DNA of 64,000 nucleotides, taken from contig NZ_CP034447.1 in NCBI RefSeq assembly GCF_003952485.1, positions 124,001 through 188,000 on the forward strand. The letters run 5' to 3'. The position numbers and the translations under genes were made by a program. Under the pieces are notes generated by a model. It had not been told where the DNA came from. It worked only from the letters and a program-made list of their open reading frames with translations, and did not search any database. This DNA is from Mesorhizobium sp. M1E.F.Ca.ET.045.02.1.1. Its GTDB lineage: Bacteria > Pseudomonadota > Alphaproteobacteria > Rhizobiales > Rhizobiaceae. Positions 1 to 64,000 of the stretch are shown here, piece after piece (within the stretch, counting starts at the first letter, position 1; each line of letters begins with the position of its first letter).

Positions 1-311
1 TTGGCGTGTTCACTGCCAAATAGCGCTTTCAGGCGCTCGATCGCGAGGGTCTCAAGCTCATCGACGATCTCGTTTCCGGCGTAGTAGCGCGCACCGGGGT
101 ATCCCTCGGCATACTTGTTGGTGAAAATCGACCCGGTCGCTTCCAACACCGCCGAGGAGGCAAAGTTCTCGGAGGCGATCAGTTTGAGAGTTGTCCGCTC
201 CTGGCGCTCCTGTCTTAGAAGCAGTTCGCGAACGCGGGAGTCGACGGCGGCTAAGTGAGGCCGCCCGTAAGTGTCGGGCTGCGCGATGGCGCCGCCGGCG
301 GAGTTATCCAT
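1..311 (-). CDS. glyA: Serine hydroxymethyltransferase, N-terminal part (runs off the window)
   Basis: GlyA is the PLP enzyme that interconverts serine and glycine while charging tetrahydrofolate with a one-carbon unit in the cytoplasm. The reverse strand from the ATG at 311 reads a typical SHMT N-terminus, with LKLIASENF followed by [14 protein letters not shown] and NEIVDELE. About 103 codons are visible and the rest lies beyond position 1. No frame disruption is seen. A truncated methylase-type regulator lies just upstream on the same strand. Symbiosis islands often carry an extra glyA copy, so this need not be the housekeeping gene. Confidence 0.93.
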
Positions 312-348
312 GGTAGTCGCGCTCCATTTGGACTGATCTATTTCACGA

Positions 349-693
349 TCAAGCAGGCGGTCCCTTCAACCGCGCGTCTTGTATTGCTTCCAGGCGTTGT
401 AGGTCTCTTTTATGATGACCATCATCGTGGGGCAGGAGATCGACCACCAATTGAGCCAGCCCGCCATCCTTGCCTCCTGCTTGCATATGGTACGAAGACT
501 GCGGACGTTGTTCGTTGCAGCAAAGAAAGTTGGCTCTGACCAGCCGCCGGACGTGGCGTCGAACCTGCTCGCGAGGCAGACTGGTAATATCGGCCAGCTC
601 GCCGACGGTTAGATCCGCATGCGCGCAAAGGCCCAGGATTCGAAGGCGATCAAGATGCGCTGCCGTCCTTACGCGATTTACCAGTGTCAACAT
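349..693 (-). pseudogene. Truncated ArsR-type HTH regulator (ArsR/SAM-methylase fusion family)
   Basis: The 114-residue product has an ArsR-like winged-helix DNA-binding domain over about residues 8-60, including LTVGELADI and a recognition helix REQVRRHVRRLV. A short linker LVVDLLPHDD then LQRLEAI is typical of regulators that carry a C-terminal SAM-dependent methyltransferase. That domain is missing because the frame stops at 349. Family members are usually above 300 residues and control one-carbon and methionine genes, which fits the adjacent glyA. I read it as a decayed remnant, although a free HTH domain could still bind DNA. Confidence 0.6.
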
Positions 694-1420
694 TGGTTGG
701 CATCAACCCGGACGGGATGCAGCAAGCCGCTAGCCCTTCTATCCCCATCAATCCGCATGAGATCTCTTCTCGTCATTTGCTGTAAATCCGCTGGTATGGA
801 TGCTAATGGAAGATGGATCACAGTCCTTTCTACGACTAAGACGCCAGATATTGGGGCTAATGTACCACCTGACAGGAGACTACGCTCACGAACATTATGT
901 GAATTTTTTTTAACGTTGCTGAGAATCAAGGGTGAGGTTTGGCGAATGTCTCGCCGTCGACTGTCGAATCCTGCCCGACGGGATTATGGGGTGCGTAGCC
1001 TGCTTGTCCTTTCCACATGACCAGCGACGATGGGGCGAAGGCGGCAGACATAGCTCTGGAGCATGCTGCGGTGTCTTTGGCCTGAAGCCGAGGAAGGCGG
1101 ACCGTGGCTTCCGCGCCGCTGCCGGGAGCCCCCGAACAGGCCAAGTGGATCAGCCGGGTGTTGCCGTCATAGAGCGTGAGACCCAAAGCTGGCCAGCCGC
1201 GCCCTGAGGCTGACGCACCGCTCAGCGTCCACCTTGCTCTCGAAGCCCATCGGCATAGCGCCGATAACGACTTGACCGCGTGCGTGTCGACGAGCGATCG
1301 GTGAGCGCAAGGATCGAGGGTGCAGTGCAGGATAATGCTGTTTTAAATCAGCGCTGTTTTCAGCCGACTGCCTTGAGCGTGGGCACAAGGATATAGGCCG
1401 CAGGAGATCATCGTCTGGCT
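694..1420. other. Intergenic region without a recognisable gene
   Basis: Short overlapping frames on both strands show no family I recognise. The right part probably belongs to the IS66-type debris that follows. Confidence 0.5.
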
Positions 1421-1552
1421 GTTCGGGAGGCCGCCCTGGGCGCGCGACAGCCGTTCCTTCGGCTGCGCCAGCTCCGCCACCATCCGCGCCGTGCCTTCCG
1501 GAGACCATTCCCGCTGCCGGCCGGCGCCCGTGAAAACCTCGACCCGGCGCAC
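1421..1552 (-). mobile_element. IS66-family TnpA remnant
   Basis: The reverse strand encodes RRVEVFTGAGRQREWSPEG and then MVAEL, which resembles the start of IS66-type TnpA. The helix-turn-helix that should follow is lost to frame changes, and no TnpB or TnpC is visible. It lies just beyond the 3' end of nopX. Confidence 0.5.
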
Positions 1553-1749
1553 CGGCTCGAGATGGCTGGGCTCAGCGTAACTCTGAAGTCGTCATATACC
1601 GAAGCCTTCACAGACTTCGGACATCTCCCTCACAGTCCGATCAAGATGGCGTCAGGAACACCGCTTGCGTTGATGCGGATGAACCCCTGCTTGTGCCACA
1701 ATGACCCTTATCTCAGCGCGCGAGCCAAAGCTTCCGCGCAAGGCGACGG

Positions 1750-3687
1750 CTAGGATAAGGCAATGCCGACGAAGGGCACATTGCTTGCCACACTCTGGAA
1801 TGATGGCATGCTCGGAAGGCCTAGGTTTTGCTCAGGGCCGCCTGCAAGGCGCGCTTGGAGGTTATTCACATAGCCTTCTGCGTAGTCCTGCGCCGTCGAG
1901 ACCGAAAGATCAATGCCTGCCGCCAAGGCCTCTTCCATCAGGTGCTTTACGAGCCCATTTCGAATGGCCAGCTTGACCTCGGGGCCTGCGATAAGGCCGA
2001 TCGCCTGCGCGGCCATATTGAGGCCAGCTTCCTCCAGCGCTCGCTTCATATCGCCTCCGTTAATGGCCGTACGCAGGAGATTGGCTGCTTGCGACTCAGC
2101 CTCGAGAACCATCGAGGCAAGATCGGCTACTTGTCCGAGGCCCGGAATGAAGCTGAGCAGTCCCACCGCCGTTGCCGCCAAGTCGAGCACTTTCGTCTCG
2201 ATTTTGAGCACGGAGTCGACGACGTGCATGACGGCCCCGCCGTTCTTTTTGGCTGACTTAATGTCAGGCTGGTCCATCAGGCCCATCTTCATGTCCGCGA
2301 CGGCATTCTGCTCTTCTGCGGTTTGGGCGCCGTGGGTGATTGGCTGCTGAACGTTGCGGTTCGCAGACGACATGTTTGTGCAAAAATGGGCAAAGTCTTT
2401 TTTGCTGATATTGCCGGAATCAACCGTATGCCCGCCGCCAAAGTCGAAGAATTTATGATGGGTCTTATAGCCCGTGATCGAATTGTTCAGGAGGCCAAAC
2501 AAAAGAGGATCTGAAAGGAGCTGAGAGGCTGCTTCCCGCACTTTCGGATCAAGGCTCTTGTCGTCTTTCATTTTCGCCAGTTTGTCGCGAGTCAGAACAC
2601 CGCTTCCAAAGAACGTGTCCTGATGGTCCTTGATCATCTCGACCGTATTCAGCTCAGTTTGCGTGAGGCTCATCGACGATGAGGCGACTTGCAGGAAATC
2701 CTCTTTGTGCATCTTCCCTTTCGAGCCACCGCACAACTGGTTCCAAGCATCGGGGTGATCGAGGAAATATTGCGCCGCCGCAATGACCTGGGGCGGAAAT
2801 TTGCCGTTTTTCGATTCGCCGCCGACCATTTTCTTGAACTCATCCAGACTCAGGTCCTTGGACAGATTTTCGGAGTACCGGTAAAACTCCCGCAAGGCAT
2901 CGCTCAAGGTCATGACCGAAGGCTGCAAACCTCCGCTGCCGTCGGATGGTATGTAGTTCTGCTCGTAGCTTTGCGCTTGGGCTTCCTGAAATGCAGCAAC
3001 TTGTGGGTGGTGGTTTGAAAATCCGGCCAAGTCCTTGGCGTTGATCTTGCCTCCACAGCGGCCGTCGCCCTGCGAGCCAATCGCATAAAAAAGTCCCGAA
3101 TCCTGCTGCAGTCCCTTGATCGCCGCTTTCAGATCCGGTGGCGTAGAGGGATCATTGGCTTTCTCGGTCAACGACTTCCAACTAAGCGGGCATTGGTCCT
3201 TGTGACGGTTGAGTACCGCAACAATCTGCAACTCAGCCGTGGTCAGCGACCCACCGTTCCACGTGATTCCGGGGCTCGGCCTGGGAGCCGGCTCGATCTT
3301 CGGGGTGACGCGGAGCAGATGTTGGGCTTCAGTCGCCTTGGAGCGTTGCGATTGGTCCTCCTTGAGAGCCGCCCTCATATGTGGCGGCAGCAGATCCAGT
3401 GGGTGTTGCTCCAAGCCCTTCAATGTCCATTCGACATCCGGTGCCAGATGGCCCAAAGGGTCCTGCCGCAATTTATCCATTGTCGAATCAAGATTCGACG
3501 TTGGCAGATCCCCTTGCGCGAAAGAGCCGGGCTTGTTTGCCAGCACACAAGTGGACAGCATCGCTTCGAAGCACGATGCACTTTGCTGATGCTGGGTCGC
3601 AAAATGGGAAACTTTCAGGCCCGGCCAACCCCTTGCGGACTGTAGCGAATTTGAGCGGTAGAAAGTTGAAAGATTGCTGGCCGACAT
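1750..3687 (-). CDS. nopX: T3SS translocon protein NopX (NolX/HrpF family)
   Basis: NopX is a T3SS-secreted protein thought to build the translocon pore in the host membrane. The 645-residue product is somewhat longer than the usual 600 or so. It shows the family layout: a Ser/Gln-rich N-terminus without a Sec signal, repeated acidic helical segments in the middle (for example GKINAKDLAGF and GKMHKEDFL), and a hydrophobic segment near residues 510-545 (VLDLAATAVGLLSFIPGLG) suited to membrane insertion. ATG at 3687 has a GAGGA-like ribosome site. A tts box lies about 200 bp upstream at 3892-3924, so control by TtsI is expected. The gene diverges from nopB. Confidence 0.93.
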   Translation of the reverse strand: MSASNLSTFYRSNSLQSARGWPGLKVSHFATQHQQSASCFEAMLSTCVLANKPGSFAQGDLPTSNLDSTMDKLRQDPLGHLAPDVEWTLKGLEQHPLDLLPPHMRAALKEDQSQRSKATEAQHLLRVTPKIEPAPRPSPGITWNGGSLTTAELQIVAVLNRHKDQCPLSWKSLTEKANDPSTPPDLKAAIKGLQQDSGLFYAIGSQGDGRCGGKINAKDLAGFSNHHPQVAAFQEAQAQSYEQNYIPSDGSGGLQPSVMTLSDALREFYRYSENLSKDLSLDEFKKMVGGESKNGKFPPQVIAAAQYFLDHPDAWNQLCGGSKGKMHKEDFLQVASSSMSLTQTELNTVEMIKDHQDTFFGSGVLTRDKLAKMKDDKSLDPKVREAASQLLSDPLLFGLLNNSITGYKTHHKFFDFGGGHTVDSGNISKKDFAHFCTNMSSANRNVQQPITHGAQTAEEQNAVADMKMGLMDQPDIKSAKKNGGAVMHVVDSVLKIETKVLDLAATAVGLLSFIPGLGQVADLASMVLEAESQAANLLRTAINGGDMKRALEEAGLNMAAQAIGLIAGPEVKLAIRNGLVKHLMEEALAAGIDLSVSTAQDYAEGYVNNLQARLAGGPEQNLGLPSMPSFQSVASNVPFVGIALS

Positions 3688-3891
3688 TGTGCATCCTCAG
3701 ACGTGACGTTGAAATCCCCACAAGAGACCCCGACAGAAGATCCCTTGCGTTTCACAAAATTCGACAATTCCAAGCGTCGGCAGGTCACGAATGCGCCTGC
3801 CCTGCCTTCAATTGCTGTGTTCCGGGCCGGCTCCAAGGTTCGGTCCAACACAATGGCCGGAGTCACCGCGAGAGCTGCCGGGACTCATCAT

Positions 3892-3924
3892 GAGCGGATT
3901 AGCTTTCGAGAAACTGACGAGTTT
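3892..3924 (-). promoter_or_regulatory. tts box upstream of nopX
   Basis: Read leftward the sequence contains CTCGTCAGTTTCTCGAAAGC, the best match in the window to the rhizobial tts box bound by TtsI. It sits about 205 bp before the nopX start. Confidence 0.85.
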
Positions 3925-3988
3925 GCGAAGAGTTCACAAAGGGGTAGCCGCAGTCATGTTCTTCAGAGCTGCGGCAAATCCTCAATGT

Positions 3989-4687
3989 TCATTTCTTGCC
4001 CAGCTCAGGCTTCCCGCCAACGCTATCCTGTTGTGGGATGTCAGAAGAATAAGAAGCATCCGGTCGTCCGTCGCGAACGACCGTAGTGGAGGAGCCGCGA
4101 AACAAGATCAGCACTGATTCCTTTGGCGTGGCCGCTATGTGAGTCTGCGCCTGCGCCTCCGCCACCAAGCCGTTAAAGGTCTGCTCCACGAGTGCGACGA
4201 AGCGCGGTGGACCGGAAACGAAGACGAGGCCATTGCCTGGCACGGGTTTGACCACATAGCGCTCGTCGGAGATATCAAGCTTGTCGAGAGCCCCCTTGAA
4301 CGCATCGAAGCGAATCGACGTCATCAAAAGCATTCGAGTTTGCGATTCTTGTGCAGCAGACACATAGAGCACAAGGCCGTCATAGTACCATTGGAGACCG
4401 TAAAGGTTCGTCAAGCGGTCGAGGAACGCGCGCGGTGGCAAATCAGGCATACGTCCGCGAATTCGCCCCTTCACCGCAGGACTGATGTTGACCCTGATAT
4501 TCAGGTTGTTGCCGAATTCCTGCAACGCTGCAGCGAGTTCCTGATCCAGAACCGTGTATCTATAGGGTGTCGCCGGAAGGGACAGCGGGACTGCGTGCGC
4601 CGGGTGAATCCCGGTGGACAGAAAAAACCCGGCACAGAGAAGTCTCAAAACATGCAGGGTGACGGGTTGGATAAGCGTTCTCGGCAT
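3989..4687 (-). CDS. rhcC1: T3SS outer-membrane secretin, N-terminal subunit RhcC1 (NolW)
   Basis: In rhizobia the SctC secretin is split in two, and RhcC1 is the N-terminal half. From ATG 4687 the protein (232 aa) begins with a Sec signal peptide (VLRLLCAGFFLSTG, cleavage near HPAHA). Secretin N-domains follow: YTVLDQELAAALQEFG, then a PPRAFLDRLTNLYGLQWYYDG segment. The barrel domain is absent, as expected. A TTG at 4705 is an alternative start. It is divergent from nopB, and the nopX tts box lies downstream of its stop, so it needs its own promoter or shares the 4705-4771 gap. rhcC2 is not in this window. Confidence 0.92.
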   Translation of the reverse strand: MPRTLIQPVTLHVLRLLCAGFFLSTGIHPAHAVPLSLPATPYRYTVLDQELAAALQEFGNNLNIRVNISPAVKGRIRGRMPDLPPRAFLDRLTNLYGLQWYYDGLVLYVSAAQESQTRMLLMTSIRFDAFKGALDKLDISDERYVVKPVPGNGLVFVSGPPRFVALVEQTFNGLVAEAQAQTHIAATPKESVLILFRGSSTTVVRDGRPDASYSSDIPQQDSVGGKPELGKK

Positions 4688-4770
4688 GTCGCACTGATAA
4701 ACCAAACGCTGAAATCATCACAAGTGACTAAATTGCCGAAGAGATTTTAGATGTCGAAATGACGCCGCCG

Positions 4771-4800
4771 TTAGTCAGCTTGTTGTCAGCTTGCCCCCCT
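4771..4800 (+). promoter_or_regulatory. tts box upstream of the nopB-rhcU operon
   Basis: The sequence has the repeated half-site GTCAGCTTGTTGTCAGCTTG typical of tts boxes, 74 bp before the nopB start. It should drive the long operon through TtsI. Confidence 0.82.
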
Positions 4801-4873
4801 AGGAGTGTTGCGCCGACACCGGGTGATGAATGGGCGGGGCTCGCCCGGTCAGAGAGAGCAACCGAGTCCTTAC

Positions 4874-5383
4874 ATGATGATGCCTGTCACGTCGATCTCT
4901 GCCACTCTAACGGCTGGCCTCCCCAGGGTCGGATCACCGTCGATTGTCGAGCAGGCCCAGTTTGAGCGCGCCTTAGGGCATGCAGCCGACTCGCTGAAAA
5001 ACGATGCCGCCGCGGGGCCAGCGAGTGCGGCGCCAGTTGCTGCGGCGATGGATGTTCAGCGCGCGGCTGCGCCGACGAGCGGCATGGGCGATCGCGTGTT
5101 GCAGACGATTTCCTCCCTATATCCACACAACACTGTTTCCTTCCCCGCGCTCGACCATGACATAGCCCTTTCGAAGGGCGCTCTACCGGGACCGGCGCAG
5201 AAGCTTCCCGTCGCAGGTGAGGCGGGAACCGGAATCTCGGGCATTCCTCAACAAGGGCAAGACTTCGAAACGATGATGGCTGGTCTTCGGGATGTTTACA
5301 ACGGCGTCACCCAGGTGGCGCTTATCTCCAAAGGCGTCAGCGGCGTCACATCATCCGTGAATAAACTTTTGAAGGAAGGCTGA
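4874..5383 (+). CDS. nopB: Secreted T3SS pilus/inner-rod protein NopB
   Basis: NopB is a surface-appendage component needed for type III secretion and is related to SctI-type rod proteins. The 169-residue product carries VEQAQFERALGHAAD near the N-terminus and an amphipathic C-terminus, DFETMMAGLRDVYNGV through SSVNKLL, typical of rod and needle subunits. There is no Sec signal. I chose the first of three tandem ATGs at 4874. The frame is open back to 4805, but that would add about 23 unconserved-looking residues. It is the first gene of the operon and ends 37 bp before rhcJ. Confidence 0.9.
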   Translation: MMMPVTSISATLTAGLPRVGSPSIVEQAQFERALGHAADSLKNDAAAGPASAAPVAAAMDVQRAAAPTSGMGDRVLQTISSLYPHNTVSFPALDHDIALSKGALPGPAQKLPVAGEAGTGISGIPQQGQDFETMMAGLRDVYNGVTQVALISKGVSGVTSSVNKLLKEG

Positions 5384-5419
5384 ACCGCGCGCATGATTGG
5401 CTTGGCCGAGGGCGAAATC

Positions 5420-6256
5420 ATGCGTGGCCTGTCAGGGTGGCGGTCGGTTAGACTTGTCATGCTGCTAGTTCTCGTCGCCCTCAGTGCTTGCAAAACCGAC
5501 CTCTACACGCAATTGCAAGAGCGTGAGGCAAATGAAATGCTCGCACTTCTTGAAGACAACGGGGTCGCCGCGATCCGGGTGGTCGCCAAGGATGGGACCA
5601 GCACGATCCAGGTTGACGAAAAGCTGCTCGCCTTCTCAATCAACCTTCTGAACGCCAAGGGGTTGCCGCGCCAATCCTTCAAGAACCTCGGTGAGATATT
5701 CCAAGGATCAGGCCTGATTGCCTCGCCGACCGAGGAGCGTGCCCGTTACGTGTATGCCCTGAGCGAAGAGTTGTCGCGGACGATCAGCGATATCGATGGC
5801 GTTTTTTCTGTACGTGTTCACGTCGTGCTGCCGCATAACGACCTTGTGCGAGCCGGCGCCACGCCATCCTCGGCCGCGGTGTTTATCAGGCACGACGCCA
5901 AAACAAATGTCGCGGCTCTGCTGCCAAAGATAAAGATGCTGGTAGCCGACAGCATCGAAGGCTTGTCCTACGATAAGGTGGAAGTGGTTTTGGTGCCGGT
6001 AGAACGGTCCGCACACGAGCAACGGCCCGATCCGACTGCTGTTTTGCCACAAGCATCAACACCTCTTCCTGCGCCAATTCTGGCGACCGTGACAGGTTTT
6101 GCCGCAGCCGTATTCGCAGTGGCCTGTTATCTCTTGGTCAGCGTTGCTACGCGTCGGCGCAAGCAATCAACCGGCGTTTCCAAGGTCGAGGGGCGCCGGG
6201 ATGCTTCTGCTGTCGAGGCCATTCGCAAAAGAATGCCTGCAATTGGACGTGGGTGA
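5420..6256 (+). CDS. rhcJ: T3SS inner-membrane ring lipoprotein RhcJ (SctJ, NolT)
   Basis: SctJ forms the periplasmic inner ring of the basal body. From ATG 5420 the product (278 aa) has a lipoprotein signal with lipobox LSAC (Cys about 24). The two YscJ/FliF ring-building domains follow: DLYTQLQEREANEMLALL, then FSVRVHVVLPHNDL. A single membrane helix near residues 222-242 (ATVTGFAAAVFAVACYLL) ends in a basic tail. ATG 5393 in the same frame is an alternative, but it would put nine residues ahead of the signal. Confidence 0.95.
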   Translation: MRGLSGWRSVRLVMLLVLVALSACKTDLYTQLQEREANEMLALLEDNGVAAIRVVAKDGTSTIQVDEKLLAFSINLLNAKGLPRQSFKNLGEIFQGSGLIASPTEERARYVYALSEELSRTISDIDGVFSVRVHVVLPHNDLVRAGATPSSAAVFIRHDAKTNVAALLPKIKMLVADSIEGLSYDKVEVVLVPVERSAHEQRPDPTAVLPQASTPLPAPILATVTGFAAAVFAVACYLLVSVATRRRKQSTGVSKVEGRRDASAVEAIRKRMPAIGRG

Positions 6257-6269
6257 CATCTCATTGCCA

Positions 6270-6896
6270 ATGCCTATACAGACCGCCCGACCTGATGGTC
6301 CGCACCAATTGCGTTTTCCGGGCGCGAGCGAGCTTGCGGCTTCGGCCCATCCGACCCGTCTAGCGGCGCGTCTTGATCCAGCGTTATCGGCAGAAACGTT
6401 AGTGAAGTTGCAGAAGTGTTCCAGACTGCATCCAAGGCTGGCAGAATTGCTGGGCAACTATGACGTGGATCTGAACCACATCGGCTGCAGGCCGGACCTT
6501 CTACGCGGGCACGATCCATATCGAGCTGCCCTTCTTGCTGGTAGTATCTGGCATGCCCGTTCGCTGGTCGCGTTTGTCTCTCAGCCTGAGCTTGCCATCC
6601 TTGTTAAACGCATCGGCGTGGATGCACACGCATTCGGAATCCGACACCTGCTGCATGCCGTTGAGAACAGACTGATCGCGGACCCAGAAAAACTCGCTCA
6701 GCAAATCGAATACGATGGACATGCATGTCTTGGGGCTTGGCTCCAGGACAGTTCAGCGACCGAGCGTAACCGCGTGCTTCTTCGGTTGCCCGAGGGGACT
6801 GCCGCGGAGACTCCAGCACCTGAGCATTGGACCGCCGCCGGCCAATTGCTTTCACTTGTACTAGCTCATTTTGAGACAGAGACCCCGGTGAAATGA
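6270..6896 (+). CDS. nolU: T3SS accessory protein NolU (SctK-like)
   Basis: NolU sits between rhcJ and nolV in every rhizobial T3SS cluster I know and corresponds by position to the SctK accessory subunit of the cytoplasmic sorting platform. The 208-residue protein has no membrane segment. Its middle is rich in leucine and histidine (LQKCSRLHPRLAELLG, then ILVKRIGVDAHAFGIRHLL). ATG 6270 gives the usual length. ATG 6201 has a better GAGGGG ribosome site but would overlap rhcJ by about 56 nt. The stop overlaps the nolV start (ATGA). Confidence 0.85.
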   Translation: MPIQTARPDGPHQLRFPGASELAASAHPTRLAARLDPALSAETLVKLQKCSRLHPRLAELLGNYDVDLNHIGCRPDLLRGHDPYRAALLAGSIWHARSLVAFVSQPELAILVKRIGVDAHAFGIRHLLHAVENRLIADPEKLAQQIEYDGHACLGAWLQDSSATERNRVLLRLPEGTAAETPAPEHWTAAGQLLSLVLAHFETETPVK

Positions 6897-7516
6897 CAGC
6901 CGAACTTTCCGAGGGGCCAATAGCGCCGCAGATGCGTCCAATCGGACCACTGATACCCGCGAGCGAGCTCGAAACCTGGCACAGCGCCGCGCAAGCGCTT
7001 GCCGCGGCAGAACGGCATCGGCAGCGCGTTCGAAACTGGGCACGCGCCGTTTACCAGCGGGCGTGGGTGCGCGGCCACATGGAGGGCTCGAATGCAGGCA
7101 CCGAGGAGATGGCAGGGCTGATTGCGGAGACAATCTCCGAAATCGCGCGACGAAAGGCGGCTCTGGAGCAGGAATTGCCGCAGCTCGTGATGGAAATATT
7201 GAGCGATCTTATCGGCGCTTTCGATCCGGGCGAGCTACTGGTGAGGGCTGTTCGTCACGCCATAGAGTGTCAATACAGCGGCGCCGAAGTTTGCCTTCAT
7301 GTTTCTCCCATGCAAGTCGACATGCTTGCACGAGAGTTTGCTCGATGCGACGGCCAGGATGGTCGACCAAGGGTGCGGATCGAGCCCGACCCGACGTTGT
7401 CGCCGCAACGGTGCGTGCTGTGGAGCGAGTACGGCAATGTCGACCTGGGACTTGACGCCCAGATGCGCGCGCTGCGCCTTGGTTTCGGGACGCTATGTGA
7501 AAAAGGCGAGCTATGA
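6893..7516 (+). CDS. nolV: T3SS ATPase-associated stator NolV (SctL)
   Basis: SctL/FliH-type proteins hold and restrain the export ATPase at the cytoplasmic face. The 207-residue product has a charged helical N-terminal half (AAQALAAAERHRQRVRNWAR), a glycine-spaced stretch RGHMEGSNAGTEEM, and the C-terminal HrpE/YscL domain ending near the FGTLCEKGEL tail. ATG overlaps the nolU stop by 4 nt and its stop overlaps rhcN by 4 nt, so the three genes are probably translationally coupled. Confidence 0.92.
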   Translation: MTAELSEGPIAPQMRPIGPLIPASELETWHSAAQALAAAERHRQRVRNWARAVYQRAWVRGHMEGSNAGTEEMAGLIAETISEIARRKAALEQELPQLVMEILSDLIGAFDPGELLVRAVRHAIECQYSGAEVCLHVSPMQVDMLAREFARCDGQDGRPRVRIEPDPTLSPQRCVLWSEYGNVDLGLDAQMRALRLGFGTLCEKGEL

Positions 7517-8871
7517 GAAAGCCCGTCCCAGAACATAACGCTGACGCCGACACTCGAGCTCTCGTTCCAGCAATCTCGTCTTTGAGGGCTGCGGCCAAGC
7601 GAATTGACACGCGTGCGGTGCGCGGTCGGATCACGCGGGCTATCGGCACACTGGTTCATGCCGTCTTGCCAGATACTCGTATTGGGGAACTTTGCCTCCT
7701 AGAGGACCCGCGAACCGGGCTGTCGCTCGAGGCCGAGGTGATCGGCCTGTCGGGTGATGGTGTATTGCTGACACCGATCGGGGACTTGGTGGGCCTATCC
7801 AGCCGCGCAGAGGTCGTGGCCACTGGCCGAATGCGTGAGGTGCCCGTCGGCGGCGATTTGCTCGGTCGCGTGATCGACAGTCGTTGCCGCCCATTGGACG
7901 GCAAAGGCGAAATCAAGACCGTCGAAACTCGGCCCCTGCATGGCAGAGCCCCCAATCCGATGACGAGGCGCATGATTGAGCGGCCATTCCCGCTTGGGGT
8001 CCGTGTCCTCGATGGTCTGCTGACGTGCGGCGAGGGCCAGCGGATCGGGATTTATGGCGAGCCAGGTGGTGGCAAGTCGACGCTGTTGTCACAGATCGTA
8101 AAGGGTGCCGCCGCTGACGTCGTCATAGTGGCGCTCATAGGCGAACGTGGACGGGAAGTTCGTGAATTCATCGAAAGGAATCTTGGTGAAGAGGGCCTTC
8201 TCCGTACGGTCGTCGTGGTTGAAACCTCCGACCGCTCGGCGGTGGAGCGTGCGCAATGCGCTCCAATGGCGACTGCGCTCGCGGAATATTTTCGCGATCA
8301 GGGCCTACGCGTTGCTCTCATGCTGGATTCGCTGACGCGCTTCTGCCGCGCTATGCGCGAAATAGGCCTTGCTGCGGGTGAGCCGCCGACGCGACGGGGC
8401 TTTCCTCCTTCCGTTTTTGGCATGCTGCCAGGCCTGCTCGAGCGCGCCGGCATGGGTGAGCGGGGCTCAATCACGGCCTTCTATACGGTGCTTGTAGAGG
8501 GTGATGGCACGGGTGATCCAATCGCCGAGGAATCGCGTGGTATTCTCGATGGCCATGTCATCCTCTCACGCGCTATTGCGGCGCGATCGCATTTCCCCGC
8601 TATTGATGTGCTGCAGAGTCGCAGCCGCGTCATGGATGCAGTCGTTTCGGGGACACATCGCAAGGCAGCATCCATTTTCCGCGAGCTCCTATCGCGCTAT
8701 GCCGAGACCGAGTTCTTGATCAATGTTGGCGAATACAAGCCAGGTGGAGATCCCCTGACTGACCGGGCCGTCGCGTCAATCGACGAACTGAGGGAGTTTC
8801 TGCGCCAGAGCGAAGATGACGCGTCAGATTTCGAGGAGACGGTCGCATGGATGTCGCGTCTGACCGCGTGA
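7513..8871 (+). CDS. rhcN: T3SS export ATPase RhcN (SctN)
   Basis: This is the F1-beta-like hexameric ATPase that strips chaperones and unfolds substrates. The 452-residue length is normal. Visible landmarks are the Walker A loop GEPGGGKST near residue 182, the following IGERGREVREF helix, Walker B VALMLDSLTR near residue 267, and the signature GEPPTRRGFPPSVFGMLP. The N-terminal barrel domain carries GLSLEAEVIGL. The start overlaps nolV (ATGA), and the 3' end overlaps y4yJ by 25 nt. No lesion is seen. Confidence 0.98.
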   Translation: MRKPVPEHNADADTRALVPAISSLRAAAKRIDTRAVRGRITRAIGTLVHAVLPDTRIGELCLLEDPRTGLSLEAEVIGLSGDGVLLTPIGDLVGLSSRAEVVATGRMREVPVGGDLLGRVIDSRCRPLDGKGEIKTVETRPLHGRAPNPMTRRMIERPFPLGVRVLDGLLTCGEGQRIGIYGEPGGGKSTLLSQIVKGAAADVVIVALIGERGREVREFIERNLGEEGLLRTVVVVETSDRSAVERAQCAPMATALAEYFRDQGLRVALMLDSLTRFCRAMREIGLAAGEPPTRRGFPPSVFGMLPGLLERAGMGERGSITAFYTVLVEGDGTGDPIAEESRGILDGHVILSRAIAARSHFPAIDVLQSRSRVMDAVVSGTHRKAASIFRELLSRYAETEFLINVGEYKPGGDPLTDRAVASIDELREFLRQSEDDASDFEETVAWMSRLTA

Positions 8872-9359
8872 ACTGGGTTCAGTCTTCGAGGTTACGGCTT
8901 CTGAAGGAAATGCAAGAGCGTCGTGCCCTTGGCGAGCTGTCCAAGAAGGAAGCCCAGCGCGATGTGGCCGCCTCAGCCGTACAAAATGCCGCTAGGGAGC
9001 TTGCAATGATACAGCAACATTGTTCAAGAACAGAAGCAGCGCTCTATCAGCATCTGATGTCACTCGACAACTTGTCTAGCGCAGCGCTCGACCGTCACCG
9101 CCTTCACACTGAACAGCTTGCCGCTGAGATCACTTCCAGGCGGCAGATGCTTGATGATGCCCAAATCGCTCAAGAGGAGGCTGAGATGGCGGCGTCCAGG
9201 ACGAGGGAGCTATGGGTCATATGTTCGGCGGCAAGGGACAAATGGCAACAAATCGAGGACGACGTGCGGCGCGCCGTCGAAACTCATTCGGAGGCCGCAG
9301 CCGAGATCGAGGCCGACGACGAGATACTGCTGAAATATGCGAGGGGGTCGCTTGCCTAA
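8847..9359 (+). CDS. T3SS stalk protein, SctO/YscO-like (y4yJ type)
   Basis: The 170-residue protein is almost entirely charged alpha-helix, probably two long coiled coils (RRALGELSKKEAQRDVAAS and ARDKWQQIEDDVRRAVETH), with no membrane segment. That shape, plus its place between the ATPase and SctQ, matches SctO/FliJ stalk proteins that link ATPase to export gate. NGR234 calls the positional counterpart y4yJ. It overlaps rhcN by 25 nt, which suggests coupling. Confidence 0.85.
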   Translation: MDVASDRVNWVQSSRLRLLKEMQERRALGELSKKEAQRDVAASAVQNAARELAMIQQHCSRTEAALYQHLMSLDNLSSAALDRHRLHTEQLAAEITSRRQMLDDAQIAQEEAEMAASRTRELWVICSAARDKWQQIEDDVRRAVETHSEAAAEIEADDEILLKYARGSLA

Positions 9360-9412
9360 ATGCCGCGCAACCGGATCCGACAGTCGCAAGAGGTCGTCCG
9401 AATGACACGACC

Positions 9413-10477
9413 GTGCAGTCTTTGATAGCCGCTGCGGTCACACCCGCCATGTTCGAACCAGTTCTGAAACTGTCCCGCACGGTTGTCTCGTGGCTCAATG
9501 ATACAGCAGCGCCCCGCACGCCGTTTCAAAGCCGGATCAACGAGGTGCCGCTATCGGTGCGAACGGCAGGGCTTGTCTGGCAGCAGGAACCTGCTGCCAT
9601 TCCGATGCTTGACTGCGTCTGGAGAGTGGGAGCCGAAACGGTCATCTTGTCGCTGTCGCGCCCGCTCGTAGAGGAGTTCATCACGACAGTGCAGAACGGC
9701 TTGGCCTTCCCTTCCGAGCCAACTGCTTCGCTTATTCTCGAACTCGCTCTTGAGCCGCTTGTCACTCGACTGGAGGAGACGACGCGTCTGAACGTGCAAC
9801 TCGTGCGCGTATGCGAAGCCACGATGCTGGCTCCTCATCTTGAACTCGACATCATTTTCGGCGCGGTCAAGGGCAAGGGCCGTCTATTCCTGTTCACGCC
9901 TCTTGACGGCTTAGTACCGCCTGCGTTTCGCGCGCTAGGCGAACTGCTTGCCCAGTTGCCGCGGCAGCTGGGCGGGCTGCCTCCAGAGCTCCCGCTCATT
10001 GTTGCAGGAGAGGTCGGCACGCTTCGCCTTCCTGCGGCGCTTCTTCGAAGCGCATGTGTCGGTGATGCATTGTTGCCCGATATTGCGCCGTTCGGCCGCG
10101 GCCAGATCACCCTAGCTGTCGGCCAGTTGTGCGCCGGGGCGGATCTTGACGGCGATGAATTAATCTTGCGGGGGCCTTTCCGCCCGCGACCGTGTCCTTT
10201 GGAGAATGCGCATATGACACAACCCGGATCGCAACTGGAGCTTACTAAGGATCTCGACGATGTCGAGATCGTGCTTGTCTTTGAATGCGGCCGCTGGCCT
10301 ATTTCTCTTGGGGAATTAAGAAGTGCCGGCGAAGGGCATATTTTTGAACTTGGATGGCCGATCGACGGCCCGGTCGACATAGTGGCCAATGGTCAGCGTA
10401 TCGGGCGTGGCGACATTGTCCGCATCGGAGAAGAGCTGGGCATCAGGCTCCGTGGCGGGTTTGCATGCAATGAGTGA
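9413..10477 (+). CDS. rhcQ: T3SS C-ring protein RhcQ (SctQ)
   Basis: SctQ forms the cytoplasmic sorting platform with SctK and SctL. The C-terminal SpoA/FliN-like domain is clear (residues about 265-350: DVEIVLVFECGRWPISLGEL, later VDIVANGQRIGRGDIVRI). The frame is open from 9212, but that part lies inside y4yJ and does not look like SctQ. The likely start is GTG 9413 (354 aa, close to homologues); ATG 9449 is the next option. No ATG exists at the y4yJ/rhcQ junction. The stop overlaps the rhcR start in ATGAGTGA. Confidence 0.9.
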   Translation: MQSLIAAAVTPAMFEPVLKLSRTVVSWLNDTAAPRTPFQSRINEVPLSVRTAGLVWQQEPAAIPMLDCVWRVGAETVILSLSRPLVEEFITTVQNGLAFPSEPTASLILELALEPLVTRLEETTRLNVQLVRVCEATMLAPHLELDIIFGAVKGKGRLFLFTPLDGLVPPAFRALGELLAQLPRQLGGLPPELPLIVAGEVGTLRLPAALLRSACVGDALLPDIAPFGRGQITLAVGQLCAGADLDGDELILRGPFRPRPCPLENAHMTQPGSQLELTKDLDDVEIVLVFECGRWPISLGELRSAGEGHIFELGWPIDGPVDIVANGQRIGRGDIVRIGEELGIRLRGGFACNE

Positions 10478-11135
10478 AGCTCAGCCGACAATCCTGGCGC
10501 TTCTTGCGGTTACCGCCGGACTCGGTCTGCTGGTTTTAGCAGTTGCCACGACAACGGCCTTTGTAAAGGTATCAATTGTTCTTTTCCTCGTCCGCAATGC
10601 GCTCGGGACCCAGACCATACCACCCAATGTGGTGCTGTACGCCGCGGCGATGATCCTCACTATGTTCGTTAGTGCGCCCGTTGCTGAGCAGACCTATGAC
10701 CGCATGTCGGATCCCAAGCTCCACTATCAGACATTCGACGACTGGGTAAGCGCCGCTAAAGCCGGAAGTGAGCCCTTGCGCGAGCATCTCAAGAAATTCA
10801 CAAATGAAGAGCAGCGGCGATTTTTCCTATCTTCGACAGAAAAGGTCTGGCCAGAGGAAATGCACGCTGCAGCCACGCCTGATGACTTTGCAATACTTGT
10901 ACCGTCTTTCTTGCTATCAGAATTGAAGCGCGGATTTGAGATAGGATTTCTACTTTATCTGCCTTTTATTGTTATAGATCTGATAGTGACAACTATCTTG
11001 ATGGCAATGGGTATGTCGATGGTCTCACCAACTGTTATATCTGTCCCGTTCAAGATCTTTTTGTTTGTTGCCATTGATGGTTGGTCAAAATTGATGCATG
11101 GGCTTGTGCTGAGTTATACGTTACCGGGAGGCTGA
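10470..11135 (+). CDS. rhcR: T3SS export-gate membrane protein RhcR (SctR)
   Basis: SctR (FliP family) is the five-subunit core of the export gate. From ATG 10470 the protein has 221 residues. Hydrophobic N-terminal helices (LLAVTAGLGLLVLAVATTTAF, then VVLYAAAMILTMFVSAPVAE) are followed by a polar loop. The conserved C-terminal block ILVPSFLLSELKRGFEIGFL then has two more helices, including the methionine-rich ILMAMGMSMVSP. It overlaps rhcQ by 8 nt. Confidence 0.96.
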   Translation: MSEAQPTILALLAVTAGLGLLVLAVATTTAFVKVSIVLFLVRNALGTQTIPPNVVLYAAAMILTMFVSAPVAEQTYDRMSDPKLHYQTFDDWVSAAKAGSEPLREHLKKFTNEEQRRFFLSSTEKVWPEEMHAAATPDDFAILVPSFLLSELKRGFEIGFLLYLPFIVIDLIVTTILMAMGMSMVSPTVISVPFKIFLFVAIDGWSKLMHGLVLSYTLPGG

Positions 11136-11137
11136 TC

Positions 11138-11413
11138 ATCACTGAATCCAGCATCATTACTCTTATGAGCCAATCACTGGTGGTTTTCATGATCTGGATT
11201 CTACCGCCGCTCATTGCATCAGTGGTTGTCGGCCTCGTCATCGGCATCCTCCAGGCGGCGACGCAGATCCAGGATGAAAGCTTGCCGCTCACCGTGAAGC
11301 TTCTGGTCGTTGTCGCGGTGATTGGGCTGTTTGCTCCTGTGCTAAGCGCCCCGCTCATAGAGCTAGCCGATCAGATCTTCACCGAGTTTCCCGCAATGAC
11401 ACTTAGCTACTAG
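11138..11413 (+). CDS. rhcS: T3SS export-gate membrane protein RhcS (SctS), non-standard start
   Basis: SctS (FliQ family) is a two-helix export-gate subunit of about 90 residues. Both helices are clear ([20 protein letters not shown] and [20 protein letters not shown]), with the linker [12 protein letters not shown]. The expected start, seven bases after a strong GGGAGG site at 11126-11131, reads ATC (11138), not ATG. Options are initiation at ATC, at the CTG six bases earlier, at ATG 11165 (loses nine residues), or at ATG 11081 deep inside rhcR. I give the ATC because it matches family length and the ribosome site. Confidence 0.88.
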
Positions 11414-11421
11414 TCCGCCCC

Positions 11422-12240
11422 ATGGACGCGCCATCGGCCGATATTCAAATTCTGATCCAGACGGCTCTCGAACTCGTCGTTGCGGCAGGTCTTGGGGCAG
11501 CCCGCGCGATGGGCATCATGCTGATCTTTCCCGTATTCACACGCTCGCAGATCAGTGGGCTGATCCGGGGCTGTTTGGCTGTTGGCTTCGCACTACCATG
11601 CCTGGCACACGTCAGCGGCGGATTGCCGGCGCTGGATTCTGATACACGCCTGATCCAGCTAACCCTGCTCGGATTCAAGGAAGTTTTTGTCGGTGTACTC
11701 CTTGGCACTTTTCTTGGCATTCCGCTTTGGGGCCTTCAGGCTGCCGGGGAGCTTATCGACAACCAACGCGGCATCAGCAGCCCGACCGCTTCGGCCGATC
11801 CCGCGACGAACAGTCAGGCTTCCGCGATGGGCGTTTTTCTGGGGATCACTGCGATTGCCATATTCGTCGGATCAGGAGGCCTGGAAACTTTGATCAGTGT
11901 CCTGTACCGCAGCTACTTGATCTGGCCGGTGTATCAGTTTCACCCGACACTGAGCGGGCCAGGAGCAATGGAGTTGTTGGGGCTTCTCGACCGCATAATG
12001 CGCACGGCATTATTGGTATCGGGGCCTGTCGTGTTCTTCCTGATACTGATTGATATATCGATGATGCTGCTGCGTCGCTTTGCCCCGCAATTTAAGGCGA
12101 GCCAACTGTCTCCGGCAATCAAGAACATTGTCTTTCCAGTTCTCATGGTCACCTACGCTGCCTATCTGGTGGAGAGCATGAAACTGGAGGTCACACAAGC
12201 CAACGGCGCGCTGGAGTGGTTCGACAAATTGCTGCCATGA
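11422..12240 (+). CDS. rhcT: T3SS export-gate membrane protein RhcT (SctT)
   Basis: SctT (FliR/SpaR family) closes the export-gate helix. The 272-residue protein has about six to eight hydrophobic helices. Family landmarks include the N-terminal [20 protein letters not shown], the [13 protein letters not shown] loop and the C-terminal [20 protein letters not shown] block. ATG 11422 lies 8 bp after rhcS, and the stop overlaps the rhcU start by 4 nt. Confidence 0.96.
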
Positions 12241-13274
12241 GCGACACAAGTGAAGAGAAGACACACGCCGCCAGCCCGAAGAAGTTAAGTGAAGCGCGCA
12301 AAAAAGGACAGCTGCCACGTAGCTCCGATTTCGTCCGCGCGGTCGGGACTTGCGCTGGGCTCGGCTACCTTTGGCTAAGAGGCAGCGTGATCGAGGACAA
12401 ATGCCGGGAAGCGCTCCTATTAGCCACCAAGTTGCAGAGCCTACCTTTCGATACCGCGGTGCCGCAGGCATTGGTTGTGCTCGTCCAACTCACCGTCGCG
12501 GCTGTTGGCCCGCTGCTTGGAACCCTCGTCGCCGCGGTGATTTTGGCCAGCCTGCTAGCCAATGGTGGATTTGTCTTCTCTCTGGAGCCGATGAAGCTCA
12601 GCTTTAAGAAAATTGACCCCTTTGAAGGGCTGAAGCGCTTGGGGTCTGCTCGTTCCATGGTCGAAGTCTGCAAGACCATGTTCAAGGTATTGGTTCTCAG
12701 CGCAACCTTTTCCATTGTCCTTCTCGGGATGTGGAAGACAATGGTCCCTCTGCCGATCTGCGGCATGGGCTGTGTTGGCCTCATCTTTATGGAGACAAAA
12801 TTGCTGATGGGAATTGGCGCCGGCGCACTGCTGGTCGGCGGACTGATCGATCTCCTGCTCCAGCGCGCGTTGTATCTGCGCGAAATGCGCATGACCAATA
12901 CCGAAGTGACGCGCGAGTCGAAGGATCAGCAAGGAGCGCCAGAGTTGAAAGGTGAACAGCGTCGCATCCGCGAGGAGGCGGCCGACGAGCCTGCGCTTGG
13001 CGTGCATCGCGCCACGCTGGTCTTAACAGGAAGGGCGGTCCTGATCGGTCTGCGTTACGTTCGCGGTGAAACCGGGGTGCCGTTCTTAGTTTGCCGTGCC
13101 GAAGGTGAGCGCGTTTCACATGTGTTGAGTGAGGCGCGGGCACTACGCCTGACGATCGTCCATGACCATGTCTTAGCGCGTCAGCTGATAAGCACTACAA
13201 AACTCGGCCACGCGGTTCCTATGCAATATTTCCAGCCTGTCGCGAAAGCATTCTTTGCCGCAGGCTTGGCCTAG
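12237..13274 (+). CDS. rhcU: T3SS substrate-specificity switch RhcU (SctU), NPTH motif replaced
   Basis: SctU/FlhB proteins have four membrane helices and a cytoplasmic domain that normally cleaves itself in an NPTH loop to switch export specificity. The 345-residue product begins with the family [20 protein letters not shown] block, has the four helices over residues 30-215, and the linker helix [20 protein letters not shown]. At the cleavage loop it reads [18 protein letters not shown]. The NPTH tetrapeptide is replaced by GRAV, so classical autocleavage is not expected. Otherwise the gene looks intact. It starts in the rhcT stop (ATGA). Confidence 0.94.
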
Positions 13275-13542
13275 TCATTGGAAGTCCACGACTGCCCAGT
13301 TCAAAACTGACCTGGTTCCATGCTAGTGGCAAATGTCGGCTGGCCATCCGTGCCCAAGTGTCTCTGTCAGGCCAACCGCGCAACCGCGGGCCTGGGGCAA
13401 TCACTCCCCTCGGATCTGCCACCCAGCAACTACGGCAAGTCCTCCGGGCATGACCTTTCAGCCTCTGCTGGCCGGTGCGTGGCGCAGTCCGAGGTTTTGA
13501 GGCCGGCAGTGCGGATTTGATTCGTGCAGCCGTTGGAATGCC
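13275..13542. other. Non-coding gap between rhcU and nopP
   Basis: No gene is recognisable. Together with the tts box that follows, it separates the operon from nopP. Confidence 0.5.
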
Positions 13543-13570
13543 CTCGTCAGCTAGTCGTCAACTAAGCGAC
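13543..13570 (+). promoter_or_regulatory. tts box upstream of nopP
   Basis: TCGTCAGCTAGTCGTCAACT carries the two GTCA half-sites at tts-box spacing, about 65 bp before the nopP start. Confidence 0.8.
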
Positions 13571-13630
13571 CTATGTTGAACAGCCGTGCTAACTTGAGCT
13601 CGGTTGCGAAACATAGGAGTACGAATCGTC

Positions 13631-14434
13631 ATGTATGGTCGAATTGGTGGCTCATCCGATAGTTACCGCGCGCATAATGCCGGCGAGCAATCGGATGCAG
13701 GAAGCGAAGGGTTCGCGGACACATTTGCCCGAATGCACTTATCCGGATCGGAAGGTAGCGGCGCCTCATCATCGGCGGCTCCCCAAGCATACTCCCTCAA
13801 TTCCCGACCTCCTGTGGTGGAGATCAACAGGACTTCCTTCAGGAGACAGGTGAGGCAATTTCATGGTGATGAAATCACGCACATCGCCGACAATCCTCAA
13901 GAGTATTCGGAGTTCGTATCGTCACGAGCCAGGCGCACCGCGGACGTTGCTCAGCAATATGGCATCCGTCGAGATACGGAGCACGCGCGATATTTCAGTT
14001 ACCAATTGGGAGACCGGAGTGCCGGACTGCTGAGAATGGAAGGCGGATTCAGCATGAACGAGTTCGAATCGGAAAGTTGGCGGGAACAATTTCCTGGTCG
14101 AACTGAGGTCACTTCCATAGTGGATCTTCAAGTCGCCCATCCGCTCGTCGAAAATGCGGGCGATATTCTGCTGGAGCATCAACTTCGGATAGACGGCGAC
14201 CGACCGTTGCTGAATTGGCGTGCGGCTAATCCGGAAGCACAAGCGCGCGCGCAGACGATGGGGTTTGTTGAAGTGGATCATGGCGACCTGGTGCTTGACC
14301 CTACGCAGCATCCCGACAAATGGACGAAGAACAGTGCCGGTGAGTGGCAGCGTGCAGGCAAACCTCCACTCTATCTCCACAAAACCGAGGACAGCGACAG
14401 CAGCGATAGCGGGTCTGACGACGATTTCATGTGA
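13631..14434 (+). CDS. nopP: Type III secreted effector NopP
   Basis: NopP is a rhizobial effector delivered into root cells, phosphorylated by host kinases and able to change host range. The 267-residue protein starts MYGRIGGSSDSY and has a Ser/Ala-rich, unstructured secretion region over about residues 1-60. A folded core follows (RRTADVAQQYGIRRDTEHAR, then VVDLQ-like and NWRAANPEAQARAQTMGF segments), and the tail is acidic and serine-rich (DSDSSDSGSDDDF). The core has an acetyltransferase-like look, but I would not assign an activity. A TTG at 13604 in frame is an alternative start. Its tts box and place after rhcU match NGR234. Confidence 0.85.
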   Translation: MYGRIGGSSDSYRAHNAGEQSDAGSEGFADTFARMHLSGSEGSGASSSAAPQAYSLNSRPPVVEINRTSFRRQVRQFHGDEITHIADNPQEYSEFVSSRARRTADVAQQYGIRRDTEHARYFSYQLGDRSAGLLRMEGGFSMNEFESESWREQFPGRTEVTSIVDLQVAHPLVENAGDILLEHQLRIDGDRPLLNWRAANPEAQARAQTMGFVEVDHGDLVLDPTQHPDKWTKNSAGEWQRAGKPPLYLHKTEDSDSSDSGSDDDFM

Positions 14435-14453
14435 TTTGTCGACCCGCCGCCGA

Positions 14454-14481
14454 GCCTTGCAACTGGTGACGGTTGCAAGGC
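14454..14481 (+). terminator. Hairpin just after nopP
   Basis: GCCTTGCAAC and GTTGCAAGGC form a perfect 10-bp stem around an 8-nt loop, 19 bp past the nopP stop. No T-run follows, so intrinsic termination would be weak. Confidence 0.5.
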
Positions 14482-14976
14482 TGTTGGCAGTGAATGCTAA
14501 TTGTCCGGCGACAGCCCCGCCTTAGCGCCAGCGCCGCCGAGCGATCCAGCCCATCTCCCAGACAATAAACTGCGGATGCGCATCGTGGGTGCTTGCGAGC
14601 GGATTGTATTCGGGCCGGAACTCCGCCTCTTGGATACGAGCTCTCCCGAATCCAATTTTCTCCACCACACCGTTGGGTCGTTGCGATGCGCCGATCCCGA
14701 TCGGATCGGCTATGCCTGCTCCGCGCTCGCAGGAAGACCTTCCGCCTCGATCTTGGCGGCGCGATCTCGGCGATAAGTTGGATGGGAGGCAAGATACGCC
14801 GCCACGTCAACAGCAGGTAACGCGACATCGCAAATCGGCCCTGACGGTAGCCGATCGACTCCAATCGCCGGACCGCGACTCGCGCAGCGGCATTCGCGGT
14901 TTGGCCAGGAGAAATGCTCGCTGACTCACAGCGTGGCCGGCCGCATTCTGCCCTAGACCCCAAAGTACGTGCCCTG
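14482..14976. other. Region between nopP and the convergent effector gene
   Basis: Frames on both strands are open over 300-600 bases, but none shows a recognisable family. The GC-rich composition explains the open frames. Confidence 0.4.
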
Positions 14977-17427
14977 TCATGCAGCCTGCGCCGACGGGAG
15001 CTCGGCACGCGAATGGCGTGGTTGGCGGCCAAGCCCCGAGGTCAACAAGGACTTACAGAAAGCGGGGGTGAGTTTGCCGCGATGAATTATGACCTTCTCG
15101 CGACCGGACCTAGCATCGGCTTCCTCTCGCTCTCGATTGTAGCCGCGCTGTTCGTTGGATTTAACGTGGCAAGCGGTGAATTCGGAATCAGCCAGCCCTT
15201 CCAAGTTTCTGGCCATGACGGGGCGACTCGTGTGGATGTGCACCCACATCGGGCTCGGCATCGCACCATTGACCAGCATCTTGGGCTGCAGCTTCATCTC
15301 AAACAGCTTTCCTGGCTCGCCACGCAGCGCGACCGGTGCCTCCGGCGGCATCAATTCGTCGGCATTGCACAAATGTTCCAGGTATTTTTGCGCCGGAAAT
15401 GCGTAGGTCTTCATGCAATCAGTCGTAATGCCGGCTTTTCCTTCATTCAATGCGTTGGCCTGTCCCAGCACCATGTTCAGCAACCCTTTGAGCTGGTCTG
15501 TGCGTTCGTGCACTTTGGGTAGCTGGGTGGAGGTGAGTAGCAGGCGTACATTACGCCCCTGCAACCCGGCGAGACAGGTTTGCATCTCAATGGCCTGGGC
15601 TCGCAGGTACTGGGCCACATCGTCCACGACCTTACCGGCCTCCTCAGGCTTCATCTGGCGCACTTGGGAGACGACGCTTTGCTGACCGGCCAGATCGAAC
15701 TGCAAAAGTTCGTCCAATCGTTTGAGCCGCTCCGTCAATACCTCCATTGACAACGCGGCGCCCCCGATTGTCGAGCCTGCCCCCGACGAACTCGCAGCCA
15801 CCTCTTGCGCTCTCACCTGTGTACTCGCAACTTGATCCGAGCGCGCGAGAACCTTGGCTGCTGGCACTGTGCCGGCGTTCGCAGCGACTGGTGTTGATGG
15901 CTGCCCGGCGGCAGAAGTCCCGGCGCGAGCTGCCGACTTATGCTTTGACTTCCCTTTCCTTCGCGCTGTAGTGCCTTCTGACACTGCAGCCGTACCAGCA
16001 GTGTCAGCCGGTATCGCAGCGCCTGCCCTGGCCGGCATCGCAGCGCCCGCCTGGGCCTGTGGCGCCATGATGGCTGACGGCGGAGACTGCAGGTTCAACA
16101 AGTGCATGGCATCGTGCGCAGTGATCCATGCATCGTCCACGATCCGTTCGAACAGTTTCAATGGGAGGCCGGCATCTGGGTAGGTATGGCTTAGCTTGGT
16201 ATGCACCTCGTGCAACGCCAATCCAAAATCCGAAAGCCGCTCCATGATTTTTTCTACAACCGCGCAATCATGAGCGTTGAGTGCTTTGCCATCATCCATT
16301 ATGCCCTTCGCCAAAGAGAGGGCGCGAAGAGCTTCTTGAACGGCGCTTGCCATCAGCTGCACCACTCCATTTCGACCGACGAGGAGTTCCTTCAAATCTG
16401 GCTCGAACCTGCTCGCCCGCAGTTCAATCTTGGCCCGCGCAAGACCGATCCGCTCACGGACCAGCCAGATCCTGACACTCAGTACCGAGCCGGCACGCAG
16501 CCGCAGTGCGCACCGCTCGGCTTCCCGCATCACGGGCGTTCCACTGGATAGGCTAGCGGTGGCAGCGCAGGCGGATCGCTGCCGTTCGGAGCGCCATGCC
16601 TTTTTTTCCCACCACTTAATTGCCGCCGTATGGTGGTTCTCCACATTTAAAATCAACAGCTCCTGCCGGTCCGCCTGGGAGTAGGAGTAGAGTTTATCGA
16701 CCATACCTGCCGCTTTCTTGGTCTTTTTGTCCAATTTCGTGATCGTCGACAGGCCAAGTTTGTCTACTTCATTCGCGGCGTCGCACACGATCTGGCAACA
16801 TCTACGCACCTTGTCGTCTGGCATAATTGTCTGCGCCTCAGCCGCAGGCAGGCTAGCGCGGTACTCCAGAATTGCTGAGGCTGCATCGACGACCCGACTG
16901 ATCAGCTCCACCGCCTCCTCGGGGACGTCGGTTTTCCTGGCCGCAGCCTCGCAATCAGTCAGTTGTTGAACAAGACTGTTCATTCTGAGCTGTGTCGGAC
17001 TGATATCTTCATTTGACGATGAGCTGGTGCCTTCCACCTGCGCGGTTGATAGTTGGCTACCGACCGGCGCCATGGCTTCGCCCTCAGACATGGAGGGAGA
17101 ACCGCGCCGCCTTGCGGCTGCGCCACGTGGCGCTACGGTTCCGCGTGGTGGCGCAGCGGCTCCACGTGGCGGTGCGTTCAGGATTTGATCTTCGCCAATC
17201 GAGGCGCCTGGCAGACTTTCGCGGGCATCGCCTGGACCGCGCGCAACTGGAAGGGAGGAGGGCCTCCTATCGGCGTCCCCAGAGCGCATCTGCTCCACAA
17301 CGGAATCGAATGACTGTCCACCTTCTCCCGCAGCAAGACTTGATTGCGAAAGGGAACTGCTCGCCCGCCCCGCGCGGCTGGCTCCAGTTTCAGCCTGCGA
17401 TTTCCGTGGTCGGCCAATGCCCTTCAT
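14977..17427 (-). CDS. Candidate type III effector, large helical protein
   Basis: I cannot name this 816-residue product. From ATG 17427, which has a GGAG site, the N-terminus is Ser/Arg/Gly-rich and lacks a Sec signal, as in T3 effectors. Near residues 80-110 is a Pro-Arg-Gly-Ala run (APPRGAAAPPRG, VAPRGAAA). The central part is mostly helices (LARAKIELRASRFEPDLKEL, IMERLSDFGLALHEVHTKL), then an Ala/Pro/Ser linker near 490-570, then a second helical domain. The C-terminal block has GKLFEMKLQPKMLVNG and WVHIHTSRPVMARNLEGL. A tts box about 460 bp upstream in the right direction supports secretion. A relation to XopP-like effectors is only an impression. Confidence 0.7.
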   Translation of the reverse strand: MKGIGRPRKSQAETGASRAGRASSSLSQSSLAAGEGGQSFDSVVEQMRSGDADRRPSSLPVARGPGDARESLPGASIGEDQILNAPPRGAAAPPRGTVAPRGAAARRRGSPSMSEGEAMAPVGSQLSTAQVEGTSSSSNEDISPTQLRMNSLVQQLTDCEAAARKTDVPEEAVELISRVVDAASAILEYRASLPAAEAQTIMPDDKVRRCCQIVCDAANEVDKLGLSTITKLDKKTKKAAGMVDKLYSYSQADRQELLILNVENHHTAAIKWWEKKAWRSERQRSACAATASLSSGTPVMREAERCALRLRAGSVLSVRIWLVRERIGLARAKIELRASRFEPDLKELLVGRNGVVQLMASAVQEALRALSLAKGIMDDGKALNAHDCAVVEKIMERLSDFGLALHEVHTKLSHTYPDAGLPLKLFERIVDDAWITAHDAMHLLNLQSPPSAIMAPQAQAGAAMPARAGAAIPADTAGTAAVSEGTTARRKGKSKHKSAARAGTSAAGQPSTPVAANAGTVPAAKVLARSDQVASTQVRAQEVAASSSGAGSTIGGAALSMEVLTERLKRLDELLQFDLAGQQSVVSQVRQMKPEEAGKVVDDVAQYLRAQAIEMQTCLAGLQGRNVRLLLTSTQLPKVHERTDQLKGLLNMVLGQANALNEGKAGITTDCMKTYAFPAQKYLEHLCNADELMPPEAPVALRGEPGKLFEMKLQPKMLVNGAMPSPMWVHIHTSRPVMARNLEGLADSEFTACHVKSNEQRGYNREREEADARSGREKVIIHRGKLTPAFCKSLLTSGLGRQPRHSRAELPSAQAA

Positions 17428-17886
17428 ATTGCGTCTCCGTAGTAGGCGAGAATGTGCTGCTATTGTGCTGGCGGCTGACGAGACCAGCGGCATCTTTCGG
17501 TTAACGTCACGGTCAGCCAGACCCGCGACGGCGTAATGTTCCCGCCAAAGTGCTTCTCAGTAGCAGGCCAAGATTGGCCCGAGCTCACAGGACTTTCGCA
17601 ACGTTGCCATCGATGTCCTGAGATTATCAGCGCTTCAGTCCGCCGATTTCCAGGAACAGCGAATGAAATCAGACCAACTCGGCTAGCTCCCCTTCCTAGA
17701 CACGTGCCTGACGATTTTATTGAGGCGTCACTCCTCTCGTTCGCCACCGACAAAGTCACACATTTGCTTCAGAGAAGCGTGTGCGTTGCGTATCGCGCGG
17801 GAAACCATTTCGATCTATAGTTACAAAAAGTGTCGAGACGGGACCTTTGGATCCGAAGGTCAGGCACGGCCGGCCTAGATAGACCG
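17428..17886. other. Long leader between the tts box and the candidate effector
   Basis: No gene is recognised. The distance from tts box to start codon (about 460 bp) is unusually long, so a lost small gene or a long 5' UTR is possible. Confidence 0.4.
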
Positions 17887-17912
17887 CTTGGCTGACGATT
17901 AGCTGACGATGG
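17887..17912 (-). promoter_or_regulatory. tts box facing the candidate effector gene
   Basis: Read leftward it contains TCGTCAGCTAATCGTCAGCC, two GTCAGC half-sites at tts spacing. Confidence 0.78.
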
Positions 17913-18353
17913 GAGTTCTCACGAACAGGGCAAGAAAATCCGACCGCTTCAAGCTTTCGATATGGTGAGAAGAGGATCCGCACCGGCCTCCCAAAGCCGG
18001 CAGACCATCCCATGTTCGTACGGTCGCCGACCTTCTCGAAGCCAATGAGCTCACCGCGCCGGGCCGTGATGTGCAGGCGAGAGAATGGTGATGCAAAGAC
18101 CGAGTTCCTGCTCGTTGCGTGCGCCCGTGGAGCCAGCAAGAATACGGTCATTGCGGTCATGCAGCACGTGGACCGTGTCTCCTGTTCGACACCACAGCAT
18201 CGAGGATGCAAACGAGCTGCTGCGGCTGCCATTCGGTCGCGGCATGCGTGGACGGCGGGATTGGCCGAACAGCCGAGATCGTGGTCGACTTTTCGATGCG
18301 AGAGCAACATCCTGCAGAGCATACGTTTTTGCGCTGGCCGGTTTTTGTCAAAA
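17913..18353. other. Divergent region between two tts boxes
   Basis: Open frames on both strands carry nothing I recognise. One reverse frame (RTGDTVHVLHDRNDRILAGS, near 18130-18190) looks protein-like and may be a gene scrap. Confidence 0.35.
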
Positions 18354-18383
18354 GCCGTCAGGTTCTCGAAAGCTCCCGCCCTT
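18354..18383 (+). promoter_or_regulatory. tts box upstream of nopC-nopA
   Basis: CCGTCAGGTTCTCGAAAGCT matches the tts consensus closely, 60-90 bp before nopC. Confidence 0.85.
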
Positions 18384-18442
18384 AGCTTGATCGAGGTTAA
18401 CCTTTAACACGTCGCCGCCAATGGCAAATGCCGGAGTACCTG

Positions 18443-18772
18443 ATGATAGCAGCAATTGGGAGTGGAGTTGGCAACCTCGGGACTTCCTTGATCCGAAAGG
18501 GCCATGGGGATTCGAAATCCGAGCATTCTGGTGATGGCAAGCCGGCTGGTGGCAATGATGGCAAGCCAGCTGGTGGGAATGATGGCAAGCCAGCTGGCGG
18601 GAACGATCGGGCGGATAACCGGACCGTTTCAAATGATCAACTTCAAGACAACTCACAGTCTGCAGCACAAAGTGAAGCCTTCCAAAGTATCCTGCGATCG
18701 TTCGCGTTCCAATTCGCGAACGATGCGATGGCTGAGGCCGATGAAGCTTTGGATGACACAGAAGATGCCTGA
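18443..18772 (+). CDS. nopC: Secreted protein NopC
   Basis: NopC is a small T3SS-exported protein encoded just before nopA. The 109-residue product begins with a Gly/Ser-rich stretch (IAAIGSGVGNLGTSLIRK), continues through three copies of the octapeptide GKPAGGND, and ends in a helical acidic segment (SILRSFAFQFANDAMAEADE) that I take as the conserved part. ATG 18443 has GGAG at good spacing. ATG 18428 in the same frame would add five residues but lacks a ribosome site. There is no Sec signal or membrane segment. It shares the 18354 tts box with nopA. Confidence 0.72.
   Translation: MIAAIGSGVGNLGTSLIRKGHGDSKSEHSGDGKPAGGNDGKPAGGNDGKPAGGNDRADNRTVSNDQLQDNSQSAAQSEAFQSILRSFAFQFANDAMAEADEALDDTEDA
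18536..18607 (+). repeat. Three tandem 24-bp repeats inside nopC
   Basis: Three near-perfect 24-bp units (18536-18559, 18560-18583, 18584-18607) each encode GKPAGGND. They differ by a few silent changes, so unit number could vary by slippage without shifting the frame. Confidence 0.92.
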
Positions 18773-18844
18773 CGCGGGAAAATCCGGCGTGAGGTCATAC
18801 AGGCCGTTATTGACGGCACAACTCCAACAGAAAAAGGAATGACC

Positions 18845-19087
18845 ATGGCTGCAGTTGATAATAATAAGAAATCAGGCAATACCAATACCAGTAGCGCCGG
18901 CAATACCGATAAAACTAACAGTGGCACTCCCGGCAATACAAGCGGAGCTGATGCTACTGCTTTTCAGGCGCAAGTGCAAGAACTAACCAATGTTAGCTTG
19001 GAGGCGACGAAAAGGAGTGTCCAGTTGCGCACTCTAACGACCAATCTCCAGACCATCAAGAAGGCCGCCGACGAACGCGTTTCGTAA
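18845..19087 (+). CDS. nopA: T3SS pilus/needle subunit NopA
   Basis: NopA is the main small subunit of the rhizobial T3 pilus. The 80-residue protein has a low-complexity Asn/Thr/Ser/Gly N-terminal half (TNTSSAGNTDKTNSG) and a C-terminal amphipathic helix FQAQVQELTNVSLEATKRSV ending near KKAADERVS, typical of needle-type subunits. There is no Sec signal. ATG 18845 follows an AAGGA site at ideal spacing; ATG 18839 is two codons earlier. A strong hairpin 67 bp downstream may limit read-through into y4yQ. Confidence 0.88.
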   Translation: MAAVDNNKKSGNTNTSSAGNTDKTNSGTPGNTSGADATAFQAQVQELTNVSLEATKRSVQLRTLTTNLQTIKKAADERVS

Positions 19088-19153
19088 TGTCGGAAGCGGC
19101 TTTTAGACTGCCCCTAGCGCGTCTCCTTATTGACGCGACGTAGTCCCGAAATG

Positions 19154-19179
19154 AGCCGCATGGCAATTGCCGTGCGGCT
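19154..19179 (+). terminator. Hairpin between nopA and y4yQ
   Basis: AGCCGCATGGCAATTGCC and its near-exact complement form a 26-bp palindrome followed by TCT. It may be a partial terminator or an mRNA stabiliser that lets nopA transcript exceed that of the downstream genes. Confidence 0.5.
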
Positions 19180-19203
19180 TCTATCCTGTTTGAGAGATGC
19201 TCT

Positions 19204-20094
19204 GTGGATGACGCCGTTTCCCTCCGTTTCGAAGTGCTTTCGGGGCTCTATTGCGGACTGACCGGCAAGACGGATCTTCAAACGTGTTTAATCGGCAGCG
19301 GCTTCGATGCCGATTTGGTCTTTGTCGAGCAAGGACTGGCACCGCATCATCTTCGTGTAACTCTTCTTGGCAAGTCGATCGAACTCGAGGCGCTTGCACC
19401 CGGACTCAGTATCGAGGGCAACCGGAATATCGCCGCAGGCCAGTCCGTTGTTGTGCCCCTTCCTGCCGTCCTGCTCGTAGGCGAGATGTCCATTGCTTGG
19501 TCCGTGCAGGATGCAGAGCCGCCTGGTTCGACCGGCATACCGCGCCTACCGATCGGTGTGCTCGCCATGGTCATAATCAGCTCACTCGGGATCGGCGCGC
19601 TTTCGGGCATGTTCTCCTATCTTGGCAATGCAAGTGGATCGAGCCCCAATTCACTTCGGGCTGAAGTCGCGTCCAGAACGATCAGTCACCGCGCTGACAA
19701 TGAACTTACGGGGGCAGCGGCCAAAGAGCTGCAGGAGGAAGTCGATCGAGCGGGTCTTCTCGACGTCAAGATTGGCTCCGCAAAGGGTGTTGTGACCGCC
19801 GAGGGCACCGTCACGTCTGAATCGGTCATCAGCTGGCAGAAGCTTCAGCAATCGTTCGATCGTCGCACCAAGGGTACTCTAACACTGGTGAACGGAGTGC
19901 TCATCAAAGAGGAGAAGGCGCCATCCGCAATCGCGGTCGAAGCTGTGTGGCATGGGGCCCAACCGTATCTTGTCATCGACAGCGAGAAGTATTTTGTCGG
20001 GGCCATTTTAGCTGATGGATGGGTAGTCGATCGTATTGAGGACAGCCGTGTGCTGCTGAGCAGGAATGGCCGCATTGCTGCTCTCCCATATTGA
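19204..20094 (+). CDS. T3SS inner-membrane ring protein SctD-like (y4yQ type)
   Basis: The 296-residue protein has the SctD layout. A cytoplasmic FHA-like domain covers about residues 1-105 (SGLYCGLTGKTDLQTCLIGS, GEMSIAWSVQ). One membrane helix follows near 118-138 (IGVLAMVIISSLGIGALSGM). The rest is periplasmic with a BON/ring-like fold (LLDVKIGSAKGVVTAEGTV). SctD rings anchor the basal body to the sorting platform. GTG 19204 is used. Its stop overlaps a small downstream frame. NGR234 has y4yQ at this spot. Confidence 0.85.
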   Translation: MDDAVSLRFEVLSGLYCGLTGKTDLQTCLIGSGFDADLVFVEQGLAPHHLRVTLLGKSIELEALAPGLSIEGNRNIAAGQSVVVPLPAVLLVGEMSIAWSVQDAEPPGSTGIPRLPIGVLAMVIISSLGIGALSGMFSYLGNASGSSPNSLRAEVASRTISHRADNELTGAAAKELQEEVDRAGLLDVKIGSAKGVVTAEGTVTSESVISWQKLQQSFDRRTKGTLTLVNGVLIKEEKAPSAIAVEAVWHGAQPYLVIDSEKYFVGAILADGWVVDRIEDSRVLLSRNGRIAALPY

Positions 20095-20345
20095 AAGCTC
20101 GCAGGCCCCATCAAGCAGCACTCTATGGCCAGCCAAACATCCTGTGGCGCTCGGTGCTGACAAGCTGGCTGCGTGGAAACATTTGCTGCCCAGCCATTTC
20201 GCGCCTGTTTGTGGCTCTCATGCAGGGTCACGCGCTGGCCAAGGCCGAGGCGCCTTCGGAGTTCGAAAGCTACGTTTCAGGGCGTAACAGCAGAGTAAGT
20301 CTCAACCGATTGCAAAGGTGTCTCGATGGCCAACGTCCTGCGTGA
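20091..20345 (+). CDS. Small open frame between y4yQ and rhcV, uncertain
   Basis: A TTG-started frame of 84 codons overlaps the y4yQ stop by 4 nt and runs 20 nt into rhcV. It encodes a basic peptide (PNILWRSVLTSWLRG, SEFESYVSG) with no known family. The double overlap suggests translational coupling, but TTG and the lack of similarity make it doubtful. It could be just the rhcV leader. Confidence 0.25.
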   Translation: MKARRPHQAALYGQPNILWRSVLTSWLRGNICCPAISRLFVALMQGHALAKAEAPSEFESYVSGRNSRVSLNRLQRCLDGQRPA

Positions 20346-22389
20346 CTTCATCAAGCGTGCGCCGGCCAGCCCGGATTTAATGGTTGCGTTGATGCTGCTT
20401 CTGGCTGTCGCGATGATGGTCATGCCTATCCCGGTCGTGGTGGTCGACGCACTGATAGGATTCAATATGGGGTTGGCCATACTGCTGATGATGGTTGCCC
20501 TGTATGTCAGTACTCCACTTGATTTTTCCTCTTTGCCCGGCGTTATTTTGATTTCCACTGTATTCCGTCTCGCGCTGACGGTCGCAACGACGCGACTGAT
20601 CCTGGCCGAGGGGGAGGCCGGCAGCATTATTCATACCTTTGGCGATTTCGTCATCTCAGGCAATATCGTGGTGGGTTTCGTCATATTTCTGGTCGTCACC
20701 ATGGTGCAATTCATGGTCCTCGCGAAGGGTGCCGAACGGGTGGCAGAAGTGGCGGCGCGTTTCACGCTGGATGCTCTGCCGGGCAAGCAAATGGCGGTCG
20801 ACGCAGAGCTACGCAACGGCCACATCGATGCCAACGAATCCCGCCGGCGGCGCGCCGAATTGGAGAAGGAAAGCCAACTATATGGCGCGATGGACGGCGC
20901 GATGAAATTTGTGAAGGGCGATTCCATCGCCGGGCTGGTGGTTATCTGCATCAACATGCTGGGTGGAATTTCGATCGGTCTGCTCTCCAAGGGCATGTCC
21001 TTCGGCGAGGTGCTGCATCACTATACTCTGCTGACGATAGGCGATGCATTGATATCGCAGATTCCGGCCCTTCTGCTCTCCATTACTGCGGCGACCATCG
21101 TCACCCGTGTGACTGGGACGGCGAGGATCAACCTCGGTACCGAAATGGTCAGTCAGCTCACGGCCAGTACTCGAGCCTTGCGGCTGGCGGCCGGCGTCCT
21201 GGTCGTGATGGGGTTCGTTCCTGGGTTTCCCCTCCCCGTCTTTCTGATGCTGGCCGCAGTGTTCGCTGCGGTAAGCATTGTCAAGGCTGATGTGCTGGGC
21301 GCCGGCACTGCCGATGCGAAAGATGGAACTGCAGCGGAGCCTAAGCAAGCCGCGCCTGCGAAGGAATTCCCGATCGCATTTTTTTTAGCGCCAAATCTTA
21401 TGCAGGCGATCGATCAAGCCGAATTGCAAAAACATATTGGGCGCGTTTCGCTCCTGGTCACAGCCGATCTGGGCATTATCGTTCCCCGCATCCCTGTCTT
21501 GGTTGACGAGCAGCTGCCTACATCGCAATTCCGGATAGATGTCGAGGGCGTGCCAGTCGAACAGGACGCGATAGATCCAAGCCAGATGACGCTCCGAGCC
21601 GATGTAGCGCACGTCGACTCGAGCGGTATCCCCCTTAGGCGTGAGCCGAAAACGGACAGACTCCCGGTCGAACATACCCCTGCACAGGCCCTTACGGGCG
21701 CCGGCACGGAGCATTGGGCTCCCGGCGAACTCCTCGCCTTGCGCGTCCATGCAACGTTGACCCGCTACGCACCGCGATTGGTGGGCATCCAAGAGACCCG
21801 ACATTTCCTGGGCCGAATGGAGCAGGAATATTCTGATCTTGTGAAAGAGGTGCTGCGCACGACGCCGATTCCTCGGATTGCCGATGTTCTGCGCCGCCTC
21901 CTGGAGGAAGGTATCCCAATCCGCCACACCCGTCTCGTGTTGGAGGCATTGGCCGAATGGAGCGAGCGTGAGCAAAACGTTGCCCTGCTGACGGAATATG
22001 TCCGTTCTGGTTTGAAGCGACAGATCTGCCACCGCTATGCCAACACCGAGGGCATCGTGTCCGCCCTGGTCGTCGAACGCGAGAGCGAGGATGTGATGCG
22101 TGGCGCGGTTCGAGATTCGGATGCAGGCCCCTATCTCGCACTGGAGGATCGGCAAAGCGAAGCGATGCTATCACAGATACGTCAGGTCCTTTCGAACACA
22201 GAACCGGGTCAAACCCGCCCTATTCTGTTGACGTCAATGGATGTCCGACGTTTCGTCCGCGGCTTTCTGACGCGAAACGGGATCGATCTCGCCGTGCTGT
22301 CTTATCAAGACCTCGCCTCCGACTTTACAATTCGCCCGGCAGGATCCGTCAAACTCCCGCACGGATCGAACAGCGGATTGTTAGAGTAG
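20326..22389 (+). CDS. rhcV: T3SS export-gate protein RhcV (SctV)
   Basis: SctV (FlhA/LcrD family) makes the nonameric export gate. The 687-residue protein has about eight membrane helices in residues 10-330 and the family loop DALPGKQMAVDAELRNGHID followed by SRRRRAELEKESQLYGAMDG. A large cytoplasmic domain (about 340-687) binds chaperone-substrate complexes. ATG 20326 is a good start and no lesion is visible. Confidence 0.97.
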   Translation: MANVLRDFIKRAPASPDLMVALMLLLAVAMMVMPIPVVVVDALIGFNMGLAILLMMVALYVSTPLDFSSLPGVILISTVFRLALTVATTRLILAEGEAGSIIHTFGDFVISGNIVVGFVIFLVVTMVQFMVLAKGAERVAEVAARFTLDALPGKQMAVDAELRNGHIDANESRRRRAELEKESQLYGAMDGAMKFVKGDSIAGLVVICINMLGGISIGLLSKGMSFGEVLHHYTLLTIGDALISQIPALLLSITAATIVTRVTGTARINLGTEMVSQLTASTRALRLAAGVLVVMGFVPGFPLPVFLMLAAVFAAVSIVKADVLGAGTADAKDGTAAEPKQAAPAKEFPIAFFLAPNLMQAIDQAELQKHIGRVSLLVTADLGIIVPRIPVLVDEQLPTSQFRIDVEGVPVEQDAIDPSQMTLRADVAHVDSSGIPLRREPKTDRLPVEHTPAQALTGAGTEHWAPGELLALRVHATLTRYAPRLVGIQETRHFLGRMEQEYSDLVKEVLRTTPIPRIADVLRRLLEEGIPIRHTRLVLEALAEWSEREQNVALLTEYVRSGLKRQICHRYANTEGIVSALVVERESEDVMRGAVRDSDAGPYLALEDRQSEAMLSQIRQVLSNTEPGQTRPILLTSMDVRRFVRGFLTRNGIDLAVLSYQDLASDFTIRPAGSVKLPHGSNSGLLE

Positions 22390-22442
22390 TTCCACCTTTC
22401 CTAACTGAACGCGACCCGCCTCCCTGATAACCGAGAGATAAT

Positions 22443-22976
22443 ATGAAATTTGTTAGAAATACAGTTTCTCCATCGCCTATGTTTCTGCGCCGGAGCTCAC
22501 TTCTTTTTGCCGTACTCGCCATTCTGCCTTTGGGCGGTTGCGCCAGCTGGCAAAAGCCCGCTCTTTCCGTGCAGGAGACATCTTCCCCAGAGTTGCTCAG
22601 CGCCGATCAAATCGATCCGGCTATGCGCGAACGCATTTTGCGCGAAGTTGGTCAGGATGTTCAAGAGCGGGCTTTGCGGGATGAGGTGAAGCAGCACCCG
22701 GACAATGTTGATGCGGCGATACGGCTTACAAAAGCCTTGGTGGCCCAGAAGCGCCCGCACGAAGCGGTTGAGGTGCTCGACAGCGTCTTGGTTGCAGCCC
22801 CAGCAAACGTACGTGCATTGAATGCGAAGGGCGTGATCTTGGACATTGAGGGGCGGCATGACGCGGCACAGGCCCTGTATCGGCGAGCTCTCGAAACCGA
22901 GCCAGGGAATCAGATGGTGCAGCATAACTTCAATCTGTCGCTTGCCTTAACGGCAAGTCCGAACAGCCAAGGTTAG
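22443..22976 (+). CDS. TPR lipoprotein of the T3SS cluster (y4yS type)
   Basis: The 177-residue product has a lipoprotein signal (LLFAVLAILPLGGC, Cys about 33). Two to three TPR-like repeats then follow (DNVDAAIRLTKALVAQKRPH, ANVRALNAKGVILDIEGRHD, AQALYRRALETEPGN). It is therefore an outer- or inner-membrane lipoprotein that probably scaffolds T3SS parts; the exact role is unknown. It lies 53 bp after rhcV, at the end of the cluster, where NGR234 has y4yS. Confidence 0.85.
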   Translation: MKFVRNTVSPSPMFLRRSSLLFAVLAILPLGGCASWQKPALSVQETSSPELLSADQIDPAMRERILREVGQDVQERALRDEVKQHPDNVDAAIRLTKALVAQKRPHEAVEVLDSVLVAAPANVRALNAKGVILDIEGRHDAAQALYRRALETEPGNQMVQHNFNLSLALTASPNSQG

Positions 22977-23442
22977 CACGATCGCAATAGGTGGGCACAG
23001 CGCATGTGCAGCCTATTCCCCGGCTCGAGACGCGCTCGGCTCCCATCATAGATGGCCTCTGAAGAGAGCCATATCTGCGCAAAGCTGTTGCTCCAGATCT
23101 GGCCGGCAGAGGTCGGCAGGAGAGCCGGATGACATCTCTCGGCCACCCGCAAGGCCATCCGCCTCGCTTCGTTGCCAGAGCGCCTTCGTGGTTGCCACGC
23201 GAGATACGCTCAGGATGGATTTGATTAATTCACGCGCGAATGCCTGCCTCTAACTTGGGGCAGGCGCGACCGCTCCCATAATGCAATACGCTGCCTCTAG
23301 GCCGATGGACGATGACGGGATACTTCCCCGAGACTTCAATGGTGGGGAGCAGCGCACCCGTCGATCCATTTGCTTTCAGCGTCAACCGCCACTATGTAGC
23401 GACACTTCGCCCGACTGTGTTTCAAGCTGCCCGGAGAAGTTT
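22977..23442. other. Gap between the T3SS cluster and mucR
   Basis: No gene is recognisable. The AT-richer stretch near 23215-23245 probably holds the mucR promoter. Confidence 0.45.
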
Positions 23443-23913
23443 ATGACAGAAGAAGCCCACAACACCGACATCCTCATCGAGCTCACTGCCGAGGTTGTAT
23501 CAGCCTACGTCTCCAACAACCCCGTCCCGGCGGGGGAGCTTCCTGCCCTGATCGCCCAAGTGCACGGGGCTCTAAAAGGCACGGCCGGACTAATACCGGC
23601 AGAAGAGCCTGTGCCTGTGAAAAAACCTGCTGTCCCGATCAAAAAGTCGATCGAACCGGACTACATCATTAGCCTTGAAGACGGCAAGAAATTCAAATCG
23701 CTAAAGCGCCATCTGTCGACGCACTATGGTCTGACCCCGGACGAATATCGCGCCAAATGGGGTCTGCCGTCGGATTATCCGATGGTGGCGCCGAATTACG
23801 CCGCTACGCGCTCCGCCTTGGCCAAGACCATCGGACTCGGCCGCAAACCGAAAGAGCCGGAAGCCCCGGTGCCGGCGCCGGCGAAACGGACCCGCAAAAA
23901 GGTCGCAGCCTAA
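23443..23913 (+). CDS. MucR/Ros-family transcriptional regulator lacking the canonical zinc Cys
   Basis: MucR/Ros proteins bind AT-rich DNA and control exopolysaccharide, motility and symbiosis genes. The 156-residue protein from ATG 23443 (GGAGA site) has the conserved N-terminal helix (AEVVSAYVSNNPV) and the DNA-binding core GKKFKSLKRHLSTHYGLTPD, then YRAKWGLPSDYPMVAPNYA. At the zinc site it reads ISLEDGKKF: the first Cys is Ser and the second ligand position is Asp. This resembles M. loti Ros homologues known to fold without structural zinc. The tail is basic (PAKRTRKK). A strong terminator follows. Confidence 0.93.
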   Translation: MTEEAHNTDILIELTAEVVSAYVSNNPVPAGELPALIAQVHGALKGTAGLIPAEEPVPVKKPAVPIKKSIEPDYIISLEDGKKFKSLKRHLSTHYGLTPDEYRAKWGLPSDYPMVAPNYAATRSALAKTIGLGRKPKEPEAPVPAPAKRTRKKVAA

Positions 23914-23973
23914 ATCCGTATCAACAGTCGTTCGGGACGCGCGGCAGCCGTAGGCCCAATCTGCGCGGAATCA

Positions 23974-23998
23974 AAAGGCGGGGACGAGCCCCGCCTTT
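23974..23998 (+). terminator. Rho-independent terminator after the MucR-type gene
   Basis: AAAGGCGGGG and CCCCGCCTTT form a perfect 10-bp stem with a 5-nt loop. The flanking A- and T-runs make it potentially bidirectional, also serving cspA. Confidence 0.85.
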
Positions 23999-24135
23999 CC
24001 CGTCCAAGAGCCTCATTCCAGAGGAATTCGCGACGGCTCCAGCAATCGCTGCCGCGGCATTACCTGGTTGCATGCTCCGGCCGGGTTTCGAGCCGGTCAA
24101 TGCGTTCGGAGTATGCCGCATCCTTGCCGCACGCG

Positions 24136-24348
24136 TTAGCCAGCCTTGCTGAGGCTGCCTGCAGAGGACTTGCCGGTGCGGCGATCCTGTTCGACCTCGT
24201 AGTTTATCTTCTGGCCCTCATTAAGGGTCGACAGGCCCGCTCGTTCAACAGCGGAAATGTGGACAAAGACATCCTGACCGCCGTTGTCGGGCTGAATAAA
24301 ACCAAAACCCTTGGTGCTGTTGAACCACTTCACCGTTCCAGTCGCCAT
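24136..24348 (-). CDS. cspA: Cold-shock protein, CspA family
   Basis: The 70-residue protein is a single cold-shock domain with RNP1 (KGFGFI) and RNP2 (VFVHIS), preceded by [10 protein letters not shown]. It binds single-stranded nucleic acid and acts as an RNA chaperone. The length is normal. ATG 24348 starts the conserved MATGTVKWF; the frame is open 14 codons further back, but without homology. It is convergent with the MucR-type gene. Confidence 0.95.
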
Positions 24349-24390
24349 ATATCCATTCCTTTGTAACAAGTCGCAACTTAGGCAGGCCAT

Positions 24391-25200
24391 TCACGCCAGC
24401 CTGATTTGTACACGAGACTTTAGGCGCAGCAAAATCGGAAAATTGCAAGGCCCACTCGACCGCCTGATCTCCAGCAGCACCTGCCACACATGCGAGGCGC
24501 GTGCCAGACGAGGCGTATGCCAGACGTTTCGTCGTGCGCTGTCGCTCAAACGTCGACAGAAACAATGACCCAACCCTGCAAACTCGGCACATCTTGTGGA
24601 CGTGCTTGGGTCGCTGCTCGACCGCAATACCCGCTCCTGACCGATATCGTCGGCCAAAATGACGATGTTTTTGTCATCAGACCGAAAGATCAGGCGCGCA
24701 GCGACACTGCACACTCAAACCGAGACCCGCGAACCTCGATTAGCTTCGGCCTGCTACGAAGCGCGGTTGCCTGCTTCTGAGGCGGGCCATTGTCGGTTTG
24801 AATCAACTGTCGGGTTCGGAACCCCAGACTGTCGGCAAGTTGACAATGCGCGTTCAGACGGCACAAACCACCCGATCGCTTGTGAGCGAGATGGTTTGGC
24901 AGATTGAGCAAGGGCGGGACTCAGCTATGCCGCCCAGGCTGCTGACAAGGCCAAAGCAGCGTAGGTGCGGAGTGAAATCCAAGGTCCACATGGGTCGTCG
25001 CGCGTCCCGTGCGCCTGGGAAGGCGCCGGCCCGGCCAAGCTTTTCCCAGATCGTCCGGATGACGCAAGCTTCGCTGAGCGTCAATGAACGTTCGGGCGAT
25101 GACCAGGCGTCGTGCGTTGCAATCTGGACGGTCCAGGATATCCCAGCCCGCTTGGCTGGCCACACTTGAAGCTCCAGCATACCGGCTGGCACAGGCCAAT
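24391..25200. other. Region without a clear gene
   Basis: Short frames on both strands show no recognisable domain. The right half may be decayed transposon DNA continuous with the IS630-like remnant that follows. A TGT-N10-ACA string at 24830 has no sigma-54 promoter near it. Confidence 0.45.
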
Positions 25201-25329
25201 TGGACTCTGCGCTGCCCTCAATGCGCTGGTGGCACGGTCAATGCTTGTCTATCGATCCGGCCGCCCATGCGTGATGCTGTCGGTCGACGTTCGCAAACCA
25301 GACCCTCGGCGAACCCAGCGAAGGGGCTC

Positions 25330-25560
25330 GCCGGTACGACGAGGGACCTTACCTCTTTATGCGCGGCATCATTGTCGAGGATGACATGTTGCCTTACACG
25401 TCGTCCCCTCGCGCTCGGGGCTTTGAGGGGCGGATGAAGTCCTGATGGCGGTGGCACTGCTGCATGTTTGCGTAAGACCCATCAGTCACGATCGCGTTGT
25501 CCTTCGATGTCGCGGTGCTGATAGGCGGGCAGATCGGTGTGCGCGGCGCCCGCCAAAGGA
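25330..25560 (-). mobile_element. Decayed IS630-family transposase remnant
   Basis: Two reverse frames together read QQCHRHQDFIRP then RQHVILDNDAAHK, which match the order CHRHQEF...HVILDNYAAHK of IS630-type DDE transposases. Frames shift between the blocks and no terminal repeats are evident. Confidence 0.55.
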
Positions 25561-25619
25561 TCGTCGTCACGCCGGAGGAGGCGAGCGCCGTAGCCGGCGC
25601 GCCGGCGAAAGGCGCTTTC

Positions 25620-25635
25620 TGTCGGATGCCCGACA
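25620..25635 (+). promoter_or_regulatory. NifA upstream activator site
   Basis: TGTCGGATGCCCGACA fits TGT-N10-ACA and is an extended near-palindrome. Its centre is about 94 bp before the transcription start predicted from the sigma-54 promoter at 25695. Confidence 0.72.
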
Positions 25636-25694
25636 ATGTCGGATATCGCAAGTATCAAGGTTGGATCAAACCTTGCAAATCGGGGCTTTCTTAC

Positions 25695-25710
25695 TTGGCA
25701 CGGCGCATGC
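25695..25710 (+). promoter_or_regulatory. Sigma-54 (-24/-12) promoter for the M16 peptidase gene
   Basis: TTGGCACGGCGCATGC has the GG-N10-GC core and a full TTGGCAC -24 box; -12 is ATGC, not TTGC. With the NifA site 60 bp upstream it predicts expression in nitrogen-fixing nodules. Confidence 0.7.
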
Positions 25711-25924
25711 TCAGGTATCCGCAAACACCCAATGGATAACGAGCAGACTTCCCATGGCCCCACCAAAATACTGCCGAACGTTCCCCGGACGCATCCAAAG
25801 ATGAGGCCCGCGTCAGGCCCGGCAACACGCTGACGGCTCATCTGGCTCGGCGTCGCGTGCCGATCCACTTTCTCCCAATAGGCGTCGGGAGACATAGAGC
25901 CTTCAAAATGAGGAACAAATCACT

Positions 25925-28601
25925 TTGCCAGGAACCCAGCCCATAATCCCACTCTCCCTATCAGAACTACCAAGCAAGCCCCGCACTCACGGGCTTCGCA
26001 GGACGTCCGTTGCGACCGAGTTGGGCGGCGCGAGGACGGCTCCGGTCCCCGTCGCATGGGAGGACGGCAAGGCGACGGATTTCGTGCTCGACAACGGCAT
26101 GGAGGTGGTCGTCATTCCCAACCACCGGGCGCCGATCGTCAGCCACATGGTGTGGTACAAGATCGGCAGCGCCGACGAGCCGCCGGGCAAATCCGGCATT
26201 GCCCATTTTTTTCGAGCATCTGATGTTCAAGGCGACGACCAACCATGCGGCCGGCGAATTCGACCGCGCAGTGTTCGAGATCGGCGGCTCGCAAAATGCC
26301 TTCACCTCCTCCGACTACACCGCCTTCTATCAGACAGTGGCGCCGTCGGCGCTCGAGCTGATGATGAGCTTCGAGGCCGACCGAATGCGAAACCTCATCC
26401 TCACCGACGATGTCGTCAAGACCGAGCGCGACGTGGTCATCGAGGAGCGCCGCTCAAGCACCGACACCAACCCGCAGGACGTGCTCCATGAGGAGATCGA
26501 CGCGACGCTGTGGCAGAACCAGCCCTATCGCATCCCGATCATCGGCTGGATGCAGGAGATCGAGCAGCTGAACCGCGTCGACGCCACCGCCTTCTATGAA
26601 AAATACTACTGGCCCAACAACTCCGTGCTGATCGTGGCCGGCGATGTCGAGCCGGAGACGGTGAAGGTGCTGGCCGAGAAGACCTATGGCAAGGTGGCGC
26701 GCGGGCCCGACCTGCCGCCGCGCATCCGGCCGGTTGAGCCCGAGCAGAACACCAGGCGCACCGTCACGCTCTCCGACGCCCGCGTCAGCGTGCCCAGTTT
26801 TTCGACGCAGTGGGTGGTGCCGTCTTACCATACCGCCAAGCCGGGCGAGGCCGAAGCGCTCGACCTGCTGTCCGAAATCCTCGGCGGCGGTAACCGCAGC
26901 CGGCTCTACCAGGCGCTCGCTGTCCAGCAAGGTATCGCTTCCAGCGCCTGCGCCTATTTCCAGGGCACCATGCTCGACGACACCAGGTTCGCCATCTATG
27001 GCGCGCCGCGCGGCGATGCCAAGCTGGCCGATCTCGAAGCGGCGGCCGCTGCCGAAGTCGCTCGCATTGCCAAGGATGGTGTCAGCAGCGAGGAACTGGG
27101 CAAGGCCAAGGAGCGCTTTGTGCGCGATATGATCTTTGCCGAAGACGACCAGGACGACCTCGCCTGCATATACGGCTCGACGCTGGCCACCGGCGGCACC
27201 GTGAAAGATGTCGAGGAACGGCCGTCTCGCATCCGCAGGGTTACCGCCGCGCAAATCAAAGCAGTTGCCGCCCGCTATCTCGCGTTCGACCGTTCGACCA
27301 CGGGCTATCTCTTGCCCAAGACGGAGAATGAAGAGATGACGCTCGGCGCTCAGCCCCATGCTGCGATGAACATCCAGGAGGTGAAGTCCGAAAAGGGCAT
27401 GATCGCCTGGCTGGTGGAGGACCACACAGTGGAAATCGTCAACATCGGCTTTGCCTTCAACGGCGGCATCACGCAGGACCCGGTCGGGAAGGAGGGGATG
27501 GCCAATCTGATGGCCGGCCTGTTCATCGAAGGCGCCGGTAATTACGACAGCGATGCCTTCCAGATGAAGCTCGACGATGCCGGCGCCGAGATGGGTTTGG
27601 AGGCGCAAAGACACTACATCTGCGGATCGGTGTGCATGCTTCCCAAACAGCAGGACGCCGCGTTCGGCCTGCTTCGGCTCGCACTCAACGCGCCGCGCTT
27701 CGACCAGGGGCCGATCGATCGCGTCCGCGCCGAGATTGTCTCCGACATCGTCGGCAGCGAGCGCGACCCTGACGCAATCGCTCAGCGCAAATGGCTGCGC
27801 GCGATCTATGGCACGCATCCTTTTTCGAGGCCGGGAGAAGGCACAAAAGAGAGCCTGGCCGGCATCACGCCGTCCGACCTCCTCGCCTTCCACAAGGCGA
27901 TTTTCGCTCGCGACGGGCTCCATATTGCCGTGGTCGGTGACATTGATGCAAACACGCTGAGGGAAAGGCTCGACCAGCTGTTTGGTGACTTGCCTGAGCA
28001 ACAAACCCTCGCCCCCGTCGCCGATGTCGTACCGAAGCTCGGCCAACTGGTGGAGGAGAACTGCGACCTGCCGCAGACTTCGCTGCGATTGGCCTGGCCT
28101 GGCGTGAAGCGTAGCGCGCCGGATCACTTCGCCACCGTGCTGATGAATGACATCCTCGGCGGCTCGGGCATGACTTCCCGCCTTTTCGAGGAGGTGCGCG
28201 AAAAACGCGGCCTTGCCTATCACGTCAGCTCTGAACTGACCCTTGACAAGCTTCTGGTTACGACAGAGACACGCTCGGACTGCGCCGCCCAAACGCTGAG
28301 CATCGTGCGAGATGTGGTAAAGCAGATGGCGCAGCAAGGACCGACCGGGGCCGAGCTCAAGGCGGCGAAGAAGCACCTGATCGGCACCTATGCCATTGAC
28401 CGTCTGGGCTCGACCAGCTCGATTGCAGACCGGCTCCTGGATTTGCAGATTCACAAGGCCGACGTCGACTACAACCAGCGTCGCGCCCGCAGCATCGGTC
28501 GGGTGACGCTCAAACAGGTCAAGGCGGCGGCCAAGAAGCTGCTTTCGGCCGAGCCCGCCATTTTGGTGGTCGGCCCGCCGCTGGGCGGCAAGGATGAGTA
28601 A
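25925..28601 (+). pseudogene. M16 (pitrilysin-type) zinc peptidase, frameshifted in its active site
   Basis: The gene encodes a double-length M16 protein: an N-terminal peptidase unit and a C-terminal unit without its own HxxEH, about 890 residues. The first frame (from TTG 25925) carries [20 protein letters not shown] and ends at GIAHFF. The second frame resumes at [19 protein letters not shown] and runs intact to 28601. The switch lies in a run of seven Ts at 26206-26212, where six would restore HFFEH. Downstream residues (VIEERR, SRLFEEVREKRGLAY) look intact, so the lesion is recent, programmed slippage, or a sequencing error. Secretion is unclear because the true N-terminus is uncertain. 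A NifA/sigma-54 promoter precedes it. Confidence 0.85.
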
Positions 28602-28769
28602 AGAAACTCATCTCGCCTTCCTTCTTCCTTGGGGCTTCTCGTGGGAAGAGCGAATATGGAGGCCGGTGGGCCAAGCAGATCATGCAGACCCGCGGAGTCG
28701 TTTCGCGGGCCTTGCGCGGCATTGGCGGTCCAGGCGGCACTCAAACTAACGGAACTGTTGTCGTATGTT

Positions 28770-28779
28770 TGGTCTACCA
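28770..28779 (+). promoter_or_regulatory. GntR-type palindrome upstream of gabD
   Basis: TGGTCTACCA is a perfect palindrome of the TGGT-N2-ACCA type bound by FadR-subfamily GntR regulators. The same decamer lies at the same place before the decayed gabD copy (52734). Confidence 0.5.
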
Positions 28780-28895
28780 GCTGCTTTGCCGAGGCCCTAG
28801 GACGAACCCGCTGGTGCAGAATACACACCGACGGCCTGTCGACCTGGATGTTCGCTGCGTTGAGGAGGAATCCGGTATTGCCCCTGTGCCTGCCG

Positions 28896-30353
28896 ATGAT
28901 CCGCCGTCTGAAATCCCCGCACCTGTTTGGAGCCATCGACCGCCTGCCGGCACTCGGCAGACCGGTTGGCAATAAGACGTTCGAGGTCGTCAATCCGTCG
29001 ACCGGCGAAGTTTTGGCAGAGCTTCCCGATATGGGCGTGGAGGAGACACGTGCTGCGGTAGACAAGGCCTATGTTGCGCAGTCGGGATGGGCCGCGTTGA
29101 CTGCCCGAGAGCGTAGCGACGTTCTTTGGCGATGGCATCAGCTGATCATCGACCATGCAGGCGATCTCGCCGCGATTCTGACTGCGGAAATGGGCAAGCC
29201 GCTTGCCGAAGCCATGTCAGAGGTATCGCATGCGGCGGCGTATCTGCAATGGTATGCCGAGGAGGCCAATCGCGTCTATGGCGAGACGATCTCGGCACCC
29301 TCGACAGACCGCCGAATGCTAGTGATCAAGCAGCCCATCGGCGTTGTTGGCACGATCACGCCATGGAATTTCCCGGCCTCCATGGTGGCGCGCAAAATCT
29401 CGCCGGCCTTGGCTGCGGGCTGCACGATCGTGCTCAAGCCCGCTGAACAGACGCCGCTCGTGGCTGGCGCAATGTTCGCCCTTGCCCATCAGGCCGGCTT
29501 TCCCGATGGCGTGGTCAACCTGATCTATGCGTCCGAAGGTGATCGCGTCGGCCGTGAACTCTGCACCAATTCCAAGATCCGCAAGATCAGCTTCACCGGT
29601 TCGACCGAGGTCGGGCGGCTGCTGATGCGTCAGTGCTCTGACCAGATCAAGAAGGTTAGCCTTGAGCTCGGCGGCAACGCACCTTTCATCATCTTCGATG
29701 ATGCCGACATCGACGCTGCTGTTGACGGTGCGATCCAGGCGAAGTTTCGCAATGCCGGCCAGACCTGCGTTTCGGCGAACCGTATTTACGTCCAATCGAG
29801 CGTTCACGATGAGTTCGTCAAGAAATTCGTGGAGAAAGTCCGGCACTTGTCGGTTGGCGACGGATTCGATGCCGGAGTGGACATCGGACCGCTCATCGAC
29901 AGGCATGCTCTGGCCAAGATAGAGTCTCACATCGCAGATGCCATTGCGAAAGGCGGCACAATACGATGCGGGGGCCAACGTATCGGCAAGAATGGCACGT
30001 TTTTCAAACCCACGGTCCTCACCGAGATTTCCAGCGTCATGGCAGTCGCGCAAGAGGAGACATTCGGGCCGCTGGCGCCGATCATTCGCTTCAACGATGC
30101 GGATCAGGTCGTGCGCGAGGCCAATGACACGATTTACGGCCTCGCCGCATACTTCTATGCCTCCAACATGAAGCGGGTCTGGCGTGTGGCAGAGGCTCTG
30201 GAATATGGCATGGTTGGCATAAACACGGGACGCATGTCCTCGGAGGCGGCACCGTTTGGCGGCATGAAGCAATCCGGCATCGGGCGGGAGGGTTCCCGCC
30301 ATGGCCTCGAGGACTATCTGGAAATGAAATATCTCTGCATGGGCGGGATTTGA
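28896..30353 (+). CDS. gabD: NAD(P)-dependent succinate-semialdehyde dehydrogenase
   Basis: GabD oxidises succinate semialdehyde to succinate, the last step of the GABA shunt. The 485-residue protein has every ALDH landmark: TITPWNFPASMVARKISPAL, the Rossmann-region KPAEQTPL, FTGSTEVG, the glutamate in [10 protein letters not shown], the catalytic cysteine in [11 protein letters not shown], and EETFGPLAPI. C-terminal MKQSGIGREGSRHGLEDYLE fits SSADH. ATG 28896 is given. A TTG six codons earlier follows a GAGGAGGAA site and may be the real start. The gene lies about 300 bp after the M16 gene and has a decayed paralogue at 52.8 kb. Confidence 0.94.
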   Translation: MIRRLKSPHLFGAIDRLPALGRPVGNKTFEVVNPSTGEVLAELPDMGVEETRAAVDKAYVAQSGWAALTARERSDVLWRWHQLIIDHAGDLAAILTAEMGKPLAEAMSEVSHAAAYLQWYAEEANRVYGETISAPSTDRRMLVIKQPIGVVGTITPWNFPASMVARKISPALAAGCTIVLKPAEQTPLVAGAMFALAHQAGFPDGVVNLIYASEGDRVGRELCTNSKIRKISFTGSTEVGRLLMRQCSDQIKKVSLELGGNAPFIIFDDADIDAAVDGAIQAKFRNAGQTCVSANRIYVQSSVHDEFVKKFVEKVRHLSVGDGFDAGVDIGPLIDRHALAKIESHIADAIAKGGTIRCGGQRIGKNGTFFKPTVLTEISSVMAVAQEETFGPLAPIIRFNDADQVVREANDTIYGLAAYFYASNMKRVWRVAEALEYGMVGINTGRMSSEAAPFGGMKQSGIGREGSRHGLEDYLEMKYLCMGGI

Positions 30354-30381
30354 AACCTGCTGCACTGTCTCTCCGCCCACC

Positions 30382-30402
30382 GGCCGCCCACCGGGGGCGG
30401 CC
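30382..30402 (+). terminator. Hairpin after gabD
   Basis: GGCCGCC and GGCGGCC form a 7-bp GC stem 28 bp past the gabD stop; no T-run follows. Confidence 0.45.
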
Positions 30403-30459
30403 TGCGGTCAATGCCGCCACCTAATTTGAAGTTCCAAACGCCGTTGACCTGAAACACGG

Positions 30460-30564
30460 ATGCCCGGCAGGAGACTGAGCTCGCTGCCGGGCCGGACATG
30501 CCTTGGGAGGGCATAAGTCAGCGCTCCTAGGGCCGATGGGGCCACTCAGTTCGTGCGCCTTTTG
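30460..30564 (-). ncRNA. Candidate NifA-dependent small RNA
   Basis: A leftward NifA/sigma-54 promoter (30576-30667) faces only the 3' side of gabD. A transcript starting near 30564 would meet the 9-bp hairpin GCCCGGCAG/CTGCCGGGC at 30462-30492 after about 70-100 nt. No convincing protein frame is present. This is inferred from the promoter and hairpin alone. Confidence 0.25.
30462..30492. terminator. Second hairpin beyond gabD, works in either direction
   Basis: GCCCGGCAG pairs with CTGCCGGGC (9 bp, 13-nt loop). Read leftward it is followed by ATCCGTGTTT. Confidence 0.5.
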
Positions 30565-30575
30565 CCGATTGCGTT

Positions 30576-30591
30576 GCATGTGCCGTGCCAA
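30576..30591 (-). promoter_or_regulatory. Orphan sigma-54 promoter pointing left
   Basis: Read leftward it is TTGGCACGGCACATGC, one base different from the promoter of the M16 gene, with GG-N10-GC. No matching gene lies downstream. Confidence 0.62.
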
Positions 30592-30651
30592 GCCAAAAAG
30601 CATTGATAAACCGCCGATGGATCAGCTTTTGCCCTGTTGCGCACTCTACAT

Positions 30652-30667
30652 TGTGGGATATGCGACA
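30652..30667 (-). promoter_or_regulatory. NifA site upstream of the orphan promoter
   Basis: TGTGGGATATGCGACA fits TGT-N10-ACA and lies 60 bp from the -24 box, the same spacing as at the M16 gene. Confidence 0.6.
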
Positions 30668-31149
30668 ATGCCCAAGCGGTTGGATCGTCGTGTTGCAGAC
30701 CCCCAGACGGGTCATGATTGCTATTCTTAGGACAGTGCGCAGCAAGCGCTACCCGCTGTACTACAGGCACACCATTTCCATAATCAAGCGGTGAGTGCGA
30801 TGTCTGACCGAGCTGTCGGTCCAGGGGACAGTGTGAGGTCTCAAATCCCTCCATATTGTTGCACCCGCCGGTCCAACAGGACTGCAGGTCCGGACTCAAA
30901 GGATCTTGGCTGCTATGGCGACATTGCGGTGCACGCCGCTTTCCGACCACTGATGTGGGTTTAGGTCGAGGCCGGCCCTAATGAACCACCGCCTTGGCAA
31001 CTTCACCGATGTCATTGTGGCGTCGGCCGACGCCTGACCAGAGCGTACCCGCAAGGCGCCATGCAGATCTGTCGGCGGGCGAACTGTTGGTGACGGGTCA
31101 GCTGCGAGCGAACGTTCATCCACTGACGCACAGCGCGGACTGTCGCATT

Positions 31150-31960
31150 TCAAATTAGGAAATCTCTGTAGCCACCATTCATGAGCGCGCGGCCACGCGA
31201 GACGGCCCGACGGATGCGGTCGCGCAGATGATCGCGAGGATCCGCCCAGTCGGCATGGACGCGCCGTTGACCGATGAGAACTTCGGCGAGCTCGCGATGT
31301 GGTGCTCCGGCGAGCGAACCGTCGAGCGCACGAAGAACGAAGGACAAACGGACGCCGCGCTTTTCCGGCGCAAACAAGCGGGGGGGCAAATGTTGCCCTA
31401 GACTGAGAGCATTGAGGCACTCCAGTCCCCTCAGTCGATGCTTTAAAAGCACCGCGGGCCAGATGGCTTGCGTATGCAGGCAAACAGGGTGGAGGATATT
31501 CGCGCCCGAGACGGCGAGCTGCAGCGCGTGGTCCGCATTGCGAAGAAGAACATGCTGGCTCTTGTCGGGCGCCTGCAGGACGGTTGCACGACAGGGCAAT
31601 GCCGAGAGTTCGAACGGCGGTGTCGGCGACGAGGCAGGCAACCGTTCCGCAATGAGCGGCAGCACATGGACGCACCAGAGCGGACACCAGAATACGACCG
31701 AAGCGCGGCCACAAGACTCCGCGAAACAGAACACCCCAGCGTGACAGGTCGCCGGCCGACGCGACCATATCGAGAAAGGGTCGGAGAGACCAAGTCTTGC
31801 AATGCTGGCGCGCAGCGGTCAGATCGCGCTGGAACGCCGGGTTGCGGCGTAAGAACTCCCAAGCCCACTCCCGCAGCGTCAGGCCAGCGGTGTAGTCGTA
31901 TGATCTTTCATCCCGCCAATCGGCCTGATCCGCGCCAGTCAGGAGATTCATGACTGACAC
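31150..31960 (-). pseudogene. DUF6499/DUF2285 protein of integrative elements, frameshifted
   Basis: This family is common in rhizobial conjugative elements and may regulate excision or transfer. The first frame (start near 31960) has the DUF6499 block DWRDERSYDYTAGLTLREWA followed by WEFLRRNPAFQRDL. Near 31690-31740 the reading moves to another frame, which carries VVFWCPLWCVHVLPL and then the DUF2285 part HVLLRNADHALQLAVSGANI, ending RRVHADWADPRDHLRDRIRR. The two frames join at the expected point, so a single indel broke the gene. Confidence 0.72.
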
Positions 31961-32481
31961 CCCCTGCCCGCGCCTGCGTGCGTCGAAACATTATGCCACT
32001 TCGCAAAGCACCGGCGAAGGCAGCAGACGTCGAAGGCACCTTTTTGTTGAAGCGTGCGGCATTGGCACTGGCGACGACACAAGATGTGCCCAAATTGCCA
32101 CCAGACCGTCGAACGGGCACAGCGACGGCCAGCGCGACCTGAGCACGCCAAGGGAATTGATTCCTTAACGGTCATCGGCTCCTGCGTCGCGATCCAGACG
32201 TCCCTTGAAGGCGCAGTAGCGCGGCAGTGGATCGCACGCTGCTTGTCGGCAAGTTGTCGTAGCGGCGGCGCCATAGGCACGGTCATCGGAGGGTCTCCTG
32301 CGGCAAGTTTTCGCCATTGGAGGCCAATCTCCCCGCTATGGCAGCCTGTGCAGTTGCACAGGTGAAGCGGACCAATCAGGGGGGAGCTATGGCGGAAACT
32401 GGGTGATGACGGTTTGAGGAGAGCGGCGTATCGAGGCGGGTGATGAAGCCTGCCAGTACCTCTCAAGGAGAGCGATACGCC

Positions 32482-32951
32482 ATGAACGAGACTATCAACA
32501 TTGTTCGCCTTCGTCAGCCCGACGAAATCGGTGATACCTGACGGATGTACTTCGCAGCGGCGCGCGCAAATTGCTTGCGCAGGCGATCGAGATGGAAGCC
32601 GAGGCGTATGCTAAGGCGGTCGACTGCCTGACGAAGGATCAGAATGCGTTCCTGGCGTTTTACGATTTCCCCGCCGAACACCGGGATCATCTGCGAAGGT
32701 CCAATCCCATCGAAAGCGTCTTTGCGACCGTTCGCCACCGCACGGTGCGTACCAAGGGCTCGCTATCCTCGACAACCGCCCAGCTGATGGTCTTCAAGCT
32801 GGTCATGGCCGCGGCCAGGACGTGGCGACGATTGAAAGGACAAAATCAGTTGCCGAAACTCATCGCAGGTGCCAGGTTCCTGGACGGAATCGAGGTCATC
32901 GAAACGAAGCCGCAGAGCGCCGCTTGATCAGCCTCGTCACCCAAATTCCAG
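32482..32951 (+). mobile_element. IS256-family element with large internal deletion
   Basis: The start of an IS256 transposase (MNETINIVRLRQPDEIGD, then ARKLLAQAIEMEAEAYA after a 1-nt frameshift) is joined directly to the C-terminal quarter (LRRSNPIESVFATVRHRTVR, LIAGARFLDGIEVIE). The catalytic middle, roughly 800 bp, is gone. The right terminal sequence CCAAATTCCAG at about 32941 resembles the right end of the IS256 copy at 46.6-48.0 kb. It could still be mobilised in trans. Confidence 0.75.
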
Positions 32952-33125
32952 CATAGCTCCATCGGAACTGCCAGCCTTCCTTGCCGATCAGGCGCAGATC
33001 AGCGCTGACGATACCGAGGACGGCGACGGCGATCACCTCCAGGCCGCCAAGTAACGACCCTCAAAACACCGCCCTGGGCCGGCCGTCCCATCGGGCCTTT
33101 CTGTTTCTGGACAAAGAGCAAACAT

Positions 33126-34289
33126 ATGTCCGCAAGCGACATTTACGAGAATGCCCCACTCGGGAAGCTGATCAACTATGGTGATCGTGCCCCCAAACCG
33201 CTCGCCCGACAGGACCGTCTCATGAACGCCCTTCCCGCACGAGCCGCCGGCATTCCGGCTGGCTTCCTCGATCAGACCGCGTCCAACCGGACCAGCCGCG
33301 CCACCCGGATTCTGCATGCCGCCGACCATATCACGCCCTTTCTCGAACGGGGTCGGCCGATCGGCGCGAATGCAAGGGAGCGGGCTTTGCAAAGACCGGC
33401 AAGGCAGAATGGGATTCCTGGGGAACTGGTCGAGGCCAGCCTGAACCGGTATCTTGTGCCTGCCCTCGGGAGTCGCTCTATCCACCATGTGACCGACACC
33501 GACATTGCTAACATCACCAATAAGATCGTCGCCGGGGGTCACCCGCAAGCGGCTAACACGGCCTTCTGGTATATGCGGGCATTTTCAACTGGTGTCGCAA
33601 ACCGCCGCAACGGCTCATCGCGGTTTCCCCGCGAGGAATTGGAAAATCCGGCCCCGATCGTCAAGCGCAAGCGAGTGGTGAACGATGCCGAACTGGCGGC
33701 TATATGGACGGGCTGTGAGCCCGAACCGGGCGATATCGGCTATTCGTTCGGCTCCATCGTCAAGCTGCTCATGCTGACCGGACAGAGGCGTACGGAAGTT
33801 GCCGCGATGCGTTGGTCTGAACTCAACCTTGAAGCCGGAACATGGGAACTATCGGGTGACCGCACGAAGAACGAAGAGCCTACGCTTATTCCGCTGTCCA
33901 CACTGGCGGTGTCGGTCCCCCAGTCGGTACCGAAGACCAATGACACGTTTGTTTTCCCTGCGAGGGGCAACGGAAAAAGCCACTTCTCAGGCTACGCGAA
34001 GGGCAAGAAGGCTCTAGACGGCAAGGTCAATATTGACGGGGTGGCTTTGGAGAACTGGACCCTTCACGATCTGCGCAGGACGCTCGCGACAAATCTCGGC
34101 AGGCGGCAGGTATTGCCACACGTCATCGAGCACATACTGAATTACAAGGCGGCGTCCCTGACAGACATAGGCGAAATCTACAATCTCTATACCTACGTCA
34201 AGGAGAAGCGCGAGGTGTTGCAGATGTGGTCAAATCACATCGAATGGATGATCAAGCAGGCGGCGGAAATGGACGCTCTGGCGGCGTAG
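33126..34289 (+). CDS. Tyrosine recombinase/integrase with a chimeric N-terminus
   Basis: The C-terminal two thirds are a phage/ICE-type tyrosine integrase. It has the arm region VEASLNRYLVPALGSRSIHH, box I arginine in LTGQRRTEVAAMRW, HxxR in LHDLRRTLATNLG, and the tyrosine region IGEIYNLYTYVKEKREVL. The box II histidine usually seen in ILNH is Tyr here (EHILNYKAAS), so activity is doubtful. The first 110 residues do not look like an integrase: MSASDIYENAPLGKLINYGD resembles an unrelated ICE protein. The second chunk (RTSRATRILHAADHITPFL) recurs in copy 2. The 3' end overlaps the convergent metallopeptidase gene by 38 nt. Confidence 0.7.
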   Translation: MSASDIYENAPLGKLINYGDRAPKPLARQDRLMNALPARAAGIPAGFLDQTASNRTSRATRILHAADHITPFLERGRPIGANARERALQRPARQNGIPGELVEASLNRYLVPALGSRSIHHVTDTDIANITNKIVAGGHPQAANTAFWYMRAFSTGVANRRNGSSRFPREELENPAPIVKRKRVVNDAELAAIWTGCEPEPGDIGYSFGSIVKLLMLTGQRRTEVAAMRWSELNLEAGTWELSGDRTKNEEPTLIPLSTLAVSVPQSVPKTNDTFVFPARGNGKSHFSGYAKGKKALDGKVNIDGVALENWTLHDLRRTLATNLGRRQVLPHVIEHILNYKAASLTDIGEIYNLYTYVKEKREVLQMWSNHIEWMIKQAAEMDALAA

Positions 34290-34907
34290 CTACTGGCATG
34301 GGCGGAAGATGCGGCGCAACAATCGTCAGAGCCTCATCGAATTGGAGATCATGCTTGACCAGCAAATGCGCGGCCAATGCTTGGATGGCCGACCAGTGAT
34401 CGAGTACTAGCCGGGCCGTGCGATCTTCGATCCGCCTCCAACCGGGGCGGCGCGGCATCAGGAACCGCAACTCACCATAGATTCGCTTGGCATCCGCGTA
34501 GTCGCTGCTCCCCTCATTCGCGTCGGACGCATTCATCGCCATATCGCGCGGGTCCAGATAGCCTTCGAATGCGGATTCTGCAAAAGGACCTGCCAGACAC
34601 GTAACTATCTGCCGGATCGCATCATCGCGTTCCAAATATCGATCCATATCGTCCTCGAAAATCGGCTTTCGCTTCGAGGTGAATCCTTGCGCTAAATAAA
34701 AAGCCTTGCATATGACAACACCATAGTAATCTCCGTCACCGGCGTCGGGGTAAATACTAACACTTGAGAAAGCAGGGAATTCACGGTCGTCGTCGAACAA
34801 CTGACGCTGCAAAACGATGGCGGCCACCGCGTGCCCGGCTTCGTGGTGCGCCACAAGCGGGAGAGGTTCGGAGGCTACATTCATGCGGTGCGGCTCTCAG
34901 GTCCAGT
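33799..34907. repeat. 1.1-kb direct repeat, copy 1 (integrase 3' part plus HEAGH gene)
   Basis: From the integrase GAAGTTGCCGCGATGCGTTG onward to the sequence before the metallopeptidase start, this is nearly identical to 36135-37242, with scattered substitutions and a 4-bp indel near 34268. Confidence 0.92.
34252..34884 (-). CDS. HEAGH zinc metallopeptidase-like protein, copy 1
   Basis: The 210-residue protein has the zinc-binding HEAGHAVAAIV motif near residue 14, as in M41-type (FtsH-like) peptidases but without an AAA domain. The middle has a conserved-looking EDDMDRYLERDDAIRQIVTC with LAGPFAESAFEGY, where a third zinc ligand may lie. No membrane segment or signal is seen. Such small HEAGH proteins are frequent in mobile elements; substrate is unknown. 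A near-identical copy lies at 36570-37220, and it is convergent with the integrase. Confidence 0.75.
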   Translation of the reverse strand: MNVASEPLPLVAHHEAGHAVAAIVLQRQLFDDDREFPAFSSVSIYPDAGDGDYYGVVICKAFYLAQGFTSKRKPIFEDDMDRYLERDDAIRQIVTCLAGPFAESAFEGYLDPRDMAMNASDANEGSSDYADAKRIYGELRFLMPRRPGWRRIEDRTARLVLDHWSAIQALAAHLLVKHDLQFDEALTIVAPHLPPMPVATPPERPFPPPA

Positions 34908-34970
34908 TTCCATCCAAGCCCTGATATCGGATTCAAGCCATGCGACTCGGCCGGGGGAGATGCGCCGCCG
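34881..34970 (-). pseudogene. AlpA-type excisionase tail fragment
   Basis: The frame ends in RISPGRVAWLESDIRAWME, the C-terminal signature of AlpA-family phage/ICE regulators. The HTH part is absent; it is fused in frame to a peptidase fragment. Confidence 0.5.
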
Positions 34971-34976
34971 CCTAGG

Positions 34977-35159
34977 GAACAGGCCTGCCTTCAGAGCCGC
35001 GCGGTCGCGCTCGAACTGCGTTCCACCGAAGTGCTTCAGGGTCTTTGCCGACTGGCCGGCGGCCCAGGCAAGTGCCCGCTCGCCCTCTACATCTTCAAGC
35101 CAGAGATAGGGATCGTCGTCGGGAGCATCCAGCGTTGGACGGACATCAAATGCGTTCAT
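34977..35159 (-). pseudogene. Prolyl oligopeptidase N-terminal fragment
   Basis: Reverse frame DDDPYLWLEDVEGERALAW then FERDRAAL is the start of an S9A prolyl oligopeptidase. Only about 60 residues remain of roughly 700; the reading continues into the AlpA fragment. Confidence 0.55.
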
Positions 35160-35289
35160 GTCCGGACAGCCTTCAGAAAGAAGGGATAGAGGCTTCCGTC
35201 GGCTCGGGTCTCCGCGGTGTTGGCGGCGGCGACGGCATGTTCGAAAGGCGTGATCATGGGAAATTCCTTTCGGTCGATCCAGAGCGGCA

Positions 35290-35970
35290 GTGCTTTTGCC
35301 CATAGGACCGCATTTGTCGTGCCAACTGGGAAATTCATTACAAAGCAATGCGATCGCTCCGATAGCGTTGTGTCTCCTGTCTGACATTGTTGGGAAGTCG
35401 ACACGCGCCCGTCGCAATGCGGTCGACCTTCCGCGCGAGTTGGGTGACCCGTGAAGGCGGCCGACCAGGACGATGTTGCGCTGATCGGCGACGAAGGCGC
35501 CGCCGGGCGAGATCGCGCATCAGGGGTTCGGTGACCGGCGTGTCGGCGAAGTCGAAGTCGTCGATGTCCTTGGCCAGCGGCAACTTGGCGACGGCGAGCT
35601 GGTATTTGATGGAGCGGGCCTGCTTCTCCGATATCTCGGCCTGCAAGAGATCACCGACAATCCTGGGCGGCTCGTGCTGTCGCTTGATGGCGACGCGCCC
35701 ATGATCTCGTCATAGGCGCTGCGCATTCCGTAGAGCTTCAGCGCTCCCATCAGTTCCAGTACCTCGGCGCGTTCCATGGCTGTTTGTCCTCCTGAGACTG
35801 TCATAGCGGGCGCAGTCGGCGACCGGCTCGTGAGCCAGCGTCAGGGCCTGGGGAATGGAAAGGATCGTGCCCGGCGCCGGATCGCGGCTGCGGGCCAGGA
35901 TGTTGAGGATCACCGGCGCCGACGATGCGCCGTGCTCGATGGCTTCCTGACAGGCGGCCTCGACCGCGCT
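35290..35970 (-). mobile_element. IS21-family fragment (istB start and istA end), copy 1
   Basis: This repeats 37245-37915 almost exactly. It holds the start of IstB (MERAEVLELMGALKLYGMRS, QAEISEKQARSIKYQLAVAK) with frame breaks and the last part of IstA (DPAPGTILSIPQALTLAHEP). Confidence 0.75.
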
Positions 35971-35982
35971 CAATCTGTCGGT

Positions 35983-36746
35983 CAGCCCGGACCAGCCGCG
36001 CCACCCGGATTCTGCATGCCGCCGACCAGATCACGCCCTTCCTCGAACGGGGTCGGCCGATCGGCGCGAGCGCTCTTCGTCCGATCATGACCCACGCCTT
36101 CGACGGCAGCGATGCGGAGGGATGCTGGGTCTGGAAAGTTGCCGCGATGCGTTGGTCTGAACTCAACCTTGAAGCCGGAACATGGGAACTATCGGGTGAC
36201 CGCACGAAGAACGAAGAGCCTACGCTTATTCCGCTGTCCACACTGGCGGTGTCGGTCCCCCAGTCGGTACCGAAGACCAATGACACGTTTGTTTTCCCTG
36301 CGAGGGGCAACGAAAGAAGCCACTTCTCAGGCTACGCGAAGGGCAAGAAGGCTCTAGACGGCAAGGTCAATATTGACGGGGTGGCTTTGGAGAACTGGAC
36401 CCTTCACGATCTGCGCAGGACGCTCGCGACAAATCTCGGCAGGCGGCAGGTATTGCCACACGTCATCGAGCACATACTGAATCACAAGGCGGCGTCCCTG
36501 ACAGACATAGGCGAAATCTACAATCTCTATACCTACGTCAAGGAGAAGCGCGAGGTGTTGCAGATGTGGTCAAATCACATCGAATGGCTGATCAAGCAGG
36601 CGGCGGAAACGCTCTGGCGGCGTAGCTACTGGCATGGGCGGAAGATGCGGCGCAACAATCGTCAGAGCCTCATCGAATTGGAGATCATGCTTGACCAGCA
36701 AATGCGCGGCCAATGCTTTGATGGCCGACCAGTGATCGAGTACTAG
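35983..36746 (+). pseudogene. Truncated integrase, copy 2
   Basis: The C-terminal catalytic half of the integrase is repeated (MRWSELNLEAGTWELSGDRT, HDLRRTLATNLG), but the arm-binding half and the box I arginine segment (LTGQRRTEVA) are missing. It is fused to the RTSRATRILHAADQITPFL chunk and an IS21 tail. This copy keeps the histidine in EHILNHKAAS that copy 1 lost. A 4-bp deletion near 36608 shifts the end into an unrelated extension. Confidence 0.75.
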
Positions 36747-37242
36747 CCGGGCCGTGCGATCTTCGATCCGCCTCCAACCGGGGCGGCGCGGCATCAGGAA
36801 CCGCAACTCACCATAGATTCGCTTGGCATCCGCGTAGTCGCTGCTCCCCTCATTCGCGTCGGACGCATTCATCGCCATATCGAACGGGTCCAGATAGCCT
36901 TCGAATGCGGATCCTGCAAAAGGACCTGCCAGACACGTAACTATCTCCCGGATCGCATCATCGCGTTCCAAATATCGATCCATATCGTCTTCGAAAATCG
37001 GCTTTCGCTTCGAGGTGAATCCTTGCGCTGAATAAAAAGCCTTGCCCATGACAACAACATAGTAATCTCCGTCACCGGCGTCGGGGTAAATACTAACACT
37101 TGAGAAAGCAGGGAATTCACGGTCGTCGTCGAACATCTGACGCTTCAAAACGATGGCGGCCACCGCGTGCCCGGCTTCGTGGTGCGCCACAAGCGGGAGA
37201 GGTTCGGAGGCTACATTCATGCGGTGCGGCTCTCAGGTCTAG
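36135..37242. repeat. 1.1-kb direct repeat, copy 2
   Basis: It matches 33799-34907 closely; the duplication spans the integrase catalytic half and the whole metallopeptidase gene. Confidence 0.92.
36570..37220 (-). CDS. HEAGH zinc metallopeptidase-like protein, copy 2
   Basis: The 216-residue protein is about 93-95% like copy 1 by eye. It keeps HEAGHAVAAIV and the EDDMDRYLERDDAIR region, with differences such as QRQLF to KRQMF and a different C-terminus (ERFRRLLDQPFDVI) caused by the downstream 4-bp deletion. Both copies keep an open frame while neighbouring mobile genes decay, which hints that the peptidase is under selection or that the duplication is recent. Confidence 0.72.
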   Translation of the reverse strand: MNVASEPLPLVAHHEAGHAVAAIVLKRQMFDDDREFPAFSSVSIYPDAGDGDYYVVVMGKAFYSAQGFTSKRKPIFEDDMDRYLERDDAIREIVTCLAGPFAGSAFEGYLDPFDMAMNASDANEGSSDYADAKRIYGELRFLMPRRPGWRRIEDRTARLVLDHWSAIKALAAHLLVKHDLQFDEALTIVAPHLPPMPVATPPERFRRLLDQPFDVI

Positions 37243-37399
37243 TTTGCTTTTGCCCATAGGACCGCATTTGTCGTGCCAACTGGGAAATTCATTACAAAGC
37301 AATGCGATCGCTCCGATAGCGTTGTGTCTCCTGTCTGACATTGTTGGGAAGTCGACACGCGCCCGTCGCAATGCGGTCGACCTTCCGCGCGAGTTGGGT

Positions 37400-37758
37400 G
37401 ACCCGTGAAGGCGGCCGACCAGGACGATGTTGCGCTGATCGGCGACGAAGGCGCCGCCGGGCGAGATCGCGCATCAGGGGTTCGGTGACCGGCGTGTCGG
37501 CGAAGTCGAAGTCGTCGATGTCCTTGGCCAGCGGCAACTTGGCGACGGCGAGCTGGTATTTGATGGAGCGGGCCTGCTTCTCCGATATCTCGGCCTGCAA
37601 GAGATCACCGACAATCCTGGGCGGCTCGTGCTGTCGCTTGATGGCGACGCGCCCATGATCTCGTCATAGGCGCTGCGCATTCCGTAGAGCTTCAGCGCTC
37701 CCATCAGTTCCAGTACCTCGGCGCGTTCCATGGCTGTTTGTCCTCCTGAGACTGTCAT
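37400..37758 (-). pseudogene. istB: istB helper ATPase, truncated and frameshifted
   Basis: The IstB start is MERAEVLELMGALKLYGMRS, and a frameshift then leads to ISEKQARSIKYQLAVAKLPL and FADTPVTEPLMRDLA. The Walker A region is lost. Confidence 0.75.
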
Positions 37759-37764
37759 AGCGGG

Positions 37765-39236
37765 CGCAGTCGGCGACCGGCTCGTGAGCCAGCGTCAGGG
37801 CCTGGGGAATGGAAAGGATCGTGCCCGGCGCCGGATCGCGGCTGCGGGCCAGGATGTTGAGGATCACCGCCGCCGAACAGACGCCATGCTCGAGCGCTTC
37901 CTGGCAGGCGCTCTCGACCGCGCTCAATCCGTCGGTCAGAACGCAGGTGAGGATCGACACCATCTGCCGGTCGCCGTCATCGGCCGCCCCTAGCTTGCGG
38001 CGCACCTTCTCCATGGCTGATGGCAGAACCCATTCCCGGAAAGGCGCGCCGTTGCGCAGGCCGTTCGGTTTGCGGGCCAGCACCGGCACGTAGTGCCAGG
38101 GATCGTAGACGACCTCGTTGCGGCCGAAAGAGCGTGCGTGCTCGCCGACGACCGCGCCATCCTGGCGGATGACGATGCGGTCGGCATAAGCATGGATCTC
38201 GACCGGCCGACCGACGGCGCTTGACAGCACCGAGTATTTGTTGTTGTCGAAGCGCACCGTGCAGGTCTTCGACACCGACGCGGGAATGCAATGGTAGCCG
38301 TCGAAGCGACCGGCATAGGGAATGAAGCTGGCGCGTTCTTCTTCGAATACGTCCCAGATCGTGCGCTCACCCTGTTCGGGATGCCGACGCGCCTTGGCAT
38401 TAGGCAACGCATTTGTCGGCCAGCCAGCCGTTGAGATCCTCCAACGTCTTGAAGCGCAGCCTCGGTGTGAAGAAGCGCTCGCGCACCAGCCCGACCTGGT
38501 TCTCGACTTGCCCCTTCTCCCAGCCGGCCGCCGGTGTGCAGGCCTCCGGCTCGACAAGGTAATGCCCGCACATCTGCGCAAAGCGGCGGTTGTAGCGGCG
38601 ATCCCTGCCGATGAAGATCGCGTCCACCGCCGTCTTCATGTTGTCGTCGTAGATGCCGCGCGTGCAGGCGCCACGGAAGAAGGCGAACGCCCGGTCATGC
38701 GCGTCGAACACCATCTCCTGCGTCTCGCGCGGATAGGCCTTCACGAAGAACATGCGGCTGTGGCAGAGCCGCATGTGCGCGACCTTCACTGTCACCGTCA
38801 CGCCGTCGAGCAGGACGATCTCGTGACTCCAGTCGAACTGGTAGGCCTCGCCAGGTGCAAAACTCAGCGGAATGTAGGCCTCGGCCACGGCGCTGCCGCG
38901 ATCCGCCGCCCAGCTCTGAGCATGCCGCCACCCCGAACTGTAGCTGCCGTCATAGCCGAGGCCGCGAAGCTCCTCGAAAATACGGATCAGCGTCAGCCGC
39001 TCCCGCTGCGGCTTGGCCGCATTCGCCGACAGCAGCCGGTCCAGCGTCTCACGCCAAGCTCCCATGCGGGGATAGGGCTGGTGCTTGCGCTCGTAGCGGA
39101 ACTCCGTCTCCTCAGAACGCAGGACCTTGCGCACCACCTTGCGCGAGATCTTCAGCTCACGGCAGATCGCTTTGATCGACTTCCCCTGGACCAGCGACAG
39201 CCGACGTATCTTTGCAATCGTCTCCAAAACCAACAT
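37765..39236 (-). pseudogene. istA: istA transposase with one frameshift
   Basis: The first frame carries the HTH (GKSIKAICRELKISRKVVRK), the DDE-core region AYQFDWSHEIVLLDG and the GWEKGQVENQVGLVRERFF block, ending LADKCVA-stop. The reading resumes one base later at NAKARRHPEQGERTIWDVFE and continues through PYAGRFDGYHCIPA to the end. A single inserted A near 38397 explains the break. Confidence 0.85.
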
Positions 39237-39351
39237 CCAAAACACAAATGCCTCCGATCAAACCGGAGGCATCTTGATGACCCCATCGTTAAGGGGTCCC
39301 GTTTGGACGAAAATCACCCCTTAAACAGGGTCCTCATTCCACGAAAAATCA

Positions 39352-40241
39352 ATGCACTACCTTCCAAAGCTGAGAGAGATCGCCACCGACCGCTTTGAAG
39401 GGGCTTTCGGCGGTCTCGTCAGCGAGGTTGTGGACATGAAGAAACATCAATCCACCGCATTGGGCCGAAGCATGCCACGGGCTCATGCCGCGGAGAGCGG
39501 GAAGATATTCTTGAAAGAAGCGGTCTCCGACATCAATACCGACAGGATCGGCAGCTTTCTCACGTCACTTGAGGTCGAGCGTGGCAGTTGCGACCCGCAA
39601 TGCAAGGCTGGCGGCGATGCATACCTTTGCGCGGTCCCTGATCTCGGAGCACCCCGAATATATGGATACGCTGCAACTGGTGGTGACACTTCCCTTCAAG
39701 AGGGCGCGCGGGTGGCACCTGTCGAATATCTCGAAGGGCCCGGAAATCAAGAGCGTCCTGGCGCGTATCGACCGCCGCACGCCTTCTGGACAGCGGGATT
39801 ACGCGCTGTTCTCGCTGATGTTCAATACGGATGCACGAGTTCAGGAAATCCTGAAACTTCGAATTTTGACCTTCGTCTGGTATCGCCCTGTCCCGCCGAG
39901 CAAAGGGGCTTTCTCAACGACCGCGGCACACCGCTGACCCGGTTCGGTGTTGGATACTTGCTGCGCAAACATTTTGATATGGCTGCGGGGGAAGGAACCA
40001 CCCTGGCGGAAAAAAGCATCCATCACCGCTCTTTGCGGCACACGACGGCCATCCACCTTGTCAAGGCGGGTGTTGACATCGCCACCATCAGTCAATGGCT
40101 AGGCCACTCGGGGCTGAACTAACGATGCGCTACGCCCGGGCCGGTATCGATATGAAGCGGCAAACGCTCGAACAAGTCTTTCCCGACGTGATGTCATCGG
40201 CAAAAGATCAGACGATCATCGCTATGATGGCGGGATGTTAG
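39352..40241 (+). pseudogene. Xer-type tyrosine recombinase of a transposon, decayed
   Basis: Pieces in different frames line up as one recombinase: RNARLAAMHTFARSLISEHP, RTPSGQRDYALFSLMFNTDA with VQEIL, then RGTPLTRFGVGYLLRKH, HHRSLRHTTAIHLVKAGVDI and ISQWLGHSGLN, finally MRYARAGIDMKRQTLEQVF. At least three frameshifts and an internal deletion are needed. The family is like the recombinase trios (y4rABC) of NGR234. Confidence 0.75.
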
Positions 40242-40458
40242 GCTGGCTGCACCGCTTGTAGACGCTCAGTTATGTGGAGTTGTATCGTGGGAAGTCGCGC
40301 GTCTGTGGGCTCTTGCGGTGTCAGCTCCACATCTCTCCGCAGTGCACGTTGTCGCTGTCGAAGAGCCGTCTGTTCATGTCTTCGTGCTGGCACGGCAAGG
40401 ATTGTCCATATTGTGGGCGTCTTGCGCTTGCCGAGCTTGTCCGAAATCCAGCGCCGGA
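40242..40458. other. Short gap before hipA
   Basis: No gene recognised; a plus-strand frame with CWHGKDCPYC is too short to interpret. Confidence 0.4.
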
Positions 40459-41775
40459 TCAGGCGTGAACACTGTTGCGTAGTTCGTCAGCCAGAGCGAG
40501 GAGAACGTCGGCGCTCCCTTCCAGCGCCGTAAAAGCGTAGGGATTGAGGAACTGTCGGCCCCAGAACAGATTGCGATCTGTGCCGGATAGCGTAGCTTCC
40601 TCGCTGACACGCGGCCAATTCTCCGCAATGCATCGGAGCTGGCCTTCAACAATCGCAAGAGCTTCCGGCGCGCTGAGCAGGAAGTGATGCGCGGCTTCAA
40701 GGCAGGACGCGATCCGGCTCATGCGGTTATTGCCGCTGATGAGCATGGCCTGGCTGGCCTCCTGGCCACTGCGGGCCTGCGGACAAATATCGTAAGCAGG
40801 CGTGAGGGTGAGCTTAGCCCCGTCCCAGAATGCCGCATGGTTGCGGGCATGATCGTCGGTGTTGCCGCAAAGTATGTTGAAGACAATGCGGCTGAATAAC
40901 TCGCGCAGAGTTTCCGACGGCGCGGTGAATCGGTGGCGAATGATCTCCGCCAAATCCTGGTAGCTGGCGTAACGCGCCATCATCTCATCGAGCGCGAGCA
41001 TCGTCAGCGCTGAGACCATGGATTTGCGTTGCCAGCCGCCCGTGACCTTGATCCGGTCGAATCGCTCGACGAGCAACACGTCCTTGCCTGCGGCGCGAAC
41101 GAGCGAGACGGATGCCGCTCTGATGCCGCACAAGGCGGCAAGCCGCATGGCTATGAATTCTCCTTTGACGACGCTGTAAAGGTCGGCAGACGAGGAAAAT
41201 TTCGCGACATGCTTGATGGCGTCGTCCTCGATCAGCGCCTTTGGCCTTGCGCCGCCGATCGAGCTGCCGTGATGCAGCGCCTGATCTAATTCGGGGGTGA
41301 GCGGAATACCTTTCTCTACCCGCTCCGCCGATTGGACAAGCTCTTCGAGAGTGGCATTGGCCAGTGCGCGCGGCTCGTAATTCGTGGGCGAAAACTGAAA
41401 ATCGAGCGCGCCGATGCGGTCCGAGCCTGATTCCAGCAGGAACGTCAGTTCTGAAATATCGAGCCGCGCGATTTCATCGCCCTTCACACCGAATTTGCGG
41501 TTTAGGATAACCCGTCGTCCCCAGGCATCGGGGGCAGCATCGCGGATGCATCCCGGCATGGTTAGGCCAGGAAGCAAAGGCAATTCGCCTGCCTTCAGGG
41601 GCAGTTCCGGGAGATAAAGCGGGATCGCGCTGCCCAGTTCACGAAAGCTCCTGCCATAGTTGAAGCTGACGAGTCCGTCATGGGCATATAGCCGCCCGGC
41701 GACAACCGGCGCGGTCTCGCCCGGCAGCCAGACCCAGACATAGGCTTCGTCGTACTTGGGGACCTTAGAACTCAT
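40459..41775 (-). CDS. hipA: HipA-family serine/threonine kinase toxin
   Basis: HipA kinases phosphorylate a translation target (GltX in E. coli) and cause dormancy when not held by HipB. The 438-residue protein has the N-terminal HipA_N fold (VVAGRLYAHDGLVSFNYG) and the kinase domain: the Gly-rich SSIGGARPKALI loop, the LLVERFDR strand and the catalytic GNTDDHARNHAAFW with the metal-binding AYDICPQ. ATG 41775 overlaps the hipB 3' end by 11 nt, so the pair is coupled. The frame is open further up but lies inside hipB. Confidence 0.92.
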   Translation of the reverse strand: MSSKVPKYDEAYVWVWLPGETAPVVAGRLYAHDGLVSFNYGRSFRELGSAIPLYLPELPLKAGELPLLPGLTMPGCIRDAAPDAWGRRVILNRKFGVKGDEIARLDISELTFLLESGSDRIGALDFQFSPTNYEPRALANATLEELVQSAERVEKGIPLTPELDQALHHGSSIGGARPKALIEDDAIKHVAKFSSSADLYSVVKGEFIAMRLAALCGIRAASVSLVRAAGKDVLLVERFDRIKVTGGWQRKSMVSALTMLALDEMMARYASYQDLAEIIRHRFTAPSETLRELFSRIVFNILCGNTDDHARNHAAFWDGAKLTLTPAYDICPQARSGQEASQAMLISGNNRMSRIASCLEAAHHFLLSAPEALAIVEGQLRCIAENWPRVSEEATLSGTDRNLFWGRQFLNPYAFTALEGSADVLLALADELRNSVHA

Positions 41776-42133
41776 CGACGATCTGCTTGCCGGCCTTGTA
41801 GACGTGCTTCGGCAGCAGCGCGATGCGATCGTCCATGCGGCCTGTGAGGGCTGTGATGCCCTTGCCGTCCGCATCGAACAGCTTCACACCGACAATGGCA
41901 GCAGCTTCGAACATCAGTCCGATTTCAACTTTGGGATCGCCCTTCTCGATGCGCTGCAGGGTGCTGCGTGAAACACCGATTCTCTCGGCTAACTCCTGTG
42001 CGGTTAACCGGTGCTGCATCCGGCCTAGCCGGATGGTCTTACCGAAAAGGCCAAGCGCTTCCATTGCGTAGCGCGAATAGGTGCGTTTATGCGTTGCCGT
42101 CATTCGGGTCTCCGTGACCTGTCCATGAGCCAT
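41765..42133 (-). CDS. hipB: HipB-type HTH antitoxin
   Basis: The 122-residue protein has an Xre/Cro HTH (LTAQELAERIGVSRSTLQRI, EKGDPKVEIG) typical of HipB, which neutralises HipA and represses the operon. ATG 42133 follows GAGG at good spacing; ATG 42103 is the next possible start. The last codons overlap hipA. Confidence 0.88.
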   Translation of the reverse strand: MAHGQVTETRMTATHKRTYSRYAMEALGLFGKTIRLGRMQHRLTAQELAERIGVSRSTLQRIEKGDPKVEIGLMFEAAAIVGVKLFDADGKGITALTGRMDDRIALLPKHVYKAGKQIVDEF

Positions 42134-42147
42134 ATCACCTCATTTCG

Positions 42148-42161
42148 ACCTTTATATAGGT
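42148..42161 (-). promoter_or_regulatory. Possible HipB operator
   Basis: ACCTTTATATAGGT is a perfect palindrome apart from its AT-rich centre, 15 bp before the hipB start; the centre could double as a -10 element. Confidence 0.5.
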
Positions 42162-42639
42162 AATGTCGCAGAGCGACTGCCAAAGTCAAGCCTCCGTATT
42201 GTATGATCCAAATCCCCCTGATTCGACTTTATATGCAGCAAGAGTTCGCATCACGGCTACGTTCGGAAAGCGAGGTAGAATGCGACGGGAGACGCAAGCG
42301 TTACCCATCCGAACAAGGACGGCGAATATTGCCTACGGCTCCTGCACAACCGGCCAGCTCTGCGCGCCTCGGGCGAGGCGGAGATCTGGCGCTGGACCGC
42401 GGACAGCCTTGAGATGCCTCGCATGAGTCATTCGATGGGCGGTCCCTGGTGCCACTACGCCAAGCGCGATGAAGCGTTGCGGTCTTCGTCGCGCGCAACG
42501 GCGAAAGCGTGCAGGAGGATGGCTCGGGTCAGGGTGGACAAGCATCTGCGTAACAATTTGCTTTTCGAGGACGGGACGAGTCCAGGTTGGCCGCTGCTCA
42601 AGGCGCTGGCTCCGCAGCAGAGCCGAGTGAACTGGAGGG
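42162..42639. other. Region without a recognisable gene
   Basis: Short frames only; no known family. Confidence 0.4.
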
Positions 42640-42906
42640 TCTGGTCCGGCGTCGAGGCACGGCGCAAGGCCTGCCGCGACGGGCGCGGATAGTGCTGCTG
42701 GCCAGCGAGAGGATGTAGAACAAGGAAATTGCCTTACGCCTTGGTGCAACGCCCAATACAGTGGGCACATTGCGTCGGCGCTTTGCCGAACAGCGGCTCG
42801 ATAGCCTTTACGATGAACCGCGTCCCGGCGCGCCCGATGAGGAGATTGCCGAGACGATCCGGTTGACGCTGGGAGACGACGCCGCGGGACGCAACCCACT
42901 AGCCTG
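42640..42906 (+). mobile_element. IS630-family transposase N-terminal remnant
   Basis: Plus-strand reading gives ARIVLLASERM, a stop, then NKEIALRLGATPNTVGTLRR and RFAEQRLDSLYDEPRPGAPD, the paired-HTH N-terminus of IS630-type transposases. The DDE domain is missing. Confidence 0.65.
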
Positions 42907-42945
42907 ACTCTGCAATCTTGAGGAGCGCCAAGTTTATTCTGGCGT

Positions 42946-43075
42946 GCGGCGAGCTCAACGCCGAGCCGCTTGGCATCGATGCACGACACGACGTGATGCG
43001 GCGGTGTCGCACGGGTTCTCACGGTTTGTGGCTTCGGGATCGCGCGGAAGGCCACGCTTTTCTGGCGGCTCGCGC
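42946..43075. repeat. Dispersed repeat, copy A
   Basis: About 130 bp (GAGCTCAACGCCGAGCCGCT onward to CCACGCTTTTCTGGCGGC) is clearly homologous to 54967-55098. It is probably a piece of an insertion sequence. Confidence 0.75.
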
Positions 43076-43300
43076 ACCGGTGCCAGACGGCCGTCGGGAC
43101 CTTAAAATCGACGGGATGACCGGCGGACAACACCTCCACGCCGGCCATACCAGGCCTGGCGGACCGCCCGGACAATCCTGAGATCCTGGCCGACGTCGGC
43201 GCCGCTTGGATAGCCGCGATTGAATGGATTGCGCGCAGAGGCATTGTGCGTCCTTAATGCACGCATGGTCTTACGTGCTCAGCGTCAGAAATGACTGCGC

Positions 43301-44217
43301 TTAAAACGTCAGCTTGAAGCCGGCCGACAGGGTCAAGGCATAGAAGTCCATGCCAGCGCTATCCTTGTGGGCTCCTTGTTCGCCGGTCGCGATGCTGTAG
43401 GCCGTTTTCTAGCCTTTGTTGCGAAAATATTTGTCGACATTGCCGGCCAGGAAGACGCTGGCGCGGTCGGTCATCTGATAATCGATCTTGGCGCCGGCCG
43501 AGATGAACGGCACCGTGAAGAAGTCGTCCTCAAATCGCAGGCCGCGCCCCTCCTCGCGCAGCCAGTGATGGTCAACAGCGCTTGCATCAACGGTGAAGCC
43601 GCTGCGGAGCAGACCCGAGAGCGTCAAGTTCCCGAGCGTCGTGGTCGCTTTCGCGCCAAGGAACAGGCCGAAATAGCGCTGTTCGTAATCGATGACCGGT
43701 TCGCCGTCCGGGAACTTGCCGCGATCCTCGCGAAAGCCGAAGCCGTCCCCACTCTATATGTACGAACCGCCATAGGCCTTCCACTTCATGTTGGTGTATT
43801 TGAAGCCACCATGAAGGTTGATAACCGTGGCATCGTTGATCACGAAGTCTGGGCCTGCTGCCATGTCAAGGTTGATGTAGCGGTCAAGGCGGGTGTCGGG
43901 GTGGATTGACTGATCCGACCAATCCTGTCCGGCAATACGCCGTTGTCTGAGATGGTCCAGTTCTTCCAGACCTCGGCCTTTAGCCCGGTGGTCAGAACCG
44001 GCGCGCCGGTTTCCCAGATCAATTTGCTGATACGATTGCCCACTTCGTCGTAGAAAAGCTCGTTGCCCTTTAGCCAGGTGTAGCCAACGCCACCAAGAAA
44101 CACGACGCTCTTGTCGGGCGCTGAATAGGTGGTCGAATGCGCCGCCATGGCGATGGTCGACGATGTGCAGAACGTGCCGGAAGCAAGAATTGCAAATGCT
44201 GATGTGCAGCGATTCAT
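43301..44217 (-). pseudogene. Omptin-family outer-membrane protease, decayed
   Basis: Omptins are ten-stranded beta-barrel proteases of the outer membrane. From ATG 44217 (GAGGAGG site) a signal peptide and FLGGVGYTWLKGNELFYDEV with NRISKLIWET match the family start. After a frameshift near 43910 come SDQSIHPDTRLDRYINLDM and INLHGGFKYTNMKWKAYGGS. A TAG near 43760 precedes GKFPDGEPVIDYEQRYFGLF. A second TAG near 43400 precedes the final beta-strand YALTLSAGFKLTF. Total span equals a full omptin (about 300 codons), so only point lesions destroyed it. Confidence 0.75.
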
Positions 44218-44506
44218 GGGGCCTCCTCGGGACATCCGTTGGTGATCTTTCGTTGAACGACGGCGGCTCACAGCGCCCGTTTGCAGGCGTTGTTTGTCGC
44301 GGCGACCATTGCTGGGCATTGGTGCAAAGACGTTGAACTCCGATGCGATGTCCGGGACGGCTTTGGTCATTGCCCTTTGTCTGGTGCGCTGCATAGAACG
44401 GCTTGGTCCGCCCACTACCGCGTTGCCGGACCATATAAGAGATTTGGCCCGACGCGAGAGGCGGCACTCGTGGCCAGAGAACGGGATCGCACCGGCCGCC
44501 ACGCTG

Positions 44507-44770
44507 TCAAAATGCCGAAGTTGGTGATCCGGCACGACGCTTAGCTTCTTCCCGCTCTTTGGCGATGAAGCGTTCCAGCGTGTGAATCTTGAGCACACCT
44601 GAAATCACTTCGTCGCCGAGAACCAACGCCGGCGTGACGTTGATGTACAGCTCCTTGGCGAGCGCGCAATTGCGCTCGAGGACGTTTTCGATGGCGCGGT
44701 CTTCCATGTCCCGCTTGAGCTGCTCAACCTCGAGGCCAACGTGTCGTGCGATAGTCAAGATGTCGAATTC
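44507..44770 (-). pseudogene. DsbA-like protein, C-terminal fragment (copy 1)
   Basis: About 85 codons (LKRDMEDRAIENVLERNCAL, INVTPALVLGDEVISGVLKI) equal the C-terminal half of the fuller copy at 57.5 kb. The CxxC half is absent. The duplicated DNA also covers the flank to about 44400. Confidence 0.85.
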
Positions 44771-44837
44771 GCTGAGCTGCGCGACCGCTCCGGGACGTGG
44801 GACTTTCAGTAAGCGCCCCGAACCAGCCTATTTCCTT

Positions 44838-45842
44838 TCACAGCCAACCGCGCCGCTTGAAAAAGAGATACGGAACCACGGCGGAGAGCACCATCAGACC
44901 CAGCGCAAAAGGATAGCCCAGAAGCCATTTTAGCTCGGGCATGGCATCGAAGTTCATGCCGTAGATCGAGGCAACCAGCGTCGGCGGCAAAAACACGACG
45001 GCAGCGACCGAGAAAATCTTGATGATCTGGTTCTGCTCCAGATTGATGAGACCCAGCGTCGCGTCCAGCAGGAAGTTGATCTTGTTGGACAGGAAGGTCG
45101 CATGGTCGCTGAGGAACGTGGCATCGCGCTGGACGAGCTTGATACGTTGCCGGATTTCCTTCTGCAACTTGCGACCGGACGACGCGACTGCCCAGCTGGT
45201 CGAGTCACTCGCGCTATGGTAGGCGACGAGCCGCGCGATGCTCACGAGACTCTCCTGAATTTTCGTCAGCAGCTCACCCTTCCGGCCGATTCGCTCGACA
45301 AGGGATTGAAGGTTGCGTGTTTTCTTCGAGGCGCTCGGAGACGTGTTGCGAAAAATTTCGCGTGAGAGTGCATCAATCTCGTCGCCGATGCGCTCAAGCG
45401 TGTCGGCCGCGCGGTCGATGATCGCTTCGATCAGACCCAGCATCACCAATTCGCCGGACGTGCAGGGAGGGCCGCTAGTACGCTGTGCTTTCGCCGCATA
45501 GATCAAGAACGGCTTCGGTTCGGCGTGGCGGACAGTGACGAGCGTCTGGCCCTTGATAACGAAGGTAACCGGCGCTTTGACAGGGTCCTCGCCCTCGATA
45601 TTCGCGACCGCGGTGATCGTCATGAACTCGGCGCCGTCTTCATGATAAAGACGGTCCGACAACTCGATTTCCGCCATCTCGTCGCGCGTCGGGATATCAA
45701 TGGCCAGATGCGCCTTAACAAGCTTCACTTCCTCAACAGTCGGGTTGAGGAGGTCGAGCCAGAGAGCACCGAGAGCTTCGGCCTCCGGCAAGCCGTCAAT
45801 TGCTGTCAGATGGCCGTTCTGGCCCGTGTAGATGCGCAGCAT
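44838..45842 (-). CDS. corA: CorA-family magnesium/divalent-cation transporter
   Basis: The 334-residue protein is a full CorA. A cytoplasmic funnel domain comes first ([20 protein letters not shown]), then long stalk helices ([20 protein letters not shown]), then two C-terminal membrane helices with the selectivity motif YGMNF between them ([20 protein letters not shown]) and a basic tail FFKRRGWL. It is intact, unlike most neighbours, and is divergent from a broken kup gene. Confidence 0.94.
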
Positions 45843-45879
45843 TTATGGCCCCTTCGGCAAGGCAGTATGCCGCCCGCGG

Positions 45880-46628
45880 AGCCTTTCCGTAACCGGGGCT
45901 GAAGCGCTCTACACTGATCTCGGTCATTTCGGCCGCCGGCCGATTGTGCTGGCTTGGCTGGCGATCGCATTTCCGTGCCTGCTGCTTAACAATTTCGGGC
46001 AGGGCGCGTTCGTTCTTTCCCGAGGCGGGACGATCTGACATCCATTCTTCGAGATGACCACGGCTGGACGTTGGTGCCGATGGTGGTGATGGCTACGGCG
46101 GCAACTGTGATCGCCAGCCAAGTCGTGATTCCGGCGCTTATTCACTTGTGCGACAGGCCGTCCAGCTCAACATGCTTCCGCGCTTCGAAATCCGGCATAC
46201 ATCCGAAATGCAATTCGGGCAGATATACCTGCCGCGCGTCAACCTGCTGCTCGCATGGTCGGTCATGTTGCGGTCATCGGCTTTGGTGAGTCCAGCGCCC
46301 TCCCGTCAGCCTATGGCATATCGGTCACGGGCGAAATGGTTGTGACGACAATCCTGCTCCACATCGTGATGAGGCGTATCTGGAGGTGGACGCTCCTCCC
46401 GGCGCTCGGCCTTGCGCTCGTCTTCGGGGTGGTCGATGTCGGCTTCTTCTCGGCGAATATCATGAAAGTGCTCGACGGCGGCTGGGTCTCAATCCTTGTC
46501 GCCGGCGTGTGGTCGCGATGACTTGGGTTCGCAGAACCCGCCTCCTCTTCGAGAAGTCCCGCAAGAGCGAAGTCCCGCTCGATTTGATTGCCGAGCAGAT
46601 GACTGCCAAGGTGCCGTCGCGGGAGTGG
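45880..46628 (+). pseudogene. kup: Kup-type potassium uptake protein, decayed and cut by IS256
   Basis: Plus-strand pieces in several frames match Kup in order: [74 protein letters not shown] and a cytoplasmic piece KSRKSEVPLDLIAEQM. The 5' third is missing. The 3' end stops exactly at the left terminal repeat of the IS256 element. Confidence 0.75.
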
Positions 46629-48020
46629 TTGGAATTGTGAGTTGGCGTAGTCTCCGGGGTGTCAACCTCGAATCATCCGGCCTTGCGGTGCCGGACAGGA
46701 TACTACGCCATGACAAGGACTACCATGAAAGCCGAAGCCGTTCATCCCGGGGGATGAGGCGACGAGCTATCTTTTCGACAACTGGTTTGATCCGATCGAA
46801 GCTGGCCTGCGCGAGCGGGTGCGCGGCTTCATCGAGACGATGCTCGAGACCGAGTTGGAAGCGGTGCTTGCCCGTCCCCGTTATGGCGGCAGCCGGCGGC
46901 GCGCCAGTGATGAGACCACCGGTGTCGCCGGCCACCGCCACGGCAGCCGGACGCGCACGCTGACGGGGACCTTCGGCACCACTGAGATCACGGTTCCGCG
47001 GGCGCGCCTTGATGTCGACGAGGACAAGACGGTGGAATGGAGGAGCAAGGCTCTGCGCGCCTATCAGCGGCGCACGAAGGCCGCCGACGCACTGATCGCG
47101 TCGAGCTACCTGGCGGGCACGAACACGCGACGCGTCCGTCGTGCGCTTGCCGCCTTGTTCGGCGGCGCGATCGGCAAGGACGTCGTCAGCCGCACCTGGC
47201 GCAAGGTGAAGACGGACTGGGACGCCTGGAATGGTCGCTCGCTGGCCGACGAGCCCGATCGTGCGCCTGATCCTCGACGGGACGGTGGTTCGTGTCAGGC
47301 TCGACCGCAAGGCGACCTCGATCTCGCTGCTCGTTGTCATCGGCGTGCGCGCGGACGGCCAGAAGATCCTGCTCGCGGTCAAGAACATGGGCGGCGAGAC
47401 GACCGAGGCCTGGCGGGCGATCCTCGACGATCTCGTCGCACGCGGCCTCCGCCGCCCTGAGTTCCTCATCGTCGACGGCGCACCCGGCTTGGACGGGGCG
47501 ATCGCCGGGCTGTGGACGGGGTGCCGGTTCAAAGATGCACGGTTCACAAGCACCGCAACCTGCTCGCCCACGCTCCCGAGCGCCTGCACGAGGAGATCAG
47601 CGCCGATTACACCGACATGATCTACGCGGCCACGCCGGAGGAGATCGAGAGCCGCCGCAAGGCGTTCCTGCGCAAATGGCGGCTCAAGTGCCGGGCGGTG
47701 GCCGACAGCCTGGAGGAGGCCGGTGAGCGCCTCTTCGCCTTCACGCGCCTGCCGCCGAGCCAGTGGAAAAGCACCAGAACTACAAACGCGATTGAGCGTC
47801 TGCATGAAGAGTTCAAGCGGCGCATCAAGACCCAGACCGTGCTGCCTTCGGCCGAAACCGCGGCAATGTTGTTCTGGGCGTTGATTGCGTCCGGCCAAAT
47901 CTCGATGCGAAAAATCGACGGATGGCACACGCTCCCCGCCAAGCCACTCGATCAGCAGATTGACCTCGCCGCATGAACCGATAACCTCAATTTACCGGAG
48001 GCTGCTCCGCCAAATTCCAA
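46629..48020 (+). mobile_element. IS256-family insertion sequence with frameshifted transposase
   Basis: Terminal inverted repeats start TTGGAATT at 46629 and end AATTCCAA at 48020, with imperfect matches inwards to CTCCGG. The transposase reads from about 46725 in at least three frame changes: FDNWFDPIEAGLRERVRGFI, VAGHRHGSRTRTLTGTFGTT, then VRLILDGTVVRVRLDRKATS, then VQRCTVHKHRNLLAHAPERL and RTTNAIERLHEEFKRRIKTQ. The element separates a kup fragment from an M16 fragment. Confidence 0.88.
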
Positions 48021-49245
48021 CACGATCCGCTACGGCACCGACGCCAGGCCTTCTATGACAAAATATTACACGCCCAGCAACGCCGTCCTAGTGGTGGCCG
48101 GCGATGTCGAGCCGGAAACGGTCAAGGCGCTGGCCGATAAGACGTAGGGAACCGTGCCGACGGCTCCTGGTCTAACCCGCATCCGCCCAGTCGAGCCGGA
48201 GCAAAACGCCAAGCGCACGGTGACGCTGACCGACGTGCGCATTTCGGTGCCGCGCTTTTCCACGCAATGGATGCTGCCGTCCTATCATACGGCCGCACCC
48301 GGCGAGGCCGAGGCGCTCGACTGCTGGCCGACATCCTCGGCGGCGGGACCCGCAGCCGGCTATACCAGCAGTTTTCGACCGCATACGCGCCCAGCTTCTC
48401 TCCGAAATCATTGCCGATGAGCGCGAACCTCACGCGATCCCCGAGCTGGCCTGGCGGCGCGGACTCTACGGCACGCATCCGTATTCGAGACCGCCCAAGG
48501 GAGCCTGACCAGCGTAACGCCCGCCGATCTAAGCGCCTTCCACAAAGCCGCTTTCGCCCGCGACGGGCTGCATGTGGCGGTCGTAGGCGACATAGATGCC
48601 AAAGCCCTGAGAGCAAGGCTCGACCAGCTGTTCGGCGATTTGCCTCAGAAACAGGCGCTCGCCCCCGTACCTGATGTCACCCCGAAGCGGCGAGCGGACG
48701 CAGGTCGCAACGCCCTCCCCCAGACTTCGCTCCAGCTGGCTTTTCCCGCCATGGGACGCAACGACCCGGAATTCTACGCGGGACAGCTGATGAACGATAT
48801 AGTCGGAGGCTCACGATTTACCTCACGTCTGTTCCAGGAAGTGCGCGAAAAGCGCGGCCTTGCCTACGGTGTCTCGTCCAGCTTGGAAGACTACCAGCCC
48901 AACATGCTTGTCGTGACGACGTCGACGCGCGCCGACAGGGCGGCCGAGACGCTCGACCTGATAAGACAACTAATCAAGGAGTTGGTGGACACAGGCCCAA
49001 CAGCGGCCGAACTCGAAGCGAGCAAGAAGTATCTGATCGGCGCCTATGCTATCGACAATCTGGGTTCCTCCAGGCCGATTTCCGCCACGCTTGTCGGGTT
49101 GCAGCTCGACAAACTCGGCATAGACTACATCCAGCGCCGCCCGGCCCTCATCGGGCAGGTGATCCTCGAGCAGGCAGGGCGGCGGCGAAGAAGCTGCTTT
49201 CGGCCGAGCCCGCGATTATGGGCGTTGGCCCGTGACAGCGAATAA
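48021..49245 (+). pseudogene. M16 peptidase, second copy, decayed
   Basis: It begins at the IS256 end within the peptidase domain (PSNAVLVVAGDVEPETVKAL) and follows the 26-kb M16 gene: [20 protein letters not shown], then a large internal deletion after [10 protein letters not shown], then HVAVVGDIDAKALRARLDQL and SRLFQEVREKRGLAYGVSS. It has several frameshifts and a stop in ADKT-stop. It lacks the active site and the promoter. Confidence 0.88.
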
Positions 49246-49411
49246 TCCCACGCTCTACAATAGCTGAAGGACTCGCCGACCTACGTGTGGCTGATCCGAC
49301 TATGGTGTGGCAGAATGAACGCCTTGAGTTCTGCCTGCTCGCCTTCGCAGACCAAGTTCTCTCCCGTGGTTCGATTCCCGACCCGAAGAACGCCGTCGTT
49401 CCGAGAAAGTA
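49246..49411. other. Leader of the fused HipA gene
   Basis: No gene seen; the promoter of the downstream kinase probably lies here or between the palindromes. Confidence 0.4.
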
Positions 49412-49449
49412 TTCTAACTTTTGCGTATACCAAATACGGGAAAGTTAGA
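49412..49449 (+). promoter_or_regulatory. Operator palindrome 1 of the fused HipA gene
   Basis: TTCTAACTTTTGCGTAT and ATACGGGAAAGTTAGAA are inverted repeats (two mismatches) around a 5-nt centre. Confidence 0.78.
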
Positions 49450-49475
49450 AACTCTTGAATATGAAGCCGATTATG

Positions 49476-49510
49476 CTAGCTTTCCCGTATATCAGATACG
49501 GGAAAGTTAG
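49476..49510 (+). promoter_or_regulatory. Operator palindrome 2 of the fused HipA gene
   Basis: CTAGCTTTCCCGTAT and ATACGGGAAAGTTAG pair around ATCAG, one mismatch. It ends four bases before the ATG and lies about 62 bp (six helical turns) from palindrome 1. Confidence 0.8.
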
Positions 49511-49513
49511 AAA

Positions 49514-51352
49514 ATGGCCCTTCACCTCGTTGGGGAAAACATCGATAAAACCCGCAGCCACTATCAGGCTGAAACGGGCAAGCTCGTCCAGCTAATGCGC
49601 GGCATCTATGTCGATGCCGGGGAGGATATCGAGGCCACGATACTCAAGCACGCCGTCCGCATCGCCAAATACCTGTATCCCAACGCTTACCTCTCGGCGG
49701 CGAGCGCTGTGCTTCTCGGCCCGACCCGGGATGGCCGCCTGTTCCTGAGCGGGCGACGAATACAGCGCAGGCGCTTGCGCTTGCTGGAAATCATTCAGAA
49801 CGCAGCTCCCGACCACCCATCAGTCGCTCAAGCGATTGTCGATGATGGAATGGGAGAAATCCGGATCGACGTCTCCTCGATGCGCCAGCGCTTCCTCGAA
49901 GCTTTCCGCCTGCGCAGCGAACACGCGGCATCCATCGACGAGACGATGCGCGAGGCAATCGCGAACCGCCTCATAGAACAATACGGCAGCGCCCAGGGCG
50001 CTGCCGACGCGACATGGGCGCTTGCCCGCGCGAACCAGTGGTATCGCGAGGGCGAGCACGCCGAGCGCTTTTTCCTCCGCCCTCCACTGACCACAGAACC
50101 GGCACGCAACGGAGCCGCGCTCGATCTGATCGTGGCGTGGCACGGCGCTCCGCTCGGAAATCTCACACATGATGGTTTTGAGTGGCGCTGGAATGCAGAC
50201 GATCAGGGCCCGCCACTTGTTCGCCAGACCACGCCGGGCAAGCTCCCTCCTTTCATTCTGTCGCTGCTGCCTGAAGGCTGGCTTGCGTCAGTGTTGAACG
50301 ACCGCGACGAGCGCGCGACGCTACGCTCGGGCAAACGCTACATGTCCAACATCACCATCGTCGAGCGTGCGAGCGATCTCTCCGCCCTGCCGCCCGACAT
50401 CCTGTTAACCCGGCTCAATGGCTTCACTAGAAACACTGTCTTCACTGGCCAGTATGCAGGGCCGGGTCGCGGCGACCTGGAGCAGAGTTTCGAACGCAAT
50501 CTCGCACAGATATTCGAGCGTACTGATACGCCTCGCCTTTCGGGTGTTCAGATCAAAGCGCCTATGTTCCTCAGTGCGGATGGCACCCTCTCTCCCAGTA
50601 TCGGCCGGCCTTTTACCCACATTCTCAAACCTGCGGGTACGGGCGGATTTGAGGCCCTGCCAGTTATCGAATGGCAGTCGCTCGCTTTGGGCAGCGCGGC
50701 CGGTTTCAAGACGCCCGCGACAGCGCTCGTCCCGATGCCTGACGGGATGCCTCCGGCGCTACTCGTGGAGCGGTTCGATATCAGAACGAGCCTTGAGGAC
50801 AAACACCTGCTCGCGCTTGAGGACTTCTGCTCGGTACTTGGCGTGCCCACCGAAGCAAAATACGACGGCACGATGGAGCGCATCGCGCGGGCACTAAGGC
50901 CGCTATCGACCTCTCCCGAAGAAGACGTCCTGCTTGTCCTGAAGCGATCCTTATTCGCCTGGCTGATCGCCGATGGCGACATGCACCTGAAGAACATGGC
51001 ACTGCTGGAAATCGCAGAGCCCGGCAGCACGCAATTCAGCTCAGTTCGCATGGCTCCGCTCTACGACGCGGTCACGACTCGCGTGTTTCCACGCCTCGAA
51101 AAAGACCGGATGGCCCTCAAGCTGAACGGCAAGGACGATCGTCTGCGGCGCGCCGACTTCAAGGCTTTCGCGAGCACGGCTGGCCTCAAGGCAGCCGATG
51201 CGGATACCAGCATCGACGATCTTGTTGCAGCCCTCTCACGCGCGCTCAACCACCTCGAATTGCCGCCGCCTCTATCAGACGGCTCTCAAGGCGCGAAGAT
51301 GGCGGAGCAAATGCGCGCGATTGTCCACGAACGCATCGAAGGGTTTGCATAG
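49514..51352 (+). CDS. Single-chain HipA kinase with AbiEi-like N-terminal domain
   Basis: The 612-residue protein joins two modules. Residues 1 to about 170 resemble the winged-helix/AbiEi antitoxin type (ETGKLVQLMRGIYVDAGEDI, LYPNAYLSAASAVLLGPTRD, GRLFLSGRRIQRRRL). Residues about 210-600 are a HipA-type kinase: GAPLGNLTHDGFEWRW, the Gly/Lys region SGVQIKAPMFLSADG, the nucleotide-binding HILKPAGTGG, the LLVERFDI strand, catalytic DGDMHLKNMALL and metal-site MAPLYDAVTT. No separate antitoxin gene is adjacent. Two palindromes overlap the promoter, so the N-terminal domain may repress its own gene. The frame is intact although both flanks are pseudogenes. Confidence 0.85.
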   Translation: MALHLVGENIDKTRSHYQAETGKLVQLMRGIYVDAGEDIEATILKHAVRIAKYLYPNAYLSAASAVLLGPTRDGRLFLSGRRIQRRRLRLLEIIQNAAPDHPSVAQAIVDDGMGEIRIDVSSMRQRFLEAFRLRSEHAASIDETMREAIANRLIEQYGSAQGAADATWALARANQWYREGEHAERFFLRPPLTTEPARNGAALDLIVAWHGAPLGNLTHDGFEWRWNADDQGPPLVRQTTPGKLPPFILSLLPEGWLASVLNDRDERATLRSGKRYMSNITIVERASDLSALPPDILLTRLNGFTRNTVFTGQYAGPGRGDLEQSFERNLAQIFERTDTPRLSGVQIKAPMFLSADGTLSPSIGRPFTHILKPAGTGGFEALPVIEWQSLALGSAAGFKTPATALVPMPDGMPPALLVERFDIRTSLEDKHLLALEDFCSVLGVPTEAKYDGTMERIARALRPLSTSPEEDVLLVLKRSLFAWLIADGDMHLKNMALLEIAEPGSTQFSSVRMAPLYDAVTTRVFPRLEKDRMALKLNGKDDRLRRADFKAFASTAGLKAADADTSIDDLVAALSRALNHLELPPPLSDGSQGAKMAEQMRAIVHERIEGFA

Positions 51353-51544
51353 ATGATCGATCTAACTGATACGCCGGTTTCCATGGACCGCACTTCCCAG
51401 CCGTGATGGGCGAGACCGCCCCGACAAAGCTTGGCAAGGGCTCGAAAGTTCAGGCTAATGATAGATGCTCAGTGGAGGGCCTATTTTCTAGCGCCGGCGA
51501 CGTAACCGCTCGATCGTCTGCACAATCCCTTCGGGCGTCGGCTG
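51353..51544. other. Short gap after the fused HipA gene
   Basis: Nothing recognisable. Confidence 0.4.
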
Positions 51545-52025
51545 GCGCAGTCGATGCGGTCGAGATCTCTGCTCGTCGTGGCAATGTTCACGGTGGTCTT
51601 TTTGGAGATCCATCCATTCCAGGACGGCAATGGAAGGCTATCGCGTTCTGACGACGCTTCTGCTGATGCGCAGTGGCTATGCTTATGTGCCTTACTCTTC
51701 GCTCGAAAGCGTGATCGAGAACAGCAAGGAGGGCTACTATCTGGCGCTTCGGCAAACTCAAAAAACGATCCGCAGTCCGAGGCCTAATTGGCAGCCCTGG
51801 GCTGTTTATTTCCTGCGCGCTCTTCAGCAGCAAAAGCAGCGGCTTGAGAAGAAAATCGAGCGCGAGCGTCTCGTGCTCGGTACGCTTCCGGAACTCTCCC
51901 TTCAAATAGTTGAAGCCATCAAGGAGCGCGGGCGAATGACCATTGGCGAGATCGTCAACCTGACCGGTGCAAACCGGAACACCGTCAAAAAACATGTGGC
52001 AACCCTGGTCGAAATAAACATCTAG
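51545..52025 (+). pseudogene. Fic/Doc-family protein, C-terminal remnant
   Basis: The Fic motif HPFQDGNGRLSR is present at about 51610, but a small deletion shifts the frame, and the reading resumes at VLTTLLLMRSGYAYVPYSSL and RPNWQPWAVYFLRALQQQ. A C-terminal winged helix follows (MTIGEIVNLTGANRNTVKKH). The N-terminal half is missing. Fic proteins transfer AMP to targets; this one cannot. Confidence 0.82.
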
Positions 52026-52733
52026 CCCCAACATGGAACCGGCAAGGGAACGTGGTACGGCAGACGTTAACACAGACTACTTTATGTGATTCAACCCACG
52101 AAACGCACCACGTCCATTTACTTTGAACACAATATGATAAGGAACACTCTTTCCGAGCTTAAGCCCCCGGGCAAAAAGTTTTCGAGGGCTGGTTGCCGCC
52201 GCCCTCAGTGCAATTAACCGGTATTGAGTTCCAGCTTGCCAGCAGCGGTTATCAGCGTGGCGTCGATGGCAAGTCCTCCTTTGAAGGCGGTCGCATTCGA
52301 GGGGAATGCTCTACAGGGACGACCCGCCGTAAACGACGCTCTTTCGAAAATCCCCGACCTCTTCCACCACAACGACCCCCCTTCTCGTTTTTTGGGGCGC
52401 GACCTGCACGGTCCCGAGCCCAGCTGGCAGATGATCTGCGTGCCTACGGTCGCAAAGAAGGCATCACCGTGCTGATTCTCGATTGTGGTCCCTTTTGATT
52501 TTCCACGCCCGTTTGTGGCGCTCGCGATGGGGGGCGGCAAGATCGAGGACTTTTGAAAGCAATTTCAATCCGATGATGCTCAAAAAAGGCATTTGGCTGC
52601 ACTGCTGCTATTCGGACCGATGGCCGGTACGCGCGGTCGGGAAGCCGATGTCCATTGTTCAGTTTGCACCTGATGAGAACCGCAAGCCATCGACCAGAAG
52701 CGTTCAAGAATTCTCCCTTTCAAGTTGAGTGGA
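52026..52733. other. Region without a recognisable gene
   Basis: Several overlapping short frames on both strands, none assignable. The right end, from about 52729, is homologous to the DNA upstream of the intact gabD. Confidence 0.4.
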
Positions 52734-52743
52734 TGGTCTACCA
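52734..52743 (+). promoter_or_regulatory. GntR-type palindrome upstream of the decayed gabD copy
   Basis: TGGTCTACCA is identical to the palindrome at 28770 and sits in an otherwise diverged leader. Confidence 0.45.
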
Positions 52744-52857
52744 GCCGTATGGCCGAGGCCCTATAAGGACCCGCAGGTGCGGAGTACACGCCGAGGCTCT
52801 GCCGATTATACATATCAGCTGCCTTTGAGAGGAACCCGGTTTGCCCCTGTGCCTGCC

Positions 52858-54293
52858 GATGATCCGCCACTGAAATCCCCGGACCTGTTTGGCGCCGTCC
52901 ATCGCCTGCCGGCACTTGGCACGTCAGTTCGCGAGCGGTCATTTGTGGTCCTCAACCCGTCGAGCGGCGAAGTGCTGGCAGGACGTCCGACATGGGCGTG
53001 GAGGAGACACGGGCTGCGGTAGACGAGGCCTATGTCGCGCAGCCTGGATGGGCGGCGCTGACCGCCCGAGAGCGCAGCGACCTTCTTTGGCGATGGCATC
53101 AGCTGATCATCGCCATGCAGGCGATCTCGCCGCGATTCTGACTGCGGAAATGGGCAAGCCGTTTGCCGAAGCCAAGTCGGAGGTTTCGCATGCGGCCGCG
53201 TATCTGCAATGGTACGCCGAAGAAGCCAATTGCATCTATGGCGAGACGATCTCCGCACCGTCTACAGACCGTCGGATGATGGTGATCAATCAGCAGATCG
53301 GTGTCGTCGGCACGATTACGCCATGGAATTTCCCAGCGTCGATGGTGGCGCGCAAGATCTCGCCGGCCCTGGCGGCGGGCTGCGCGATCGTGCTCAAACC
53401 TGCTGAACAGACGCCGCTCGTGGCAGGTGCAATGTTTGCCCTCGCGCAGCAAGCCGGCTTTCCTGACGGCGTTGTCAACCTGGTCTATGCGTCCGAAGGT
53501 GATCGCGTGGGGCCGCGAACTCTGCTCCAATGCCAAGGTCCGAAACATCAGCTTTACAGGCTCCACCGAGGTTGGCCGACTGCTCATGCGCCAGTGCTCG
53601 GACTAGATCAAGAAGGTCAGCCTCGAGCTCGGCGGCAATGCGCCCTTCATCGTCTTCGACGACGCGGATATTGACGCTGCCGTTGACGGGGCGATCCAGG
53701 CGAAGTTCCGCAATGCCGGCCAGACTTGCGTTTCATCGAACCGGCTTTACGTCCAATCGAGCGTTCACGATGAGTTCGTCGAGAAGTTCGTGGAGAAAGT
53801 CCGGCACTTATCGGTTGGCGACGGCTTCGCTCCGGGAGTGGACGTCTGACCACTCATCGACATGCATGCTTTGGCCAAGATCGAGTCCCACATCGCAGAT
53901 GCCGTTGCCAAGGGTGGGATAATTCGATGCGGGGCCGAACGTTTTCAACCCACAGCCTTCACCGAGATCTCCAGCATCATGGCGGTTGCGCAAGAGGAGA
54001 CTTTCGGGCCGTTGGCGCCGATCATCCGCTTCCACGATGCGGATCAGGTTGTCTGTGAGGCAAACGACACGATTTACGGGCTCGCCGCCTATTTCCATCC
54101 CTCGAACCTGAGGCGTGTCTGGCGCGTGGCCGAGGCATTGGAATATGGCATGATTGGCATCAATACGGGGCGTATGTCTTCGGAAGCGGCGCCCTTTGGC
54201 GGCATGAAGCAGTCCGGCATCGGGCGGGAGGGTTCCCGCCACGGGCTCGAAGACTACCTCGAAATGAAGTACCTCTGCATGGGTGGAATCTAA
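52858..54293 (+). pseudogene. gabD: Succinate-semialdehyde dehydrogenase, second copy, decayed
   Basis: It follows the intact gabD throughout ([76 protein letters not shown]). It has frameshifts near 52990, 53115 and 53515, a TAG near 53605, a TGA near 53850 and a small deletion near 53940. The catalytic Cys context survives, so decay is fairly recent. Confidence 0.92.
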
Positions 54294-54299
54294 ATGACG

Positions 54300-54680
54300 T
54301 CGCCCCGAGTTTCTCCAGTTTTGGGTTCGTTTCCGGCGTGGGTTGTGCGCTGCTGGGCGGGTGAAGCGACGGGGGCTGGCGCGGAGCCTTTCGCATAGCG
54401 CAGCGCGAGCGACCGTCGCGGATTGAAGGTGGTGGCGAACTTGGCCGGTGTCTGCCAGGCGATTTGGGAGTGCGGCCGCGCGGTGTTGCAGTCGGCGCGC
54501 CACAGGCGATAGCGATGCTTGCCATGCGCATGGAATGCCATTCGACCGGTTCTGATCCGCGCAGGAGAGGATGGCGTTCGAGATGAACTGGCTGGCATTA
54601 TCACTGACCAGTGATGAGCCGGTTCAATTCCCGGGCAACCAAGTGCCCTCGACCGTGCTGAATAGTGCGCCTTTGCCATA
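54300..54680 (-). mobile_element. IS3-family OrfB C-terminal remnant
   Basis: The reverse frame reads DCNTARPHSQIAWQTPAKFA then PRRSLALRYAKGSAPAPVAS, the C-terminus of IS3-type transposases. The catalytic DDE part is not recognisable. Confidence 0.7.
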
Positions 54681-54966
54681 CCGGCGGATTAGCGCGGCCG
54701 ACCTTACTTCGGCATGATGCGAGCAATTTCTGCACCAGGCGCGCAAGGTATGCCACTCCCTCAGATCGCCCAGCGATACGTCTGGGCCTGCATGTTTGCT
54801 GCCTTCTGCGATGGCTTGCCGACACTTTCGGCTCGCCGGGTGTGATGATCTTCTTCTGCGTCTTTCCCTCTCGGCGATATTGCCGTTCGGCCGTCCCGAC
54901 CAAGGCCAAACCTCGGGCCGTTTTCCCGTTCCCGGGTCGAGCTTGAACGTCTCGTCGATGATGTTC

Positions 54967-55098
54967 TGGCGTGCTGCGAGCTCAACGCCGAGGCGCTTGG
55001 CATCGATGCATGGCACGACATATTGCGGCGGTGTCGCACGTGTTCGACGGTTTGGGCTTCAGGATCGTGCGGATGGGCCACGCTTTTCTGGCGGCGCG
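54967..55098. repeat. Dispersed repeat, copy B
   Basis: It is homologous to 42946-43075, with roughly 80% identity by eye. Confidence 0.75.
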
Positions 55099-55123
55099 AA
55101 ACACGGGCAATGCGCGTTCAAAA

Positions 55124-55149
55124 CCTGACAAAGGCAGAAACTTGTCAGG
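55124..55149 (+). promoter_or_regulatory. Palindrome upstream of the thioredoxin-like gene
   Basis: CCTGACAA and TTGTCAGG are perfect inverted repeats 10 bp apart. The right arm begins TGTCAGGTTCAATCCA, a NifA site with one mismatch, about 99 bp before the predicted transcription start. Confidence 0.5.
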
Positions 55150-55222
55150 TTCAATCCAACCGCCATCCGGGCACTGCGGAGGTTTTTCAAAGCATATTCA
55201 TGCACTTGCGCGCTGAGCCCGC

Positions 55223-55238
55223 TGGCATGGACCTTGCA
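55223..55238 (+). promoter_or_regulatory. Sigma-54 promoter of the thioredoxin-like gene
   Basis: TGGCATGGACCTTGCA matches the -24/-12 consensus with GG-N10-GC and a full TTGCA -12 box, 89 bp before the start codon. Confidence 0.7.
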
Positions 55239-55326
55239 ACGCTTGCAGCAGGACGGTATGCAATGGAGCAGACGAGGATGTTCTCTCCCCTGAACCGTGT
55301 GCCGTCTCTGAGAGGGAAATAAGCTC

Positions 55327-56520
55327 GTGCAGAAAATCTCACAACCTTTGACAACGGCTTTGGAGAACAACGTGGTGTTGCAGATCGAGTCCCCGGCTCC
55401 TTCGATTCAAGCGGAAACCTGGCTGCGTGGCGAGCCCCTCACCAGCTTCGAGCCCGGCAAAGTGTACATCGTCGAATTTTGGGCAACTTGGTGCGGTTCG
55501 TGTGTGGACGGGATGCCCCATCTGATGCAGCTGCAGGAGAAATACAGGGAAAGCGGCGTTGAGATCGTAGGAGTCGCGGCTAGTGAACGCGCTCCAACGG
55601 CCGATGAGGCCCGAAGCACGTTGGACGCTTGGTTGACGGAAAAGTTCCCGAATCTGAACTATCGGATCGCATTCGACTCCACAGGCGAAATGGACAAGCT
55701 TTGGATGGAGCCCAGCTTTTCTTTCTGGATTCCCACCAGTTTCGTGGTCGACCGAGACGGCTGCATCGCCTTTATTGGTGAACCGACGGAACTCGATGAG
55801 GTCTTGCCGAAGGTGCTTAACGGCAGCTGGCGCACCAGCGATCAGGCAAAATCCGCCGATGCGGAGCGGATCGCGGAAGGCGAACCCATAGCGCGCGAAC
55901 AAGCGCTGAAGAAGCCGATCAAGGACAGATATCGGGCGGCGGTGGAGAAAAAGGATTGGAAGACGGCGCTCTCGGCGATCGAAGAAGGCATCGCCTTGAT
56001 GCCGGACAACCTCGGTTTCCGCCGTTCTCATGTGAATCTGTTGCTTCACAAAATGAAGGACATGCAGGTCGGCTTGCCCGTCATGCGCCAATTCGTTCGC
56101 GACGCGATCAACAGAAACTCCGAGAATTGGATGGTTGCGGCGTTAGACGAGCTCTTCTTTCCGAACCTTGACCATTCGCACTTTCCGTCTGCTGAGCGCT
56201 TGGCGATGGGAAAACAGCTGTCCGAACACATCCTGGCACTGAATCCCCCGGAAAGCGACAAACGTAAGCTCCTGCCTTATCGTTTGGCAGCCCTGTACTA
56301 TCACGAGAGCGGCAACAAAGATCGGGCGATCGAGTTGATCGAGCTGGCACTGAAGTCGCAGGGCGGTCCGGAGCTTATCCGGGACGAAGATGAACAGCGC
56401 GAAATATCGCATTTACTGCAGTTCCTGGCCTACTTCAAGGGTGAGAAGGTTTGTTACGGCGCTCTGTGTGCGGTTCCAAACAATGGCCGATTCGACAGCT
56501 GGTATACCGTTTGCGGCTGA
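55327..56520 (+). CDS. TlpA-like thioredoxin-fold protein with TPR-like C-terminus
   Basis: The 397-residue protein has a thioredoxin/TlpA domain over about residues 20-165 with VYIVEFWATWCGSC (redox Cys 56 and 59) and a cis-Pro segment WIPTSFVVDRDGCIAFIGEP. A helical C-terminal half follows with repeats like YRAAVEKKDWKTALSAIEEG and AALYYHESGNKDRAIELIEL. No signal peptide or membrane anchor is visible, so it should be cytoplasmic, unusual for TlpA types. GTG 55327 follows GAGAGGGA. The upstream sigma-54 promoter suggests expression during nitrogen fixation. Confidence 0.85.
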   Translation: MQKISQPLTTALENNVVLQIESPAPSIQAETWLRGEPLTSFEPGKVYIVEFWATWCGSCVDGMPHLMQLQEKYRESGVEIVGVAASERAPTADEARSTLDAWLTEKFPNLNYRIAFDSTGEMDKLWMEPSFSFWIPTSFVVDRDGCIAFIGEPTELDEVLPKVLNGSWRTSDQAKSADAERIAEGEPIAREQALKKPIKDRYRAAVEKKDWKTALSAIEEGIALMPDNLGFRRSHVNLLLHKMKDMQVGLPVMRQFVRDAINRNSENWMVAALDELFFPNLDHSHFPSAERLAMGKQLSEHILALNPPESDKRKLLPYRLAALYYHESGNKDRAIELIELALKSQGGPELIRDEDEQREISHLLQFLAYFKGEKVCYGALCAVPNNGRFDSWYTVCG

Positions 56521-57420
56521 TTGTCAGGTTTATGTAAGGGACAGAATTGGCCGGGCGGACAGCTCTTGATGCGAACGGCGCAAACCCCCGCCCGGCTTGC
56601 GAAATCACCTGGGCCGCTCTTTTGGACCTAAGTCCGAAGGACTGCGGCCTTCTAAGATGCCCGCCTTTGTTTAGGCGGGCTATGAGCTGAGCTACGGGTT
56701 TTGCTCGCTTCTAACCGTTCGCCAGCCTGGCGCAGGTGCCTCTCAACACCTCCACCACACCGAGGTTTCATGCCGGTAGCGAATTCGATCTTGGCGGGAT
56801 GGCCATTAAGCACATGGGATGGCCTCGCTGGCGGCATGCCTGTGATCTGGTGCTGCAGCCCACGCTTGCCTCCGCCAGCGGTTCGATGAGGCAGCCTGTC
56901 GCACAATTGATATCAGGACTTCAATGCCGGAACACCGGCGCCACCCTCAATTCATAAATGAGGTGTCGCGCACCACGGTTGGCTGCTTGATCCAGGCAAT
57001 TCAGGCCGCCGTCATCCTCAATGAGGTGACCTCGACCAGAGCCTCGGCCTTGAATGGCATGATGCAGGTGCATGGGATGCGGCCACCGTCATTTTCGTCT
57101 TGCGACCGCTTTGCGGCTTTATCCAACACGCCAAGGACCACAATGTCGACAGGCGGCGCGAGCTTGGCGCCTAGGCGTCCACGTCAACAGATTCTTCTGA
57201 CAATCGGGACTTGTACGATCACCCCAGGGGGGCGAGAGCCCATGACGATCATCGTCGCGCCGGCCGCGATCTGAAGCAGGCGTCGGCGCGCCTCCCGCCT
57301 ATCTTCTGGCGAGGCTTCGGTGAAAGACCCCGATGGCGGAACGGAAACACCACCGGCTGAATAGATCCCGAGCTGTGCGATCGCGTTCGGCCAAGTTGAG
57401 GAAAGCGAGCTGAATGCAGG
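56521..57420. other. Region without a confident gene
   Basis: A hairpin GCCCGCC/GGCGGGC lies at about 56660-56681, within a tRNA-like but non-folding sequence. A reverse frame near 57210-57310 (EDRREARRRLLQIAAGATMI) looks protein-like but is too short to assign. Confidence 0.4.
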
Positions 57421-57522
57421 ACTTTGCACGCTGGCACCGCATTGCGGGCCATATAAGAAATTTGGCCCAGCGCGAGAGGCGGCACTCGTGGCCAGAGAAC
57501 GGGATTGGACCGGCCACCACTT

Positions 57523-58095
57523 TCAAAATGCCGAAGTTGGTGATCCGGCACGACGCTTAGCTTGTTCCCGCTCTTTGGCGATGAAGCGTTCCAGCGTGTG
57601 AATCTTGAGCACACCTGAAATCACTTCGTCGCCGAGAACCAACTCCGGCGTGACGTTGATGTACAGCTCCCTGGCGAGCGCGCAATTGCGCTCGAGGACG
57701 CTTTCGATGGCGCGGTCTTCCATGTCCCGCTTGAGCTGCTCAACGTCGAGGCCAACGTGTAGTGCGATAGTCAAGATGTCGAATTCGCTGAGCTGGCCGC
57801 GAGCAGCCATAAGGGCGTGATGGAACGCCTCATATTTTCCCTGTTTGCTGGAGGCGAGCGCCGCCAGTGCGGCAAATTTGGAATCCGGTCTCTTGCCCGG
57901 ACAATGTTTGTAGACAACCTTCAGCATGGGATCATGCTTGAGGGCTTGCTGGATTGTACGGTCTTCCGCCCGGCACCGCGGGCAGTTGTAGTCCAAAAAT
58001 AAGACGAGAGGGACGTCGCCATTCGGGTTGCCAGCAGTTGGCGCAGCAGCGTCGTTTAAGAGTGGTCGCGCCGCTCTGGAATGAGCTTCCACCAA
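57523..58095 (-). CDS. DsbA/Com1-like thiol oxidoreductase, signal region frameshifted
   Basis: The 190-residue frame carries a DsbA-type fold: VPLVLFLDYNCPRCRAEDRT with CxxC = CPRC, the helical insert (GKYEAFHHALMAARGQLSE) and cis-Pro INVTPELVLGDEVISGVL. Upstream in another frame lies a plausible signal peptide (AGLIALSALALPFFGLATRY) followed by YGPVAKDYVRQHENHSRLVA. A small indel near 58080 has therefore probably cut the export signal from the enzyme. The GTG/ATG start at 58095 would give a cytoplasmic protein. Copy 1 at 44.5 kb is a fragment. Confidence 0.72.
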   Translation of the reverse strand: MVEAHSRAARPLLNDAAAPTAGNPNGDVPLVLFLDYNCPRCRAEDRTIQQALKHDPMLKVVYKHCPGKRPDSKFAALAALASSKQGKYEAFHHALMAARGQLSEFDILTIALHVGLDVEQLKRDMEDRAIESVLERNCALARELYINVTPELVLGDEVISGVLKIHTLERFIAKEREQAKRRAGSPTSAF

Positions 58096-58099
58096 AACG

Positions 58100-58833
58100 C
58101 GACGAGCCGGCTATGGTTTTCATGCTGGCGCACGTAGTCTTTGGCAACTGGACCATATCGCGTCGCCAGCCCGAAAAAAGGCAGGGCTAGGGCTGAAAGA
58201 GCGATAAGGCCGGCTTTTGGCGTAAGGCATGGTTAGGCTCCAATTAACAGTGAACGGCAGGGCGGCAACGGGCGGCCTTTTGACGTCAAAGTATGCACCG
58301 CTTTAATGCCTCACCCGCTGTTCGCGGATGACGGGAGGTCAAGGGGCTCGTGCTATTCGAAGAGATGCGGTGGGATGGCTGCGCCCAACAGTCGACCCAT
58401 CCGTGAGCGGCGCTGTGTGCGTGCGAACTGCCCAGCCGCGGTCGCCGTTCGCCGAGCGGCTTCAGGCGGCCGAGTGCGATGGCTGAGCGTGACTGCAGCA
58501 AACACCTGCACGTAAAGCTGGGATAAGAGGGCTTAGGGGGCGCGGGACTCGCGCTGCGGTGTGCGGGACTATATTCAATAATTCTTGTCTCCTAACCGGA
58601 TCGAGGCAGGATCCTCCCTCCCGGGCATCTCCCGTCGCTGCGCTCCGGTCGAACGTTGCACCAAGGGTCCTTGCAAGCCCCGCGCCAATCGCGATGTCGG
58701 CACTTCAGGAAGTGATTGCGCGGGCGGCAGGTGGGCAGTGGTCAGCGCGCCTTTCCAGAATATCGCTCGCAAAACGTCCGGCGAGCGGCTCCGAGCGTAC
58801 CTGCCATCGCCCGGCTCTGCGACAGCCTGAAAT
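58100..58833. other. Upstream remnant of the DsbA-like gene and non-coding DNA
   Basis: 58100-58230 holds the out-of-frame signal-peptide region described for the DsbA-like gene. The rest shows no recognisable gene. Confidence 0.45.
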
Positions 58834-59700
58834 CTATCTCGAACCAAATCCGAATCGCTCGTTGAGTCTCGTCCCTCCCAGCGCGGTAAACCGCGCCTCG
58901 ATCTCGGCATTCCAGCAAGCCTCCCACGAAGTTCGCCCGCTGGACAGGGTGAAGGTCTGCTGTCCGATTAGCTGGTTTAAGATCAGCTCAGGCTGCGGCG
59001 GCCGCTCGATCTCGCAAAACTCTACAATTCTGCGAATGGTCTCGAGCTGAACTTCGCGTCCTTGGTCGCCTATGATCTGCTCATAGCTCAATCCAAGAAC
59101 ATTCTCCTGATCCGCCCACGGTGCCACTGGATGGCAGCGATCATTGAAAATGAAAGGCGCGATCTCATCGAAGTACTTCAGCATTTTGTCAGGTCCGTCC
59201 GGCTCATTGCGCCACGTAATCTCAGCCCTCTCAGGCGGGCACCAATCGCTGTCACCTACATATCGCATCTGCGACACAATTGCCGCACGCATTTCGCGCG
59301 AAAGAAAGACGATCTTGAAATCCGCTAAACAATGGCGAGTGCCGATGTCGCACGGTAGATGCCCATAGCCAAACTGACCGGGCTGAATAAAGCGCGAGGA
59401 TATCTCGATCGGTATCCATAGAATATTTTCGGAATGAGTGAAGCGAGCTCGCTCGACATCCACAAAGCGGAAGTCTCCAAGATAGTCTTTATTAAAGAAC
59501 ACATCGGACTGTACAAGCCCGAGCAGTCCAAGCAGACGGGCATATAGGTGGGTGCCCGCCTTCGGAATGGAACATATCATAACCCGCGAGCTTGAGCGGC
59601 CGGCCGTCGGCTTGATTGACCAAGATTCATTCGAGCAGGGATAAAGTGGAAAGGGTTGACCCGCGATATCGCGCAGCTCTTCTGGAAGCGGGTGAAACAT
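58834..59700 (-). CDS. Sulfotransferase-domain protein
   Basis: PAPS-dependent sulfotransferases move sulfate to sugars or other hydroxyls. The 288-residue protein has the 5'-phosphosulfate loop MICSIPKAGTHLYARLLGLL near residue 42 and the 3'-phosphate-binding strand FKIVFLSREMRAAIVSQMRY near residue 127, with a C-terminal SYEQIIGDQGREVQLETIRR region. No signal or membrane helix is seen. It is not close to NodH by eye, and the substrate is unknown. ATG 59700 (MFHPLPEEL) begins the open, undamaged frame. Confidence 0.8.
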   Translation of the reverse strand: MFHPLPEELRDIAGQPFPLYPCSNESWSIKPTAGRSSSRVMICSIPKAGTHLYARLLGLLGLVQSDVFFNKDYLGDFRFVDVERARFTHSENILWIPIEISSRFIQPGQFGYGHLPCDIGTRHCLADFKIVFLSREMRAAIVSQMRYVGDSDWCPPERAEITWRNEPDGPDKMLKYFDEIAPFIFNDRCHPVAPWADQENVLGLSYEQIIGDQGREVQLETIRRIVEFCEIERPPQPELILNQLIGQQTFTLSSGRTSWEACWNAEIEARFTALGGTRLNERFGFGSR

Positions 59701-60401
59701 TGTGGTTTCCTCACTGTTGCAGCGGCTTTTTTAAACAGCCGGAGCCAATGCGCGACAGGACAAGTTCCTGACCAGCTTGACCCCAAGCAGTCGCGCCCTC
59801 TGTTGCCGTACCAGAGAAGTAAAGCCCGTCGCATGCGCTAGCCGCGAGACGAACCGCTAGTACGGGTGGCATCGGCGAGCTCGTGGCCAACTTGCTGAGA
59901 TGAGCTATTTACCAAACGCCACGTCGGCGTTCCCTAGAGATGTAGTCACCTTGTCATACCCCCGTTTTCGATCGGACGATGAACCTAATCATAGAATAAC
60001 GCAAGTAAGATTGGTTATGTCGCCAATATACTAATGAATATATTTTCCCAGACGGCACCGCTTGCGTTGCCGTGCAGTCGTCCCCACTGCCCTGACGACG
60101 AGGACACCACGGTTTGCGCGGCGCATGCGCAGCCAGTAAAGTAAGCTCCATTGACAGCATCGGGCCAGGAGACGTCGTTAAACGAGGCCACTCGCAAGAC
60201 CGCCTCGCGAGCGGCCGAGCGCATGCCCTCGCGTCCATTGCCCCGACTGCCGAGACATGGGCGCGAACGGAGCGGCAGCCGGAATCCGATATCAACCTTG
60301 TCTATGATCTGCGTCAGTGAACCGTCAGCGAGACTCGAATATGCAGGGCTTTGCTAGGCCTTCGCGGGTCGACTGCCAGCTTGGAACGAACACTAAGACA
60401 C
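59701..60401. other. Divergent intergenic region
   Basis: AT-rich around 59990-60050, probably holding promoters for the sulfotransferase gene and the RpiR gene. ATTGG-N8-CCAAT at 60010-60027 is a symmetric site of LysR-type spacing. No tts box or nod box is evident. Confidence 0.4.
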
Positions 60402-61217
60402 ATGCGGAAGCCCCGACATACACAGAAATTGCTGCTAGACATCATCTATGATGCAATTAACACGGCTCCGAATGCGCTCGCACGTATAGCTCTGTATGTT
60501 GCACAAGACCCCGAGGCTGTTCTGGCGCTGTCCATTGCCGACCTTGCGCGCAACACCGCTACCGGTTCTGCTTCAATTGTAAGATTTTGCCGAACCTTGG
60601 GACTCTCGGGATTTCGCGAGTTTAAGATTGCGCTCAGCGGCGAAATTGAGCGGCGGAAGTTGAGCGGCGAACTGGCTGAACGCGCGCCATCAGAAGCTGT
60701 AGACACAGCTCCTCGGATCGCCATCCTCAGTTCTGCTTTACAAAACTCAATTTCCGCGTCCGCTCGTGGTTTTGACGACCTTCAAATTAGTGGGCTTGCC
60801 AACCGCATCCGAGCGGCCCGACGCGTCGAACTGTTCGGCACGGGGCCGTCATCCGTCTGCGCTGATATTCTGGCCATGCGACTGATCTGCCTAGGTTTCC
60901 CCGCACATTGCTCGGGGTCCGCCACCGTGTCTCACGCTCTCGCGCGAGGGCTTGGCTCGTTGAGCCTCGCCATTGGCATTTCGTCGCGTGGCCACACTGT
61001 GGAAACCAAGGATTTTCTGGCCATTGCGCGCGAAACCGGAGCATACACGATTGCCATTACGACCCGCGTTGACTGCCCGATCGCCCGGACTGCGGACGAG
61101 GTGGTCTTGTTTACCTCGGCTGAGGCTTGGCCACAGGCCGGGTCGGCGATGCACGTGCCGCCTCTGGTGTTGCTGAGCGAATATCTTTGCCAGTGTCTGC
61201 AGATGGCGGAAGTCTGA
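60402..61217 (+). CDS. RpiR-family transcriptional regulator (HTH plus SIS domain)
   Basis: The 271-residue protein has an N-terminal HTH_6 domain (ARIALYVAQDPEAVLALSIA, GSASIVRFCRTLGLSGFREF). A C-terminal SIS sugar-phosphate-binding domain follows (RRVELFGTGPSSVCADILAM, LAIGISSRGHTVETKDFLAI, GAYTIAITTRVDCPIART). Such proteins sense phosphosugars or inositol derivatives. ATG 60402 is preferred; the frame is open from 60351. Its target is unknown; the nearest genes are the divergent sulfotransferase and the convergent operon to its right. Confidence 0.9.
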   Translation: MRKPRHTQKLLLDIIYDAINTAPNALARIALYVAQDPEAVLALSIADLARNTATGSASIVRFCRTLGLSGFREFKIALSGEIERRKLSGELAERAPSEAVDTAPRIAILSSALQNSISASARGFDDLQISGLANRIRAARRVELFGTGPSSVCADILAMRLICLGFPAHCSGSATVSHALARGLGSLSLAIGISSRGHTVETKDFLAIARETGAYTIAITTRVDCPIARTADEVVLFTSAEAWPQAGSAMHVPPLVLLSEYLCQCLQMAEV

Positions 61218-61794
61218 ATCCCCACCAAGGCCAATTCGGGCAGTTCCGAGGTTATTTCCGGATCCCACCTCGGTCTTCGTCGCGCGTGCTCGCGTGCACG
61301 AGCCATTGAAGCGATAAACTTGAACCGCACTTTCGACTGTGCGTACTGCGTGCTTGTTACATGGAAACGACGAACTCACCGAGCAACCCTCTTGCCACGG
61401 CGCGGGGGTGTTTGGTGATCATAGGGGAAGCTTCAACAATTGAGAAGCTGACGAACTACTACACCGGGATCAAACCGGAGGACAAGGCAGGTTCCTCGTC
61501 GTTGGCAAGGCTGCAGCACCAGGTCGACTCCGTGCCCTAGGCGGTCCATGCGCAAGGTTCGACGGCGCGCTCGCCGACTGAGTGGCGCTGGAGGGCCTCG
61601 AGAGGGCATGGGTCGGCCGCAGCAGCGTGGGACGCAGGAAGGCAGGCAAGATCCTGGCTTCCTTCTTCACCGACAGCAAGTCAGCGGCTCCTTTTGCCGG
61701 TCGGCAGATCGGTGGACCAGGTCGAGCTTCTTCCATGTCCACTTCTACGTTTGCCACGGTGTTCGGGAATTCCTGGGAGATTGGGGGCTGACAT
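61218..61794. other. Convergent gap without a recognisable gene
   Basis: Short frames only. TTCGTCAGCTTCTC, read leftward at about 61450, is half of a tts box without its second half and without a target gene. Confidence 0.4.
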
Positions 61795-62334
61795 CTATCG
61801 GGTGCTGCCACGAAGGTTGGTATTGACGTATTTCGCGAGGTCTAGCGCGGAGATGCTACCAACCAATTGGTCCAGACTCATTTCGGCCGAGATTGAGGCG
61901 GAATGCTCCAGGAGTGCAAGGAGATCATCCCTGTGCTTCGAATGGTGGTTCTCCAGGTGCATCTCGACCTTTCGCGCGATGACGTCCGCGAAACTCGCCC
62001 TTGTCCCAAAAAGCGGATCGTTGATTAACGCCGTCGGTCGTTCCTGTTCGAGAACCCAATTTATCGCCAGGGTCCCGTTCGATCTCAAGAATACGATCTC
62101 CAGCTCCGCGTCGGCAGGTCGCGATGTGGCAATGGAGAACCCCGCATCCGCCAGAGCCCTGGTATCCTTATCCACAGCCTGAGTGAATGCGGCCAAATTG
62201 ACATGATGAATGTCAATGTCGTTCGGCGCACGCTGGATGAACTGAGAAAGGACGCTACTGCCCGCTACCCAGCTATCTTTGCTCCGATTGCGCGAAATGG
62301 CGACTAACGCAATGCGCATCAGCTCGGGCATCAT
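61795..62334 (-). CDS. Nucleotidyltransferase-like protein
   Basis: The 179-residue protein has the nucleotidyltransferase hallmark GSSVLSQFIQ then NDIDIHHV (G-S at about 25-27 and D-x-D at 39-41), followed by residues compatible with a third carboxylate in LEIVFLRSNGTLAINW. The C-terminal helical part (ARKVEMHLENHHSKHRDDLL) resembles AbiEii/MNT-type proteins. It is the last gene of a leftward operon; its start overlaps the methyltransferase stop by 4 nt. The nucleotide-acceptor substrate is unknown. Confidence 0.7.
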   Translation of the reverse strand: MMPELMRIALVAISRNRSKDSWVAGSSVLSQFIQRAPNDIDIHHVNLAAFTQAVDKDTRALADAGFSIATSRPADAELEIVFLRSNGTLAINWVLEQERPTALINDPLFGTRASFADVIARKVEMHLENHHSKHRDDLLALLEHSASISAEMSLDQLVGSISALDLAKYVNTNLRGSTR

Positions 62335-63011
62335 GCGCTTGTGGCCTTCTTTGATATTGAGAACAGCCTGTAAGTTACGTTGACGTCGGGATAGGTCCCG
62401 GCTCGCAGAAGCACAGATGTGAGATCATTTGAACCCGCAATCTTTTCAAGAAGGTCGTCACGGGCATTAGTGCCGAACCCAAGAACGATACGACCTGTTT
62501 CCGTAAGGAATCTTGGGCCATCTGAAAGAAATCTCTCGAGCAAGTTGTACCCTGGATCGATCGCACCACCTTCGAGGTCGTGGACAAACTCGTAATCTTC
62601 TGGAGCGTAGCTCGACGGGTAGTTCCAAAATATGATGTCGAACCTTCTGCCAGGTGGAACATTGGTAAATATATCGCTTGCGATGACTTCGACGTTCCTA
62701 ATGCCGTTTCTTGCAGCATTCTCCAACGTGTTCTTGACGGCCCTCGGATTGATGTCGCAAGTCAGCAACGACAGCGCGCCAGTCTTTGCCAACAGAAGGC
62801 CGGGAAGACCGAAACCGCAGCCGATTTCTAAGACGGTCTTTCCGTCGAATGGGGGAAAATTCTCGCTAATCCAACGCCAACTCTGGAAGTGCTCTGGAGG
62901 AAAAACCCCTTCCTGTACGACCAGATCCAGTCCGAATGCCTGCATCTGACGCGGGAAAGTGGCTTGTTGACTTGTCCGAAGCGTTGTCCTGATACGATCA
63001 AGTTCGCTCAT
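62331..63011 (-). CDS. SAM-dependent methyltransferase, HemK/PrmC-like
   Basis: The 226-residue protein is a class I methyltransferase. Motif I is TVLEIGCGFGLPGLLLAK (about 59-76), an acidic motif II follows in LLTCDINPRAV, and motif IV is FDIIFWNYPSSYAPEDYEF. The NYPS tetrapeptide resembles the NPPY motif of N-methyltransferases acting on glutamine or bases. No membrane segment is present. Both ends overlap neighbours by 4 nt. The substrate cannot be deduced. Confidence 0.85.
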   Translation of the reverse strand: MSELDRIRTTLRTSQQATFPRQMQAFGLDLVVQEGVFPPEHFQSWRWISENFPPFDGKTVLEIGCGFGLPGLLLAKTGALSLLTCDINPRAVKNTLENAARNGIRNVEVIASDIFTNVPPGRRFDIIFWNYPSSYAPEDYEFVHDLEGGAIDPGYNLLERFLSDGPRFLTETGRIVLGFGTNARDDLLEKIAGSNDLTSVLLRAGTYPDVNVTYRLFSISKKATSA

Positions 63012-63838
63012 TGTTCTCCGGCCTTCCGGCGCGGTGCCATGCCTGGTTGTTTTCCCGGCTCGACGGCATCAACGGTTCGCTTCAGTAAGCAATTCCAAAG
63101 AGGCATTGAAAACAGACCGGCCTCAAGAATGAGGCGGTCCCAAGATGAGCGGAGGGGTGCATACCGGAAGAGGCCTTCTAGACCGGCTCGATCCCCCTGG
63201 AAATACCGCTGGACGGCTGTCGTTAGGCCCGACTTTGCTGCGGTTAGGAGTGCTCTGTCGTAACAGAATCTTGCGTGGGCAAAGGCGCTACCATCACTCC
63301 GATTGTCCGGCATCGGCGCAGCTCCCCTGTCGCCGAGAACGTTTAGCAACATTTGGAAAGATGAATGGGCAATGTAGCCGGAATCGAGAGAAATCCAAGC
63401 AGTCGCTTCGTCGCCCAACGACCGGCACCTAAGTATTCTCAGCTCAGCATCCATTACTTGATGACTATCGCTCACATGAAGGAGGTTCGTCACGGGATTA
63501 TCGCAGAAAAAGAGACTACGTACGGTGCCGCATAAAGCCTGGGCCGGCTGTGTGTTACCCTTCAGTTTTTGCGACAAGTGCAGCGCATTAGGTCCGCTCC
63601 AGATCGTGGCGCAAACCGGACGCATGTCGAATAAGTCCAGCACCAATGGCCAATGCTTCCCGCCGGTGGAACAGGTAAGGGTATAAAACGCATCAATGGA
63701 TTTGCGACTATGAATCGAAAAGAACCGTTCCGAGAGTTCCAAACCGGTTCGCCGGCGAATAAATTCGTCGAGCAGCGAGGTTAGGCCAGAGCGCGCGACT
63801 TCCGGGCCATACACTATCAGCGCCGTGGATGACATCAT
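63008..63838 (-). CDS. NDP-kinase-like protein with extra C-terminal domain
   Basis: Residues about 4-140 follow the nucleoside-diphosphate-kinase pattern: ALIVYGPEVARSGLTSLLDE, LSQKLKGNTQPAQALCGTVR and NLLHVSDSHQVMDAELRIL. The last places His 121 at the active-site phosphohistidine position. The usual N-terminal KPD lysine is not conserved. About 135 further residues (ARFCYDRALLTAAKSGLTTA, RAGLEGLFRYAPLRSSWDRL) have no recognised fold. The length is nearly twice a normal NDK (about 140), so this is a specialised enzyme, not housekeeping Ndk. It is coupled by 4-nt overlaps on both sides. Confidence 0.65.
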   Translation of the reverse strand: MMSSTALIVYGPEVARSGLTSLLDEFIRRRTGLELSERFFSIHSRKSIDAFYTLTCSTGGKHWPLVLDLFDMRPVCATIWSGPNALHLSQKLKGNTQPAQALCGTVRSLFFCDNPVTNLLHVSDSHQVMDAELRILRCRSLGDEATAWISLDSGYIAHSSFQMLLNVLGDRGAAPMPDNRSDGSAFAHARFCYDRALLTAAKSGLTTAVQRYFQGDRAGLEGLFRYAPLRSSWDRLILEAGLFSMPLWNCLLKRTVDAVEPGKQPGMAPRRKAGEQ

Positions 63839-64000
63839 GCCGCCCCCCCCAAAGGGTCGCTTGTGATATGGGCCTTCCTGCTCGCGACGGTGATCCTAGT
63901 CGCTCTAACGCGTCTCCCTTCCAGCCAATCGGCGAGACGAGCGGGATGACGGGCATTAATCACAACGCCGGGAAGGCTTTTCTTCGCCATGAATTCGACC
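63835..64000 (-). CDS. C-terminal end of an upstream operon gene, possibly an amino-acid-kinase family protein
   Basis: The frame enters from beyond the window and reads SLPGVVINARHPARLADWLE then RRVRATRITV, stopping in the ATGA overlap with the next gene. The pattern of a hydrophobic strand, N-x-(R/G)-x-P, and a leucine-rich turn is like the last strand of amino-acid-kinase-fold enzymes, but too little is visible to be sure. An internal ATG at 63990 could also start a 51-residue peptide. Confidence 0.4.
   Translation of the reverse strand, partial: VEFMAKKSLPGVVINARHPARLADWLEGRRVRATRITVASRKAHITSDPLGGAA

Follow-up and report, generated by a model that had tools for sequence, protein, structure and literature searches.

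A five-gene aminotransferase, kinase, NDK-like, methyltransferase and nucleotidyltransferase operon of Mesorhizobium and its possible role in making a reclaimable phosphodiester-linked amino metabolite

The end of the window (the 64,000-nucleotide stretch of Mesorhizobium DNA that was analysed) carries a minus-strand operon composed, in order, of DegT, AAK (an AAK-family kinase), an NDK-like gene, a class I methyltransferase (MT) and a nucleotidyltransferase (NTase); the first of these, for a DegT aminotransferase, is located 18 bp upstream of AAK, past the window edge (Table 1). The initial annotation had described the last four as a coupled operon with 4-nt ATGA overlaps and intact frames, which is confirmed: the overlap is found at 3/3 junctions of AAK/NDK-like/MT/NTase, all frames are intact (that of AAK over its full length beyond the window), and the same three overlaps recur in 8 near-identical Mesorhizobium loci. 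The upstream gene, followed past the window edge, is a kinase of the AAK family, the four family assignments hold, and the gene order is kept in other rhizobia. Among other relatives the AAK-NDK spacing ranges from -19 to +28 (excluding the broken N. galegae locus), and in Sinorhizobium sp. 8-89 AAK and NDK form one 514-aa ORF. In a single comparison, with M. neociceri, dN/dS was 0.23 for AAK, 0.20 for NDK, 0.26 for MT, 0.33 for NTase and 0.15 for DegT (final 17 codons of DegT omitted). The operon is real.

Table 1. Features of the operon and its flank (positions in the window)
Feature	Position	Strand	Remarks
AAK-family kinase, 3' part	63835..64000, continues past window end	-	complete 251 aa at L002:7835-8590; Pfam AA_kinase
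NDK-like phosphotransferase	63008..63838	-	276 aa; NDK fold, His121 kept, Lys position = Gly11, extra C-terminal domain
Class I SAM-dependent methyltransferase	62331..63011	-	226 aa; VLEIGCGFG motif, NYPS
Pol-beta-fold NTase	61795..62334	-	179 aa; GS..DxD motif, predicted structure
MurR/RpiR (SIS) regulator	60351..61217	+	convergent with operon; homologues adjoin operon in several relatives
Sulfotransferase, tentative class A tailoring enzyme	58834..59700	-	Pfam Sulfotransfer_1 E=1.3e-6

AAK matches Pfam AA_kinase with E=7e-23 (82 bits versus a gathering score of 24.9). Its nearest NCBIfam model is MfnE, [5-(aminomethyl)furan-3-yl]methyl phosphate kinase, at 99.6 bits, which does not reach the 300-bit cut-off; with the bacterial PyrH model it reaches 16.5 bits, where the cut-off is 243.9. 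As AAK is nearest to MfnE and yet falls so far short of its cut-off, a phosphate rather than an alcohol as substrate is a guess. The NDK-like protein matches Pfam NDK over residues 13-135 (E=2.1e-11), and its AlphaFold2 model (pLDDT 83.5, good in the best of five models only) retrieved with Foldseek 50 listed matches that were all NDK-family entries. The initial annotation had noted a retained active-site histidine, a lost lysine and an added domain, and the alignment bears this out: the phospho-accepting His121 (NxxH.SDS) is invariant in 27 aligned sequences (2 of the 28 protein matches dropped, P0001 as near-identical and P0028 as a fragment), the position of the catalytic Lys of the KPD motif is a nearly invariant glycine (Gly11, in GPEV), and an extra C-terminal domain of ~135 residues spans residues ~142-276. 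The missing lysine is the reason why the protein is named NDK-like rather than classed as an NDK, and could mean weak or different catalysis.

NPPY-type methyltransferases carry NPPY where the MT reads NYPS, and in Sinorhizobium an MT-homologous domain is fused to a class III aminotransferase. Neither Pfam nor NCBIfam yields a match for the NTase; its predicted structure (pLDDT 89) matches pol-beta-type NTases and lies close to ANT(2'')-Ia, LnuA and MenT proteins in structure comparison. Its metal-binding motif GS..DxD (G25, S26, D39, D41) is invariant in 19 sequences, and the nearly invariant E77 may be a third carboxylate. The structural neighbour ANT(2'')-Ia adenylylates tobramycin. The NTase is 10-13% identical to it and to H. 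pylori JHP933, and its genetic setting is unlike theirs. A fusion of the NTase with hypX was also found. The DegT protein belongs to the DegT family, whose solved relatives include 2-deoxy-scyllo-inosose aminotransferases; it is not operon-specific, being present in 64 plasmid records, and the five inspected show ROK-DegT with HAD (5/5) and GNAT (4/5). The sulfotransferase has four close plasmid matches (79-81%), all on core-bearing plasmids, with the gene fragmented in two.

The NDK-like core is present in 4/394 genomes of the strain's own family. AAK precedes NDK, with NTase present, in 23 of 24 loci collected (L033-L055), the 24th (L056) being a plain NDK, and DegT adjoins the core in 20 of the 23; the 8 Mesorhizobium loci count as one lineage, as do the two of R. 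mesoamericanum/altiplani. As an accessory element the core is rare, chiefly rhizobial and several times close to nif genes: genome G000 has nifH at 6 and 471 kb and the operon at 186-190 kb, sigma-54 and sigma-54-activator (NifA-like) genes follow the R. mesoamericanum cluster, and nifN lies ~12 kb from that of N. galegae. Housekeeping-NDK loci (L004-L032) were dropped as a neighbourhood control, each being only ~3.3 kb. No description of the operon's gene set was found in the open-access papers of PMC. An Acinetobacter plasmid bears a core relative amid AMP-binding, acyl-carrier, transketolase-like, ATP-grasp-type ligase, glycosyltransferase and thymidylate-kinase-like genes. A candidate NDK-NTase fusion in Acinetobacter has a GS..NDLD motif, and its domain ranked first against 200 shuffles, with a weak score of 4.3 bits and an hhalign match of 28 columns (probability 7.6%); this is suggestive only.

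In the same genome, ~6-17 kb upstream of DegT, lies a locus in the order sulfatase-MurR-ABC-PDE-HAD-PDE-HAD, which codes for a Ugp-like ABC importer, a GpdQ-like phosphodiesterase (PDE), HAD phosphatases and a MurR/RpiR regulator. Among solved structures, the binding protein is nearest UgpB and the PDE nearest phosphohydrolases of the GpdQ type. The PDE occurs in 4/4 genomes with the NDK-like gene and in 8/394 overall, i.e. 4/390 without it (Fisher p=7e-8), and in 3/4 of the former both genes are on one contig within ~12 kb. On plasmids, the PDE family was found in at least 9/11 rhizobial or Roseibium NDK-bearing records and in 46 of 72,556 records altogether (E<=1e-30); none from S. numidicum was among the matches listed (40 of the 46 records). 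The family is also found without the core, as in Phyllobacterium zundukense, where the uptake operon is present and the plasmid search gave no NDK match, and relatives at 43-48% identity exist elsewhere, one at 2.66 Mb of the strain's own genome. The PDE is absent from the fetched flanks of 8/23 loci (those of R. mesoamericanum/altiplani, M. prunaredense/ventifaucium, S. meliloti 4H41, SHOUNA12A, KBS0706 and L037, the last with a short upstream flank), no HAD gene was found beside it in S. 8-89, LCM 4579, S. garamanticum, NORP147 or Roseibium, and no MFS gene was seen in 5/8 loci tested.

Which importer type is present goes with the operon's tailoring genes and not with core ancestry. S. americanum, with a similar tailoring set, shares 58% identity with the Mesorhizobium strain in NDK and 83% in the binding protein; R. 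leguminosarum CB782 and the Sinorhizobium type share 52-55% and 88-90%, respectively, and Roseibium and NORP147 48% and 77%. Mantel correlations were 0.89 for NDK-AAK, 0.90 for NDK-NTase, 0.70 for NDK-PDE, 0.60 for NDK-binding protein and 0.96 for PDE-binding protein. The comparison covers 13 strains, 8 core lineages after collapsing by our own reckoning, and leaves aside near-copies, loci without a reachable partner, the broken loci of N. galegae, S. numidicum and T1470, and R. mongolense for its closeness to R. 007; R. sp. 007 was assigned type A despite its MT being reduced to a remnant. For the 8 lineages, hand arithmetic gives a chance of 1 in 420 that the match would arise from a random partition of equal shape. 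Tailoring and transport genes, being linked, could have travelled as one block.

From gene content, folds, conservation, co-occurrence and chemotype matching, which were seen directly, we infer reactions, product and nodule role: the operon would make a phosphodiester-linked amino metabolite that the neighbouring locus reclaims, a reading to which we give a probability of about 0.4. Its likely meaning follows from DegT, the importer/phosphodiesterase/phosphatase locus, the chemotype matching and the fusions, all of them outside what the initial annotation had in view. The best explanation of AAK, the NDK-like protein and the NTase would be the chemistry of UMP kinase, NDP kinase and nucleotidyltransferase repeated on a non-nucleotide. 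The fold order is identical (monophosphate kinase, with PyrH of the AAK fold, then diphosphate kinase, then pol-beta NTase), although AAK falls far below the PyrH cut-off and likewise below that of MfnE, its top model, the NDK-like protein has the altered active site and added domain described above, and the NTase fits no curated family. In such a pathway, DegT would aminate a keto-sugar or keto-cyclitol, AAK would convert X-phosphate to X-diphosphate in the manner of UMP kinase or MfnE, and the NDK-like enzyme would form X-triphosphate via phospho-His121. The NTase might then take X-PPP as an NTP analogue and transfer X-P to a second alcohol, Y, giving X-P-Y and pyrophosphate; we know of no direct precedent for an NTase running on a non-nucleotide triphosphate. 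Tailoring by the MT and, depending on the chemotype, a sulfotransferase, GMC oxidoreductase or class III aminotransferase would be followed by release through an MFS or EamA exporter (genes present in some loci). After re-uptake by the Ugp-like importer, the GpdQ-like phosphodiesterase would cut X-P-Y, and the HAD phosphatases (and sulfatase) would finish the breakdown, presumably under MurR/RpiR control.

The initial annotation had suggested a modified nucleotide or a phosphorylated small molecule as product. The latter fits; the former is less likely, because the NDK-like protein has lost its catalytic lysine and the linked uptake operon is not of the nucleotide-salvage type, resembling instead glycerophosphodiester or sugar-phosphate import. 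A nucleotide could still be part of the product if the NTase moved an NMP from an ordinary NTP (as used by ANT(2'')-Ia and LnuA, whose fold it matches) to a phosphorylated or methylated amino-sugar, AAK and the NDK-like protein only preparing the acceptor of an antibiotic or signal that the phosphodiesterase reclaims or detoxifies. The antibiotic-type surroundings of the Acinetobacter relative speak for such a conjugate, which we consider unlikely since it leaves the NDK-like gene beside AAK, and once fused to it, unexplained, and the uptake locus is Ugp-like rather than nucleoside-type.

The two loci may also be functionally unlinked, one scavenging glycerophosphodiesters from the plant and the other making a surface or Nod-factor-like decoration, and co-occur because symbiotic plasmids carry both. 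Ugp/GpdQ relatives are common enough for this, with 46 records, and P. zundukense has the uptake operon alone, but the PDE distribution (4/4 versus 4/390 genomes) and the match of importer to tailoring type across unrelated cores make it quite improbable. A role of the operon in phage defence or as a toxin-antitoxin module, with the NTase as a MenT/AbiEii-like effector, is very improbable. The NTase is structurally similar to MenT proteins and one relative bears an AbiEii name, but the five enzymes are metabolic, have aminotransferase and oxidoreductase partners and are linked to sugar-phosphate-type uptake, and no antitoxin-like gene was seen in the operon.

The proposed making and reclaiming of a metabolite resembles two known systems, in function and not in family membership. 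In S. meliloti L5-30, mos/moc pairs rhizopine synthesis (MosB aminotransferase, MosC transporter) with catabolism, so that here too rhizobial accessory loci make and consume an aminated compound, although AAK, NDK, NTase and phosphodiesterase are not named among the mos genes in the part of that description consulted (PMC6668481). Rhizopine catabolism is described in non-rhizobia too (PMC10591227). The Agrobacterium acc system for agrocinopine has, like the partner locus, an ABC importer, a phosphodiesterase (AccF), a phosphatase (AccG) and a regulator, which in acc senses the released sugar-phosphate (PMC4526662). The importer of the partner locus, however, is UgpB-like and its phosphodiesterase GpdQ-like (metallophos), and the maker is a multi-enzyme operon of the same bacterium. 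To our knowledge, the Acc proteins belong to other families.

In root nodules, rhizopines are a textbook case of a private or public good, and we know of few chemical kinds that have been described. A doubtful extension of the pathway is that it represents a new rhizobial opine class, an aminated phosphodiester from the non-nucleotide relay. It would come in three or more chemotypes, each with a matched importer and phosphodiesterase of its own, by which kin would reclaim what producers release. If so, symbiotic plasmids would hold a further, chemically varied class beside rhizopines, recognisable from the AAK, NDK-like and NTase signature and its matched importer; kin-selection and cheater ideas could be tested with defined genes, apparent consumer-only strains included, and biochemistry would gain an NTase relay on a non-nucleotide triphosphate.

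A phosphonate pathway was rejected: a PepM-like neighbour is restricted to some Rhizobium loci (L043, L057, L065, L066, L069 and L072), the first four of which have D/E-G-K/R/N instead of the EDK motif that marks PEP mutase (PepM), and no such match was found within the strain's own 40 kb. No operator common to the making and reclaiming operons emerged from 18 upstream regions. All 10 exact TGGCACG-N4-TTGCW sites of the strain's genome lie away from the operon, and no exact sigma-54/NifA-type site was found up to 900 bp from DegT or AAK, in this or any Mesorhizobium locus, which speaks against NifA-type control as a general feature for Mesorhizobium. Only S. garamanticum and S. numidicum have such an exact site, with TGT-N10-ACA upstream of it, before DegT; in S. 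sp. 8-89 a sigma-54/NifA-type site matching at 11 of 12 positions precedes the gene.

The operon, which the initial annotation had read as four coupled genes, is composed of five genes on the minus strand; the window end falls within it, and onward reading of the same contig (L002) supplies the rest of the AAK kinase gene. It is headed by a gene for a DegT aminotransferase (445 aa), with an 18 bp gap to the next gene, and the genes for the AAK kinase, the NDK-like protein, the methyltransferase (MT) and the nucleotidyltransferase (NTase) are coupled by three exact 4-nt overlaps. A codon comparison with M. neociceri gave dN/dS values of 0.15-0.33 across the five genes, showing that they are maintained.

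Coordinates of the features discussed (L-numbers are handles for fetched DNA stretches; window position = L002 position + 56000)
Feature	Position	Remarks
AAK kinase	L002:7835-8590	complete, 251 aa
IS66-type copy	L002:13189-15504	same orientation as the L064 copy
IS66-type copy	L064:17664-19979	
Genes upstream of the sulfatase	L064:6679-14559	second sugar ABC importer, SIS-domain-like protein, kinase-like gene, MurR, oxidase-like ORF; several names assigned by eye
Stretch of the T136 plasmid	L077:1-1698	importer locus adjoins an NRPS/PKS gene of ~20.7 kb
DegT N-terminus, S. garamanticum	L060:9480-10240	in a different frame from the remainder; preceded by an exact NifA-type promoter site

With 28 protein clusters the NDK-like family is a rare one, and its gene was found in 4/394 genomes of the same family as this strain and, among 398 genomes drawn across the phylum, in this one only. 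A search of genome contigs detected 24 loci, 23 of them true relatives, all of which have AAK ahead of NDK together with an NTase, while DegT is adjacent in 20. In 13 loci MT stands by itself, in five it is the leading domain of a class III aminotransferase, and in the other five none was found; this join was checked with Pfam in the plasmid relative S. garamanticum, the first domains were compared across the fused forms, and the joined gene is broken in M. prunaredense/ventifaucium. In R. sp. 007, T136 and S. americanum the intact DegT is located away from the core, in a ROK-DegT module of the same plasmid. Roseibium and NORP147 also carry core loci, which shows that the element extends beyond nodule bacteria. 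A contig labelled Mycobacterium sp. KBS0706 (a label that looks doubtful) has Fe-ADH_2 and NagB-like genes preceding DegT-AAK-NDK-NTase, then an IucA/IucC synthetase. ROK-DegT-HAD(-GNAT)-GntR-type modules occur on rhizobial plasmids (loci L081-L085, DegT being present in 64 plasmid records), several of them close to an ABC importer accompanied by an inositol-dehydrogenase-like gene.

AAK is a Pfam AA_kinase member whose nearest curated model is MfnE, a phosphate kinase, although it scores well under that model's cut-off. The NDK-like protein has an NDK fold according to Pfam, AlphaFold2 (one of five models good) and Foldseek, plus an additional helical domain of ~135 residues; in an alignment of 27 sequences His121, Asn118, Arg107, Glu132 and Trp63 are invariant and Gly occupies the position of the catalytic Lys, all of these being positions with a role in NDKs. 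MT belongs to class I and has an intact SAM motif, with NYPS at the site of NPPY, the motif of N-methyltransferases. NTase had no family match in profile searches; its confidently predicted structure, a pol-beta NTase fold, most resembles H. pylori NTase/JHP933, MenT proteins, ANT(2'')-Ia and LnuA, and its GS..DxD motif is invariant in aligned relatives.

Several of these proteins are fused in relatives: AAK and NDK form a single 514-aa ORF with no internal stop in Sinorhizobium sp. 8-89, NTase continues into hypX in N. lilium, and MT is fused to an aminotransferase in the Sinorhizobium type. Such fusions argue that the core enzymes would act in sequence. AAK, NDK-like protein and NTase have the same fold order as UMP kinase, NDP kinase and nucleotidyltransferase, and in the simplest reading of the pathway, all of whose reactions we infer, AAK and then the NDK-like enzyme would convert X-P to X-PP and X-PPP, and NTase would move X-P onto an alcohol, giving a phosphodiester. 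Reuse of such a product would need an importer, a phosphodiesterase and a phosphatase. The catabolic logic would resemble that of agrocinopine (PMC4526662), and the ecology that of rhizopine (PMC6668481, PMC10591227). Inosose-acting DegT relatives, MurR/RpiR regulators and an inositol-dehydrogenase-like gene (scoring below that model's cut-off) that adjoins a related ROK-DegT module point to an aminocyclitol or amino-sugar. In S. meliloti, inositol catabolism is reportedly under an RpiR-like repressor.

Genes of this kind lie past the window, ~6-17 kb upstream of DegT and on the same strand: sulfatase, MurR, an ABC importer (ATPase, two permeases and UgpB-like binding protein), GpdQ-like phosphodiesterase (PDE), HAD, PDE and HAD. 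PDE genes are inside the fetched flanks of 15/23 core loci (many of these loci being near-copies), on 9/11 rhizobial/Roseibium core-bearing plasmid records versus 46/72,556 records overall and, in the genome survey, in 4/4 core-bearing genomes versus 4/390 others. In the plasmid search, nodule isolates of Phyllobacterium zundukense had importer-PDE-HAD genes but no core match, as a consumer-only strain would. The IS66-type copies are identical at 2315/2316 bases, share an identical 510-aa ORF and lie on either side of the importer, phosphodiesterase and sulfatase genes, an arrangement that would fit a composite transposon; the genes upstream of the sulfatase possibly encode further catabolic steps.

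Three tailoring architectures were distinguished. Type A (this strain, M. neociceri, T136, S. americanum and R. 007, the last with only an MT remnant) has a stand-alone MT without GMC or class III aminotransferase; type B (S. 8-89, LCM 4579, S. garamanticum, R. leguminosarum CB782) has the MT-aminotransferase fusion, hypX, a GMC oxidoreductase and GNAT; type C (Roseibium, NORP147) has an aminotransferase without MT, hypX, GMC and MFS. Binding proteins are 81-94% identical inside A, 88-94% inside B and 77% inside C, versus 37-54% between types, whereas core NDK relatedness does not track the types: S. americanum (58%) and Roseibium (59%) are equally distant from our NDK, Roseibium and NORP147 share only 48%, and CB782 shares 52-55% with type B despite a binding-protein identity of 88-90%. 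Both N. lilium and AFS068226 have an architecture not shared with the others and an importer of their own, 41-45% and 38-53% identical to the rest, respectively. Tailoring genes and importer therefore vary in step as the core diverges. Physical linkage could contribute to this match, although the making and reclaiming loci of type A are ~1 kb (S. americanum) to ~25 kb (T136) apart. PDE has a HAD neighbour in type A, in CB782, in N. lilium and in AFS068226, but none was found in the flanks of five strains of types B and C. Type A may be marked by sulfation: the four plasmids with close sulfotransferase matches are all core-bearing, and close sulfatase matches come from R. 007 (two plasmids), T136 and P. 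zundukense, S. americanum being absent from both sets.

A plasmid of Acinetobacter sp. SAAs474 encodes a DegT 47% identical to that of R. 007, an AAK 42% identical to that of Roseibium and an NDK-like protein with 33% identity over 134 residues to ours, whose extra C-terminal stretch has an NTase-like motif, a putative NDK-NTase fusion that is not statistically firm. Its neighbours (AMP-ligase, ACP, transketolase-like halves, D-Ala-D-Ala-ligase-like enzymes, glycosyltransferase and thymidylate-kinase-like protein) look biosynthetic, pointing to the core as a specialised-metabolism module.

On our contig nifH is found at 6 kb and 471 kb and the operon at 186-190 kb, and in R. mesoamericanum genes for sigma-54 and a NifA-like sigma-54 activator come after the cluster. 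S. garamanticum and S. numidicum alone have exact NifA-type sites before DegT. At the loci of R. tropici CIAT 899 and CB3171 NDK, MT and NTase had no match; a retained AAK, accompanied in CIAT 899 by a DegT remnant, adjoins a PepM-like gene and rpoN-nifQ-nifS.
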